Assembly: GCA_021768625.1 (NCBI GenBank)
Contig: JAETUM010000016.1
Span: 1 to 50,609, forward strand
DNA length: 50,609 nucleotides
Direction of reading: 5' to 3'
Origin: Candidatus Stoquefichus sp.
GTDB lineage: Bacteria > Bacillota_I > Bacilli_A > Erysipelotrichales > Coprobacillaceae
The translations under genes were made by a program, and so were the position numbers. Every line of letters begins with the position of its first letter. The stretch's first letter is position 1. This document shows positions 1 through 50,609 of the stretch, in pieces. A model generated the notes under the pieces. It saw nothing but the letters and a program-made list of their open reading frames with translations. It searched no databases and was not told the DNA's origin.

Positions 1-38
1 TCATCAATGATATATTTTACAATATCCTTTTTACTCAT
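1..38 (-). CDS. 5' end of an unknown gene (cut by window edge)
   Basis: Only the first 12 codons, beginning MSKKDIVKYIID, lie in the window. The ATG is the complement of 36-38. It is preceded on the minus strand by a strong Shine-Dalgarno (AAAGGAGG, about 49-56) and a good promoter at 69-97, so this is a real gene start. The fragment is too short to name a function. Confidence 0.6.
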   Translation of the reverse strand, partial: MSKKDIVKYIID

Positions 39-68
39 AATAAAAATCCTCCTTTGGTAGTTAATATT

Positions 69-97
69 ATTCTACCAATGAAGGACTGTTTACACAA
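69..97 (-). promoter_or_regulatory. sigma-A-type promoter of the left-edge gene
   Basis: On the minus strand the sequence reads TTGTGT (92-97), a 17-bp spacer, then TAGAAT (69-74) with an upstream TG (extended -10). It lies about 30 bp before the gene start at 38. The rest of 98-280 is AT-rich with no gene that I can support. Confidence 0.6.
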
Positions 98-273
98 AAT
101 ATTTTATACTCTCAATATACCAATTTAATCAATTAGGATTTATCCAGAAAAGGGTGTCAATAATTTTCAATTTGATATCATTTTAATAGAAATTTGTATA
201 TAAATTCATGTAAAACTATATATTTTAATTTTTATGATATATAGGTTGCAACAAATAGAAATTTTAGCTTTCT

Positions 274-322
274 CATAAAAAAACTCTTTGGTAGATATGG
301 ATTTTATCCAACCAAAGAGTTT
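274..322 (-). terminator. Rho-independent terminator of pfp
   Basis: A 12-bp perfect inverted repeat (AAACTCTTTGGT at 281-292, ACCAAAGAGTTT at 311-322) stands just past the pfp stop codon. On the minus strand it is followed by a run of T. Confidence 0.88.
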
Positions 323-326
323 TCTA

Positions 327-1568
327 TTAATCTTGTTTTAAATGATCTATATTTGCATAACAAGGAATACCATTTTCATATGTAATATTTACTTCGCCTT
401 GAATGAGAGGATATAAATATTCATAAAGTTCTTTTGTTATATCATTATGTTCTTTGTTAATCCATTCAACAGGAATACGTTGTTCCATATTAGCAATTTG
501 ACTAACATCTTTGAAGTCACATTCAACAGTATATGGATGATTGTGAATACGATTAAAAATCATCATCACACCAGTTTCTCCTGCCATCGATGTTTTCACT
601 GCGTATCGACCTATTTCAAATGATTCATCTAAATCAATTTTTGATGCTATATGCATTGCGCATCGTTGTAGAACATTTAATTCAATACTTCTTACTTTAC
701 ATTTGAATTCTTTATAAACCATTGTTTCTAATACTTTTCCTGTACCAGAATGCAAAATATGTCCAAAAGCATCACGTTTAGCATATTGTGAATCTGAATC
801 TAAAAACTGTCCATCTTCTGTTTTGATTCCTTCACTTACTGCAATAATAACACTTCGTTTTCTTTTGAATACCTCACGAATATCATTTAAGAAATTTTCC
901 TTAATGAATGGAACCTCTGGAAGATAAATTAAATCGGGTGCATCGCTATATTTTGTTCTTGCTAAAGCACTTGCAGCAGTTAACCATCCTGCATTTCTTC
1001 CCATGATTTCTACAATTGTAACAGCATTTAATTTATAGATAGAGCTATCATATGCAACTTCTAACATTGAAGTAGCAACATATTTTGCAGCTGAACCAAA
1101 CCCAGGAGTATGATCTGTACCCATAAGATCATTATCTATAGTTTTTGGTATTCCAACAAAACGAATAGGGGATTTAATAACACTTGCATATTGTGATAAC
1201 TTTGCTACTGTATCCATAGAATCATTACCACCAATATAATAAAAATCAGTAATATTGAGTTTCTCAAACGTTTGAAATAATAGATCATATGTTTGAGAAT
1301 CTTCTACATATGTAGGTAATTTATAACGACAAGAACCTAAATACATTGCAGGAGAGTGTTTTAAATCATTGATTTTTTCGGGAGTATTAAAGGTTTGTAA
1401 TAAATCCATATATTTATTTTCAAGCAATCCCTTAATCCCATTAATCATTCCATAAATATGATTAAATTGTTTTGTATCAATACATTCAGCAATAATACCT
1501 GCTAGAGAAGCATTAATTGCAGCAGTTGGACCACCTGATTGTCCAATAAAACAGTTTCTTTTTTCCAT
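327..1568 (-). CDS. pfp: 6-phosphofructokinase, pyrophosphate-dependent type
   Basis: A 413-residue phosphofructokinase-family enzyme that phosphorylates fructose 6-phosphate in glycolysis. Visible motifs are the N-terminal phosphate loop (GQSGGPTAAIN, about residues 9-19), IGGNDSMDT, PKTIDNDL, TPGFGSAAKY and EIMGRNAGW. In this superfamily the ATP enzymes carry GGDGS and PGTIDND; the Lys in PKTIDND and the Asp after GGN mark the pyrophosphate-using clade, so PPi is the likely phosphoryl donor (inference from family motifs). The start is supported by a Shine-Dalgarno (AAAGGAGT, complement of 1576-1583) and an extended -10 (TGATAGAAT, complement of 1599-1604 plus TG). It is monocistronic and divergent from nifJ. 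A PPi enzyme would save ATP in an anaerobe that also uses pyruvate:ferredoxin oxidoreductase. Confidence 0.9.
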   Translation of the reverse strand: MEKRNCFIGQSGGPTAAINASLAGIIAECIDTKQFNHIYGMINGIKGLLENKYMDLLQTFNTPEKINDLKHSPAMYLGSCRYKLPTYVEDSQTYDLLFQTFEKLNITDFYYIGGNDSMDTVAKLSQYASVIKSPIRFVGIPKTIDNDLMGTDHTPGFGSAAKYVATSMLEVAYDSSIYKLNAVTIVEIMGRNAGWLTAASALARTKYSDAPDLIYLPEVPFIKENFLNDIREVFKRKRSVIIAVSEGIKTEDGQFLDSDSQYAKRDAFGHILHSGTGKVLETMVYKEFKCKVRSIELNVLQRCAMHIASKIDLDESFEIGRYAVKTSMAGETGVMMIFNRIHNHPYTVECDFKDVSQIANMEQRIPVEWINKEHNDITKELYEYLYPLIQGEVNITYENGIPCYANIDHLKQD

Positions 1569-1699
1569 GACTAAGACTCCTTTACTTTATTCTCCATTAT
1601 TCTATCATTTTTTCTCTATAAAAAAAAGTTAATTTCAAAGGAAGATAGATGAATATTAAGAAAATGAAAGCGAATAAAAAAAGTATAACCAAATATAGG

Positions 1700-1718
1700 A
1701 ATAATGATAATCATTTTA
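1700..1718 (+). promoter_or_regulatory. Fur-box-like palindrome upstream of nifJ
   Basis: AATGATAATCATT at 1703-1715 is a perfect 6-1-6 palindrome. The surrounding 19 bases match the classic Fur-box consensus (GATAATGATAATCATTATC) at 16 positions. It lies about 80 bp before the nifJ start, between the divergent pfp and nifJ genes. Binding by Fur, PerR or a related metalloregulator is inference. Confidence 0.5.
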
Positions 1719-1797
1719 CGTGAATTTTTAAAGAAATGATATGGAAATTTGTTTTCAACAAGAGTATACTATACATATATACAGGAGGAAAATGTTT

Positions 1798-4700
1798 ATG
1801 TCAAAAAAGTATTTATCTATGGATGGTAATACTGCTGCTGCACACGTAGCTTATGCTTTTAGTGAAGTTGCAAGTATCTATCCAATTACCCCATCTTCTC
1901 CTATGGCTGAAAATGCTGAAAACTGGGCAGCCCAAGGGAAGAAGAATATTTTTGGATCTGCTGTAAATGTTGTTGAAATGCAATCAGAAGCAGGTGCTGC
2001 TGGGGCAGTACATGGTGCATTACAAGGTGGAGCTTTAGCAACAACTTTTACTGCATCACAAGGTTTGCTGTTAATGATACCAAACCTATATAAAATTCAA
2101 GGTGAATTGTTACCTGGTGTTTTTCATGTTGCAGCGAGAGCTTTAGCAACACGTTCATTAAATATTTTTGGAGATCATCAAGATGTTTATGCTTGCCGTC
2201 AAATCGGTGTGCCTATGATTTGTTCTCATAGTGTTCAAGAGGTTATGGATTTAGGTGGTATTGCACACTTAACTGCTATTAAAGCAAGTGTACCAGTTAT
2301 TCATTTCTTTGATGGATTTAGAACTTCTCATGAAATTCAAAAAGTTGAAGTCATGGATTATGATGTATTAGAAAGTTTACTTGATAAAGAGGCATTAAAG
2401 AAATTCAAAGAAAATGCATTAAATCCACATACAAACCCAATTGAACGTGGTGGTGCTGAAAATGATGATATCTATTTCCAAGGTAGAGAAGCACAAAATC
2501 AACATTATGAAGCTGTAGTTGAAGTTGTTGCTGATTATATGAAAAAGATTTCAGATATTACTGGAAGAGAATATGCACCATTTACATATTATGGAGCAAA
2601 TGATGCAACACGTGTCATTATTGCTATGGGTTCTGTTACTGAAACAGTCAAAGAAACTATTGATGAATTAATAAAACGTGGAGAAAAAGTTGGTTTAGTA
2701 AAAGTTCACTTATATAGACCATTTTCACCAAAATATTTATTAAATGTTTTACCAGAAACAGTCGAAAAGATTGCTGTTTTAGATCGTACTAAAGAAATGG
2801 GAGCAACTGGTGAACCATTATACTTAGATGTTGTATCAGTATTAAAAGACAAGAATGTAACAATAGTTGGTGGACGTTATGGTATGGGTTCTAAAGATAC
2901 AACTCCACGTCAAATTAAGGCTGTATATGATCATTTAAATGAAAATGATCCATTTACATCATTTACTATTGGAATTAATGATGATGTTACTCATTTATCA
3001 TTAAAAGAAGATCCTGACTTTACTGTAGATGCAGATTATACTGCTTGTTTATTCTATGGATTAGGATCAGATGGTACTGTATCTGCTAATAAGTCTTCTA
3101 TTAAGATTATCGGAGATCATACTGATCTATATTCACAAGCATATTTTGCATATGATAGTAAAAAAGCTGGTGGAGCAACTCGTTCTAATTTAAGATTTGG
3201 GCATACACCAATTCGTGCAACTTATTATGTTAATAATGCTGATTTTGTATCATGTTCTTTAGATAACTATTGTTTAAAATATGATATGTTAAAAAATCTT
3301 AAAAAAGGTGGAACATTCTTATTAAATACAGAATTTAATGAAGAAGAAATTGTTGATTACTTACCAAATAAATTAAAGAAACAATTAGCTGATAAAGAAG
3401 CTAAATTCTATATTATTAATGCAAATAAGATTGCTCATGAAATTGGAATGGGAAGAAGAACAAATACTATTCTTCAATCAGCATTCTTTGCATTAAATCC
3501 ACAAATTTTACCAATTGATAAAGCAGTAGAGTATATGAAGTCTATGGCTAAGAAAACATATGGTAAAAAAGGTGATGCAGTTGTTGAATTAAACTATAAA
3601 GCTATTGATGCTGGAAAAGATGCTATTGTAGAAGTAAAAGTTGATTCTTCATGGGCTGACTTAACTGTTAATGAAGCACGTCAACGTACAGGTGATGATC
3701 ATTTTGATAACTTTGTATCAGTGATTAATTCATTAGATGGTTATGATTTACCAGTTTCAGCATTCATGGATAAACTTGATGGTTCTATGCAATCAGGTGT
3801 AGCAATTAAAGAAAAACGTGGTATTGCAATCGAAGTACCTAAATGGAATAAAGAAAATTGTATTCAATGTAATAACTGTGTTATGGTATGTCCTCATGCA
3901 ACAATCCGTGCATTCTTATTAGATGAAGATGAAATGAAGGCATTACCAGAAGATATTTCAAATGATGTCTTAAAACCAATGGGTAAAAATGTTGATGGTT
4001 TAGTATACCGTATACAAGTTTCACCAGATAACTGTGTAGGTTGTGGATTGTGTGTAACTGAATGTCCAGGTATGAGAGGAAATAAAGCATTAACAATGGT
4101 ACCAGTTAAAGAAGAATTGGATCATGCACAATTAGCTGATGCTATGTATGCTAATGTTACATATAAGGCTGATCGTTACCCAACAACAACAGTTAAAGGT
4201 GTTGGATTCATGAGACCATATTTTGAAGTTTCTGGAGCTTGTGGTGGATGTGGAGAAACTCCATACTATCGTTTGGCTTCTCAATTATTTGGTAAAGATA
4301 TGAGAATTGCTAATGCAACAGGATGTAGTTCTATCTACACAGGGTCAACTCCATCAACTCCATGTACAGTTGATGAGAATGGACAAGGACCTGCATGGGC
4401 AAATTCATTATTTGAAGATAATGCCGAATTTGGATTTGGTATGAAGTTGGCTGAAAACTATAAAGCAAAACATATTTTAGAAATCATTGCAGCTTATAAA
4501 GATGACTGTGAAGCAGAATTACAAGAAGTTTTAAATAAATATGTTGAAGTTAAAGGACAAAGAGAAGAAGAAAGAGCATTATATGATCAATTAGTATCAT
4601 TAGTAGAAGCATCTCAATGTGAAGGTATCAAAGCCTTATTAGATATGAAAGGTGATTTGGTTACAAAATCACAATGGATTATTGGTGGAGATGGATGGGC

Positions 4701-5316
4701 ATACGACATTGGTTATGGTGGAGTAGACCATGTATTAGCTAATGATCAAAATGTTAATATCTTAGTATTAGATACAGAAGTTTATTCTAATACAGGTGGA
4801 CAATCTTCTAAATCTTCACAAGCTGGTTCTATTGCTAAGTTTACTGCTGGTGGTAAAGCTGTAGCTAAGAAAGATTTAGCACAAATTGCAATGGCATATG
4901 GACATGTTTATGTAGCACAAGTTGCTATGGGAGCTAATCCAATGCAAACAATTAAAGCATTCAAAGAAGCAGAAAGTTATGATGGACCTTCATTGATTAT
5001 TGCTTATTCTCCATGTATGGAACATGGAATTAAAGGTGGTTTAGCAAATCATCAACAACAACAAAAACGTGCTATTGAATGTGGATATTTCAACTTATTA
5101 AGATATGATCCTCGTTTAGAAGAAGCTGGAAAGAATCCATTACAAGTAGATTCTAAAGAACCAGATTTCACTAAATTTAAAGATTTCTTATTAAGCGAAA
5201 ACAGATTTGCTCAATTATCTAAAGTTAACCCAGATCATGCTGCTGACTTAATGGATAAATGTGAAGCAGATGCTAAGAAACGTCGTGCTCGCTTAGAACG
5301 TATGACAAAAGAATAA
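1798..5316 (+). CDS. nifJ: pyruvate:ferredoxin (flavodoxin) oxidoreductase
   Basis: A 1172-residue single-chain pyruvate:ferredoxin oxidoreductase: pyruvate plus CoA to acetyl-CoA, CO2 and reduced ferredoxin, in the cytoplasm. Domains in order: N-terminal pyruvate-binding domain (YPITPSSPMAE), transketolase-like domain II, gamma domain, the EKR motif near residue 672, two [4Fe-4S] ferredoxin motifs (CIQCNNC from residue 688, CVGCGLC from 746), the GACGGCGE Cys pair, and the thiamine diphosphate domain (GDGWAYDIGYGG near 964 and the VYSNTGGQSSKSS motif). The open frame reaches back to 1741, but AGGAGG at 1783-1788 sits 9 nt before ATG 1798 and only 3 nt before ATG 1792, so 1798 is chosen. A Fur-like palindrome lies upstream and a terminator follows. 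All cofactor motifs are intact. Confidence 0.97.
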   Translation: MSKKYLSMDGNTAAAHVAYAFSEVASIYPITPSSPMAENAENWAAQGKKNIFGSAVNVVEMQSEAGAAGAVHGALQGGALATTFTASQGLLLMIPNLYKIQGELLPGVFHVAARALATRSLNIFGDHQDVYACRQIGVPMICSHSVQEVMDLGGIAHLTAIKASVPVIHFFDGFRTSHEIQKVEVMDYDVLESLLDKEALKKFKENALNPHTNPIERGGAENDDIYFQGREAQNQHYEAVVEVVADYMKKISDITGREYAPFTYYGANDATRVIIAMGSVTETVKETIDELIKRGEKVGLVKVHLYRPFSPKYLLNVLPETVEKIAVLDRTKEMGATGEPLYLDVVSVLKDKNVTIVGGRYGMGSKDTTPRQIKAVYDHLNENDPFTSFTIGINDDVTHLSLKEDPDFTVDADYTACLFYGLGSDGTVSANKSSIKIIGDHTDLYSQAYFAYDSKKAGGATRSNLRFGHTPIRATYYVNNADFVSCSLDNYCLKYDMLKNLKKGGTFLLNTEFNEEEIVDYLPNKLKKQLADKEAKFYIINANKIAHEIGMGRRTNTILQSAFFALNPQILPIDKAVEYMKSMAKKTYGKKGDAVVELNYKAIDAGKDAIVEVKVDSSWADLTVNEARQRTGDDHFDNFVSVINSLDGYDLPVSAFMDKLDGSMQSGVAIKEKRGIAIEVPKWNKENCIQCNNCVMVCPHATIRAFLLDEDEMKALPEDISNDVLKPMGKNVDGLVYRIQVSPDNCVGCGLCVTECPGMRGNKALTMVPVKEELDHAQLADAMYANVTYKADRYPTTTVKGVGFMRPYFEVSGACGGCGETPYYRLASQLFGKDMRIANATGCSSIYTGSTPSTPCTVDENGQGPAWANSLFEDNAEFGFGMKLAENYKAKHILEIIAAYKDDCEAELQEVLNKYVEVKGQREEERALYDQLVSLVEASQCEGIKALLDMKGDLVTKSQWIIGGDGWAYDIGYGGVDHVLANDQNVNILVLDTEVYSNTGGQSSKSSQAGSIAKFTAGGKAVAKKDLAQIAMAYGHVYVAQVAMGANPMQTIKAFKEAESYDGPSLIIAYSPCMEHGIKGGLANHQQQQKRAIECGYFNLLRYDPRLEEAGKNPLQVDSKEPDFTKFKDFLLSENRFAQLSKVNPDHAADLMDKCEADAKKRRARLERMTKE

Positions 5317-5324
5317 CAAATAAG

Positions 5325-5360
5325 AAGATGAATAGTTGATATGATTATTCATCTTTTTTA
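5325..5360 (+). terminator. Rho-independent terminator of nifJ
   Basis: A hairpin with stem AAGATGAATA-type repeats (5325-5334 with 5346-5355) is followed by a T run. Confidence 0.8.
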
Positions 5361-5384
5361 TTTCATTTTCTTATAACTTTGTAG

Positions 5385-5390
5385 TATAAT
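5385..5390 (+). promoter_or_regulatory. -10 box of the metallophosphoesterase/dehydrogenase pair
   Basis: A perfect TATAAT lies 20 bp before the start codon at 5410 and just after the nifJ terminator. The -35 (TTCATT, 5362-5367) is poor. Confidence 0.45.
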
Positions 5391-5409
5391 ACGCTCGAGA
5401 GGTGACAAT

Positions 5410-6861
5410 ATGAAAGATTTTATTTATATGAATACATTTTTCAATATGATTTATGGAAATGAATCTGCATATATAAGAGACATACAATCTCCTCAATTTA
5501 TTGAGGGGTATATAAAGTGGTTAGAAACTTACCAAATCTTTATGCCAGTATTGTCATCATTGAAAGAAAGTCATTTGAATATGATAGCATCATGTCATAA
5601 GATTATAGATGTAGATCATATTTTACATATATCACTATCAGAAGAAATAAAAAGTATTTCTGATTTTTATCAAGAAAAGACACATGTTTTATATATCCCT
5701 GGACTAAATAATGAAGAGGTTTTAAATATTCCCTTTCAAAAATTAAACGATGTTTATTTTTATCAAATTCACCAATCATTCTCTAAACAAGACTTATCAT
5801 TTTATGATCCATTTTTTTCTTTTATATATGCTATGAATCATGCGGATTTATGGCCTGGCATTCTTATCTTTAATCATCAAAAGCGTATCTTTACTCCTTT
5901 ATCAAACCAAAATGATTTACAAGAATTAATAAGTCATATACAAAATCAAGATGATTTATTTGAGGTTTATGCAAATTATCAAGAGGATTCATATTTTTTA
6001 CAACTGAGTGATTTACATTTAGGTAAAAATAAAAGACAAAAAGGATTGATACAATTGTATAATTCATTAGATATGCTCATTCCTCATCTTTATTCACCTT
6101 ATCCATTAAAAGTTTTGATTACTGGAGATTTGATGGAATCACCTAATAGAAAAAATATGTATCTCGCTAATGATTTTATGAATAGTTTAAAGAAAAGATA
6201 CAAAGCGAATGTTACATTTATATTAGGAAATCATGATGTTATTGTTCACGGTTTTAATATGGCGAGGAATCAAAAGAGTAAGGTTATAGCTTATTTACTT
6301 GGAGAAAATATTAAAGCTATAGAACAAGAAAAAATCATTATTGTTAAAATGGATACAACAAGTGAAGGAAATCTTGCAAGAGGGAAAATAGGGCTAAGGC
6401 AATTACAAGAAATAGATGATGAACTAGAGGCTATAGATCATATTGAAGAATATACGATTCTTGTGATGTTACATCACCATGTTTATCCTATTTCAAAAGC
6501 ACAATTTATTAAGACAAAGTGGCATGAAAAAACATTCATTAATAATATTGTGGAAACATCTAAAGTTTTAGTTGATGCATCTTTGCTTATTCATTGGTTA
6601 GATAAAAAGAATATTCATTATATTTTTCATGGACATAAGCATTTACCTTTCTTTAGGAAAGTAGATGATAAGTATTATATAGCAGCTGGCTCAGCAACAG
6701 GTGGATTAAAGGAAAGTCGTAGCCGATATATTTCATATAATCTTATAAAGTATAATGGGGTACAAAAAAAGATGAAAACATGTCTTATTTTTTATGATGA
6801 TAAGGCAAAAGCAGAAAGACAAAGAGTAGAACTTTACATATTTAAGGAGGATGATGTATGA
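5410..6861 (+). CDS. calcineurin-like metallophosphoesterase with novel N-terminal half
   Basis: A 483-residue protein. Its C-terminal half carries all the metal-binding motifs of the calcineurin-like phosphoesterase superfamily: DLHLG (Asp-x-His, about residues 201-203), GDLMES (about 239), GNHD (273-276), LHHHV, and GHKH (408-411). Two divalent metals and hydrolysis of a phosphate ester are therefore expected; the substrate is unknown. The first ~195 residues match no domain I recognise and have no signal peptide, so it is probably cytoplasmic. It is preceded by AGGTG and a TATAAT box. Its last codons overlap the next gene by 4 nt (ATGA), so the two are translationally coupled. Confidence 0.85.
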   Translation: MKDFIYMNTFFNMIYGNESAYIRDIQSPQFIEGYIKWLETYQIFMPVLSSLKESHLNMIASCHKIIDVDHILHISLSEEIKSISDFYQEKTHVLYIPGLNNEEVLNIPFQKLNDVYFYQIHQSFSKQDLSFYDPFFSFIYAMNHADLWPGILIFNHQKRIFTPLSNQNDLQELISHIQNQDDLFEVYANYQEDSYFLQLSDLHLGKNKRQKGLIQLYNSLDMLIPHLYSPYPLKVLITGDLMESPNRKNMYLANDFMNSLKKRYKANVTFILGNHDVIVHGFNMARNQKSKVIAYLLGENIKAIEQEKIIIVKMDTTSEGNLARGKIGLRQLQEIDDELEAIDHIEEYTILVMLHHHVYPISKAQFIKTKWHEKTFINNIVETSKVLVDASLLIHWLDKKNIHYIFHGHKHLPFFRKVDDKYYIAAGSATGGLKESRSRYISYNLIKYNGVQKKMKTCLIFYDDKAKAERQRVELYIFKEDDV

Positions 6862-8249
6862 AAATCGTTGATAAGATGAAAGATGATGAGTTAGGGTTAG
6901 CTCTTCTTTACAATTTTACAAAAGGATATGGAAAACCTGTTCCTATGGATTATTATGATATTGTTTTACCATTATTGTATAATGACACTTTTAGAAGTGA
7001 GATACAGAATCATAATAATATTATGGATTGTATAAATGCATGTATTATTCAAGAAGAATATTTTCAAGAAAATATTCTAAAGAGTATTGAAGATTATCAA
7101 CCAATGACATCTAAAGCTTTGGGAGTTGCTATGATTCAACATATTTTGAATTTTCAAATTGTTGATCAAACAATGTGTGGTGTTGCTTTAGAATCAACAA
7201 TACTTGACTTAAATGAAGCAATTTTATTAGGTCAAATGCTTCAAAATTTATCAATGGATGAAATAAGGGATTTATTGAAAAGAAAAAATAAAAAAATAGT
7301 TATATTACAAGCAGCTTCTGTGGGGCAAGATTTAGATTTATCTCACTTTCATCAATTAGGTCATGTTGTTATGTATGATTATACATTACAGGAAGAAGTA
7401 AGAGAGAGAATACAAGATGCACAGATTGTTATAACAAATAAGAATTTAATGAATGAAGAAGTTTTATCAGGATTAGATCAATTAGAGATGATTGGTTTAA
7501 CAGCAACAGGTGTAAATAATATTGATTTAGACTATTGTCAAAAGCATCATATTAAGGTTGTGAATGTTAAAGGTTATTCTACAGATACAGTTGCACAACA
7601 TACAATTGCATTACTTATGCATTTAGTAGAGAAAAATGCTATTTATGATCATTATGTTAAATCAAAGGAATATGAAAGAAGTGGATCTTTTAGTTATTTT
7701 AATGATGTTTTTCATGATATTTCATCCATGACATGGGGAATAGTAGGATTAGGAGATATTGGTCGAAAAGTCGCTTTAATAGCAACTACTATGGGAGCGA
7801 AAGTTCAATACTATTCAACAAGTGGAAGAAATAGTACAGCAGATTATCAACAAGTTGATTTTGAAACATTATTAAAAACATCAGATATTATTAGTATTCA
7901 TGCGCCACTTAATGAAAATACAAAGTATTTATTTAATGAAGAGGCATTATTAAAAATGAAAAAGTCAGCTTATTTAATTAATGTGGGTAGAGGTGGTATC
8001 ATTGATGAAAAAGCTCTTGTTAAAGTATTCAATGAAGGGCATTTAGCAGGTATTGGCTTAGATGTGTTTGAACATGAACCATTACTAGAAGATGATATTC
8101 TTTATCAAATCAAAGATATGGATAGAGTTATATTAACACCACATATTGCTTGGGGTTCAATAGAAGCTAGACAAAGATGTGTTGATGAAGTTTATAAAAA
8201 TATTTTGGCTCATTTAAAAGGTGAAAAACGAAATATTGTTGTTGAATAA
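6858..8249 (+). CDS. D-2-hydroxyacid dehydrogenase with N-terminal helical extension
   Basis: 463 residues. From about residue 150 on it is a D-isomer-specific 2-hydroxyacid dehydrogenase (3-phosphoglycerate dehydrogenase-like): TGVNNIDLDYC, the NAD-binding GLGDIG (about 298-303), NVGRGGIIDE with the substrate-binding Arg, GLDVFEHEP, and the catalytic His in TPHIAW (residue 429). The first ~130 residues are an extra predicted helical domain (around LLYNFTKGYGKPVP and DIVLPLLY) that ordinary members (about 310-330 residues) lack. There is no ACT domain, so it is not a classical regulated SerA. It starts with GGAGG spacing inside the previous gene and is followed by a clear terminator. The true substrate cannot be told from sequence. 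Confidence 0.85.
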   Translation: MKIVDKMKDDELGLALLYNFTKGYGKPVPMDYYDIVLPLLYNDTFRSEIQNHNNIMDCINACIIQEEYFQENILKSIEDYQPMTSKALGVAMIQHILNFQIVDQTMCGVALESTILDLNEAILLGQMLQNLSMDEIRDLLKRKNKKIVILQAASVGQDLDLSHFHQLGHVVMYDYTLQEEVRERIQDAQIVITNKNLMNEEVLSGLDQLEMIGLTATGVNNIDLDYCQKHHIKVVNVKGYSTDTVAQHTIALLMHLVEKNAIYDHYVKSKEYERSGSFSYFNDVFHDISSMTWGIVGLGDIGRKVALIATTMGAKVQYYSTSGRNSTADYQQVDFETLLKTSDIISIHAPLNENTKYLFNEEALLKMKKSAYLINVGRGGIIDEKALVKVFNEGHLAGIGLDVFEHEPLLEDDILYQIKDMDRVILTPHIAWGSIEARQRCVDEVYKNILAHLKGEKRNIVVE

Positions 8250-8259
8250 TATATATTGT

Positions 8260-8285
8260 GGATTTCCTAAGGAAATCCTTTTCTT
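8260..8285 (+). terminator. Rho-independent terminator after the dehydrogenase
   Basis: A perfect 8-bp stem (GGATTTCC at 8260-8267, GGAAATCC at 8271-8278) with a 3-nt loop is followed by TTTTCTT. Confidence 0.85.
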
Positions 8286-8295
8286 ATAAAAAGGA

Positions 8296-8324
8296 TTGTA
8301 ATTTGATAGAAATAAGTCTATTAT
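8296..8324 (+). promoter_or_regulatory. promoter of the ECF transporter leader
   Basis: TTGTAA (8296-8301), a 17-bp spacer and TATTAT (8319-8324). The -10 overlaps a 6-5-6 palindrome (AGTCTA at 8315, TAGACT at 8326). The expected transcript start near 8331 would place the whole structured leader in the RNA. Confidence 0.5.
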
Positions 8325-8345
8325 ATAGACTATATTATTAAGAAA

Positions 8346-8460
8346 AGGAGGAGTCTACGTTAGTAGCAAAGAATGTACGGTTATTTGATCGGAATTAACG
8401 CCTGTGGACTAGAAATGAGGACGAAGCAGGAAACTTTGTGCTGATACAGTAGCATTTTTG
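8346..8460 (+). ncRNA. structured 5' leader, candidate riboswitch or attenuator, class unknown
   Basis: About 115 nt of unusually GC-rich, stem-rich sequence directly before the ECF gene. Stem 1 pairs AGTCTAC (8352-8358) with GTGGACT (8404-8410) and extends inwards with GTTA (8359-8362) and TAAC (8396-8399). Stem 2 pairs ACGAAG (8421-8426) with CTTTGT (8434-8439). A last hairpin pairs TGCTG (8439-8443) with TAGCA (8450-8454) and is followed by TTTTTG, as in a terminator. Stem 2 and the last hairpin share base 8439 and could compete. The 5' side contains AAGGAGGA at 8345-8352 but no start codon follows it. I could not match it to the THF, TPP, preQ1, SAM or T-box consensus. Confidence 0.5.
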
Positions 8461-8462
8461 TT

Positions 8463-9284
8463 ATGGTACAAATGATTTTGGCAATAGTTATTATTGCACT
8501 AGGTATTTATGTTTTTAAGTTTTATCCTTTTGAAAAGGGAAATGTTATGAATTTAGTTTTATCAGCTATTTTCATTATGATTACATTGATATGTAAAAGG
8601 TTTTTTACACTTATGATTCCATTATTTGGATTAGAAAGCTTGAAAATTGGAATAGAATATATTCCATTAATGTTAGCAGGATATTTCTTAAGTCCTAGCT
8701 ATGCTTTTATGATTGGATTGTGTTGTGATATGATAGGGTTGATACTCGTACCAACAGGATTTCCATTTTTTGGATTTACACTTGTTATGATTTTGGTATG
8801 TGTCATTCCATCTATTGTGAAAACATATTCGATGAAACTGAGTGAAAAGTTTGTTCAAAAGTTAGTTGTAGGATTAATTCTTATACTAGGAGTTGGAGCA
8901 TCTATCTATATATATCAATTAGGAAGTTTTAAAGTTTCAGAAACAATGATAACTTTAACTCAATCTCAAAAATTAATTTTAATTTCTATTTGTTTGTTTT
9001 TAACAGTCTTTTTTATTGGGACTATTACAGTTTTAAAGAAACGTATAAATGAAGTAGAAGCAAAAGAGTTTTCAACTTGGATGCTTTGTGTTCTTCTTGT
9101 AGAACTGATTTGTACACTTGTTTTAACACCACTTTGGTTAGATATTATGTATGGACTTCCTTATGTTGTTTCGTTATGTGTAAGAGTCATTAAAGAATGT
9201 GCTGTTATACCAATAGAAATTTTTATAGGATATACACTTATTAAATTACTCAAAAGAGTATTTGTAAGAATAGAAAGATCTTGA
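8463..9284 (+). CDS. FolT-family ECF transporter substrate-binding (S) component
   Basis: A 273-residue integral membrane protein with about seven or more hydrophobic segments. The core around residues 50-125 (KRFFTLMIPLFG, IEYIPLMLAGYFLSP, GLCCDMIGLILVPTGFPFFGFT) resembles folate-type ECF S-components, which bind a vitamin and dock on a shared EcfA/A'/T module encoded elsewhere. The exact substrate is unproven. ATG 8463 is the earliest start (in-frame stop at 8442) but has no Shine-Dalgarno; an in-frame ATG at 8547 has a weak one (AAAAGGGA, 8533-8540) and would remove the first transmembrane helix, closer to usual FolT length. The gene stands alone behind the structured leader, suggesting RNA-level control. 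Confidence 0.7.
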   Translation: MVQMILAIVIIALGIYVFKFYPFEKGNVMNLVLSAIFIMITLICKRFFTLMIPLFGLESLKIGIEYIPLMLAGYFLSPSYAFMIGLCCDMIGLILVPTGFPFFGFTLVMILVCVIPSIVKTYSMKLSEKFVQKLVVGLILILGVGASIYIYQLGSFKVSETMITLTQSQKLILISICLFLTVFFIGTITVLKKRINEVEAKEFSTWMLCVLLVELICTLVLTPLWLDIMYGLPYVVSLCVRVIKECAVIPIEIFIGYTLIKLLKRVFVRIERS

Positions 9285-9306
9285 TTTATCAAGGTCTTTT
9301 TTTTTG
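9276..9306 (+). terminator. Rho-independent terminator of the ECF gene
   Basis: A 9-bp stem (AGATCTTGA at 9276-9284 with TCAAGGTCT at 9289-9297, one G-U pair) is followed by a long T run. The stop codon lies inside the stem. Confidence 0.88.
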
Positions 9307-9351
9307 TTTATTTTCTGTAAAATTGTAAACACTATGTAAGAGGTGAAATTT

Positions 9352-9795
9352 ATGGATAGAAAAGAATATGATCAATTAGCAGAAGAATTAAAACCAAATG
9401 GTCATAGGGTTAAAAACGGTTTAAATGCTTTTTTATATGGTGGTGTTATGGGTGCAATTGCTCAAGGTGTATTAGAGTTTTTCATGAGTATATATCATTG
9501 TAATGAAAAAGAAGCAACCCCCATGATGATTATTACATTAGTTTTGGTAGCGTGTTTATTAACTGGTTTAGGAATATATGATAATATTGCGAAACATGCA
9601 GGGGCAGGGACCTTTATCCCTATTACTGGTTTTGCTAATAGTATGTCATCTAGTGCATTAGATTGTAAGAGTGAAGGATTAATTCTTGGAATTGGTAGTA
9701 ATATGTTTAAATTAGGAGGAACAGTTATTACCTACGGAATTGTCAGTTCAGCATTGTTAGGAGTGATTCGTTATGTCTTCACACTTTTTTGGTAA
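9352..9795 (+). CDS. spoVAC: stage V sporulation protein AC
   Basis: A 147-residue membrane protein of the SpoVAC/SpoVAE family, part of the channel that moves Ca2+-dipicolinic acid into the forespore and releases it in germination. Family motifs are visible: FLYGGVMGAIAQ, LTGLGIYDNIAKHAGAGTFIPITGFANS and KSEGLILGIGSNMFKLGG. The open frame can start at GTG 9343, but AGAGGTG at 9339-9345 is correctly spaced from ATG 9352. It is the first gene of a four-gene operon in which every junction overlaps; the operon is preceded by a terminator, so it has its own promoter. I could not find a convincing sigma-G box there. Confidence 0.93.
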   Translation: MDRKEYDQLAEELKPNGHRVKNGLNAFLYGGVMGAIAQGVLEFFMSIYHCNEKEATPMMIITLVLVACLLTGLGIYDNIAKHAGAGTFIPITGFANSMSSSALDCKSEGLILGIGSNMFKLGGTVITYGIVSSALLGVIRYVFTLFW

Positions 9796-10780
9796 TTCGG
9801 TTAAACTAGAAAATGTTTATATTTCCTCTACAGGAACAACATGTGGACCATTAGAGTTTGCAGGGCCCTTAGGTTCTTATTTTGATAAAGGTTATGATGA
9901 TTATCATTGTGGTGAAAAATCTTTTGAAAAAGCGGAAAGAAAAATGTTAAGAGATTCATTAGATATATGTTTAAAAAGAGAAAAACTAAAATCAAAAGAT
10001 ATAGATCTTTTTATTGGTGGAGATTTAATGAATCAAAATACAACAGTTCATTATCTTGCTAGAGAATTACCACAACCTTTTGTGGGAATTTATGGAGCTT
10101 GTTCAAGTTTTTGTTTATCAATGGCTATTGGGTCTTTGATGATAGAAGGTGGATTTGTTGATCAAGTTGTTGCTATGGTTTCTAGTCATAATGCCACTGC
10201 TGAAAGACAATATCGTTATCCAGTAGAATATGGAGTTCAAAAGAAGGCAACAACAACATTTACAGCAACTGGAGCGATTTCTACATTATTAACAAATAAA
10301 CCATCATCTGTAAAAGTAGAAGCTTTAACTTTAGGAAAGGTTGTTGATTATGCACAAGATGATCCTAATGATATGGGAAGGGCTATGGCACCTGCTGCGT
10401 ATGATACAATAGTGACTCATTTTCAAGATTTAAAAAGAAGCTTTAAAGATTATGATTTGGTTGTTACTGGAGATTTGTCAACATATGGTCATAAGATATT
10501 AAAAGAAATGATGCAAAGAAATAAAATGGATGTTGTAAGATATAATGATTGTGGATGTTTACTTTATGATATTAATCAACAAGAAGTTTTTCAAGGTGGA
10601 AGTGGATGTGCTTGTAGTGGTTTAGTAACTATGGGATATTTATATCCTTTATTAAAAGAAAAAAAATATAAGCGTGTTTTGGTGGTTGCAACTGGGGCAT
10701 TATTATCACCAATGATGTCAGCACAAAAGGATACTATTCCATGTGTTGCTCATGCTATAAGTTTGGAGGTTGTAGAATGA
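9773..10780 (+). CDS. spoVAD: stage V sporulation protein AD
   Basis: 335 residues, the usual SpoVAD length. It has the thiolase-like fold of the family (GACSSFCLSMAIGSLMI, SHNATAERQYRYPVEYG, FTATGA, VVTGDLSTYGH, GSGCACSGLVTMGYL). SpoVAD binds dipicolinic acid directly in Bacillus; no catalytic function is expected. The start ATG is 23 nt inside spoVAC and has TAGGAGTG upstream, so it is translationally coupled. The downstream junction is an ATGA overlap with spoVAE. Confidence 0.95.
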   Translation: MSSHFFGNSVKLENVYISSTGTTCGPLEFAGPLGSYFDKGYDDYHCGEKSFEKAERKMLRDSLDICLKREKLKSKDIDLFIGGDLMNQNTTVHYLARELPQPFVGIYGACSSFCLSMAIGSLMIEGGFVDQVVAMVSSHNATAERQYRYPVEYGVQKKATTTFTATGAISTLLTNKPSSVKVEALTLGKVVDYAQDDPNDMGRAMAPAAYDTIVTHFQDLKRSFKDYDLVVTGDLSTYGHKILKEMMQRNKMDVVRYNDCGCLLYDINQQEVFQGGSGCACSGLVTMGYLYPLLKEKKYKRVLVVATGALLSPMMSAQKDTIPCVAHAISLEVVE

Positions 10781-11127
10781 ATTATATTATGGCTTTTTTA
10801 TTTAGTGGGTTTGTATGTTTTCTGGCCCAAATGATTTATGATAATTCAAAGTTGACTCCAGGGCATATTACCAGTTTATTTGTTGTATGTGGTTCATTTT
10901 TAGATTTATTTCATGTCTATGATCAACTTGTGAAAATTTTTCATGCTGGAGCATTAATACCTATTACAAGTTTTGGACATTCTTTAATGCATGGTGCTAT
11001 GGCAGCTACAAAAGAATATGGTATCTTTGGTATTGCTATGGGAATGTTCGATTTAACAGCAGCTGGTATAAGTGCAGCGATTCTTTTCTCATTCCTTGTC
11101 GCTATTATCTTTAAACCAAAATCATGA
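10777..11127 (+). CDS. spoVAE: stage V sporulation protein AE
   Basis: A 116-residue membrane protein homologous to SpoVAC, of the short SpoVAE(b) type, with the family signature FHAGALIPITSFGHSLMHG and four hydrophobic segments. The frame is open from 10741, but GGAGG at 10765-10769 and the ATGA overlap with spoVAD fix the start at 10777. It completes the conserved C-D-E core of the DPA channel. No spoVAA or spoVAB is present, as in clostridia. Confidence 0.93.
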   Translation: MNYIMAFLFSGFVCFLAQMIYDNSKLTPGHITSLFVVCGSFLDLFHVYDQLVKIFHAGALIPITSFGHSLMHGAMAATKEYGIFGIAMGMFDLTAAGISAAILFSFLVAIIFKPKS

Positions 11128-12398
11128 ATAATTCGTATGATTTAAAACAACGTATATTAAATTTTAGAGGAAGACTTGTTTATCTTTATTTTTTAGCAAG
11201 TCTTTCTAATGATACATTAATATCAAGGTTAGTAGAAGGAATAGAAAATAATCAAGGAAAAGATTTAGAAAACTGTTTAAATATGGGTGATGTAGAAATT
11301 TTGAATACAAATGATATTCAAAAGATACAATATGCTTTAATGTGTGGAAATTGTGCTTTATTTGATGGTGAAACCACTTATGTAATGGATACAAAAAATT
11401 ATCCAAATCGTTCTATAGAAGAACCAGAAACAGAAAAAAGTGTCCGTGGAGCAAAAGATGGATTCAATGAATCTATATTAAATAATACTGGTTTATTAAG
11501 AAGACGTATTAAATCTGCAGAACTCTGCTTTCATAAAGAAACAATTGGAACAAAAAATCCAATGGATATAGCTGTTGCATACTTAGAAGATAAAGTTGAC
11601 AAAGAAGTTTTAAGTCAAGTGTTAAATCGTATTCAAGAAATACGTGCACAAGAATTGATTATGAGTGATAGAGCTATAGAAGAATTATTACTTGATCAAG
11701 GCTATAATCCATTCCCTCTGGTAAGATATAGTGAACGTCCAGATATTGTAGCAACACATATACAACATGGTTATATTGCTATCATATGTGATACATCTTC
11801 ATCAGTTCTTATGTTGCCTACAACTCTTTTTGAAATTTTAGAGCATGTTGAAGAACATAGACAAACACCATTAATTGGAACATTCATTCGTTTAATTCGA
11901 TTAAGTGCTGTTTTTCTATCTATATATTTAGTACCTATTTGGGCTTTATGTGTTTCTTATATGAAATGGGATTATTCCTTTTTTATACAAATATTGATTG
12001 TAGAACTTTCGATAGAGTTATTAAGAATTGCAACGATTCATACACCAGAGTCTATTTCTAATGCAATGGGACTTATAGCAGCTTTATTGTTAGGACAATT
12101 TGCTATTGATTTAGGTTTCTTTTCAGAAGAAATACTTCTTTTTTGTGCAATTGGTTCTATTGGTGGATTTGCAACACCTAATTACGAACTTTCGTTGACA
12201 AATAAATATATTAAAATAATGATGTTGGTTTGCATGATGTTCTTAAATATTTATGGATTTATTATTTTTAATATTATATTATGGATTTATTTGATAAGAC
12301 TAAGACCTTTTGGGATGTCATATTTATATCCCTTCATACCATTTGATGCCAAAGCATTTGGACAATTTATTATTAGAAAGCCTAAAAAGAATCATTAA
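11124..12398 (+). CDS. spoVAF: SpoVAF, GerA-type spore membrane protein
   Basis: 424 residues. The N-terminal soluble half has GerA-family signatures (EKSVRGAKDGFNESI, NTGLLRRRIKSAEL, RQTPLIGTFIRLIR), and the C-terminal half has about five membrane segments. In Bacillus spoVAF is the last gene of the spoVA operon and belongs to the germinant-receptor A-subunit family; it is thought to amplify germination. The start overlaps spoVAE by ATGA. It is somewhat shorter than Bacillus SpoVAF (about 490 residues). The operon ends in a terminator overlapping its stop codon. Confidence 0.87.
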   Translation: MNNSYDLKQRILNFRGRLVYLYFLASLSNDTLISRLVEGIENNQGKDLENCLNMGDVEILNTNDIQKIQYALMCGNCALFDGETTYVMDTKNYPNRSIEEPETEKSVRGAKDGFNESILNNTGLLRRRIKSAELCFHKETIGTKNPMDIAVAYLEDKVDKEVLSQVLNRIQEIRAQELIMSDRAIEELLLDQGYNPFPLVRYSERPDIVATHIQHGYIAIICDTSSSVLMLPTTLFEILEHVEEHRQTPLIGTFIRLIRLSAVFLSIYLVPIWALCVSYMKWDYSFFIQILIVELSIELLRIATIHTPESISNAMGLIAALLLGQFAIDLGFFSEEILLFCAIGSIGGFATPNYELSLTNKYIKIMMLVCMMFLNIYGFIIFNIILWIYLIRLRPFGMSYLYPFIPFDAKAFGQFIIRKPKKNH

Positions 12399-12414
12399 TG
12401 TGATTCTTTTTTCA
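12385..12414 (+). terminator. Rho-independent terminator of the spoVA operon
   Basis: A 10-bp perfect stem (AAAAGAATCA at 12385-12394 with TGATTCTTTT at 12401-12410) is followed by T. The following 160 bp hold a TATAAT at 12529-12534 and a GATAAT/ATTATC inverted repeat near 12472-12490. Confidence 0.87.
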
Positions 12415-12576
12415 TTGAAACTAATTCTTTTTTTTATATAATAAGTATATAAGATGGTAATAAAAGAAGAGATAATCATATTTATTATCATTTGATTTTA
12501 ACTTTTTAGTAATATGAATCGTTATTAATATAATGATAATAGCTTTTAATGGTTCAATGAATAGGGAGAAAGAAAA

Positions 12577-13848
12577 ATGAAACAAGAAATATATGATACA
12601 TATGTTCAAATTTTAAAAGAAGAATTAGTTCCAGCAATGGGATGTACAGAACCAATTGCATTGGCTTATTGTGCAAGTAGATGTAAAGATGTTTTAGATG
12701 ATGAAATTGTTTCTGTTGATATTTATGTAAGTGGAAATATTATTAAAAATGTAAAAAGTGTTATTGTTCCTAATACAGATGGTTTAAAAGGAATTGAAGC
12801 AAGTGTTGTTGCAGGAATCGTAGCTGGAAAAACATCAAAAATTTTGGAGGTTATAGCAGATGTGACTAAGCAGCAAAAACAAGATATGAGAAAATTTATG
12901 AAAAGTATACCTATGAAGGTGATTCCTATGGAAAGTGAATCGGCATTAGATATGTGTGTACATATTTTTGGAAAGAATCATCAAGCCAAAGTACGTATAG
13001 CTGGTTTTCATACAAATATTATTTACATAAGTAGAGATGATGAAGTTATTTATCATTCTGGAGTTATCGCATCACAGGATTCTTCTTTTACAGATCGTAG
13101 TTTATTGAATATGGAGGATATATATGAATTTGCTATGAATGTTTGTATTCAAGATGTTCAAGAAATACTACAAAGACAAATCGATTGTAATCTTGCAATT
13201 GCTAGAGAAGGATTGAAAGGTAATTGGGGTGCAAATATTGGAAGTGTGTTGTTGACTGCATATGGAAATGATATTAAGGTTAAAGCCAAAGCTTATGCAG
13301 CTGCTGGCAGTGATGCAAGAATGAGTGGTTGTGAAATGCCTGTTATCATTAATTCTGGAAGTGGGAATCAAGGTATGACAGCTTCTTTGCCAGTGATTGT
13401 GTATGCTATGGAAGAAAATATAACGCAAGAACAATTATATCGTGCTTTAGTGATTTCTAATTTATCAACAATTCATCAAAAAACAGGAATAGGAAGATTG
13501 TCAGCATATTGTGGGGCCGTTAGTGCAGGAATTGGAGCGGGATGTGGTATTGCTTTTTTAAAAGGTGGAGACTATAAAACAATTATTCATACACTCGTTA
13601 ATGGATTAGCAATTGTATCAGGAATTGTTTGTGATGGAGCAAAACCATCATGTGCTGCAAAAATTGCATCAAGTGTAGATGCTGGTATTTTAGGATACTA
13701 TATGTATATCAATGGATGCGAATTTAAAGGTGGAGACGGTATTGTGTGTAAAGGAGTAGAAAATACAATACGCAATATTGGTAGATTATCACGTGAAGGA
13801 ATGAAAGAAACAGATAAAGAAATTATAAAAATAATGGCTGATTTATAA
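12577..13848 (+). CDS. cyuA: UPF0597/CyuA-family L-cysteine desulfidase (serine dehydratase alpha-like)
   Basis: A 423-residue member of the UPF0597 family, related to the alpha chain of iron-sulfur L-serine dehydratases; characterised members (CyuA/CdsB) split L-cysteine to pyruvate, H2S and ammonia with a [4Fe-4S] cluster. Seen here: PAMGCTEPIALAYC with Cys23, RMSGCEMPVIINSGSGNQG, CGAVSAGIGAGCG, CDGAKPSCAAKIASS and the C-terminal GDGIVCKG. Length matches the family. It starts 8 nt after GGGAGA and is monocistronic between two terminators. Cysteine versus another small amino acid as substrate is inference. Confidence 0.82.
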   Translation: MKQEIYDTYVQILKEELVPAMGCTEPIALAYCASRCKDVLDDEIVSVDIYVSGNIIKNVKSVIVPNTDGLKGIEASVVAGIVAGKTSKILEVIADVTKQQKQDMRKFMKSIPMKVIPMESESALDMCVHIFGKNHQAKVRIAGFHTNIIYISRDDEVIYHSGVIASQDSSFTDRSLLNMEDIYEFAMNVCIQDVQEILQRQIDCNLAIAREGLKGNWGANIGSVLLTAYGNDIKVKAKAYAAAGSDARMSGCEMPVIINSGSGNQGMTASLPVIVYAMEENITQEQLYRALVISNLSTIHQKTGIGRLSAYCGAVSAGIGAGCGIAFLKGGDYKTIIHTLVNGLAIVSGIVCDGAKPSCAAKIASSVDAGILGYYMYINGCEFKGGDGIVCKGVENTIRNIGRLSREGMKETDKEIIKIMADL

Positions 13849-13874
13849 AAATGCAATTCTTTTTATATAGTAAT

Positions 13875-13909
13875 AGCTCTAAACTTATACAAAAGTTAGA
13901 GCTTTTTAT
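13875..13909 (+). terminator. Rho-independent terminator of the cyuA-like gene
   Basis: An 8-bp perfect stem (AGCTCTAA at 13875-13882, TTAGAGCT at 13896-13903) is followed by a T run. Beyond it begins about 1.06 kb without an intact gene. Confidence 0.85.
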
Positions 13910-13991
13910 ATGTTTATTATTATTTTATTTAATAATAGATGAATTGAAAAAATGAAAATGATGTCAAAACTATAATGATAGAAGATAAAAA

Positions 13992-14042
13992 AATAAAGTT
14001 AGATTTGTGAAATTTAAATGTTATTTGTTAACAATATATTAT
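13992..14042. repeat. 51-bp dispersed repeat, copy 1
   Basis: This segment recurs in the same orientation at 17766-17815 with a few substitutions and one 1-base gap. The shared core reads AATTTAAATGTTATTT and CAATATATTAT. Copy 1 directly abuts the IS110 remnant, so the pair may be ends of related mobile elements or a duplicated promoter region; copy 2 contains a TTGACA that copy 1 has as TTAACA. Confidence 0.75.
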
Positions 14043-14197
14043 CTTGTTTTTTCTTTGACAAATTTAATGAACTCATCAAATCCCTGTTTGTCATGTTTCA
14101 TATTTCTAACATTTGTCTATCTTTCATTTAAATCTTTGAAATCTTGATAATGAGATTCGTCTTTAGAAACATCAACAGATACAATTGAACCTTTCAT
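14039..14197 (-). pseudogene. IS110-family transposase remnant (N-terminal fragment)
   Basis: Reading the minus strand from ATG (complement of 14195-14197) gives MKGSIVSVDVSKDESHYQDF..., an in-frame TAG at 14117-14119, then NMKHDKQGFDEFIKFVKEKTR and a stop. The DVSKDxSH start and the NxKxGF motif are those of the RuvC-like DEDD domain of IS110/IS1111 transposases. Only about 50 of some 400 codons remain and they contain a stop, so it cannot make a transposase. No C-terminal Transposase_20 domain follows. Confidence 0.72.
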
Positions 14198-14312
14198 TTT
14201 CTTTTCATTCTAAAAGCATAATTTTCCATTTTTGTGACTATCTTTTTTATTTTAGATGCAGATTCATCTGATGATTTAGATGTTCTATTTGGACATAAAC
14301 TGATTATTTAAA

Positions 14313-14519
14313 AGAAAGCAGAAAACTTTTTTAACGAATTCATCCACCAGATACTTCAACGAACCATTCTTCTGCTTTCTAAAGTCTATTATAATGTATG
14401 TCTACAAAATAAAAGACTAAAAATTATTCTTTTATAATCTCCAGTCTTATTTTTTATTGAGTGAAGAGAAGCACGATATACCATAGTCAAAGCTATATAT
14501 CGTTACTTATGAGTTCACT
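14313..14519. other. hairpin-rich non-coding stretch upstream of the IS110 remnant
   Basis: Three nested or neighbouring inverted repeats: AGAAAGCAGAA (14313-14323) with TTCTGCTTTCT (14370-14380); AAGACT with AGTCTT (about 14413-14448); and AGTGAA (14460-14465) with TTCACT (14514-14519), which encloses ACGATATA (14473-14480) with TATATCGT (14496-14503). It lies upstream of the transposase start on the minus strand, which is where IS110 elements encode their bridge RNA. That role is inference. No open frame is supported here. Confidence 0.4.
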
Positions 14520-14686
14520 ATAAAAGTGTTTTAAATTAATATTTAAATTCAGCTTATTTTCTATGATATTATGCCATTTCTAAACAAAATATAAACTAAA
14601 AACATTATAAAATAATTTTTAGTTTTATAATATGAAATAATCAATATTCATATTTTTAAAATAGGTAACAGTATCACGAGAAGAGA

Positions 14687-14835
14687 AAAGCTTTTTAGAG
14701 AAATCACTATTGATGTCAATAGTGATTTTGTTTGCTTTATATTCATCATTGAATTTAGCGATTTGAAGTTTAGTGCAAGAAAGGGAATTATTAGTTATTT
14801 TTAGAAGATGATTATGTTTACCGATAATCTTAACA
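14687..14835. repeat. 149-bp dispersed repeat, copy A
   Basis: Matches 17570-17718 over its full length with 10 substitutions and no gaps (about 93% identity by eye). Each copy lies upstream of one of the two surface protein genes. On the minus strand copy B is open (VKIIGKHNHLLKIT...KITININNDFSKKL) and copy A keeps the same reading with conservative changes, so it may be a coding remnant of an unknown mobile gene. Confidence 0.85.
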
Positions 14836-14888
14836 CTATATTAAGCGTTTTAAGAGATTAAGTTATTTATAACTGTCAAAAACTCATG

Positions 14889-14919
14889 TTGACAAAAATA
14901 TACGGGGGGGGGGTATAAT
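14889..14919 (+). promoter_or_regulatory. promoter with a ten-G tract in its spacer (probable phase-variable promoter)
   Basis: A perfect -35 (TTGACA, 14889-14894) and a perfect -10 (TATAAT, 14914-14919) are separated by 19 bp, of which the last ten (14904-14913) are all G. The optimum spacer is 17 bp, so loss of one or two G by slipped-strand mispairing would strengthen it. It drives the surface protein gene at 14972. Seen: boxes, spacing and tract. Inferred: phase variation. Confidence 0.8.
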
Positions 14920-14971
14920 GAGGGTGTATAAATACAAAATTATAAAAAAGATGGGAAAGGAGTAATTTAAT

Positions 14972-17332
14972 ATGAAAGAAAAAAATTTAGAAAATGAAGT
15001 TAAGAAAGTTTTTATTATTCTATTTTGTATAATATTAGCGTTATCTTTGTGCACTTTTGCTTATGCGACGGATGAAGAAAGTTTAATAGATAATAGTGTA
15101 TTATTGGAAAATAAAGATACGAAAAAAAGTGATAATCAAGATGAAGTTATAGAAGATGGTTTAAAGGAACCTAATATAGAATTGATTGATGAAAAAGATG
15201 AAGTGGATAAAAATAAGGATAATCATTTAAATGAAAAAAAATTAGAAATAAATAAAGAAGAGAGTTTAAAAAACGATAATTTTTTACCTAAAGAAAATAA
15301 GAAAACATCAAAAAAATCTTTAAGGATATTAGGAAATGGTACTAGTCTTGATGATTGGAGTTATACATTAGAAGGTAATCGAATTAAATTAAGAGAATAT
15401 AAAGGAACTTCTAATGATATTGTTGTTCCTGGTGAGTTTAGCGGATATGAAGGAAAAGAAGTTGCTTTAATGATAAGAACAGCTGATGGAAGTTACTCTT
15501 TCCCAGAAAGAATAACATCAATTACAATCAATGATGAAGTTCACCGTGTTAAACTAATGAATGGTGGGAATCTTTTTAATGAATGTAAAAATTTAGAAAA
15601 AGCTGATTTAAAAGGTTTAGATACAAGCGAGAGTAAGTTGATGAACAATATGTTTAACGGATGTATTTCTTTAAAAGAACTAAACATGCAATTTGATACT
15701 CATAATGTTATAGATATGTCAGGTATGTTTAATAATTGTGAATCATTAAAATCATTAGATCTGAGTTCTTTTGATACAAAAAAAGTAGTATATATGGATA
15801 ATATGTTTCATTTGTGTAAATCTTTAAAAACAATTGATTTGAGTAGTTTCAATATTGAAAATGTCATACAATTTAATGAAATGTTTGCTTGCTGTCATAG
15901 TCTAGAAAATCTTGATCTAAGTCATTTTAAAACTCATAAAGCAACATCATCAATTGAGTTATTTAGAGATTGTTTTTCATTAAAAACATTAGATATTAGT
16001 CATCTTGATACAAGTCAAATAACATCAATGGATCGTATGTTTAGAGGTTGTACATCATTAGAAAAGTTAGATCTCAGAAATTTTGATACAAGTCATGTAG
16101 CTAGAATGGATATGCTATTTACAAATTGTGCATCATTAAAAACATTATTATTAGGAAATTTTGACGCAACACATGTTAAAGATTTAAGTTATTTATTTGC
16201 AAATTGTACTCAATTAAAAAATATAGATTTTATAGAATTTAAAATGAATGAAAATGCAACAATATATGGTATGTTTATGAATTGTAAAAATTTAAGTCAA
16301 TCTTTAAATATTAGAAATAATAACTCTAGATTTTCTGCGATTTTTACAAATTGTTCAAATATGCATTATTTTGATTTAAGAGAGTTTCCATTAAACAATG
16401 ATGATATTACTAATCTTTGCAATGCGTTCGCTATTTATCCTTCATTAAGTGACGCTCAAAAGTTTATGGAATTGTATGAAGATAGTGAGGATAATTCTGA
16501 TGATTTTTCTGTGGATACTTTTTTAAAGAGTATAAAGGATTATAAAGAATGGTTTTATGATGAGAATCTTCCTAATGAAGGTGTACCAACTTTAGTTTTA
16601 GTATCCAAAAGTGATAATCCTCTTTTAAAATATCAGGATAAGGAGATATGGGAGAAGGCTGTATTGGATTGGTATTCTGTATCATCATGGGATGAATTAA
16701 GTGAGAAAAACAAGAATCAAGCACATGCCTATTTTAATTATTTGTTTTTAAATAGAAAACCGGCAGGTCCTATTTATGATGCTAATGGTGGAGTATTTAA
16801 TGATGGAACAAATGAAAAGACTTATTTTGAAAGCATCGTTATTAGTGATGAATCATTGTTAAAGGTTTCAAAAAATGATATTTCTAAAAAATATATTCCT
16901 ACATATGAAGGTAAGAAATTTAAAGGGTGGTATTTGGATAAAGAATGTGTAACGGAATTTGCTGGTGAAGAAATAATTGATTTAAGAAAAAATGAAAATA
17001 TAACATTGCATCTTTATGCGGGATGGGAGACACTAGAAGAGAATAATCAAGATCCGATAATAGACGAACCTATTAATAAACCAGAAGAAAGACCAAATAA
17101 GGGACCAGAAATAGAAGATATAGAAAATAAAGAAGAAAATAATAAGCCAGATGATAATTCCAATAATCAAAACGATGTTGAAGTGAAAATAGAACCATCT
17201 CCAAATAAAGAAACAAACAATAAAAAAGTTAAAACTGATGATAAAGAAGGAAAAGCACTTGTATTTTTGTTATCAATAATGTTTGCTTCTATAATTAATC
17301 TTCTTCTTTTGAAAAGAAGAACAATGAGATAA
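14972..17332 (+). CDS. BspA-like (DUF285) leucine-rich surface protein with C-terminal anchor
   Basis: 786 residues. A signal peptide (hydrophobic 13-29, likely cut after AYA at 32) is followed by an acidic Lys/Asn-rich stretch, then about ten DUF285/BspA-type leucine-rich repeats (residues ~205-475; pattern LKxLDLSxFDTxxVxxMxxMF). Next come a ~100-residue linker region, an InlB B-repeat/Flg_new-like module (YDANGGVF... to LYAGWE, ~600-690), a low-complexity acidic Pro/Asn spacer, and the C-terminal KKVKTDD followed by a hydrophobic segment and KRRTMR. This is a cell-wall-anchored adhesin-type architecture, but the sorting motif is not LPXTG. The Shine-Dalgarno GGAAAGGAG precedes ATG 14972. 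Expression is probably switched by the G-tract promoter. Ligand unknown. Confidence 0.88.
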   Translation: MKEKNLENEVKKVFIILFCIILALSLCTFAYATDEESLIDNSVLLENKDTKKSDNQDEVIEDGLKEPNIELIDEKDEVDKNKDNHLNEKKLEINKEESLKNDNFLPKENKKTSKKSLRILGNGTSLDDWSYTLEGNRIKLREYKGTSNDIVVPGEFSGYEGKEVALMIRTADGSYSFPERITSITINDEVHRVKLMNGGNLFNECKNLEKADLKGLDTSESKLMNNMFNGCISLKELNMQFDTHNVIDMSGMFNNCESLKSLDLSSFDTKKVVYMDNMFHLCKSLKTIDLSSFNIENVIQFNEMFACCHSLENLDLSHFKTHKATSSIELFRDCFSLKTLDISHLDTSQITSMDRMFRGCTSLEKLDLRNFDTSHVARMDMLFTNCASLKTLLLGNFDATHVKDLSYLFANCTQLKNIDFIEFKMNENATIYGMFMNCKNLSQSLNIRNNNSRFSAIFTNCSNMHYFDLREFPLNNDDITNLCNAFAIYPSLSDAQKFMELYEDSEDNSDDFSVDTFLKSIKDYKEWFYDENLPNEGVPTLVLVSKSDNPLLKYQDKEIWEKAVLDWYSVSSWDELSEKNKNQAHAYFNYLFLNRKPAGPIYDANGGVFNDGTNEKTYFESIVISDESLLKVSKNDISKKYIPTYEGKKFKGWYLDKECVTEFAGEEIIDLRKNENITLHLYAGWETLEENNQDPIIDEPINKPEERPNKGPEIEDIENKEENNKPDDNSNNQNDVEVKIEPSPNKETNNKKVKTDDKEGKALVFLLSIMFASIINLLLLKRRTMR

Positions 17333-17357
17333 TACTTAATAGAAAAATTATATTTAG

Positions 17358-17390
17358 AAATCAATTAAGCTTTTTAATTGGTTTCTTTTT
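17358..17390 (+). terminator. Rho-independent terminator of the BspA-like gene
   Basis: An 11-bp stem (AAATCAATTAA at 17358-17368 with TTAATTGGTTT at 17374-17384, one G-U pair) is followed by CTTTTTATT. The next 575 bp to 17966 hold only repeats, a promoter and possible remnants. Confidence 0.85.
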
Positions 17391-17507
17391 ATTAAAGTTT
17401 GTAATATGAATTATTTTTATAGAGAATATATAAAAATTTTGATTGAAGTTGGTTTGTATATTTTTTTGATGATTGAATTGTTAAAGATAGAAAAGGTTTA
17501 TATATCT

Positions 17508-17555
17508 AAAGGGAAGAAAGGATTGTTAGGTAAAGGGAAGAAAGGATTGTTAGGC
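17508..17555 (+). repeat. 24-bp tandem repeat, two copies
   Basis: Two adjacent units (17508-17531 and 17532-17555) read AAAGGGAAGAAAGGATTGTT plus AGGT or AGGC. They differ only in the last base. A short plus-strand frame runs through them, but it has no good ribosome-binding site and I do not call it a gene. Confidence 0.85.
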
Positions 17556-17569
17556 AATATCAGAAGAAC

Positions 17570-17718
17570 AAAGCTTTTTAGAAAAATCATTATTGATATT
17601 AATAGTGATTTTGTTTGCTTTAAATTCATCATTGAATTTAGCGATTTGAAGTTTAGCGTAAGAAAGGAGATTATCAGTTATTTTTAGAAGATGATTATGT
17701 TTACCGATAATCTTAACA
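17570..17718. repeat. 149-bp dispersed repeat, copy B
   Basis: Second copy of the element at 14687-14835, same orientation, upstream of the calcium-loop repeat protein gene. On the minus strand it lies in a 64-codon open frame (17550-17744) that I treat as a remnant because it lacks a Shine-Dalgarno and any recognisable domain. Confidence 0.85.
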
Positions 17719-17765
17719 TTACGAATAGTGTTTTTTTTAATCACTTCTAATACCCTGCTGAATAA

Positions 17766-17815
17766 AATAAGCTGGATTTGTAAAATTTAAATGTTATTTA
17801 TTGACAATATATTAT
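17766..17815. repeat. 51-bp dispersed repeat, copy 2
   Basis: Matches 13992-14042 with one gap. Here its 3' part contains TTGACA (17801-17806), the -35 box of the likely promoter of the next gene. Confidence 0.75.
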
Positions 17816-17830
17816 AAAAAGCGCTATCAT
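17801..17830 (+). promoter_or_regulatory. likely promoter of the calcium-loop repeat protein gene
   Basis: A perfect TTGACA (17801-17806), an 18-bp spacer and TATCAT (17825-17830). It has no homopolymer, unlike the first surface gene. The following ~85 bp also read open on the plus strand up to a stop at 17912-17914 (HDDEGLRIFNKDNLWRALKN...), possibly the tail of a lost gene. Confidence 0.45.
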
Positions 17831-17966
17831 GATGATGAAGGACTTCGTATTTTTAATAAAGATAATTTATGGCGAGCCCTTAAAAATATTGAGGGAACAA
17901 TTAAACCACTATGATTGTAATTCTCTTAATAAATAGAATGTAATAAATTGATGAGAGGAGAAAAAG

Positions 17967-20900
17967 ATGAAAAAACAAAAGAAAATAACAGCTTTAGCAA
18001 TCAGTACATTTCTTTTATTTTCTGCATTTGGAGAAATTCTTTCTGTTAATGCAGAAGGTGATCAAGTGAGTGCAACAGAAGAAATGACTGGACAATCTAA
18101 TGAAGCCATAGTAGAAGATGACAAACCTTTAGATGATGAATCATTAGAAGATAATAATAAAAAGAAAGCAACTATTAAAAAATCTTCTGATCAATCATCA
18201 AAAAGTGATTTAACACCTCTTGCTGAAGATGATAATGAACAATCTTCAGAAATAACAATAGGTAATTTTAAAGTAACAGGTGGACAACAAGGCACAGATT
18301 ATGCTTTGGAAGGAACAAGCCTTGTGATTAAGACAGAAACACCTTTAACAATTCAAAATGTTGATTCTAATACAGTCAATATAACAAATATTAGAATTCA
18401 ACAAGGAATTACAGCAAATATTACTTTGGCTGGTGTTAATATTCAAAATACAGTCTCAAGTGATTCACCAATTAATATAATGGGAAGTGGAGCAACTTGC
18501 AATATTACTTTAGCTGAAGGAACGGTCAACACATTAAATGCAACAAAATTATATGCTGCTGCATTACACTGTGGTGAAGGTTCTACTTTAACTATCAATG
18601 GTAGTGGGACATTGAATGCTTATGGAGGACATGGTTCAGCTGGAATTGGTTCTGGATTTAATGAAACAGCAGGACACTTGATTTTTAATGGTGGAACAAT
18701 TAATGCCCATGCATGGAGATATGATACAGTAGGTACTGCTGCTCCAGCTGACTCTGTTCCAACTGGTTTTGGTCCTAGTAATTGGGATAGATCAGATCAT
18801 ATATATAGTGGTGGTGCTGGAATTGGAGCTGGAACTTATGGTGGTGCAAGTACTATTACTATTAATGGTGGTACAATCCATGCCTATGGATCTGCTCATG
18901 GAGCTGGTATTGGAGCTTCATATGCTCATAGTACTGCTGGAACAAAACAAACTGGTGCTTCGACAAATACTAGACCTCTTGTATGTGGTGATATTACCAT
19001 TAATGGTGGTTATATTACTTCAAAAGGTTACAGTCATGGAGCAGCATTTGGAGGTTCTTGTGGAACAACTGCAAGTGGATGTACTATTCGAGTAACAGGT
19101 GGAACTTTGTTACCAACTTCTTTACATACTAATCCAGACTTTAATGCTAATGGTACAGGAAAAGTTTACATTACTGGTGGTTCTGTTAATACTAAAGGTG
19201 GAAATAAATTCATGAATGGTAGTACACCAGGTATTGCATATGATAAAGATGGAAAAAACGTTTTTATGGTTAAAATTAACTTGGCTGCAGAAGGTATAAC
19301 AAATGATGCTGTTTCTGACTGGCATGTAACAATTGGTGGAGAAACATATGATTATGGAGCACCATCTTATTTTGATGATGGTAAGTTGTATTTATGGGTA
19401 CCAGAAGCAACAAAAGGAAAAACAATTTCAGTTTCATGTAAACATAATGGTAAACCACTTGAACCACTTTATATTGAAGATACTAAAAATGATGGTACAG
19501 CCGTGTTAAAACGTTATGTAGATTTTGAATTACCAAAAGAATTTATTAATAATTTAACAAAACCTTATGATGGAATATCTTTTGATACATATGATTTTGA
19601 AAAAGAGGGAAATGCTATTGAAGCTGTTGATCAATCAGGAAATAGTAAAACTCTAAATAAAAATGATAGTGTTGTTGTTATATTACAAAGATATGATAAA
19701 GTTGATGGAAAACCAATTGAAGAAGAACATGAATCTACTGGATATACTATGCCTTCTGATGCTGGAATTTATCGTATTCAAATTATTTCAAAACAATATG
19801 CTAATGCTGAAGGTTTTAAGGAGTCTTATTGGGGGCATCGAGCTAGAGGATGGGCAATTATTAATAAAGTGCCTTCTCACTTAGAATCAACTTATGCCAT
19901 TAAACAAAATGCAGCAGATGCTGCAGTTAATCCTGGAAAAATTACAAATGTTAAAGCAACAGCTATTGTTAAGCCTGCTCCAGGTACTGAGGCTACATGT
20001 AAAGTTCCTGATGGTAAAGTACAATTTTATATCAATGGTGTAAAAGTCGGAGCACCAGTGGACTTAAGTCATGCAGCTAGTGGAGAAACGGTAACTACTG
20101 ATGGTAATGTTGTTACAATTGTTAAAGATTTTGATTTTGATGCAGATCATTATCCATCTGTTCCTGAATTAAGTACTGGAGAATTTGTTGTTGAAGCGAA
20201 ATATATTGATGGAACAAATTATGAAGATAATGAAGTTTTATCAGATTTAGTTGGTTGGCCAACTGGTCCTTCAACAGATGTTCCTCCAACAATAGATGAT
20301 ATTGTATCAAAATTCCCATTCATTAATCCACCAACGCCAACTATTGCAGATATGGATGATGAAGATTTAGAACAAAATGAAAAAGTAGAAGGGAATAAGC
20401 TTGTATTAGAAAAAGCAGAAATTATTGAGCAAGAAGGAAAAGATCCAGAAACATGGCCTTTGCATGGTTATTTTGGTGATGAAGTGAAAGAGAGAATTAA
20501 TAGACAAGCAACTGGAGACAGTACATATTTTGTGAATTTAGTTAATGATCGTTATATCTTTACTTCAAAAGCTGGTTATCCTTTAATGAAAGAAGGTAAA
20601 CCACTTCGTGCAACTGCTGCTGATATTAAAGTTTATGATAAAGATGGACAGGAAATTGATTTAGCGACGAACCCAGTCAATCTTTCTAAATTAGGAAACT
20701 ATAAAATTAAGGTAACCGTTTCTGATACAAATGGAAATACATCAACAATTAATATTGATTATAGTTTATACTATGATCCAATTAAAGATATTAATATTGA
20801 TTTAGATGGAGATGATATTCCAGATACAAATATCGATACAGATGGTGATGGCAAACCAGATGTTAATATTGATACAGATGGTGATTGGAAACCAGATGTG

Positions 20901-22385
20901 AATGTTGATACAGATGGCGATGGTAAACCAGATATTAATATTGATACAGATGATGATAGTAAACCAGATGTGAATATTGATACAGATGATGATGGTAAAC
21001 CAGATGTGAATATTGATACAAATGATGATGGGAAGCCAGATATTAATATTGATACAGATGATGATGGAAAGCCAGATATTAATATTGATACAGATGATGA
21101 TGGTAAACCAGATGTGAATATTGATACAGATGATGATGGTAAACCAGATATTAATATCGATACAGATGATGATGGCAAACCAGATGTGAATATTGATAAA
21201 GATGGCGATGGTAAACCAGATGTGAATGTCGATACAGATGATGATGGAAAGCCAGATATTAATATCGATACAGATGGTGATGGTAAACCAGATGTGAATG
21301 TTGATACAGATGATGATGGAAAGCCAGATATTAATATTGATAAAGATGGCGATGGCAAACCAGATATTAATATCGATACAGATGATGATGGAAAACCAGA
21401 TGTCAATATTGTAGACAAAGATGGTGATGGCAAACCAGATGATTTAGATGATAAATGGCCAAATTTAAATGATGTAGATCCAGATATTAATATTGATAAA
21501 GATGGCGATGGTAAACCAGATGTGAATGTTGATACAGATGATGATGGCAAACCAGATGTGAATATTGATAAAGATGGTGATGGAAAGCCAGATATTAACA
21601 TTGATACAGATGGTGATGGAAAACCAGATGTCAATATTGTAGATAAAGATGGTGATGGTAAACCAGATGATTTAGATGATAAATGGCCAAATTTAGATGA
21701 TGTAGATCCAGATATTAATATTGATACAGATGATGATGGTAAACCAGATGTGAATGTTGATACAGATGATGATGGTAAACCAGATGTAAGTATTGATGTA
21801 GATGGCGATGGCAAACCAGATATTAATATTGATACAGATGGTGATGGAAAACCAGATGTGAATATAGTGGATAAAAATAAAGATGGAAAACCAGATGATT
21901 TGGATGATAAATGGCCAAATGATTTAAAAGATGTTAAACCAAATATTAATGTAGATACAAATAATGATGGAAAGCCTGACATTAGCATTGATACAAATGG
22001 TGATGGAAAGCCAGATGTGAATATTGATACAACAGGTGATGGTAAAGCTAATCTTAATATTGACACAAATAATGATGGAAAAGCAGATTTGAATATTGAT
22101 ACAAATGGTGATGGAAAAGCAGATCTTAATGTTGATATAAATGGCGATGGAAAAGCAGATCTTAATATTGATATAGATGGTGATGGAATTGCAGATATAA
22201 ATATCGATAAAGATGGCGATGGAAAGATTGATATTGATATTCAAGGTGATGATACTCAAAAGGTAAATGCTTTAAAGAAAGTCAGAACAAGTGATGATTC
22301 ATCAGTATTAGAATTGACTTCATTAGCAATAGTATCATTATTAATAATCATTTATGCATTTTCATTTAAAAAAGAAGAAGATTAG
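17967..22385 (+). CDS. giant surface protein: beta-helix/Ig-like head on 36 calcium-loop repeats
   Basis: 1472 residues. Signal peptide with probable cut after VNA at residue 29. Residues ~95-410 are a Gly/Thr/Asn-rich region of repeated ITINGG, GAGIGAG and INGGYI motifs, typical of right-handed beta-helix or carbohydrate-binding surface domains. Residues ~515-640 (TKPYDG) look like an MBG-type module, and ~645-760 (GKVQFYINGVKVG) like a bacterial Ig-like repeat. A further ~180-residue module follows. Residues 943-1423 are 36 tandem units of consensus NIDTDGDGKPDV, each with a DxDxDG calcium-loop pattern as in thrombospondin type 3 or dockerin repeats. The end, KKVRTSDDSS plus a hydrophobic segment and KKEED, resembles a non-LPXTG sorting signal. 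ATG 17967 follows GAGAGGAGA. Probably a wall-anchored adhesin on a Ca2+-stiffened stalk (inference). Confidence 0.9.
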   Translation: MKKQKKITALAISTFLLFSAFGEILSVNAEGDQVSATEEMTGQSNEAIVEDDKPLDDESLEDNNKKKATIKKSSDQSSKSDLTPLAEDDNEQSSEITIGNFKVTGGQQGTDYALEGTSLVIKTETPLTIQNVDSNTVNITNIRIQQGITANITLAGVNIQNTVSSDSPINIMGSGATCNITLAEGTVNTLNATKLYAAALHCGEGSTLTINGSGTLNAYGGHGSAGIGSGFNETAGHLIFNGGTINAHAWRYDTVGTAAPADSVPTGFGPSNWDRSDHIYSGGAGIGAGTYGGASTITINGGTIHAYGSAHGAGIGASYAHSTAGTKQTGASTNTRPLVCGDITINGGYITSKGYSHGAAFGGSCGTTASGCTIRVTGGTLLPTSLHTNPDFNANGTGKVYITGGSVNTKGGNKFMNGSTPGIAYDKDGKNVFMVKINLAAEGITNDAVSDWHVTIGGETYDYGAPSYFDDGKLYLWVPEATKGKTISVSCKHNGKPLEPLYIEDTKNDGTAVLKRYVDFELPKEFINNLTKPYDGISFDTYDFEKEGNAIEAVDQSGNSKTLNKNDSVVVILQRYDKVDGKPIEEEHESTGYTMPSDAGIYRIQIISKQYANAEGFKESYWGHRARGWAIINKVPSHLESTYAIKQNAADAAVNPGKITNVKATAIVKPAPGTEATCKVPDGKVQFYINGVKVGAPVDLSHAASGETVTTDGNVVTIVKDFDFDADHYPSVPELSTGEFVVEAKYIDGTNYEDNEVLSDLVGWPTGPSTDVPPTIDDIVSKFPFINPPTPTIADMDDEDLEQNEKVEGNKLVLEKAEIIEQEGKDPETWPLHGYFGDEVKERINRQATGDSTYFVNLVNDRYIFTSKAGYPLMKEGKPLRATAADIKVYDKDGQEIDLATNPVNLSKLGNYKIKVTVSDTNGNTSTINIDYSLYYDPIKDINIDLDGDDIPDTNIDTDGDGKPDVNIDTDGDWKPDVNVDTDGDGKPDINIDTDDDSKPDVNIDTDDDGKPDVNIDTNDDGKPDINIDTDDDGKPDINIDTDDDGKPDVNIDTDDDGKPDINIDTDDDGKPDVNIDKDGDGKPDVNVDTDDDGKPDINIDTDGDGKPDVNVDTDDDGKPDINIDKDGDGKPDINIDTDDDGKPDVNIVDKDGDGKPDDLDDKWPNLNDVDPDINIDKDGDGKPDVNVDTDDDGKPDVNIDKDGDGKPDINIDTDGDGKPDVNIVDKDGDGKPDDLDDKWPNLDDVDPDINIDTDDDGKPDVNVDTDDDGKPDVSIDVDGDGKPDINIDTDGDGKPDVNIVDKNKDGKPDDLDDKWPNDLKDVKPNINVDTNNDGKPDISIDTNGDGKPDVNIDTTGDGKANLNIDTNNDGKADLNIDTNGDGKADLNVDINGDGKADLNIDIDGDGIADINIDKDGDGKIDIDIQGDDTQKVNALKKVRTSDDSSVLELTSLAIVSLLIIIYAFSFKKEED
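20793..22235 (+). repeat. 36-bp tandem repeat array encoding calcium-loop units
   Basis: 1443 bp encode 36 units: 33 of exactly 12 residues and 3 longer ones of 28-29 residues that add a DDLDDKWPN spacer. The units are NI/NV-D-T/K-D-G/D-D-G-K-P-D-V/I, becoming KADL near the end. The near-identical middle units and their alternation (V/I, GATGGC/GATGAT) suggest expansion by recombination; the copy number is likely to vary between strains. Confidence 0.95.
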
Positions 22386-22402
22386 AAAAGATTATAAAGT
22401 AT

Positions 22403-22430
22403 AAGAGGTTCATTTGAACCTCTTTTGTTT
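22403..22430 (+). terminator. Rho-independent terminator of the repeat protein gene
   Basis: A 10-bp inverted repeat (AAGAGGTTCA at 22403-22412, TGAACCTCTT at 22415-22424) is followed by TTGTTTT. Confidence 0.85.
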
Positions 22431-22485
22431 TATTTGAAAAATCATAAGATTAATTAAGAATAGAATTCTCACTTTTTCATTTTTA

Positions 22486-22494
22486 TGTTATAAT
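22486..22494 (+). promoter_or_regulatory. extended -10 promoter of scpAB
   Basis: TGTTATAAT (22486-22494) is a perfect TG-N-TATAAT. The -35 (TTCTCA, 22466-22471) is weak. Because it overlaps the upstream ATG at 22495, scpA must start further down. Confidence 0.6.
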
Positions 22495-22515
22495 ATGCCT
22501 CAGGAGTGTGATGTT

Positions 22516-23244
22516 ATGAGTTATGAAGTCATTCTTGATGATTTTCAAGGGCCTTTGGATCTTTTACTACATTTAATAAAAGAAAAGGAAATGGATTTAG
22601 AAACTTTAGAAGTATCAGAAATTACTGACCAATATTTAGCTTATATTAACCAAATGGATCCTAATCAATTAGAAATAATGTCTGAATATCTTGTTATGGC
22701 TACTCAACTTATAGAGATGAAAAGCAAAATGCTCTTACCTAATGAAAAAGTAGAATTAGAAGATGAATACAAAGAGGATCCAAGAGAACAATTAATTAGA
22801 CGATTGATTGAATATAAAAAATATAAAGACATATTAGAGGATATGAGAGAATCTTATGATTATCGTCATACATTATATACAAAAGCTCCAGCCATCATGG
22901 ATGAATATGTTGTAGATACAACAAATTTAATTCCTGATAACTTAGAAGTTTATGACTTGATACGAGCTATGCAAAAAATGTTTCAACGTAAATCACTAAC
23001 AACGCCATTAGAATCAAAGATAGCACGTGTTGAAATATCTATTGAAGAACGCAGTGATCAAATTAGACAATATTTTAAAAGACATCATCATCAAAAAATA
23101 AGATTTGATGATTTATTTGATGAGCCTACAACATCTTATTTTGTTATTACATTTTTATCAATATTAACTTTAGTTAATAAAAGAGAAATAGAGATAGAAC
23201 AAAGTGGAAACTTTGAAGATATATTTTTAAAGGAGAGAGAGTAA
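22516..23244 (+). CDS. scpA: segregation and condensation protein A
   Basis: A 242-residue ScpA (kleisin) that bridges Smc heads and ScpB in the bacterial condensin complex on the nucleoid. The N-terminal signature (YEVILDDFQGPLDLLLHLI) and the C-terminal winged-helix region (about residues 165-240) are present. The frame is open from ATG 22495, but that codon lies inside the -10 region; AGGAG at 22502-22506 is well placed for ATG 22516, which gives the standard ScpA N-terminus. It overlaps scpB by one base (TAATG). Confidence 0.95.
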   Translation: MSYEVILDDFQGPLDLLLHLIKEKEMDLETLEVSEITDQYLAYINQMDPNQLEIMSEYLVMATQLIEMKSKMLLPNEKVELEDEYKEDPREQLIRRLIEYKKYKDILEDMRESYDYRHTLYTKAPAIMDEYVVDTTNLIPDNLEVYDLIRAMQKMFQRKSLTTPLESKIARVEISIEERSDQIRQYFKRHHHQKIRFDDLFDEPTTSYFVITFLSILTLVNKREIEIEQSGNFEDIFLKERE

Positions 23245-23822
23245 TGGAACATAATGAGATATTAAGTATTATTGAAGGAATGCTTTTTTTATCTGGAGAT
23301 GAAGGATTAACCATTAAACAAATCTCTTCAATACTTGAATTAAGTAAAAAAGAAGCAACAATATATATGGATGAATTAGTACAAACAATTAATGAAAGGA
23401 CTATTAAAGGATTTGAGTTGGTTAACTTTGGTGGTGTATTTAAGTTTGTTACACTTTCAAAACATCATGAATACTATCAGAAAATGATAGAACAAAATGA
23501 AAATACACTTTCTAATGCAGCTTTAGAAACATTAGCTATTATCGCATATAATCAGCCTATAACAAGAGTGTCTGTAGAGGAAATAAGAGGTGTAGGGTGT
23601 GATGCTATGATTAGAAAGTTAGTTGCAAAGGCATTAATCAAAGAGGTTGGAAGAGAAGATACACCGGGGAAACCAATTTTATATGGAGTTACAGAGGAAT
23701 TTATGGATGCATTTTCTTTAGCATCATTAGATGAATTGCCTCAACTTAAAGAGATGAAAGAAGATTTTGATCAAGATGATATTTTTAATACAAAGTATAC
23801 AGAAGATATAGATGAAGAATGA
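23244..23822 (+). CDS. scpB: segregation and condensation protein B
   Basis: A 192-residue ScpB, the winged-helix dimer partner of ScpA in the Smc-ScpAB condensin. Family features: EGMLFLSGDEGLTIKQIS at the N-terminus, TLAIIAYNQPITRVSVEEIRGV in the middle (about residues 95-115), and an acidic tail. Length and synteny with scpA are typical. Its start overlaps the scpA stop and has AAGGAGAG upstream. Confidence 0.96.
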   Translation: MEHNEILSIIEGMLFLSGDEGLTIKQISSILELSKKEATIYMDELVQTINERTIKGFELVNFGGVFKFVTLSKHHEYYQKMIEQNENTLSNAALETLAIIAYNQPITRVSVEEIRGVGCDAMIRKLVAKALIKEVGREDTPGKPILYGVTEEFMDAFSLASLDELPQLKEMKEDFDQDDIFNTKYTEDIDEE

Positions 23823-23840
23823 TAGTTAATTGATAATAAA

Positions 23841-23868
23841 AAAGGATACATTTTGTATCCTCTTTTTA
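23841..23868. terminator. bidirectional terminator between scpB and cspA
   Basis: A perfect stem (AGGATACA at 23843-23850, TGTATCCT at 23854-23861) is flanked by A-rich and T-rich runs, so it can serve both convergent genes. Confidence 0.85.
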
Positions 23869-23874
23869 TATGGC

Positions 23875-24081
23875 TTATTCTACTATAGTAACATTAGCAG
23901 CTTGAGGTCCACGATCTCCTTCAACGATATCGAATTCAACAGTTTGACCTTCTTCTAAAGTTTTAAATCCATCAACATTGATTGCTGAGAAATGTACAAA
24001 TACGTCCTTAGTTTGTCCTTCAACAGTGATAAATCCATAACCTTTATCAGATTTAAACCATTTTACTTTACCTGTACTCAT
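23875..24081 (-). CDS. cspA: cold shock protein (CspA/CspB family)
   Basis: A 68-residue single cold-shock domain that binds single-stranded RNA and DNA as an RNA chaperone. RNP1 (KGYGFITV) and RNP2 (VFVHFSAI) are complete and it begins with the usual GKVKWF. The start follows AAGGAGGTA. Its promoter at 24205-24233 lies ~115 bp upstream, leaving a long 5' leader, as is usual for cold-shock genes regulated by mRNA structure. Confidence 0.96.
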
Positions 24082-24204
24082 TAATGAAGTACCTCCTTAC
24101 TTTTATTTGCAAAAACCCAGTACGTAGATTTTAAACTCACTACTAACTTACATATAATGATTAATATCTATAAAAACATCGATTTCTGTTTTCTTGCTGT
24201 AAAT

Positions 24205-24233
24205 ATTATAACATGTTTATCTATTTTTCACAA
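24205..24233 (-). promoter_or_regulatory. cspA promoter with long 5' leader
   Basis: On the minus strand: TTGTGA (24228-24233), a 17-bp spacer and TATAAT (24205-24210) preceded by TG (extended -10). The transcript would carry about 115 nt before the ATG, a plausible cold-responsive leader. Confidence 0.7.
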
Positions 24234-24240
24234 GTTAATG

Positions 24241-24268
24241 TTGACTTTGGTTTACTTTAGGGTATCAT
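24241..24268 (+). promoter_or_regulatory. promoter of the M29 aminopeptidase gene
   Basis: TTGACT (24241-24246), a 16-bp spacer and TATCAT (24263-24268). Its -35 lies only 7 bp from the -35 of the divergent cspA promoter. Confidence 0.55.
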
Positions 24269-24300
24269 TTTATTAGTGGTAAAAAAAGAAGGTGGAAAAA

Positions 24301-25518
24301 ATGATAAAAAAATATGCTGAATTATTAATAAAACAAGGAGTGAATCTACAACCTAATCAAGAACTTGTTATTGATGCTTCTATAGAAAACTATAGATTAG
24401 TAAGAGAAATTGCTAAACAAGCTTATAGTGTTGGCGCAAAAGATGTTATTGTTCATTATACAGATGAGCAAATTACACGATTACGTTATGAAAATTGTGA
24501 TAGGGAACATTTTGAAAAAGTACCTCTTTATTTAAAAGAGTTACGTAACGAATATGCTTTAAAGAATGCTGCTATCATTACAATTACATCAACTGATCCA
24601 AATGCTATGAAAGGTATTGATCCACAAAAGATATCAACATGGAGTAAAAGTGTTCATCAAGCATGTTCTGTTTTTTATGATCATTTAGATTTAGGCATTG
24701 ATCGTTGGTGTATTGCAGGAGCACCAAGTGTTTCTTGGGCAAATAAGGTCTTTCCTGATATGAGTGATCAAGAAGCTGTAGAGGCACTTTGGCGTGCTAT
24801 TTTCCAAGTGACACGTTGTTATCATGATGATCCTGTTCAAGCATGGAATGAGCATCGTTGTTCTTTTGAAAAAAGAATAGAAATATTAAATCAAAACAAG
24901 ATACAAAGTTTACATTATAGTAATTCTTTAGGAACTGATTTGACAATTGGGATGAATACAGGATATTTGTTTGCTGGTGGAGGAAGTTATACAACAGATG
25001 GTATATATTCTTTTCCTAATATTCCTACAGAAGAGATTTTTACATCACCATGTAAAGATAAAGTTGATGGAATAGTCTATAGTTCTATGCCATTAAATTA
25101 TAATGGGAATATTGTTGATGAATTTTCAATAACATTTAAAGATGGACGTATTGTAGATTATGATGCAAAAGTTGGATATGATGTTTTAAAGAGTATTATT
25201 CAAACAGATGAAGGAAGTCATTATTTAGGAGAAGTTGCTTTGGTTCCATATGATTCTCCTATTAGGAATATGAATATTTTGTTTTATAATACATTATTTG
25301 ATGAAAATGCTTCTTGTCATTTAGCTATTGGTAAAGGATTTGGAGAATGCATAGAAAATGGGTTAAAAATGAATAAAGAGGAATTGTTTGAAAAAGGAAT
25401 TAATAATTCTTTAACTCATGTTGATTTTATGATTGGAACAAGCGATCTCCAAATTATTGCAACTTTAGAAAATGGAGAAAAAATGAAAATATTTGAGAAC
25501 GGAAATTTTGTGTTTTAA
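24301..25518 (+). CDS. M29 family aminopeptidase (AmpS/PepS type)
   Basis: A 405-residue cytosolic metallo-aminopeptidase of family M29. It begins with the family pattern (MIKKYAELLIKQGVNLQPNQEL). Metal-site regions are visible: IPTEEIFTSP, GIVYSS, a C-terminal EVALVPYDSPI, LFDENASCHLAIGKGF, and a late THVDFMIG. It trims N-terminal residues from peptides. A GTG at 24292 is in frame, but AAGGTGG ends 5 nt before ATG 24301, which gives the normal start. It probably shares a transcript with the next gene, 15 nt downstream. Confidence 0.9.
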   Translation: MIKKYAELLIKQGVNLQPNQELVIDASIENYRLVREIAKQAYSVGAKDVIVHYTDEQITRLRYENCDREHFEKVPLYLKELRNEYALKNAAIITITSTDPNAMKGIDPQKISTWSKSVHQACSVFYDHLDLGIDRWCIAGAPSVSWANKVFPDMSDQEAVEALWRAIFQVTRCYHDDPVQAWNEHRCSFEKRIEILNQNKIQSLHYSNSLGTDLTIGMNTGYLFAGGGSYTTDGIYSFPNIPTEEIFTSPCKDKVDGIVYSSMPLNYNGNIVDEFSITFKDGRIVDYDAKVGYDVLKSIIQTDEGSHYLGEVALVPYDSPIRNMNILFYNTLFDENASCHLAIGKGFGECIENGLKMNKEELFEKGINNSLTHVDFMIGTSDLQIIATLENGEKMKIFENGNFVF

Positions 25519-25533
25519 ATATAAGGAGAAACT

Positions 25534-25917
25534 ATGAAAGAAACAGTATTATTTTATAATTTAAATGAAAACATTAAACAAGCAATTATAACAATTTTAA
25601 AACAATTAGATGTAGAAACAAAAGAAATATATCAAGAAGATGCTTCACAACAAATGGGATATCTTTTAGATTTATCTGGATATAAAAAGAGAGAAGAGAA
25701 AAGTGAAAAACATTTAAGTGAACCATTTCTATTCTTTGCTTATTTTAGTATGGAACAATTAGATATTGTTTTAGAAGTATTTAAACGTGCTGAAATTCCA
25801 TATATTCCTTATAAAGCTATGCTTACAAATGATAATGTCGTTTATACTTTTGAACAACTTTATATGAATGTAGAAAATGAATATTTACAATTAACAAATA
25901 AAGAAAAATCAAATTGA
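25534..25917 (+). CDS. DUF3783 family protein
   Basis: 127 residues, soluble, no signal peptide. The layout matches DUF3783: an N-terminal beta strand (TVLFYNL), a GYLLDLSGY segment, FLFFAYFSMEQLDIVLEVFKR in the middle and KAMLTNDNVVYTFEQLYMNVENE near the end. Function is unknown. It follows the aminopeptidase closely with AAGGAGAA upstream. Confidence 0.75.
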   Translation: MKETVLFYNLNENIKQAIITILKQLDVETKEIYQEDASQQMGYLLDLSGYKKREEKSEKHLSEPFLFFAYFSMEQLDIVLEVFKRAEIPYIPYKAMLTNDNVVYTFEQLYMNVENEYLQLTNKEKSN

Positions 25918-25971
25918 CAAAAATATAAAATTTCATTATGATTGAGAAAGTGACATAAAGGAGGGAAAATC

Positions 25972-27561
25972 ATGTCAGAATTTATTGAACAAGTCAAAAA
26001 ACGTAGAACTTTTGCTATTATTTCCCATCCGGATGCTGGGAAAACAACGTTAACAGAGAAATTCCTTCTTTATGGAGGAGCAATTCAAGAAGCAGGGATG
26101 GTTAAAGGGAAAAGACAGTCACGTCATGCAGTAAGTGATTGGATGGAAATAGAAAAACAAAGAGGTATCTCTGTAACATCATCTGTTTTACAATTTAATT
26201 ATGATGGATTTTGTATTAATATTTTGGATACACCAGGACATCAAGACTTTTCTGAAGATACTTATCGTACACTGATGGCAGCAGATAGTGCTGTAATGGT
26301 TATTGATGGCTCAAAAGGGGTCGAAGATCAAACAAGAAAGCTATTTAAAGTTTGTGCAATGCGTCATATTCCTATTTTTACATTTATTAATAAAATGGAT
26401 AGAGAAGCGAAGGATCCATATGAACTAATGGCTGAAATAGAACAAGAACTAGGTGTTGAGACTTGTGCAATTAACTGGCCTATTGGCTGTGGGAAAGAAT
26501 TCAAAGGTGTTTATGAAAGAAATCAACAAGAAGTGATTCGCTTTATTCCTGTGCAAGGAGGAAAAAAAGAAGTTGATGTTGAGATTTGCGATGCTCATGA
26601 TAAAAGTTTAAAAGAAGCTTTGGGTGATATGTTATATCAACAATTACAAGATGATATAGAATTATTAGATGGTGCTGGAGCTGAGTTTGATTTAGAAAGA
26701 GTACAAAAAGGAGAATTGTCACCTGTTTGTTTTGGATCAGCATTAACAAATTTTGGAGTTGAGCCATTTTTAAAACACTTTTTAGATATGACAACTTCGC
26801 CAATTCCAAGAGTGAGCGACAAGGGAGAAATTGATCCTTTATCTGAAGAATTTAGTGCTTTCGTATTCAAAATTCAAGCAAATATGAATAAGGCTCATCG
26901 TGATAGAATGGCCTTTATGAGAATTTGTTCTGGTAAGTTTACAAAAGGAATGGAAGTCTTCCATTATCAAGGAAACAAAAAAATAAAGCTTAATCAATCA
27001 AAACAATTAATGGCAGAAAATAGAGAAGAAGTAGAAGAAGCTTATTCTGGAGATATTATTGGAGTTTTTGATCCAGGAATCTTTTCTATTGGCGATACAC
27101 TATGTATGCCTAAAAATAAATTCGCTTATGAAGGTATTCCAACTTTTGCACCTGAGCATTTTGCATTAATTAGAAATACAGATACAATGAAACGTAAACA
27201 ATTTGTGAAAGGTGTTGAACAAATTGCACAAGAAGGTGCTATTCAGATTTTTACTGAATTAGGTGGAGGTATGGAAGAAATTATTGTAGGAGTTGTTGGA
27301 GTTTTACAATTTGAAGTATTAGAATATCGTTTAAAAAATGAATATAATGTTGATATTGTGAAAACGCCATTACCTTATCAATTTGTGAGATGGATAAAAA
27401 ATAAAGATATTGATTTAAAATCATTAAATTTATCATCTGATACAAAGAAAGTTCAAGATTTAAAAGGACAATATTTATTATTATTTAGTAATGAATGGGG
27501 TATTCGTTGGGCAGATGAAAAAAATCCACAATTAGAATTAGCAGAATTTTCTAAAAATTAA
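25972..27561 (+). CDS. prfC: peptide chain release factor 3
   Basis: A 529-residue translational GTPase that recycles RF1 and RF2 from the ribosome. GTP-binding motifs: SHPDAGKTTLTE (G1, about residues 18-29), a switch I region with RGISVTSSV, DTPGHQDFSEDTYRTL (G3), and NKMDREAKDP (G4). RF3-specific C-terminal signatures follow (QEGAIQIF, GVVGVLQFEVLEYRLKNEY). AAAGGAGGG stands 8 nt before the ATG. Full length and intact; followed by a terminator. Confidence 0.97.
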   Translation: MSEFIEQVKKRRTFAIISHPDAGKTTLTEKFLLYGGAIQEAGMVKGKRQSRHAVSDWMEIEKQRGISVTSSVLQFNYDGFCINILDTPGHQDFSEDTYRTLMAADSAVMVIDGSKGVEDQTRKLFKVCAMRHIPIFTFINKMDREAKDPYELMAEIEQELGVETCAINWPIGCGKEFKGVYERNQQEVIRFIPVQGGKKEVDVEICDAHDKSLKEALGDMLYQQLQDDIELLDGAGAEFDLERVQKGELSPVCFGSALTNFGVEPFLKHFLDMTTSPIPRVSDKGEIDPLSEEFSAFVFKIQANMNKAHRDRMAFMRICSGKFTKGMEVFHYQGNKKIKLNQSKQLMAENREEVEEAYSGDIIGVFDPGIFSIGDTLCMPKNKFAYEGIPTFAPEHFALIRNTDTMKRKQFVKGVEQIAQEGAIQIFTELGGGMEEIIVGVVGVLQFEVLEYRLKNEYNVDIVKTPLPYQFVRWIKNKDIDLKSLNLSSDTKKVQDLKGQYLLLFSNEWGIRWADEKNPQLELAEFSKN

Positions 27562-27584
27562 GAGATGAAAGTCTCTTTTTTTTA
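27561..27584 (+). terminator. Rho-independent terminator of prfC
   Basis: A short stem (AGAGA/TCTCT, 27561-27576) is followed by eight T. Confidence 0.75.
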
Positions 27585-27601
27585 ATAGTCTTTTAACATT
27601 G

Positions 27602-27610
27602 TGTTATAAT
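27602..27610 (+). promoter_or_regulatory. extended -10 promoter of the small cysteine-rich protein gene
   Basis: TGTTATAAT ends 20 bp before ATG 27631; no good -35 is visible. GGAGGTG lies between it and the start. Confidence 0.55.
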
Positions 27611-27630
27611 AAGACTGTGGAGGTGTCATT

Positions 27631-27870
27631 ATGTCTAATGAAGGAAAACGTTGTTATTGTCGTTGTATTGAAGAAATGACAATGATTATTGGTAAGACAG
27701 AAGAAATTCTTTTTGCATATAAAGAAATTTATCCTTGTATGGTAAGAAGAAGCGACACTGAAGCCAATTACTATAAGATTTATGGAAAAGAATTTGCATT
27801 AAGCTGTAGTGAAGTAGAATTTAATGAACATTTTAGATTGATTCACCATGGTGGAATGTCTAAAAAATAA
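27631..27870 (+). CDS. small cysteine-containing protein, unknown function
   Basis: 79 residues with a strong Shine-Dalgarno (GGAGGTG) and its own promoter, so very likely real. The N-terminus has Cys8, Cys10 and Cys12 (CYCRC), with further Cys near residues 36 and 58. It is soluble with no membrane segment. I do not recognise the family. It lies 71 bp upstream of the P-type ATPase-like gene; a small metal-binding partner is conceivable but unproven. Confidence 0.65.
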   Translation: MSNEGKRCYCRCIEEMTMIIGKTEEILFAYKEIYPCMVRRSDTEANYYKIYGKEFALSCSEVEFNEHFRLIHHGGMSKK

Positions 27871-27941
27871 TTTTCAAATATTAACATTTATTTGTTTTTT
27901 ATATAATTTATGATATGATGTTCAAAGAAAGGGTGATTGTT

Positions 27942-29888
27942 TTGGAGAAGAAAACCTTTGAGATTTCAAATATTCATGATGTTGAACAACTTAACACATT
28001 AAGTTTAGCATTAAATGAAAAAGAACAAGTTTCACATATGAAAATAGGAAAAGAAACAATTGTTTTTAATTGTATTGAAATAGATGCTTTATTAAGTTTG
28101 ATTCAAAGTATAAATAAAGAAGTTATTGTTAAAGAAGTTGTTGATGGAAACAAAAGACAATATGATTTTGCTCAAAAAAAAGAAAAGAAACATTATTTTA
28201 TGTTTAAAAATATGATGAGTGAAGATGATATTTATGTTTTAATAGAAAAAATAAAGGATGATTCAAGATATAAAGATATTGAATATGATACTCAAAATAA
28301 AGTATTAATGCTTATATCTGATCAAAAGGATGTCCTTGCATTGTTACGCAAAGAATTATTTAAAATTAATCCTTCAACAGTTATTATAGAACATCGTAAA
28401 CCTATTCGTTCACAAGACGTTTTTAATCAAAAATTTTTAAAAACGTACATATATATAGCAGTATTATTAGTTGTTATTTCATTAGCATTGATTACATCTA
28501 AAGATACAACATTAATAACACCTTTGATGTGGTTAATCGCAGCACTTTTATTTGCAAGAGAGAGTTTGCAAAGGGCTTGGAAACAAATTAAACAACTTCA
28601 TTTTTTTCAATCTGATGTTTTATTTGTTTTTGCTATTTTAATGGGAATAGCATCAGGGGCTTATATTGAGACTTGTTGCACTGTTATTATTTATCAATTT
28701 ATTGCACCTATTTTAAGTAAAGCTTTAGAACATGCTATTACATGTATAGATAAAACTGTAGAAATGCCTGAAATGGGAGTTCGAATAAAGGAAAATCAGG
28801 AAGAAGAGATATCTTTATATGAATTTGAAGTTAATGATATTATGGTAGTTCATCCAAAAGAAACAGTTCATATTCCAGGGATTGTAACTCAAGGTGAAAC
28901 AAAATTAAATACTTATTCAAATACAAGTGAGTATGATTTAATAGATGTTAAACAAGGGGATAAAGTCAGAAGTGGCGATATCAATGCTGGAGATCAAGAT
29001 ATTTATATTCGCATAACAAAATTATATGAGAGTTCACATTTTATAGAATTAATGAATATAGCAAGTACTGCACCTGTTTATGAGTCTAAAATAGAAAAAT
29101 ATGCTAAGAAACTTTCTCAGTTTTATAAGCCAGGTATGTTTATTTTAAGTTTGATTATAGGTGTTATATTACCACTTGTTGACTTTAAAGAATATAGTAG
29201 TTATATTCATGTTGGTGCAGTGTTTATGATATTAGCTTGTTCATTTATAAGTGAAGAATCAACATCATTAGGTGTGTTAGCTGGTTTTGCTAAAGCATTT
29301 GAAAATGGAATTATTATAGAGTCCTCACTAGGACTAGATTCTATTAATGCTACGCAAACAATTGTTTATGATCGTTTTGATGGTGTTGAAGTAACGGAAG
29401 AAGAGTTAGATTTATTTAAAAAATTATCACATATGGGACGTTCTTTAGTTATCTTTAATGATGGGCCTGTTGCATTAGAAAATGACCAATATACAATATA
29501 TAATGATTTAACAGTAGAAGAAAAGCTAAAATTAATGGATACATTGATTGGACCAATTGTATATATTGGAGATAGTTTTAAAGATATTGCTTTATTACAA
29601 AAAAGTTATGTAGGTATTTCTAGAGGTGGGTTATCTGATTCTAAAGTAGTAGAAAATAGTGATATTGTACTTATTGATTCAGAATTAAATAAGGTTTATG
29701 AAGCATTCTTGATTGCTAGAAAGATGAGAACAAATGCAATTATCAATAATGCAATAACTCTTTTTATGAAATTGGCTTTATTAGTTGTTGGGGTGTCATG
29801 GATAGGGTTACCATTATGGCTAGCTTTGATTGCTGAAATTATAACAAGTGTTCTTGTCATAAGAACATCAACAAGAATTTTAGGGTAG
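27942..29888 (+). CDS. P-type (P1B-like) ATPase-related protein lacking catalytic motifs
   Basis: 648 residues from TTG 27942, which has AAAGGGTG 7 nt upstream; the earlier ATG 27915 would fall at the expected transcript start. The layout follows heavy-metal P1B ATPases: an N-terminal soluble region (~1-165), two or more membrane helices, an actuator-like segment (IPGIVTQG), a membrane pair with ACSFISEES where ACPCAL is usual, GFAKAFENGIIIESS (normally before the phosphorylation site), and a C-terminal membrane pair. The DKTGT motif is replaced by DRFDG (Asp at residue 477), TGES is absent, the HP nucleotide-binding domain is missing, and GDGxNDxxAL reads GDSFKDIALL (from 543). ATP-driven transport is unlikely; a regulatory or scaffold role is inference. 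The frame is intact, so it is not simply a decaying gene. Confidence 0.72.
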   Translation: MEKKTFEISNIHDVEQLNTLSLALNEKEQVSHMKIGKETIVFNCIEIDALLSLIQSINKEVIVKEVVDGNKRQYDFAQKKEKKHYFMFKNMMSEDDIYVLIEKIKDDSRYKDIEYDTQNKVLMLISDQKDVLALLRKELFKINPSTVIIEHRKPIRSQDVFNQKFLKTYIYIAVLLVVISLALITSKDTTLITPLMWLIAALLFARESLQRAWKQIKQLHFFQSDVLFVFAILMGIASGAYIETCCTVIIYQFIAPILSKALEHAITCIDKTVEMPEMGVRIKENQEEEISLYEFEVNDIMVVHPKETVHIPGIVTQGETKLNTYSNTSEYDLIDVKQGDKVRSGDINAGDQDIYIRITKLYESSHFIELMNIASTAPVYESKIEKYAKKLSQFYKPGMFILSLIIGVILPLVDFKEYSSYIHVGAVFMILACSFISEESTSLGVLAGFAKAFENGIIIESSLGLDSINATQTIVYDRFDGVEVTEEELDLFKKLSHMGRSLVIFNDGPVALENDQYTIYNDLTVEEKLKLMDTLIGPIVYIGDSFKDIALLQKSYVGISRGGLSDSKVVENSDIVLIDSELNKVYEAFLIARKMRTNAIINNAITLFMKLALLVVGVSWIGLPLWLALIAEIITSVLVIRTSTRILG

Positions 29889-29905
29889 GATAACTACCCT
29901 TTTTT
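29883..29905 (+). terminator. hairpin-T-run terminator touching the next Shine-Dalgarno
   Basis: A 6-bp stem (GGGTAG at 29883-29888, CTACCC at 29894-29899) is followed by six T that run straight into GGAGG of glycerate kinase. It could end or attenuate transcription between the two genes. Confidence 0.7.
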
Positions 29906-29915
29906 GGAGGAAATT

Positions 29916-31031
29916 ATGAAAATTTTAATTGCACCTGATTCGTTTAAGGAATGTATGACTGCTTATGATGCGTGTCTTTGTATTCAAAAAGGAATTCAAC
30001 AATATAATAAGAATATTGTCACATGTTTATGTCCTCTTGCAGATGGCGGAGAGGGAACTCTAGAAACACTTGTTTATGCTATGAAGGGAACTGTTGAATA
30101 CTATGATGTTCATGGACCTATTATGAATAGAATACAAGCACCTATAGGCTTTGTTGATGATATAGCTATTATAGAGTGTGCAAAAGTTTGTGGATTAGAA
30201 TTGCTAAAAGAAGGTAATAAAAATCCATATCAAACAACAACCTATGGTTTAGGAGAACTTATTCAACATGCTCTTAGTAAGAATGTGAAACAAATTATTA
30301 TATGTTTAGGTGGGAGTGCAACAAATGATGGTGGTATAGGAATGTTACAGGCATTAGGTGTTTGTTTTTTGGATTATCATAAGCAACAAGTTATTCCAAC
30401 AATGAAAGGATTATTTGATATTTGTGAAATTAATCAAGATTTTATAGATCAAAGATTAAAAGATGTATCTATTATTGGTGTGTGTGATGTTACAAATCCA
30501 TTATGTGGTTTACATGGTGCAACCTATATTTATGGCCCTCAAAAGGGTGTGCTTTTTAGTGAAAGAGACAAGATAGATCAGGCTATGAAAAAATATGCTC
30601 AGAAAGCAAGTACACTGCTTCAAAATAATTATATAAATGATTCTGGTGCAGGAGCAGCAGGAGGATTAGGATTTGCTTTGAAGTCTTTTTTGAATGCAGA
30701 ATTAAAAAAAGGTTTTGATGTTGTTAGCGAAACTGTGAATTTAGAATCTAAAGTACAAGAGTGTGATATAGTGATTGTTGGGGAAGGGAAAATGGATCAA
30801 CAAACTCAATATGGAAAAACACCCTATGGTGTTTTAAAGATTGCTCAAAAGTATCATAAAGATGTCTATGCTTTTGCTGGAAAGGTTGATGACTTGAGTT
30901 TGTTGAAGAAAATAGGATTTCAAAATGTTTATCAAATTACTCCTTATGATATGAACTTATCCATTGCTTTAAAAAAAGGTAAAGAAAATTTAAGCCAATC
31001 TGTATATCAACATTTAGGAGAAATGATATGA
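29916..31031 (+). CDS. glxK: glycerate kinase (GarK/GlxK family)
   Basis: A 371-residue glycerate kinase family 1 enzyme (D-glycerate plus ATP to a phosphoglycerate). Signatures: ILIAPDSFKECMTA at the N-terminus, CPLADGGEGTLE, IICLGGSATNDGGIGMLQALG, and EGKMDQQTQYGKTPYGV. GGAGG at 29906-29910 fixes ATG 29916; an in-frame TTG at 29904 lies within the T run and Shine-Dalgarno and is rejected. The end overlaps the next gene by ATGA. Confidence 0.93.
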   Translation: MKILIAPDSFKECMTAYDACLCIQKGIQQYNKNIVTCLCPLADGGEGTLETLVYAMKGTVEYYDVHGPIMNRIQAPIGFVDDIAIIECAKVCGLELLKEGNKNPYQTTTYGLGELIQHALSKNVKQIIICLGGSATNDGGIGMLQALGVCFLDYHKQQVIPTMKGLFDICEINQDFIDQRLKDVSIIGVCDVTNPLCGLHGATYIYGPQKGVLFSERDKIDQAMKKYAQKASTLLQNNYINDSGAGAAGGLGFALKSFLNAELKKGFDVVSETVNLESKVQECDIVIVGEGKMDQQTQYGKTPYGVLKIAQKYHKDVYAFAGKVDDLSLLKKIGFQNVYQITPYDMNLSIALKKGKENLSQSVYQHLGEMI

Positions 31032-31867
31032 AATATATTGTTCAAAAAGAAATGATTTTAATAGATTTTTTGTTACAAGAAACATCACAAAAAAGGAATA
31101 CTATTAAAAAGTTATTAAAATATCAAAATGTATATGTTGATGGTCATGTAGAAACATATTATGCATATACTTTACAGAAGGGACAAGTTATAGAAATTCA
31201 AAACAAAAAGAGTGATATGGATTTGGAAATTCTTTATGAAGATAAAGAATTAATAGTTATTAATAAGCCATGTGGATTACTTAGTGAAAAAACACAGAGT
31301 GAAAATCAGAAAACCGCCTATTATATTGTTAAACAATATCTATCTAAGAAAAAAGAGAATATTTTTCTTGTGCATAGATTAGATCAATATACTTCAGGTG
31401 TACTTATGTTTGTAAAAACAAAGAAACTATATGATTTGTTAACACATGATTGGAATCATTATGTAAAAGTAAGAGGATATATAGCTATTGTTGAAGGGAA
31501 ATTAAAAAAACCAAAAGGAACAATAGAAAGTTATTTAGCAGAGTCAAAGACACAGAAGGTTTATATAACAAGTAAAGACAAAGGAAAAAAGGCTATTACT
31601 CATTATCAACAGATTAAATCAAATTCTAAGTATACAATGTTAGAAATCCATCTAGATACAGGAAGAAAAAATCAAATTCGTGTTCATTTATCATCATTAC
31701 ATCACCCTATTATTGGAGATAGTAAGTATGGTTCAGTTACAAATCCACTCAAAAGATTAGGACTACATGCACATGAGTTTATGTTTATTCATCCTATAAC
31801 ACATAAAGAAATGCGTTTTGTGGCAAAAACTCCAGATTCCTTTAATAAACTTTTAAAAAAGTATTGA
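31028..31867 (+). CDS. RluA-family pseudouridine synthase
   Basis: 279 residues. An N-terminal S4-like RNA-binding segment (NTIKKLLKYQNVYVDG) precedes the synthase core: VINKPCGLLSE, the catalytic-Asp motif HRLDQYTSGVLMF, LDTGRKNQIRVHLSS and GDSKYG. It isomerises uridine in rRNA or tRNA; the exact site cannot be told. Translation is coupled to glxK (ATGA). Its stop codon lies within the -35 box of the infC operon promoter. Confidence 0.92.
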   Translation: MKYIVQKEMILIDFLLQETSQKRNTIKKLLKYQNVYVDGHVETYYAYTLQKGQVIEIQNKKSDMDLEILYEDKELIVINKPCGLLSEKTQSENQKTAYYIVKQYLSKKKENIFLVHRLDQYTSGVLMFVKTKKLYDLLTHDWNHYVKVRGYIAIVEGKLKKPKGTIESYLAESKTQKVYITSKDKGKKAITHYQQIKSNSKYTMLEIHLDTGRKNQIRVHLSSLHHPIIGDSKYGSVTNPLKRLGLHAHEFMFIHPITHKEMRFVAKTPDSFNKLLKKY

Positions 31868-31892
31868 CAGATGGATATAAATTCAGTATGAT
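31864..31892 (+). promoter_or_regulatory. promoter of infC-rpmI-rplT
   Basis: A perfect TTGACA (31864-31869), a 17-bp spacer and TATGAT (31887-31892). The -35 contains the stop codon of the preceding pseudouridine synthase gene. Confidence 0.85.
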
Positions 31893-31898
31893 ATATCA

Positions 31899-32044
31899 GT
31901 AAATAAAAAGTAGTGGAAAGAAGAAGTGCCTACTTCTCGCCTGAACGAGCATATTGTTGGGCAAATGTCACTAAGATAAATTATCTTATTGTCAATATGT
32001 GGGTGCTTTGTGTGCTCACTTTTTGTTTGTACTACAAAATTTAT
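31899..32044 (+). ncRNA. L20-type ribosomal leader (autoregulation of infC operon)
   Basis: An untranslated ~150-nt leader between the promoter and infC. It has a hairpin AGAAGT/ACTTCT (31922-31937), a second AAGATAA/TTATCTT (about 31973-31987), a terminator-like stem GTGGGTG/TGCTCAC (31999-32019) followed by TTTTTG, and a long-range GTAGT/ACTAC match. In Bacillus the same position carries the L20-binding leader that stops transcription when free L20 accumulates; assignment here rests on position and structure. Confidence 0.7.
31999..32025 (+). terminator. leader terminator (attenuator) of infC operon
   Basis: A 7-bp stem with G-U pairs (31999-32005 with 32013-32019) is followed by TTTTTG. 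It lies inside the leader, 34 bp before the infC start. Confidence 0.6.
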
Positions 32045-32058
32045 AGGAGGTGGCTATT

Positions 32059-32589
32059 ATTAGCAAGTATAATAACCAATCAAATGATGACTTGGTGAAT
32101 GAAAAAATTCGTTTTAAAGAAGTTTTAGTAATTGATCAAAACGGTGATCAATTAGGTGTTATGTCACGTAATGCGGCAATTAATGCTGCGTATGATGCGG
32201 ATTTAGATTTAGTTTGTGTGGCTCCAAAGGCAAAAACACCTGTATGTCGTATTATGAATTATGGGAAATATCGTTTTGAACAACAAAAGAAACTTAAAGA
32301 AATGAAGAAAAATTCTAAAGTTGTCTCTTTAAAAGAAACTCAACTTTCTCCAACTATTGATGTTCATGATAAAAATGTTAAATTAAAGAGAACACTAAAA
32401 TGGTTAGAAGCTGGAGATAAAGTAAAAATTGCTGTTCGTTTCAGAGGAAGACAATTAGCTCATATTGATATTGGTCAAAAAATACTCGATGATTTCGTCG
32501 CTGAATGTGCTGATTATTGTGTTGTTGAAAAACCAGCAAAGTTAGAGGGACGTACATTAACTGCTATATTAGCGCCAAAGAAAAAATAA
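32059..32589 (+). CDS. infC: translation initiation factor IF-3, AUU start
   Basis: A 176-residue IF3 that keeps the 30S subunit free and checks initiator tRNA pairing. Both domains are complete (NEKIRFKEVLVIDQNGDQLG; the C-terminal KVKIAVRFRGRQLAH and PAKLEGRTLTAILAPK). The start is taken as ATT at 32059-32061: AGGAGG at 32045-32050 is 8 nt upstream, and the next residues (SKYNNQ...) align with Bacillus IF3, which also uses AUU. The alternative GTG at 32050 lies in the Shine-Dalgarno itself. The rare start allows IF3 to repress its own translation. Confidence 0.92.
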   Translation: MSKYNNQSNDDLVNEKIRFKEVLVIDQNGDQLGVMSRNAAINAAYDADLDLVCVAPKAKTPVCRIMNYGKYRFEQQKKLKEMKKNSKVVSLKETQLSPTIDVHDKNVKLKRTLKWLEAGDKVKIAVRFRGRQLAHIDIGQKILDDFVAECADYCVVEKPAKLEGRTLTAILAPKKK

Positions 32590-32604
32590 CAGGAGGATTC
32601 AATT

Positions 32605-32799
32605 ATGCCAAAAATGAAATCACATAGTGGTCTTAAAAAACGTTTAAAAAGAACAGGAACAGGTAAAATGAAACGTAGCCATGCTTATATTTCACATTTA
32701 TCTCATAACAAAACTCATAAACAAAAGAAACATTTAGCAAAAGCTACTTTAGTTCATCCTTCAGATATGAAGAGAATTAAATCTAGATTACAAGGATAA
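32605..32799 (+). CDS. rpmI: ribosomal protein bL35
   Basis: 64 residues with the typical [19 protein letters not shown] start and the KRSHAYISH and HKQKKHL segments. CAGGAGGA precedes the ATG. Middle gene of the conserved infC-rpmI-rplT operon. Confidence 0.97.
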
Positions 32800-32818
32800 G
32801 ATATAGGAGGAAATAGAA

Positions 32819-33178
32819 ATGGCAAGAGTTAAAGGTGGATATACAACAAGACGTAGAAGAAAAAAAGTCTTAAAATTAGCCAAAGGATATTTTGGTTCTA
32901 AGCATACATTATATAAAACAGCTCATGAACAAGTCATGAACTCTTTAGAATATGCATATAGAGATAGAAGAAATTTAAAACGTGAAATGAGAAAGTTATG
33001 GATTGCTCGTATTAATGCAGCAGCAAGAATGAACGATATCTCATATTCAAAATTAATGCATGGATTAAAATTAGCTAATGTAGAAATTAATAGAAAAATG
33101 TTATCTGAAATTGCTATTGCAGATCCTAAAGGATTTACAGCAATTGTTGATACTGCAAAAAAAGCTTTAGAAAAATAA
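32819..33178 (+). CDS. rplT: ribosomal protein bL20
   Basis: 119 residues: [21 protein letters not shown] at the N-terminus, [20 protein letters not shown] in the middle and [10 protein letters not shown]-like ending. It binds 23S rRNA in 50S assembly and, in Firmicutes, the leader of its own operon. AGGAGG lies 8 nt upstream. A terminator follows. Confidence 0.97.
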
Positions 33179-33187
33179 ATGACAAAA

Positions 33188-33218
33188 GGGTCCTTACTAT
33201 AAGGATTCTTTTTTTATT
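33188..33218 (+). terminator. Rho-independent terminator of the infC operon
   Basis: A stem GGGTCCTT/AAGGATTC (33188-33208, with G-U pairs) is followed by TTTTTTTT. Confidence 0.82.
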
Positions 33219-33344
33219 GACTAGGTAAGATTGCCTTTCTATATTGAAAACAAGAAGACAATATGATAAATTATATTCATAGTTATAAAAAATATGATTG
33301 ATTACGGGTCTGTATCTTTTGATATAATGAGGAGTGAATGATTT

Positions 33345-34643
33345 ATGGGTAATTTTAAGTTTTCTATGAGAATGTTAAAAAAAGAATATAAAAAAAGCTT
33401 AGTTTATACTTTAACTTTAGCTTTGGTAACTGCTGTTACATTTTTATTTTTTAATATTATTGATAATCCTCATTTAATGGATGCTCCTCAACAAACTTCA
33501 CAATGGTTTTATACACAAATGCCTTTTTCAACAATGTTATCCTTTTTAATTATTGTTTTTTGTGCATTTATGATTGTTTTTGCTAATAATTTTTATGTAT
33601 CAAGAAAGACAGATGAGATTGCTATTATGACAATGTCAGGATCTACATTTATAAATGTCACATTATATTTGATTTATCAAAATATTCTTATGACATTTAT
33701 AGCCTTTATCATAGGCGTTATTCTTGGTAGTGGTATATCCATGTGTGTTAATCAATTCATATATTCATATATTCATTATCAAGGAGCTTTCTTTTATATT
33801 CCTATGAATGCTATCTTTGATACTATTATATGTATTTTAGCTATTTTATTTGGACAATTGGTTTATACTTCTGGTTTTGTATATAGAAAAGATATTTCAT
33901 ATCTTTTATCTCAAGAAAAAACAAATATTTCACAAGATGAGCGTATTTTTAAATTCCCATCATGGATATATATTGTTATATATTTGTTTGGAGTTGTTTC
34001 TTTAGTTATGTCTTATAATTCTGTTTCTGCTATTTTCCCATGTTTTATAGGTTCTATGGGTATTGGATGCATGATTAAATATAATTTTCCTAAGTTATTT
34101 CACATAATGAAAAGTAAAAAATGGTTAGCTGATAAGTTAAAATTAATATCTTTATCTAATCTTTACTATTCATTAAGGCGTGCTTATATTCTGGTTGGAT
34201 TATATGCTGTATCCTCAAGTGTGATGATTGCTATTATGATTATGCAAAAAGATAATCCAAGAGAATTAATAACTGCTTTTATTGGATTTATTGTTGTGAC
34301 AATTCTTATTTTAGCAAGTATTATTTATAAATATGTCATGGAAGCAACAACAAGAAAACTATTCTATTATAATCTTTATAAGATGGGATATACATATCGC
34401 CAATTAAAAGCAATTATTAAACAAGAAGTGACATATTTTTATAGTCTACTATTTGGCTTACCAATGGTTATTATCATCTTGTCATTAATACAAGCTTATT
34501 TGCATCAAGATATAACAATTCATTTTATGATAATGATATTAGCAGTTCAAATTATTTCAGATATAGTAGCATGTGTTTTTACATATATAGCATATAAAAA
34601 GAATGTGTTAAAGGTCTTAGAGGAAGGTGTTCGTTATGAGTAA
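33345..34643 (+). CDS. FtsX-like ABC transporter permease (BceB-like, short)
   Basis: 432 residues, about 8-10 membrane segments. The N-terminal ~250 residues (SMRMLKKEYKKSLVYTLTLALV, then ...VSRKTDEIAIMTMSGSTF) match FtsX/BceB-type permeases, including the cytoplasmic RKTDEIAIM coupling region. BceB proteins are ~650 residues with a large external domain between TM7 and TM8; this one lacks it. The start follows GAGGAGTGA, and TATAAT lies at 33323-33328. It overlaps the ATPase gene by 8 nt. No histidine kinase or response regulator is adjacent, so antibiotic-peptide sensing is not supported; substrate unknown. Confidence 0.82.
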   Translation: MGNFKFSMRMLKKEYKKSLVYTLTLALVTAVTFLFFNIIDNPHLMDAPQQTSQWFYTQMPFSTMLSFLIIVFCAFMIVFANNFYVSRKTDEIAIMTMSGSTFINVTLYLIYQNILMTFIAFIIGVILGSGISMCVNQFIYSYIHYQGAFFYIPMNAIFDTIICILAILFGQLVYTSGFVYRKDISYLLSQEKTNISQDERIFKFPSWIYIVIYLFGVVSLVMSYNSVSAIFPCFIGSMGIGCMIKYNFPKLFHIMKSKKWLADKLKLISLSNLYYSLRRAYILVGLYAVSSSVMIAIMIMQKDNPRELITAFIGFIVVTILILASIIYKYVMEATTRKLFYYNLYKMGYTYRQLKAIIKQEVTYFYSLLFGLPMVIIILSLIQAYLHQDITIHFMIMILAVQIISDIVACVFTYIAYKKNVLKVLEEGVRYE

Positions 34644-35406
34644 AGAAATATTAGTTGCTGAGAATGTGACAAAGATATATGGTGTGGGAACAAAAAATCC
34701 TGTTACTGCGTTAGAAGATGTTTCATTAAAAATGTATGAAGGGGATTTTGTTTGTGTTATGGGACCTTCTGGTTCAGGAAAATCAACATTTATTAATAAT
34801 CTTTCAACAATTGATGTTCCTACAAAAGGAAAAGTTTTTATCAATGGTAAAGAGGTCAGAACAATGGGAGAAAATGAGGTTGGACAGTTTAGATATCAAA
34901 ATCTTGGTTTTATATTTCAAGAGTTTAATCTTTTAGATTCTTTAACTATTTTTGAAAATATTGCTGTACCACTTACATTATCTAATACTCCTTTAAGTGA
35001 AATCAAAGAACGTGTACAATTGGTTGCGAAAAAATTAGATGTTGACATCTTATTGGATAAATATCCGAATGAATGTTCTGGTGGGCAAAGGCAACGTGCA
35101 GCAATAGCAAGAGCCCTTGTCACTAATCCTAAATTGATTGTTGCTGATGAACCAACAGGTAATCTGGATAGCCAAAATTCTCATGAGTTATTAGAGCTAT
35201 TTAAAAAGTTAAATGAAGAAGAAGGGGTATCTATACTGATGGTTACACATGATTCTATGATTGCAAGTTATTCTCAAAAATTACTTTATATTAAAGACGG
35301 GCATATTGCTGAAACAATTGAAAAAGGAAATTTATCTCAAAAGGAATACTTTTACAAAATTGTTGATGTGAATTCTGTTGAATCACAAAAGTTATTCGTA
35401 GACTAA
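34636..35406 (+). CDS. ABC transporter ATPase (BceA/MacB type)
   Basis: 256 residues. Walker [10 protein letters not shown] (residues 43-51), Q-loop [10 protein letters not shown], signature [15 protein letters not shown], Walker [14 protein letters not shown] and H-loop MVTHD are all intact. It belongs to the MacB/LolD/BceA clade that drives FtsX-type permeases by mechanotransmission. Start ATG 34636 has GGAAGGTG upstream; an earlier in-frame GTG (34627) lies inside that site. The permease-before-ATPase order differs from most bce operons. Confidence 0.93.
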
Positions 35407-35430
35407 CAGGTTATACACCTGTTTTCTTTT
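35405..35430 (+). terminator. Rho-independent terminator of the ABC operon
   Basis: A perfect 7-bp stem (AACAGGT at 35405-35411, ACCTGTT at 35417-35423) is followed by TTCTTTTT. Confidence 0.82.
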
Positions 35431-35550
35431 TGTATGAAAATGGTAAATCAGTGAATAATGAATGAGAAATGTGTGTTCATAATTAGTTAAAATAATTTGT
35501 TTAATATTGGAAAAAGTTATATAATTGAAAAGGAAGAAAGGATGGTATAT

Positions 35551-36621
35551 ATGGTAGATTTAGATATGTTAAAAAGGATGAGTCTTGTTAATGGGATTTC
35601 AGGTTTTGAAAAACAAGCAACACGTTTAATGAAATCTTATATTCAAGATTATGTAGATGAAATTCAATATGATCAATTAGGAAGTTTAATTGGTATAAAA
35701 AAGGGGAAAGGACCTTTGAAACTTTTATTAACAGGACATATTGATGAAATTGGATTTATAGTTAAAGATATTGATGATAATGGTTTTATTAAAGTTCATC
35801 CTATAGGAGGATGGATGGGACAAAATTTACCATCATCATTAATGGTTATTACAACACGTGAGGGAAAGGAAATTAGGGGTGTATTTGGAGCACCATCTCC
35901 TCATGGAAAAACTTTAGAAGAAAGAAAAAAGGTTGTTGAACCAGCAGATGCGTTTATAGATATAGGTGTGTTAAGTAAACAGGAAGCAATTGATTTAGGA
36001 ATTAGAAAAGGTGATCCAATCACTCCTGTATCAGAATTTACTGTGATGGCTAATGAAAAGTGCTTAATGTCTAAAGCATGGGATAATCGTATAGGAACTG
36101 CTGTTATTATAGACGTTTTAAGAGAGTTAAAAGGAAAAGAAATATATCCAACATTATATGGAGCAGGTACAGTTCAAGAAGAAGTTGGTTTACGTGGAGC
36201 GAAAACTGTTGGACAAATGGTTAAACCAGATATTGCAATAGCTATTGATGTGACTTTCTCACAAGATTTACCTGGTGATAAAGGAGACGTTAAATTAGGA
36301 ACTGGAGTTGCTTTAAGTGTTATGGATGGAAGTGCTATTGCTCACACTGGTTTGTTGAAAGCAATGGAGAAGATTTGTCATCAGTATGATATTCCATATC
36401 AGATGGATATGATTGCAGCTGGTGGAACTGATTCTGGAGAATTAAGTAAGGTTGAGGCAGGTGTTATCAACATGACACTTTCTATTCCTTCTCGTTACAT
36501 GCATTCTCATCGTACAATTATTCATCAAGATGATTATCAAGCAACAGTTTGTTTATTAACGCATTTTATTGAGAATTTAGATAAAGCATTATATGAAGAA
36601 ATTATTGAGGATAAGAGATAA
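35551..36621 (+). CDS. M42 family metallo-aminopeptidase/endoglucanase-like
   Basis: 356 residues from ATG 35551 (AAAGGA 8 nt upstream; ATG 35542 is an alternative and the frame is open from 35497). Dinuclear zinc ligands of family M42 are in place: the His in TGHIDEIGF, the Asp in KAWDNRIG, the Glu pair in TVQEEVGLRGA, the Asp in AIDVTFSQDLPG and the His in SRYMHSHRT. Such enzymes form tetrahedral 12-mers that trim peptides in the cytosol. It overlaps the patatin gene by one base (TAATG). Confidence 0.9.
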   Translation: MVDLDMLKRMSLVNGISGFEKQATRLMKSYIQDYVDEIQYDQLGSLIGIKKGKGPLKLLLTGHIDEIGFIVKDIDDNGFIKVHPIGGWMGQNLPSSLMVITTREGKEIRGVFGAPSPHGKTLEERKKVVEPADAFIDIGVLSKQEAIDLGIRKGDPITPVSEFTVMANEKCLMSKAWDNRIGTAVIIDVLRELKGKEIYPTLYGAGTVQEEVGLRGAKTVGQMVKPDIAIAIDVTFSQDLPGDKGDVKLGTGVALSVMDGSAIAHTGLLKAMEKICHQYDIPYQMDMIAAGGTDSGELSKVEAGVINMTLSIPSRYMHSHRTIIHQDDYQATVCLLTHFIENLDKALYEEIIEDKR

Positions 36622-37466
36622 TGCCAGCATTGATATTGGAAGGTGGGACTTTTCGTCCTATCTTTTCTAGTGGTGTTATGGATGCTTTGGTTGATAATGG
36701 AATTGAATTTCCTTATGTTATTGGAGTGTCAGCAGGGATCACTGATGGCTTTTCATATGTTTCAAAACAGGTGAAACGTAATTATGATATATTAATGAAT
36801 TATCGATATGATAAACGTTATGTGGGAATACGTAATTATTTAACAGATAAAAGTTTATTTGGATTACGTTTTGCATATGAAACGATTGCTAATGAGATAT
36901 ATCCTTTTGATTGGAAAACATTTTTAGAAAGTTCTACAGAAATAAAAGTTGGAGTAACAAATGTTCATAGTGGAAAATGTGAATATCTTGATGGAAAGGA
37001 ATTGGATAAACATTGTACAATGTTAAAAGCAACTTGTGCTATTCCTTTTGTTTTTCCAGCTATTGAGTTGAATCATAAGTTGTATTACGATGGTGGAATA
37101 TGTGATCCTATACCAGTTAAAAAAGCAAAAGAAGATGGACATGAAAAAATGTTGATTGTTTTAACAAGACCCCAAGGTTATAGAAAACAGTTATCATACG
37201 CCAATCGTATGGCTGCAAGATTGTTAAAACGAAAATATCCATGTTTGGTTCAACCACTTTTAACAAGACATATCTTTTATAATCGAACTGTTGAATATTG
37301 TGAAGAACTCGAAAAGAAGGGGAAAGCCATTATTTTAAGACCAACACAAGATATTCAAATTGATTCATTTGAGAAGGATATGAAAAAGATAGATGCTATT
37401 TATCAATATGGATATCAAGAAGCAGTGAAAAATATGAAACAGATAAAGAGATTGTTTCATGAATGA
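36621..37466 (+). CDS. patatin-like phospholipase
   Basis: 281 residues, a patatin/RssA-type acyl hydrolase with a Ser-Asp dyad: nucleophile motif GVSAGITDG (Ser near residue 40) and the Asp in YYDGGICDPIPV. The oxyanion-hole motif, usually GGGxR, reads GGTFRP. There is no signal peptide, so it acts in the cytosol or at the inner membrane face. It is co-translated with the M42 peptidase (TAATG), an arrangement whose logic is not evident. Confidence 0.88.
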   Translation: MPALILEGGTFRPIFSSGVMDALVDNGIEFPYVIGVSAGITDGFSYVSKQVKRNYDILMNYRYDKRYVGIRNYLTDKSLFGLRFAYETIANEIYPFDWKTFLESSTEIKVGVTNVHSGKCEYLDGKELDKHCTMLKATCAIPFVFPAIELNHKLYYDGGICDPIPVKKAKEDGHEKMLIVLTRPQGYRKQLSYANRMAARLLKRKYPCLVQPLLTRHIFYNRTVEYCEELEKKGKAIILRPTQDIQIDSFEKDMKKIDAIYQYGYQEAVKNMKQIKRLFHE

Positions 37467-37507
37467 TTTTGACATTTTCACATACTTTTAAAATAATTGT
37501 TTGTCAT

Positions 37508-37525
37508 TTATCATTTATGATAAAA
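37508..37525 (+). promoter_or_regulatory. palindrome upstream of the HtrA-like gene
   Basis: TTTATCA-TTTA-TGATAAA is a perfect 7-4-7 inverted repeat about 30 bp before the htrA start. It may be an operator; no T run follows, so it is not a terminator. Confidence 0.35.
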
Positions 37526-37556
37526 ATATAAAAAGTATTATGAAAGGATGATGCAA

Positions 37557-38660
37557 ATGTATAAATTAAAAGAAAATGTTTTTAATAAAATTGTTATTGT
37601 ATTATTAATAGTATCATTAGCTTGTAATGGCTTTTTGATATATAAAGTCATGTTTGACAACTCAACAACCACAACTAACAATTCAGCCACAACAGGAGTC
37701 AAAACAGTTAATGTTGATGTGAAGTCTGATCTTACAAAAGTCATTGCATCTGCTAAAGAATCTACAGTGGGAATTGTTGTATATCAAAGAAATCAATTAG
37801 CTGGCAGTGGTAGTGGAGTTATCTATCGTGTAGATAATAAAGAGGTCTATGTAGTTACCAATCATCATGTTATTGAAGATGCTAATTCTATTGAAGTTAT
37901 TTTCGCCAATGGAAAATCAGTGAAGGCTGATTTAGTTGGTAGTGATCAGTATGGAGATATTGCTGTTTTAAAGATGACAGTTGATTTTTCTGTGACACCT
38001 TTTCAAACAGGGAACTCTGATTTATTAGACTCAGGAGAAACAGTTGTGGCTATTGGAAGCCCATTAGGAATTGAATATGCTGGAACTGTTACTCAGGGAA
38101 TTGTTTCAGCACCTAGTCGTACAATTTCTGTTGACTTAAATAATGATGGTAAAGAAGACTGGGATATGAACGTTGTTCAAACTGATGCTGCTATCAATCC
38201 TGGAAATAGCGGAGGAGCATTAATTAATGCAGCTGGAGAACTTATTGGTATTACATCAATGAAATATACTTCTGAAGAAGTTGAAGGTATTGGTTTTGCA
38301 TTGCCAATTAATGATGCCGTTAAGTTGGTTGAAGAAATTATAAAAACTGGAAAAGTAAGTCGACCAACTTTAGGAATTTCTGGAGTTTCATTAGATGCTT
38401 ATTCATCTTATGAATTATATATGTATCGTATTCAGACAGATTTGAACAAAGGAATCTATATTGCTGATGTTCAAAGTAATAGTGCGGCTGATAAAGCTGG
38501 TATAAGACCTGGAGATGTTATTACAGAGTTTGATGGAAAAGAGATTGAAAGTTATAAAGATTTCTTGTCAAAATTATATGCTAAAAAACCAGGAGATAAG
38601 GTAACATTAACAATAAATCGTAGTGGTTCTACAACAACAGTCAATGTCACTTTAGGATAA
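37557..38660 (+). CDS. htrA: HtrA/DegP-type serine protease with PDZ domain
   Basis: 367 residues: an N-terminal membrane anchor (about residues 12-32), a Ser/Thr/Asn-rich linker, a trypsin-like domain with His104 (TNHHVIED), Asp134 (YGDIAVLKM) and Ser218 (NPGNSGGAL), and one PDZ domain (about 255-365, with YIADVQSNSAADKAGIRPGDVI). It faces outward as a quality-control protease. Three in-frame ATGs (37548, 37551, 37557) are possible; GAAAGGA at 37542-37548 favours 37557. A terminator follows. Confidence 0.94.
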   Translation: MYKLKENVFNKIVIVLLIVSLACNGFLIYKVMFDNSTTTTNNSATTGVKTVNVDVKSDLTKVIASAKESTVGIVVYQRNQLAGSGSGVIYRVDNKEVYVVTNHHVIEDANSIEVIFANGKSVKADLVGSDQYGDIAVLKMTVDFSVTPFQTGNSDLLDSGETVVAIGSPLGIEYAGTVTQGIVSAPSRTISVDLNNDGKEDWDMNVVQTDAAINPGNSGGALINAAGELIGITSMKYTSEEVEGIGFALPINDAVKLVEEIIKTGKVSRPTLGISGVSLDAYSSYELYMYRIQTDLNKGIYIADVQSNSAADKAGIRPGDVITEFDGKEIESYKDFLSKLYAKKPGDKVTLTINRSGSTTTVNVTLG

Positions 38661-38664
38661 CAGG

Positions 38665-38692
38665 AGAAAAGATCGTAAGGTCTTTTCTTTTT
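38665..38692 (+). terminator. Rho-independent terminator of htrA
   Basis: A 10-bp stem (AGAAAAGATC at 38665-38674, GGTCTTTTCT at 38679-38688, one G-U pair) is followed by T. Confidence 0.85.
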
Positions 38693-38728
38693 TGTTATTT
38701 GTCTATATAATAAGAATTGGTGATAATT

Positions 38729-39595
38729 ATGAATAAAGAGATTAAGAAACAATTATTGTTATCAATGAGTTTGTTTTTAGTGGTTATACTATCAATGATA
38801 TTTTGGTATGATAATTTTATGTTTCATACTTATATAAAAAAAGTAGATTATCAATATTGCTTTTCTGGAAATAATGATGATGTTATGATTCAAGGCTATG
38901 AGTTGTTTCAAAATAGTCAAAAAGCATATAATGGTGGGGGAAGATTATTAGCGACTGAAAATAATTTCTTTTTAAAGAATGATCAAATAGAATGTTCTAT
39001 GACATTTATAGATACAGAAAATCATACTTATCAATATACTCATCAATATAAAATAAAATCATCTGATGAAGTATGTTATCTTTCTCAACAGGAAGGGAAT
39101 AAAAAAAATCCTCGTTTAGAAATTTCACAAGCTTATATGCAAGTCAAAGTAAAAAGAGAAAATCAATATGTTTATGATGAAAAATTCCAATTAATGAATA
39201 ATGAGTTGATTGTATATAATGGAAGCAACAAGGATTATTCAATTCAAGATGTTTATGTTAATGATTATTGGTTAAAAACAGGTTATATTTCTTCAACTAT
39301 TGATAATCTTTCTGGACAATATGAAAAATGTGTTGTTGATTATATTTGTTTAAAAGATCAAGGGAATAAAGAAGATATTAATGACTATGATAGAATTGTC
39401 CATTTGACAGGAGAAACATCTACAATTATGAAAAATGAAAATCAAGAAATATATTTCTATGATCAAGATGGACAATTATCAAGTAAGGATATGAAGTGTG
39501 TAGTTAGTTTATATAAAAATGAAAATGATCAAAATCCTTTAACATTTGTTATAGATTTACATGGAACAATGAAAGCTGGTGTTAATAATGAGTAA
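38729..39595 (+). CDS. membrane-anchored exported protein, unknown function
   Basis: 288 residues: a positively charged start (MNKEIKKQ), one N-terminal transmembrane segment (about 9-27), then a ~260-residue polar extracytoplasmic domain rich in Asn, Tyr and Asp. No Cys lipobox and no known domain are seen. Start ATG 38729 has TTGGTGAT upstream. It overlaps the next gene by 8 nt, so the two small membrane proteins probably act together. Confidence 0.7.
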   Translation: MNKEIKKQLLLSMSLFLVVILSMIFWYDNFMFHTYIKKVDYQYCFSGNNDDVMIQGYELFQNSQKAYNGGGRLLATENNFFLKNDQIECSMTFIDTENHTYQYTHQYKIKSSDEVCYLSQQEGNKKNPRLEISQAYMQVKVKRENQYVYDEKFQLMNNELIVYNGSNKDYSIQDVYVNDYWLKTGYISSTIDNLSGQYEKCVVDYICLKDQGNKEDINDYDRIVHLTGETSTIMKNENQEIYFYDQDGQLSSKDMKCVVSLYKNENDQNPLTFVIDLHGTMKAGVNNE

Positions 39596-40028
39596 TCAAT
39601 CAAAGGATCATATATCTCTTTATATGTTTAGAAATTTTCTAGCAACCTTATGTATTGCATTTGTAGCTATGGTTTTATCATTAATGAACTTTTATCAATG
39701 TTCTATAATAGAAGGAATACAAAGGTTATTAATATATGATTTATATACAACCCTTTATTTTTTACTATTATGGTTATTAAATTATCTGGCTTTTGAAATT
39801 TCTAAAATTATTTATGATATATATGAGAAGAAAATATCTTTATTGTTTTGCATGATATGGATTTTGTTGAGTGTTATTGTTTTCTTTATACCTATGCTTG
39901 ATGTTTTTCAGTATGATCTTTGCTTTTTATGTTTACTTATTGCTATAAGAATGATAAAACAATTACAAAAGAAGTCGGGATTTTCTCTTTTCTATAAAAT
40001 AAAAAGACCAGATAATGGTCTAAAGTAA
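39588..40028 (+). CDS. four-helix membrane protein, unknown function
   Basis: 146 residues with about four hydrophobic segments and basic ends (KRPDNGLK). ATG 39588 is inside the end of the preceding gene, indicating coupling. Its 3' end overlaps the 3' end of sspI on the other strand by 9 nt. No family recognised. Confidence 0.65.
   Translation: MSNQSKDHISLYMFRNFLATLCIAFVAMVLSLMNFYQCSIIEGIQRLLIYDLYTTLYFLLLWLLNYLAFEISKIIYDIYEKKISLLFCMIWILLSVIVFFIPMLDVFQYDLCFLCLLIAIRMIKQLQKKSGFSLFYKIKRPDNGLK
40005..40021 (-). terminator. Rho-independent terminator of sspI
   Basis: AGACCA-GATAA-TGGTCT hairpin. On the minus strand it is followed by TTTTTATTTT. It overlaps the sspI stop codon and lies within the coding end of the convergent plus-strand gene. 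Confidence 0.65.
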
Positions 40029-40211
40029 TGAAGAGATACTTTGTAAAAATTGTTGTTTAGAATTGGCATCTAAAGATTTATAGTATCTTTCAAAAAGAAC
40101 TCCTAAACCTACTAGAATTGTTTCTTCTTGAGAAGCAATTCCTTCATCAATTGTTTGTTGGAGTTGAGTGGCTGAAAAGCCTTTTAAATTCATAAGTAGT
40201 GCTTCACGCAT
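40020..40211 (-). CDS. sspI: small acid-soluble spore protein SspI family
   Basis: 63 residues. The pattern (REALLMNLKGFSATQLQQTI, then EETILVGLGVLFERYY) matches Bacillus SspI, notably GLGVLFE and the preceding Glu-rich turn. SspI is a minor DNA-associated protein of the spore core. AAAGGATGA precedes the ATG, and a sigma-G-like promoter lies 20 bp further upstream. In Bacillus sspI also neighbours a SpoU-type methyltransferase gene, as here. Confidence 0.85.
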   Translation of the reverse strand: MREALLMNLKGFSATQLQQTIDEGIASQEETILVGLGVLFERYYKSLDANSKQQFLQSISSLL

Positions 40212-40230
40212 AAAATCATCCTTTCTTATA

Positions 40231-40260
40231 TAATATGGGAGGATTATCTAATTTTATTCA
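40231..40260 (-). promoter_or_regulatory. sigma-G-type promoter of sspI
   Basis: On the minus strand TGAATA (40255-40260), a 17-bp spacer and CATATTA (40231-40237). This matches the forespore sigma-G consensus (-35 near TGAATA, -10 CATnnTA). It overlaps the leader of the divergent ygjP-like gene. Confidence 0.75.
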
Positions 40261-40270
40261 AGGAGATATT

Positions 40271-40936
40271 ATGGAAAAACATCATATTTTACTTCAAAAT
40301 CAATGGATTGAATATCAATTAACCTATAAAAATATAAAATCAATATACTTAAAAGTAGAAAATGGTCAATTGGTTATCAAAGCTCCATTTTATACACCTC
40401 TTTCTTTTATAGAAAAAAACATTATCAAATATCAAAGTAGACTATTAAAACAAATAGAACATTATCAACCATATGTTGTCTATAAAGAAGATGGATATGT
40501 TTATATATTTAACAAAAGATATCAAATTGTTTATAGAGACTTAAAAGAAAGAAAATGTCAGATTCATGAAAATAATTTGTATGTTTATCATTATCAAATA
40601 AGTCAAACAATAGAAAAATTTCTTAAAAAGAAGTTGTTAGATTATATTGAAGAAAAAGTTATAGAGTATCTGGCTCATGATTTTGATTTGGACATGCCTC
40701 AAATTGTTATAAAAAAATACAAAGGGAGATGGGGAAGTTGTTTTTATAAAGATAATAAAATTTCTTTTAATCTTTCTCTGGTACACTTAGAAAAGGATTT
40801 GATAGATTATGTTGTCGTTCATGAATTAACACATTTTTTACAAGCTAATCACTCTTCAAAATTTTATTGTGAAATGGCTAAAAGAATGCCAGATTACAAA
40901 GAAAGGCAAAGTCGTTTAAAGGAGAAACATATATGA
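40271..40936 (+). CDS. YgjP-like M48-type metallohydrolase (DUF45)
   Basis: 221 residues. The zinc motif HELTH sits in YVVVHELTHFLQANHS, preceded by the family motif KGRWGSC and followed by MPDYKERQSRLK, all hallmarks of the YgjP/DUF45 family. It is cytosolic and its substrate is unknown. AAGGAGAT fixes ATG 40271 although the frame is open from 40235. The end overlaps the methyltransferase gene (ATGA). Confidence 0.88.
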   Translation: MEKHHILLQNQWIEYQLTYKNIKSIYLKVENGQLVIKAPFYTPLSFIEKNIIKYQSRLLKQIEHYQPYVVYKEDGYVYIFNKRYQIVYRDLKERKCQIHENNLYVYHYQISQTIEKFLKKKLLDYIEEKVIEYLAHDFDLDMPQIVIKKYKGRWGSCFYKDNKISFNLSLVHLEKDLIDYVVVHELTHFLQANHSSKFYCEMAKRMPDYKERQSRLKEKHI

Positions 40937-41652
40937 TTACATCAGTACATAATGATACAATAAAGAAAATAATCAAATTAAAACAAAAAAAATATCGTGA
41001 GGAAACAAACTTGTTTTTAGTAGAGGGATACCATTTGGTTGAAGAAGCAAGAGCTCATCAATGTATTAAAAAGATTATTACAACCTTAGATGAAGAGTTT
41101 GAAGAAGAAACGCTTTATGTTTCCTCAGATGTTATGAAAAAGTTAGCATTTACCCAGACACCACAACCAATTATGGCAATTTGTCAAAAAGAAAGTAGTA
41201 ATCAAGATATTATTCTTGGAAAAAGATATTTGTTATTGGATAGAGTGCAAGATCCTGGTAATGTTGGAACAATGATAAGAACAGCATTAGCATTAGGAAT
41301 TGATCAAGTGATTATGTCTCAAGATTGCGTAGATTTATATAATGATAAAGTCATACGTGCTACTCAAGGAGGACTATTTCAAATGAATATTTGTATTATG
41401 GATTTAAAAGAAGCAATTATCGATTTAAAAAGTCAAGGTGTAGAGGTCTATGGGACTTGTCTTCAAAATGCTTCTTCAATTCATACTTATGAAAAGAAAG
41501 AAAAAATGGCATTTGTGATGGGAAATGAAGGACAAGGAGTGAGCCAAGAAATATTGCAACAATGTGATCATTTGGTTTATATTCCAATCGAATCTATTGA
41601 GTCATTGAATGTTAGTATTGCTGCTGCTATTACAATGTATCACTTTCAATGA
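40933..41652 (+). CDS. SpoU/TrmH-family RNA 2'-O-methyltransferase
   Basis: 239 residues. SPOUT knot motifs: LLDRVQDPGNVGTMIRTA (motif 1), VMGNEGQGVS (motif 2) and IPIESIESLNVSIAAAI (motif 3), after an N-terminal substrate-binding domain (KKIIKLKQKKYREETNLFLVEG). It uses SAM to methylate ribose in rRNA or tRNA and resembles Bacillus YsgA, encoded next to sspI. Confidence 0.93.
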   Translation: MITSVHNDTIKKIIKLKQKKYREETNLFLVEGYHLVEEARAHQCIKKIITTLDEEFEEETLYVSSDVMKKLAFTQTPQPIMAICQKESSNQDIILGKRYLLLDRVQDPGNVGTMIRTALALGIDQVIMSQDCVDLYNDKVIRATQGGLFQMNICIMDLKEAIIDLKSQGVEVYGTCLQNASSIHTYEKKEKMAFVMGNEGQGVSQEILQQCDHLVYIPIESIESLNVSIAAAITMYHFQ

Positions 41653-41682
41653 GTTTATATATTAAAAAATGGATTGCTATCA

Positions 41683-41711
41683 TTGTTTATTTTATTCTTT
41701 TTATATATAAT
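41683..41711 (+). promoter_or_regulatory. promoter of the TetR-family regulator gene
   Basis: TTGTTT (41683-41688), a 17-bp spacer and TATAAT (41706-41711). Confidence 0.55.
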
Positions 41712-41738
41712 ATAATATATGAGAAAAGAGGAAGATAA

Positions 41739-42287
41739 ATGAGCTGTAGAGAAGAAATTCAAGATGTATTTAAAAGTATGGTATTGTCATCAATTCCAAA
41801 TATTTCTGTTAGCTTAATTTGTCAAAAAGTCAATATTTCTAGAAAAACTTTTTATAAGTATTATGATAATATCCAAGATCTTATACATAAAATTATTCAA
41901 GAAGATATTTTTATTCCTTTAACTGAACTATCTACTATGAATCATATTAAAGTAGAAGATTCAATTACAGTTCTTAATAGTATGTATTCTAGTATTTATA
42001 ATCATCGAGAATTTTATAAAAAGTTATATTATATGTATCCAAAAGAGAATATATTAGGTCATTGTATTTATCAAGAAAATTTAAATTTGAATAAAACAAT
42101 TTTTAAGCAAATTAAAGAAAAAGACATAGAGAAAGAATATCATATTCATTTAGCTGCAATGTCAGGTGTTAATTTATTAGAAAAATGGATACTTGATGAC
42201 TTTTCACTTTCATCTAGAGAAATATCAGAAATATTTTATAAACATGTTGTAAGAGCATGGGTAGAATTATTAGATCAGTATAGGTAA
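41739..42287 (+). CDS. TetR/AcrR-family transcriptional regulator
   Basis: 182 residues. The N-terminal helix-turn-helix (SVSLICQKVNISRKTFYKYYDN, about residues 25-46) has the TetR recognition-helix pattern ending in FYKYY. The C-terminal ligand-binding part (TetR_C_8-like layout) has no recognisable ligand motif. It lies 113 bp upstream of a dehydrogenase gene on the same strand and probably controls it. Confidence 0.85.
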   Translation: MSCREEIQDVFKSMVLSSIPNISVSLICQKVNISRKTFYKYYDNIQDLIHKIIQEDIFIPLTELSTMNHIKVEDSITVLNSMYSSIYNHREFYKKLYYMYPKENILGHCIYQENLNLNKTIFKQIKEKDIEKEYHIHLAAMSGVNLLEKWILDDFSLSSREISEIFYKHVVRAWVELLDQYR

Positions 42288-42313
42288 CACACATATGACA
42301 GTGTTACCTTTTT
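42283..42313 (+). terminator. terminator after the TetR gene, possibly also an operator
   Basis: A perfect 8-bp inverted repeat (GGTAACAC at 42283-42290, GTGTTACC at 42301-42308) is followed by TTTTT. The half-site GGTAAC recurs at 42334-42339, before the dehydrogenase gene. Confidence 0.75.
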
Positions 42314-42400
42314 AATTCTTTTTGACCTGGTTTGGTAACTTACATACTTTTATTTTAAGATATATAATGAAGTAAAGTATACAAATAAAGGAGAGAAAAT

Positions 42401-43411
42401 ATGAAAGTTGCTATTTATCAAGGAATCAAAAATATTGAAATGAAGGAAGTGGATATGCCAAAATGTGGTGATAATGATATTGTTATCAAGAATATATATG
42501 CTGCTATTTGTGGATCAGATATAAGTGCATATTATCGTGGTGGTGATGCAAACCGTATTTTTAAAGGCTATGAATTTGGGCATGAAATGGTATCAGAAGT
42601 TGTTGCTGTTGGTAAAAATGTGAAGGATATTGAGGTAGGACAAATTGTTTATCCTTATCCATTAACAGCTAGAGGTGATTCAAGTCGTTCTGCTACTTTA
42701 GGAGGTTTTTCACAATATATTCTATGTCCAAATGTGAAACTTAATCAAACAGTTTATCCAGTTAATGAGAAAATTTCTTTAAAGACTGCTTCATTAATTG
42801 AACCATTTACTGTAGGGACACGTGCTGCTAGACGTTCTCGTCCACAAGCTGGAGAAACTGCCATTGTATTTGGTGCAGGAGCTATTGGTATATCTGCAGC
42901 AATTGCGTTAAAATTCTTTGGATGTAAAAAAGTTATGGTGGTTGACTTATCAGATTTTCGTTTGGAAAAATGTGCAAAGTTGGGATTTGAAACTTGTAAT
43001 TCTTCAAAGGAAGATCTTAAGGAAAAAGCAATGGATGTTTTTGGAGAGGCTCGAGGATTGGCAGGAGAAACTGCAAATGTAGATATATATATTGATGCAG
43101 TAGGTCATGAATCAATTATTCGTACTTTTGAAGGAATGACAAAACTTTTTGCAAGAATGGTTATCGTTGGTGTTCATCATAAACCTTTAGAAATTAATCT
43201 TCTTCCACTCACTTATGCTCAATATGAGTTGATAGGATCAGGAGGATATATGCCTGAGGATGTGCGTGATGTTATGGAAATTATGGCAAGTGGAGAATAT
43301 GATATTGAATCATTGATTACACATGAGTTTAATTTAGATAATCTAGAAGAAGCGATTATTACTGCTAGTAAGGGAAATGAAGCTTTGAAAGTTGTTATTA
43401 AACATGATTAA
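42401..43411 (+). CDS. zinc-type medium-chain alcohol/polyol dehydrogenase
   Basis: 336 residues of the MDR superfamily, closest in layout to sorbitol or polyol-phosphate dehydrogenases. Catalytic zinc residues: Cys in AAICGSDI (about 38) and His-Glu in FGHEM. The Rossmann motif is GAGAIGISAAIAL. The lobe that normally carries four Cys for the structural zinc has none (YPYPLTARGDSSRSATLGGFS). AAAGGAGAG precedes the ATG and TATAAT lies at 42363-42368. The TetR protein upstream is its likely regulator; substrate unknown. Confidence 0.88.
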   Translation: MKVAIYQGIKNIEMKEVDMPKCGDNDIVIKNIYAAICGSDISAYYRGGDANRIFKGYEFGHEMVSEVVAVGKNVKDIEVGQIVYPYPLTARGDSSRSATLGGFSQYILCPNVKLNQTVYPVNEKISLKTASLIEPFTVGTRAARRSRPQAGETAIVFGAGAIGISAAIALKFFGCKKVMVVDLSDFRLEKCAKLGFETCNSSKEDLKEKAMDVFGEARGLAGETANVDIYIDAVGHESIIRTFEGMTKLFARMVIVGVHHKPLEINLLPLTYAQYELIGSGGYMPEDVRDVMEIMASGEYDIESLITHEFNLDNLEEAIITASKGNEALKVVIKHD

Positions 43412-43421
43412 AAATAATGGG

Positions 43422-43455
43422 ACGATAGATTTAAAATAAATCTATCGTTTTTTTG
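43422..43455 (+). terminator. Rho-independent terminator of the dehydrogenase gene
   Basis: A perfect 12-bp stem (ACGATAGATTTA at 43422-43433, TAAATCTATCGT at 43437-43448) is followed by TTTTTTG. Confidence 0.92.
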
Positions 43456-43548
43456 TTTTAAAATGGAGATAGATAATGTGTGATTATAAATTTTTGCTTT
43501 TGTTTATAAATAAATGTTGATAAAATAAATATAAGGATGGTAACGTGT

Positions 43549-43947
43549 ATGAAAATAAAGATAATAAAGAAAAAAGCATCCTCATTAAAAGAATTATCTC
43601 ATGAGGATATAGAGTTAGAACAAATTGAAACATTAAAAGATTTATTAGTTCAAATAACAATTTATGAGTTTTATAAACAACACACATCAAAACAAGAACT
43701 ATTAACACAAGATGAAATCAATGAACAAGCACAGTTAGGGAAAATAACATGGAAAGAGTTATATAATGATAAAAAAGAAGATATAACAAAGATTATTGAA
43801 GTTATGTTACAAGATTATCATGATGGATTATTTAGAGTCTTTTTAAACAAAGAAGAATGTGGAGATTTAGATGAAAAACTTGTTTTTGAAGAAGAAAATG
43901 AGGTTGTTATTATTAAACTAGTAATGATGGCAGGGAGGTTATGGTAA
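43549..43947 (+). CDS. small acidic partner of the DUF4132 protein, unknown function
   Basis: 132 residues with a Lys-rich start (MKIKIIKKKASS) and an otherwise acidic, helical body. There is no known domain and no membrane segment. AAGGATGG sits 8 nt before ATG 43549 (an ATG at 43537 overlaps that site). Its stop codon overlaps the start of the giant DUF4132 gene (TAATG), so the pair is translationally coupled and likely works as a unit. Confidence 0.7.
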   Translation: MKIKIIKKKASSLKELSHEDIELEQIETLKDLLVQITIYEFYKQHTSKQELLTQDEINEQAQLGKITWKELYNDKKEDITKIIEVMLQDYHDGLFRVFLNKEECGDLDEKLVFEEENEVVIIKLVMMAGRLW

Positions 43948-46900
43948 TGGATAAGAAGGAAGTTTTAGAGAGAATAAGAGATTATAATAGACATTTATCT
44001 TTATTAAAATGTTCCGCTTTTGAAAAAGCATTAGTAAAGCAACTGAATGAAAGAGAATATTTTTATGGGCTTTCTTCTATAGATATTGAAATTTATTCTG
44101 ATGTGGAAAGTTTTTTAAAACACTATCACTATTTTCAAAATATATTACCTTCTCATTATGAAAAGTTATGTTTTTATTTAAGGCATATTCAAGAATATAC
44201 ATGTAATAATCAATTGATTAGAATGGATGCACGTAGTCAAAATTTTTCATACTATGAGAGAAAGGCTGTAATGGCAATTGAAGCCTTTTATTTGTTTTAT
44301 GGTGCAAATTTAGATATCAAAGAGTTAATTTATGGACAATATCGTCAATCATTTGATTCTTTTTATATGGACTTTGCTCCTGTTATTGCTGTAGAGTTAT
44401 TGCAAGATAACCAAGAGATTATACAATATTGTAAAGATGTTTTAACAAGCGAAAATAATACAGCAGTTTTAACCCGAGATGTCATTAAGGCAATAGAACA
44501 AAGTCATCATCAGGAGTTGCATGATTTGTTAATACAACTTTTTTTAGCAGCAAGATTACAAGAAGGACTTAGGCAAAGCATTATCGAAACAATAGATGAG
44601 CATAATTTAGACCTTTTTATACGTATGTTAGATGTTATTCGTGAGAATCATTTATTAAGATATTCTTCTGTACAAAGAGGTATCATGACTTGGATTGGTA
44701 TTGGATATGAAACAGTAGAAGAAAAGCAAGCAAAGTATATTTTTGAATGTATGATTGATTATATTCATCATCAAGATCATCGTCAGCTAGGTTTAAATCA
44801 TCAAAATCCATTAAATGTTTATATTGCACTTTATTGTTTGGGTATTCGTGATGTTGACTTAGCTATTCAAGAAGCTATTTCATTATTAAACCACCCAAAA
44901 CGTTATATTGTTGCAAGTGCATTGGTTTATTTAAAATTGACAAGTCATTTTCCTTTCTTAAAATATAGCGAATTCTTAGAACTGTATCAAGATGATGAAT
45001 GGATTACGGCATTGTATTTAAGCGAGTGTACAAGATATGATTTCACAAAATTAAAAATAAGTTCTCAAACAAATCAATATTTCTTTGATTATTTGTTAAA
45101 GTTTGTTTCAAAGATGAAAAGTCAACACACTTATACATCACAAGGATTTGAATGGTTTAACATTTCACTTTATAAAAGTACACTCGTACATAAATTATTT
45201 GAAATTATACAAAATAATCCTTCTCAAGATATGATAGAACAATTTTTACCATATGTCGCTTCTGATCTTCATTATGATTTTTTAAAAAAGTTTATGCATC
45301 AATATTTCCCAAGGGCATCATTAGAAGCAAAAAAACAATTTATGGTTAAAGAAATTATTTCTAATAATAAAGAGCTCAGTGACTATATCACAGAATACTA
45401 TGAACAATTATCTTTAACAAAAGAAGATATTCAACAACTAGAAACACGTTTAAAAACAAAAAAAGGTTATGCTAGAGCAAATATTATTAATGTTATTGCT
45501 AAACAAAAGAAAGAAGATATTATAGAAAGTTATCAAAGACTATCTTCATCATCAATAAAAACAATTCAACAATCAGCATTAGAGTTACAACAAAAAGCTT
45601 CACAATATTTTCAACAAATAAAAGAACCACGTGTTGAAATTCTTGGTAGAGATGAGGGATATGGTTTATATAAACCATATACAACTTATTCATTACCATA
45701 TCAAAGTCGATTAAAGTATATACAAAAAGGGATCGTTAAGAAGAAAGAAATAGTAGATATGTCTTTTTTAAATATATGGGATTTAGAAAAGGTGATAAAA
45801 TATTTTTCTTTATGGAATCAACGAATTATTAAGCATCAAAATGATGAATATAAGGTTTATGGAGAATATAGACAAGTTGGTTATCCTTATTTTTATCCTA
45901 TAGATTATGGAAAAAACTCTCTTGATGCTTTACCATTAGCTCAGTTATGGAAAGAGTATTTTGAAGAAGATCATTTATCAGCTGATGTTGTTTTTCAACT
46001 TTATTTTATGATAAAAACAAGTGGAATTCATTTTGATAAGATAATGAATTCAGATGTTAATATGATAACAATATCTCAACATGATATTGATGGTTTTGAA
46101 TATTTTCAACATTTTTCTAAAATATTAACTTATTATTTTTATGAATTGAAACATCTTTGTAAAAATAAAATATTATCTATTCTAGAGATAATGAATAAAA
46201 ACACAAAGGTAAAGATATATAAAAAGAAAAATTATTCAGGAGAATATGAAATTCATTCGTTATCTTCACTATCGTTTTTTAGTGATATGATAAATATGTT
46301 GGATTTTGAAGAAATGGGTGATGATGAATTCTGTGAGGCCTTTCCAGTCTTATATGAAAGTTATGTTCAATTTAATTTATTACAAAAGAAGGACATTGAA
46401 GGAAAATTAACCATAAATCCATTAGTTTTATCACGAGCCGTTAGCTTAAATTTATTGCCTCAAGAGGCACTTATAGAGCAAATATTAGATACACATTCTA
46501 AACAACCAAAAAGATATTATTCAAGATATGAACATATGCTGTTTGAAGCCTATAGAGATGCTTATTATAAAGGAAGAGGTATTTATGGGAAACCATTATT
46601 GGAGTTACCAGAACATCATCAAGAAAGCTATCAATGTTTAAGAGAAACTCTTGATAAAATAGCTGAACGATTGCTTTTTATGGAAAGTCATAGACTCAAT
46701 GATGAAACGAAAGTCACACAGGATGTTCAAGGTTTATCAGTAATTAGAGGATTAAAATATTTGATTATGGCATTACATGTTTTAGAACATGAGAATTTAA
46801 AAAGAAATAGTTATGGAAACGATCGTAATGTTGTTTTTACAAATGTTATAAGAAATTGTTATCCTGTAGATACTGATACAGCAGATATGTTAGTTAAAGA

Positions 46901-48725
46901 ACAATTTTCAGAGAGCCGTTTAGTAGAAGTCGCAATGATAGCACCACAATGGATAGATTTGATTAATGATGTTTTACAATGGGAAGGTTTTAAAGAAGCA
47001 TGTTATTATTTTATTGCACATATGCAACAATATGATTATCAACAAAAGAAAGCAGAAATTGTTAAGTATACTGATATTGATCCACAAGATTTAAATGATG
47101 GAGCATTTGATATGGAGTGGTGTCAAAATATTTATCAAACTTTAGGTGAAAAACGTATGAAGATTATTTATCAATCAGCCAAATTTTTATGCGATAACTC
47201 TTTTCATACACGTGCTAGAAAATATGCTGATGCTTGTCTATCAAAAGAACCAAAAGAAACATATTTAAAACAGGCGCAAGAAAAACGTAATAAGGATGCT
47301 TTAAATGCTTACTGCATTGCTCCTCTTGCAAATGATAAAGATTTAATGGAAAGATATCTATATGTTCAACAATTCCTAAAAGAATCAAAGAAATTTGGCG
47401 CACAAAGACAGGCAAGCGAGAAGAGATGTTGTGAAATAGCACTTATTAATCTTGCTAGAAATTCTCGCTTTGAAACACCAACACGTTTATCATGGATGAT
47501 GGAAAGTGAAATGGTTTCTCAACATGTTAATTATTTAGAGCCACAGAGGATTGAAGATATAGAGGTATGGATAGAAATTGATGATTTTGGAAAGAATGAA
47601 ATATGTGTTAAAAAGAATCAAAAGAAATTAAAATCTATACCTGCTAAATTAAAGAAAAATGAGGATATTATTAAAATAAAAGAAGTTCATAATTTATGGA
47701 ATGAACAATATCGCCGTTCTCGTAAAATGTTAGAGCAAGCAATGGAAGAAAGAATTGTGTTTTCCAAAGAAGAAATAGAGGTTATTGCTAAAAATCCAAT
47801 TGTTTCACCAATGTTGCATAAACTTGTTTTATATAGTTGTCATCATTTTGGATTTTATGAAGATGGAAAATTAAAAGGAATTAATGAAATATATCCTTTA
47901 GAAGATAAAGTAAGAATTGCTCATCCATATGATTTATATCAAGCACAGTGTTGGCATGATTTCCAAAAGATAATATTTAGTTTACAATTAGTCCAACCCT
48001 TTAAACAGGTTTTTAGAGAACTGTATACAAAATTAGATGATGAATTGGAAAAAAGTGAGACAAAACGTTATACAGGTTATCAAATTCAACCAAAGAAGGC
48101 TATTGCTACACTTAAAAATAGAAGATGGAATGTATCTTATGAAAATGGATTAGAACGTGTTTATCATAAAGATAATTTAATTGTGAATCTTTATGCTGAA
48201 GCTGATTGGTTTTCTCCAAGTGATATAGAAGCACCAAGTATTGATTATGTTTCTTTCTATTCACGTAAAGAGAATCAACCAGTGAAAATACAAGATATTG
48301 ATGATGTTGTTTTTTCAGAAACAATGAGAGACTTGGATTTAGCAGTAAGTACTTCATATGTTGGAGGAGTTGATCCAATAACTTCTTTTTCTACTATGGA
48401 ATTAAGACAAACAATTATTAAATATACATGTGAATTAATGAAATTAAAGAATGTTATTATTCAAGATCATTTTGTTCGTATTCAAGGACAGTTGAATGAT
48501 TATAGTGTCCATTTGGGTAGTGGTGTTGTTCATCAAATGGGAGGTTCAGCAATTCATATAATTCCTGTTTATAGTGGAAAACGTGGAAAGGTTTATTTGC
48601 CATTTTTAGATGAGGATCCAACGACTGCTCAAATATTAACAAAAGTTATTATGCTGGCAGAAGATCATAAGATAAAAGATCCTAGTATTTTACAACAGAT
48701 TTCAACAAAGAAGAAAGAGGATTAA
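43947..48725 (+). CDS. giant DUF4132-domain protein
   Basis: 1592 residues, soluble. The N-terminal and central ~1000 residues are helical and HEAT-like with no known catalytic motif. The C-terminal third has the DUF4132 pattern (EVHNLWNEQYRRSRKMLEQAM, ...FKQVFRELYTKLDDEL) and a terminal module with VHLGSGVVHQMGG, GKVYLPFLDEDP and DPSILQQI. Relatives include E. coli YehI/MolR-type proteins, often near WGR, SWIM or MoxR/VWA genes; none of those is here. GGGAGG (43933-43938) lies 8 nt before ATG 43947 and 2 nt before ATG 43941. Function is unknown; a large protein-interaction scaffold is inference. Confidence 0.82.
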   Translation: MDKKEVLERIRDYNRHLSLLKCSAFEKALVKQLNEREYFYGLSSIDIEIYSDVESFLKHYHYFQNILPSHYEKLCFYLRHIQEYTCNNQLIRMDARSQNFSYYERKAVMAIEAFYLFYGANLDIKELIYGQYRQSFDSFYMDFAPVIAVELLQDNQEIIQYCKDVLTSENNTAVLTRDVIKAIEQSHHQELHDLLIQLFLAARLQEGLRQSIIETIDEHNLDLFIRMLDVIRENHLLRYSSVQRGIMTWIGIGYETVEEKQAKYIFECMIDYIHHQDHRQLGLNHQNPLNVYIALYCLGIRDVDLAIQEAISLLNHPKRYIVASALVYLKLTSHFPFLKYSEFLELYQDDEWITALYLSECTRYDFTKLKISSQTNQYFFDYLLKFVSKMKSQHTYTSQGFEWFNISLYKSTLVHKLFEIIQNNPSQDMIEQFLPYVASDLHYDFLKKFMHQYFPRASLEAKKQFMVKEIISNNKELSDYITEYYEQLSLTKEDIQQLETRLKTKKGYARANIINVIAKQKKEDIIESYQRLSSSSIKTIQQSALELQQKASQYFQQIKEPRVEILGRDEGYGLYKPYTTYSLPYQSRLKYIQKGIVKKKEIVDMSFLNIWDLEKVIKYFSLWNQRIIKHQNDEYKVYGEYRQVGYPYFYPIDYGKNSLDALPLAQLWKEYFEEDHLSADVVFQLYFMIKTSGIHFDKIMNSDVNMITISQHDIDGFEYFQHFSKILTYYFYELKHLCKNKILSILEIMNKNTKVKIYKKKNYSGEYEIHSLSSLSFFSDMINMLDFEEMGDDEFCEAFPVLYESYVQFNLLQKKDIEGKLTINPLVLSRAVSLNLLPQEALIEQILDTHSKQPKRYYSRYEHMLFEAYRDAYYKGRGIYGKPLLELPEHHQESYQCLRETLDKIAERLLFMESHRLNDETKVTQDVQGLSVIRGLKYLIMALHVLEHENLKRNSYGNDRNVVFTNVIRNCYPVDTDTADMLVKEQFSESRLVEVAMIAPQWIDLINDVLQWEGFKEACYYFIAHMQQYDYQQKKAEIVKYTDIDPQDLNDGAFDMEWCQNIYQTLGEKRMKIIYQSAKFLCDNSFHTRARKYADACLSKEPKETYLKQAQEKRNKDALNAYCIAPLANDKDLMERYLYVQQFLKESKKFGAQRQASEKRCCEIALINLARNSRFETPTRLSWMMESEMVSQHVNYLEPQRIEDIEVWIEIDDFGKNEICVKKNQKKLKSIPAKLKKNEDIIKIKEVHNLWNEQYRRSRKMLEQAMEERIVFSKEEIEVIAKNPIVSPMLHKLVLYSCHHFGFYEDGKLKGINEIYPLEDKVRIAHPYDLYQAQCWHDFQKIIFSLQLVQPFKQVFRELYTKLDDELEKSETKRYTGYQIQPKKAIATLKNRRWNVSYENGLERVYHKDNLIVNLYAEADWFSPSDIEAPSIDYVSFYSRKENQPVKIQDIDDVVFSETMRDLDLAVSTSYVGGVDPITSFSTMELRQTIIKYTCELMKLKNVIIQDHFVRIQGQLNDYSVHLGSGVVHQMGGSAIHIIPVYSGKRGKVYLPFLDEDPTTAQILTKVIMLAEDHKIKDPSILQQISTKKKED

Positions 48726-48735
48726 ACCTCTTTTT
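48716..48735 (+). terminator. short terminator after the DUF4132 gene
   Basis: AGAGG/CCTCT stem (48716-48731) around the stop codon is followed by TTTTT. The stem is weak. Confidence 0.6.
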
Positions 48736-48792
48736 TAAATGTTATTGATATGCTTTTAGCAATATATTAAAATGATAATGGAGGTGTTATCT

Positions 48793-49617
48793 TTGTTTGT
48801 TATTCGTGAACCAAGGTTTTATGAGTATGAACGCTATATTCCAGAACTTTGTCTCTTTGATGATGATTTTATGTCCCTTGTCTTAGATGATATTGATTGT
48901 GTTGGATTGATTTTAAGAATTATTCTTGATGATCAAGATATAAGAATATCAAGGGTCCTGAGTCAAAAGGAAGTCAAGAATATTAAGGGAAAATCTATAC
49001 GAGCAGATATTATTGCAGAGGGAATAGATGGAACTTACTATAATATAGAAGTTCAAAGAGAGAATAGTGGAGGTATAGCAAGAAGGGCGAGATATAACAG
49101 TAGTATGGTAGATATGAGTGTTTTGGAACCAGGTAATCAATATTCTCAGTTACCTAAAGTACATACCATATTTATCATGGAAAGGGATATTTTTCATCAA
49201 GGGTTACCACTTTACCATTGTCAGAGAATGATAGAGGAAATGGATGAACCGCTAAATGATGGATCATACATAATCTATGTGAATGGAAGTCGAAGTGATG
49301 ACACAAGGCTGGGGAAATTGATGCATGATTTTCATTGCCAGGAGTGGCGAGAGATGGAATATCCAGAATTAGCAAGAAGAGTAAGATATTATAAAGAAAA
49401 GGAAGGAAGAGAGAAGATGTGTGAAATATGGGAAAGAATTAAAAGAGATGGCTTTGAACAAGGAATTGAGTATGGGATGGCGAAAGGAATGGAAACAAAT
49501 CGTATTATATCAATACAGAATTTAATGAAAAATCTTAATCTAAATATAGAGGAAGCGATGAAAGCGTTAAATATACCTGAGACAGAACAGCAATATTATA
49601 TAAAAATATTAAATTAA
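48793..49617 (+). CDS. Rpn-family PD-(D/E)XK nuclease/putative transposase
   Basis: 274 residues from TTG 48793. GGAGG (48780-48784) is 8 nt upstream, whereas ATG 48772 and ATG 48778 lie in or before it. The nuclease core is visible: SIRADIIAEG (Asp), then YYNIEVQRE (the ExQ variant of ExK), followed by ARRARYNSSMVDM. The tail GFEQGIEYGMAKGMETNR is typical of the Rpn/TIGR01784 group. E. coli Rpn proteins promote RecA-independent recombination; several members act in anti-phage defence. The frame is intact, so it may be active. Confidence 0.85.
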   Translation: MFVIREPRFYEYERYIPELCLFDDDFMSLVLDDIDCVGLILRIILDDQDIRISRVLSQKEVKNIKGKSIRADIIAEGIDGTYYNIEVQRENSGGIARRARYNSSMVDMSVLEPGNQYSQLPKVHTIFIMERDIFHQGLPLYHCQRMIEEMDEPLNDGSYIIYVNGSRSDDTRLGKLMHDFHCQEWREMEYPELARRVRYYKEKEGREKMCEIWERIKRDGFEQGIEYGMAKGMETNRIISIQNLMKNLNLNIEEAMKALNIPETEQQYYIKILN

Positions 49618-49626
49618 TGATATGAA

Positions 49627-49659
49627 GGAAAGAGATTGTTGAGGAACAATCTCTTTTCC
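49627..49659. terminator. bidirectional terminator between the Rpn and SDR genes
   Basis: A perfect 11-bp stem (AAGAGATTGTT at 49630-49640, AACAATCTCTT at 49645-49655) is flanked by GGAA and TTCC. Confidence 0.88.
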
Positions 49660-49663
49660 ATAA

Positions 49664-50425
49664 CTATTGCAATTTTCTTTTTTGCTGATGAGATACAATA
49701 TAAATGCATAAAGAACGTGGCAAGAAACGATTAAGAGTGGTAGCAATTTTCATTTTAAAAGTAGGAACAATAATTGTTTTTCGTTGAAACATTTTTTTTA
49801 ATGCATATTTTGCACAATAAGAGGCACTGATGCCTTTTAAAGCAAATTGAACATTTGCGATATGGTTGAATTCTGTGTTTACTGGACCAGGACAAAGACA
49901 ACCGATATAAACTTGGCTTTTTTTATCTTTCAATTCTTTAGCAATGGCGCATGTAAAACTTGTCACATATGATTTAGTTGCATAGTATGTTGCCATGTAT
50001 GGTCCACAAGGCATTAATCCTGCAGAAGAAGAGACGTTTAATAGATAACCATTGTTGTTTTGTTGCATATGTTGAATAATAAATTTAGTGAGAATGTGAA
50101 GAGCTTTTATATTGACATTAATCATATTGATTTCTTTATGAATATCTGTATGAAGAAAACTTCCACAATCTCCAAATCCAGCATTATTGATAAAGATATC
50201 TATTTTTTTATCTTTTATTTTTTCACATAATAAATAACACTCATCTTCATGAGATAAATCACATGTTATAATTTCACATTCTGTATTTAATGTTTTTTTA
50301 AGCTCGATTAAATGATTCTCTCTTCTGGCAATTAAAATAAGAGAATAATCTTTGTTAGCTAAAATTTTTGCAAATTCTTTTCCAATTCCAGAACTTGCAC
50401 CTGTGATAACTGCATATTTTTTCAT
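49664..50425 (-). CDS. short-chain dehydrogenase/reductase
   Basis: 253 residues of the classical SDR family: nucleotide-binding TGASSGIG (about residues 8-15), NNAG, catalytic Ser-Tyr-Lys in VSSSAGLMP and YYATKSYV, and CLCPGPVNTEF. The NADP(H) preference suggested by the Arg pair (IARREN) is inference; substrate unknown. The start is ATG 50425 with AAGGAGAAA upstream, rather than an earlier in-frame ATG at 50446. The C-terminal ~40 residues are basic and hydrophobic and may associate with the membrane. Confidence 0.92.
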   Translation of the reverse strand: MKKYAVITGASSGIGKEFAKILANKDYSLILIARRENHLIELKKTLNTECEIITCDLSHEDECYLLCEKIKDKKIDIFINNAGFGDCGSFLHTDIHKEINMINVNIKALHILTKFIIQHMQQNNNGYLLNVSSSAGLMPCGPYMATYYATKSYVTSFTCAIAKELKDKKSQVYIGCLCPGPVNTEFNHIANVQFALKGISASYCAKYALKKMFQRKTIIVPTFKMKIATTLNRFLPRSLCIYIVSHQQKRKLQ

Positions 50426-50446
50426 TGTATTTCTCCTTATTTTCAA

Positions 50447-50609
50447 TAATTATACCATAAATATATAATAATATGACTCTTTTGAAAAAAGACTGTCAAG
50501 CAAAATTGAAAATGTCCTAAAAATTTAGTATTTTAAGCACCGATTTGTTGTCGGTGCTTTTGGCTACCAAAATACTGTAAAATATTATCAGTTCTCCATG
50601 GATGATCCA
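50447..50609. other. gene-free right edge, possible insertion-sequence end
   Basis: No supported gene. TGTCAAGCAAAATTGAAAATGTCC (about 50493-50516) looks like a transposon-type terminus, but I cannot name the family. A 9-bp hairpin (AAGCACCGA at 50535-50543, TCGGTGCTT at 50551-50559) follows and is terminator-like in both directions. The last 30 bases read open on the minus strand as part of a possible gene tail. Confidence 0.35.

Follow-up and report, generated by a model that had tools for sequence, protein, structure and literature searches.

A poly-G promoter spacer as a putative phase-variation switch of a surface protein gene in Candidatus Stoquefichus and its recurrence in gut Bacillota

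What would an uninterrupted run of ten G residues do between the two boxes of an otherwise perfect bacterial promoter? This question is raised by positions 14889-14919 of a 50,609-nucleotide stretch of DNA from Candidatus Stoquefichus sp. (referred to here as the window), where the + strand reads TTGACA-AAAATATAC-GGGGGGGGGG-TATAAT. A previous sequence-only reading had described perfect TTGACA and TATAAT boxes separated by a 19-bp spacer that ends in G10, all of which proved exact, and had proposed that the tract switches the expression of a surface protein. Nowhere else in the 50.6-kb window (29% G+C) do more than five G residues occur in a row, and no other exact TTGACA-N15-20-TATAAT arrangement is present in it. 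It was also right to regard 19 bp as long for a spacer, since 30 of the 46 listed ordinary TTGACA...TATAAT sites of the genome have 16-17 bp. The coordinates of this promoter, of its surroundings and of the other long G tracts of the genome are summarized in Table 1.

Table 1. Positions of the promoter elements, genes and G tracts discussed in the text (window coordinates unless a contig is given)
Feature	Position	Strand	Remark
Intrinsic terminator	14700..14729	+	13-bp stem; would isolate the putative switch from genes upstream
-35 box TTGACA	14889..14894	+	perfect; read from sequence
Spacer, 19 bp	14895..14913	+	AAAATATAC + G10; read from sequence
G10 homopolymer	14904..14913	+	proposed slippage tract, adjoins -10 box; from sequence, one of three G8-or-longer tracts of the genome
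-10 box TATAAT	14914..14919	+	perfect; read from sequence
Ribosome-binding site AAAGGAG	14956..14962	+	ATG 9 nt further on; from sequence
Gene for 786-aa secreted DUF285/PARCEL-repeat leucine-rich surface protein	14972..17332	+	signal segment, repeats, C-terminal membrane anchor
Second poly-G promoter	C28:7674-7705 (G12 at 7688-7699)		TTGACA-AAATCGCC-G12-TATCAT, 20-bp spacer, then GAGGAGGG
CDS after second poly-G promoter	C28:7746-11978		unrelated 1410-aa surface protein
Third tract, G9	C9:6743-6751		last codons of asparagine synthase (asnB-like) gene

Long G tracts are scarce in this draft genome (2.92 Mb, 138 contigs), in which only three of G8 or longer were found. Two of the three lie between a TTGACA and a TATNAT box, each ahead of a gene for a surface protein with a signal peptide. 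At the base composition of the genome, 0.0004 runs of G10 or longer would be expected per window and 0.02 per genome. TTGACA-N15-21-TATNAT sites number 130 in the genome vs 40 for a reversed-pattern control, and the 98 others that were listed include no spacer with a G run above four. The probability that two of three tracts would fall anywhere in such a spacer is 2e-7, and that their last G would directly precede the -10 box is approximately 1e-9; the placement of G10 in the promoter spacer at 14889-14919 is not due to chance. The protein encoded behind the second poly-G promoter has a signal segment, a Listeria-Bacteroides repeat and a C-terminal membrane anchor. As for the G9 tract, it was set aside as a promoter switch, as it lies inside the end of a gene and no TTGACA-like -35 box was found at promoter distance; a change in its length would alter the C-terminus of asparagine synthase.

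Judging from these features, it is highly probable that positions 14889-14919 make transcription phase-variable in the manner of porA, through slipped-strand mispairing. Lying between the boxes of a sigma-A promoter, the G10 tract would not itself be transcribed, and mispairing of slipped strands in replication would add or remove G residues. The number of G would set the distance between the -35 and -10 boxes and thereby promoter strength, and the downstream gene would switch between high and low or off expression in individual cells. With G10 the spacer measures 19 bp, for which weak or no expression is predicted in the assembled state; the loss of two G would bring it to 17 bp. Promoter-spacer phase variation of a surface protein, as originally proposed, stands as the best reading in view of the second locus, the non-random placement, the secreted or membrane targets and the tract lengths in sister species; what we infer is slippage at 14904-14913 itself, which tract length is ON, and a contribution to colonisation or to immune or phage evasion.

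The target gene had been called a BspA-like adhesin, a label that has to be replaced: its product (P0001) is a DUF285/PARCEL leucine-rich repeat protein, and not a classical BspA, as a profile search returned no match to LRR_5 (PF13306) at E 0.001. Matches to the TIGR02167 PARCEL repeat (162.9 bits vs a curated cut-off of 30; E-value 7e-49) and to DUF285 (PF03382; 179.7 vs 25; E-value 2e-53) are both above the cut-offs, and the protein also carries a Listeria-Bacteroides repeat. At its C-terminus, the residues VKTDD precede a transmembrane (TM) segment and a basic tail, and a search for an LPXTG sorting signal gave no match to an anchor family. Surface exposure of this protein is predicted from the signal segment, the DUF285/PARCEL repeats and the C-terminal TM anchor. 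Relatives within the bacterial family have essentially only the repeat domain in common with it, with identities of at most approximately 50% across part of its length, and no full-length relative was found there. The product of the neighbouring gene (window positions 17967-22385) has 1472 aa; aspartate-rich repeats of the D-G-D-G-K-P-D type form a long array in it, and its C-terminus carries a membrane anchor. In addition, a 173-bp direct repeat (89%) lies upstream of both neighbouring surface-protein genes, at window positions 14679-14851 and 17562-17734, and is absent from the rest of the genome; its second copy is followed by a TTGACA-18-TATCAT promoter that has no G tract.

The same design was found in other organisms. 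The genus was represented by one genome in the search; one other genus of the family has two poly-G spacer promoters, and 11 such sites were detected in 9 of 316 genomes of the order, compared with 0 for the reversed-pattern control. Promoter and gene start at one site (G245) are the same as in a record of Merdibacter massiliensis, a species of the order Erysipelotrichales. A scan of prokaryotes based on one genome per species and the pattern TTGACA-N5-15-G8-TATNAT revealed at least 117 stretches with the TTGACA/poly-G/TATNAT architecture. The matches listed are mostly from metagenome-assembled genomes (MAGs) of Clostridia and Bacilli from animal guts, and also include Saccharibacteria, Streptobacillus, Helicobacter, spirochaetes and others. 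The previous statement that such a promoter is rare in a Firmicute thus has to be withdrawn, the design being recurrent in gut Bacillota. Only three matches to the pattern were detected among the IMG/VR viral contigs, and poly-G promoters are therefore not mainly a phage trait.

Genes behind these promoters tend to encode exported or membrane proteins. An N-terminal signal or TM segment, as judged by a simple hydrophobicity rule rather than a trained predictor, was detected in 95 of 122 downstream genes (78%) among the matches listed vs 121 of 445 control ORFs (27%) from the same contigs (P ~4e-24). When the genes behind poly-G promoters among the matches listed were ranked by Pfam family, LRR_5 (BspA-type) was the commonest (7 of 91), followed by the prepilin N-methylation motif (4 of 91). 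Several loci, namely L068 (Streptobacillus notomytis), L110, L138, L091 and L112, contain paired adjacent genes, mostly paralogous, each of which has its own poly-G promoter, and in some of these loci the tract lengths are unequal. In the literature searched, which excludes most subscription journals, poly-G promoter spacers were not found described for Erysipelotrichales or Clostridia. The mechanism itself is known; what is new, as far as that literature was searched, is that it occurs in Erysipelotrichales and extends widely through gut Bacillota, sets of 30-40 promoters among them.

Spacer lengths provide a second line of evidence. Among the matches listed, poly-G spacers are concentrated at 15-20 bp. 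Their distribution has maxima at 18-19 and 16 bp and a dip at 17, and departs from uniformity (chi-square P ~4e-23). Such clustering fits promoter function, which requires a distance of this kind, whereas chance would give a uniform distribution. Spacers of 17 bp account for 8 of 118 poly-G promoters among the matches listed vs 13 of 43 ordinary sites on the same contigs (P 0.0003); the pattern demanded at least 8 G, and shorter, possibly ON, states would therefore be under-counted, which contributes to the dip. The avoidance of 17 bp suggests that the assembled states are mostly weak or off. The equilibrium tract length may be off the optimum, such that most cells are off, or the optimum may be longer for G-rich spacers. 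Whichever holds, the lengths of the non-G part (8-11) and of the G part are negatively correlated (Spearman -0.44), which implies some selection on the total length of the spacer. Since ordinary strong promoters of the genome centre on 16-17 bp, the 19- and 20-bp states assembled for its two poly-G promoters are predicted to be weak or off. The earlier suggestion that 8 G would give an optimal spacer of 17 bp, with 8 G as a putative ON state, derives from the promoter consensus; the spacers of other genomes peak at 18-19 and 16 bp and dip at 17.

Tract lengths in related genomes, whose comparison the sequence-only reading had called for, were counted from draft assemblies with one genome per species, in which homopolymer lengths carry error, and differ between sister species at conserved promoter cores (10/11 and 10/12). 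The first pair (G147 and G177) has G11 vs G10 behind a common TTGACA-to-tract core and a 400-bp upstream flank that is 95% identical, and the second (G245 and G247) has G12 vs G10, again behind a common core, with more divergent flanks. Within the genome studied here, the two promoters have G10 and G12. In a rabbit-gut Bacilli MAG (G318), 38 of the 41 listed tracts of G8 or longer adjoin a -10-like TANNNT, and their lengths vary from G8 to G11. These differences count against the rival explanation that survives best, an improbable one in our judgement, according to which the poly-G spacer is a fixed promoter element, for example a binding or structural one, that keeps basal strength low or serves a regulator as a recognition signal, with no part in switching. 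Slippage of G tracts of such length in other bacteria (PMC9187656; C. jejuni polyG loci, PMC4965091) points in the same direction. Three observations are nonetheless in its favour: the non-G and G lengths compensate for each other; G occurs only on the coding strand, with 0 matches to the poly-C pattern in 118 genomes of the order; and in a second rabbit-gut Bacilli MAG (G317), in which 32 of 34 tracts adjoin TANNNT, 30 of these 32 are exactly G10. This uniformity, greater than one would expect from free slippage, is the main evidence against it, or else reflects a narrow mutational equilibrium or the consensus of the assembly.

The two rabbit-gut MAGs have 30-40 poly-G promoters each, before paralogous short secreted proteins. 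Twenty tracts were inspected in full in each of them; those of G317 drive families of short secreted proteins, and nearly all of those of G318 stand before paralogous secreted proteins.

Another explanation is that the tract belongs to a reading frame extended upstream, and that its slippage would switch translation. Coding tracts of this sort do exist in a further genome (G316), whose "poly-G TATAAT" sites were rejected as promoters after the tracts turned out to be coding. At 14904-14913, an in-frame TAA stop lies between the tract and the ATG at 14972, just upstream of the latter, and therefore the G10 tract is not coding; the gene also has a proper ribosome-binding site. A coding-frame switch was thus rejected for this locus, and the explanation is very unlikely. 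In G316, more than 20 paralogous genes share the same G10 tract in the reading frame just after a hydrophobic N-terminal segment, and the parts on either side of the tract are in different frames in those copies that were checked, which suggests that this family may consist of translational switches, each assembled in its off state, or may use programmed slippage. Slightly less likely still is a chance G run or an assembly or sequencing artefact, as the joint chance in the genome is only ~1e-7 to 1e-9, the same design occurs in many independent assemblies and spacer lengths are clustered, even if the genome is a draft in 138 contigs and error-prone homopolymer lengths make the exact count of ten uncertain.

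With regard to the promoters as a class, we lean somewhat towards the view that poly-G spacer promoters are a widespread and largely uncatalogued class of contingency switches, present in gut Bacillota and in certain other lineages, of which some species have 30-40 copies that drive families of paralogous secreted proteins, and whose equilibrium length is tuned 1-3 bp off the optimal 17 bp (default off, rare on). It is a realistic prospect that these promoters together form an uncatalogued regulatory system. Work on phase variation in gut Bacillota usually deals with DNA inversion. Since one simple pattern is enough to locate porA-like slippage switches in thousands of genomes, the surface heterogeneity of gut commensals (adhesion, phage receptors, IgA targets) could be read off by counting G lengths at predicted promoters, for which existing deep metagenomic or isolate reads could be used.

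Several known systems share parts of this design. The Mollicutes are descendants of the Bacilli lineage. In Mycoplasma hyorhinis (poly-A tracts, vlp) and M. mycoides (repeats in the promoter spacer, vmm), the transcription of surface lipoprotein genes is switched by repeat tracts within the promoter region or spacer (PMC10502178); the tracts are poly-A or dinucleotide repeats, not poly-G, and the lipoproteins are those of wall-less bacteria. In Ca. Mycoplasma girerdii, BspA-like/LRR surface genes are likewise targets of simple-repeat switches (PMC5476646), although these involve dinucleotide repeats and were assessed through the reading frame. In Bifidobacterium breve, a Gram-positive gut commensal, G10-G11 tracts of pilus genes slip at a high rate and control surface appendages (PMC9187656); the tracts studied there are intragenic and act as frameshift switches, and the organism belongs to Actinomycetota, whereas G tracts in promoter spacers are mentioned in that report without detail. 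The parallel with Neisseria, which had been described as being of just this kind, holds for one of the two genes named. In N. meningitidis opc, the length of a promoter homopolymer also controls an outer membrane protein, but the tract is poly-C and encompasses the -35 region (PMC7864442), and does not act as a spacer-length switch like that proposed for 14889-14919; porA is therefore the only like-for-like precedent. In porA, a poly-G tract lies between the -10 and -35 boxes, and the number of G sets their spacing, with 17 bp being optimal (PMC7864442). In both loci, a surface protein gene has a coding-strand poly-G tract between its -35 and -10 boxes, whereas the locus described here belongs to another phylum, is a predicted switch, and combines a perfect TTGACA with a tract that adjoins a perfect TATAAT at a spacing of 19 bp, above that optimum.
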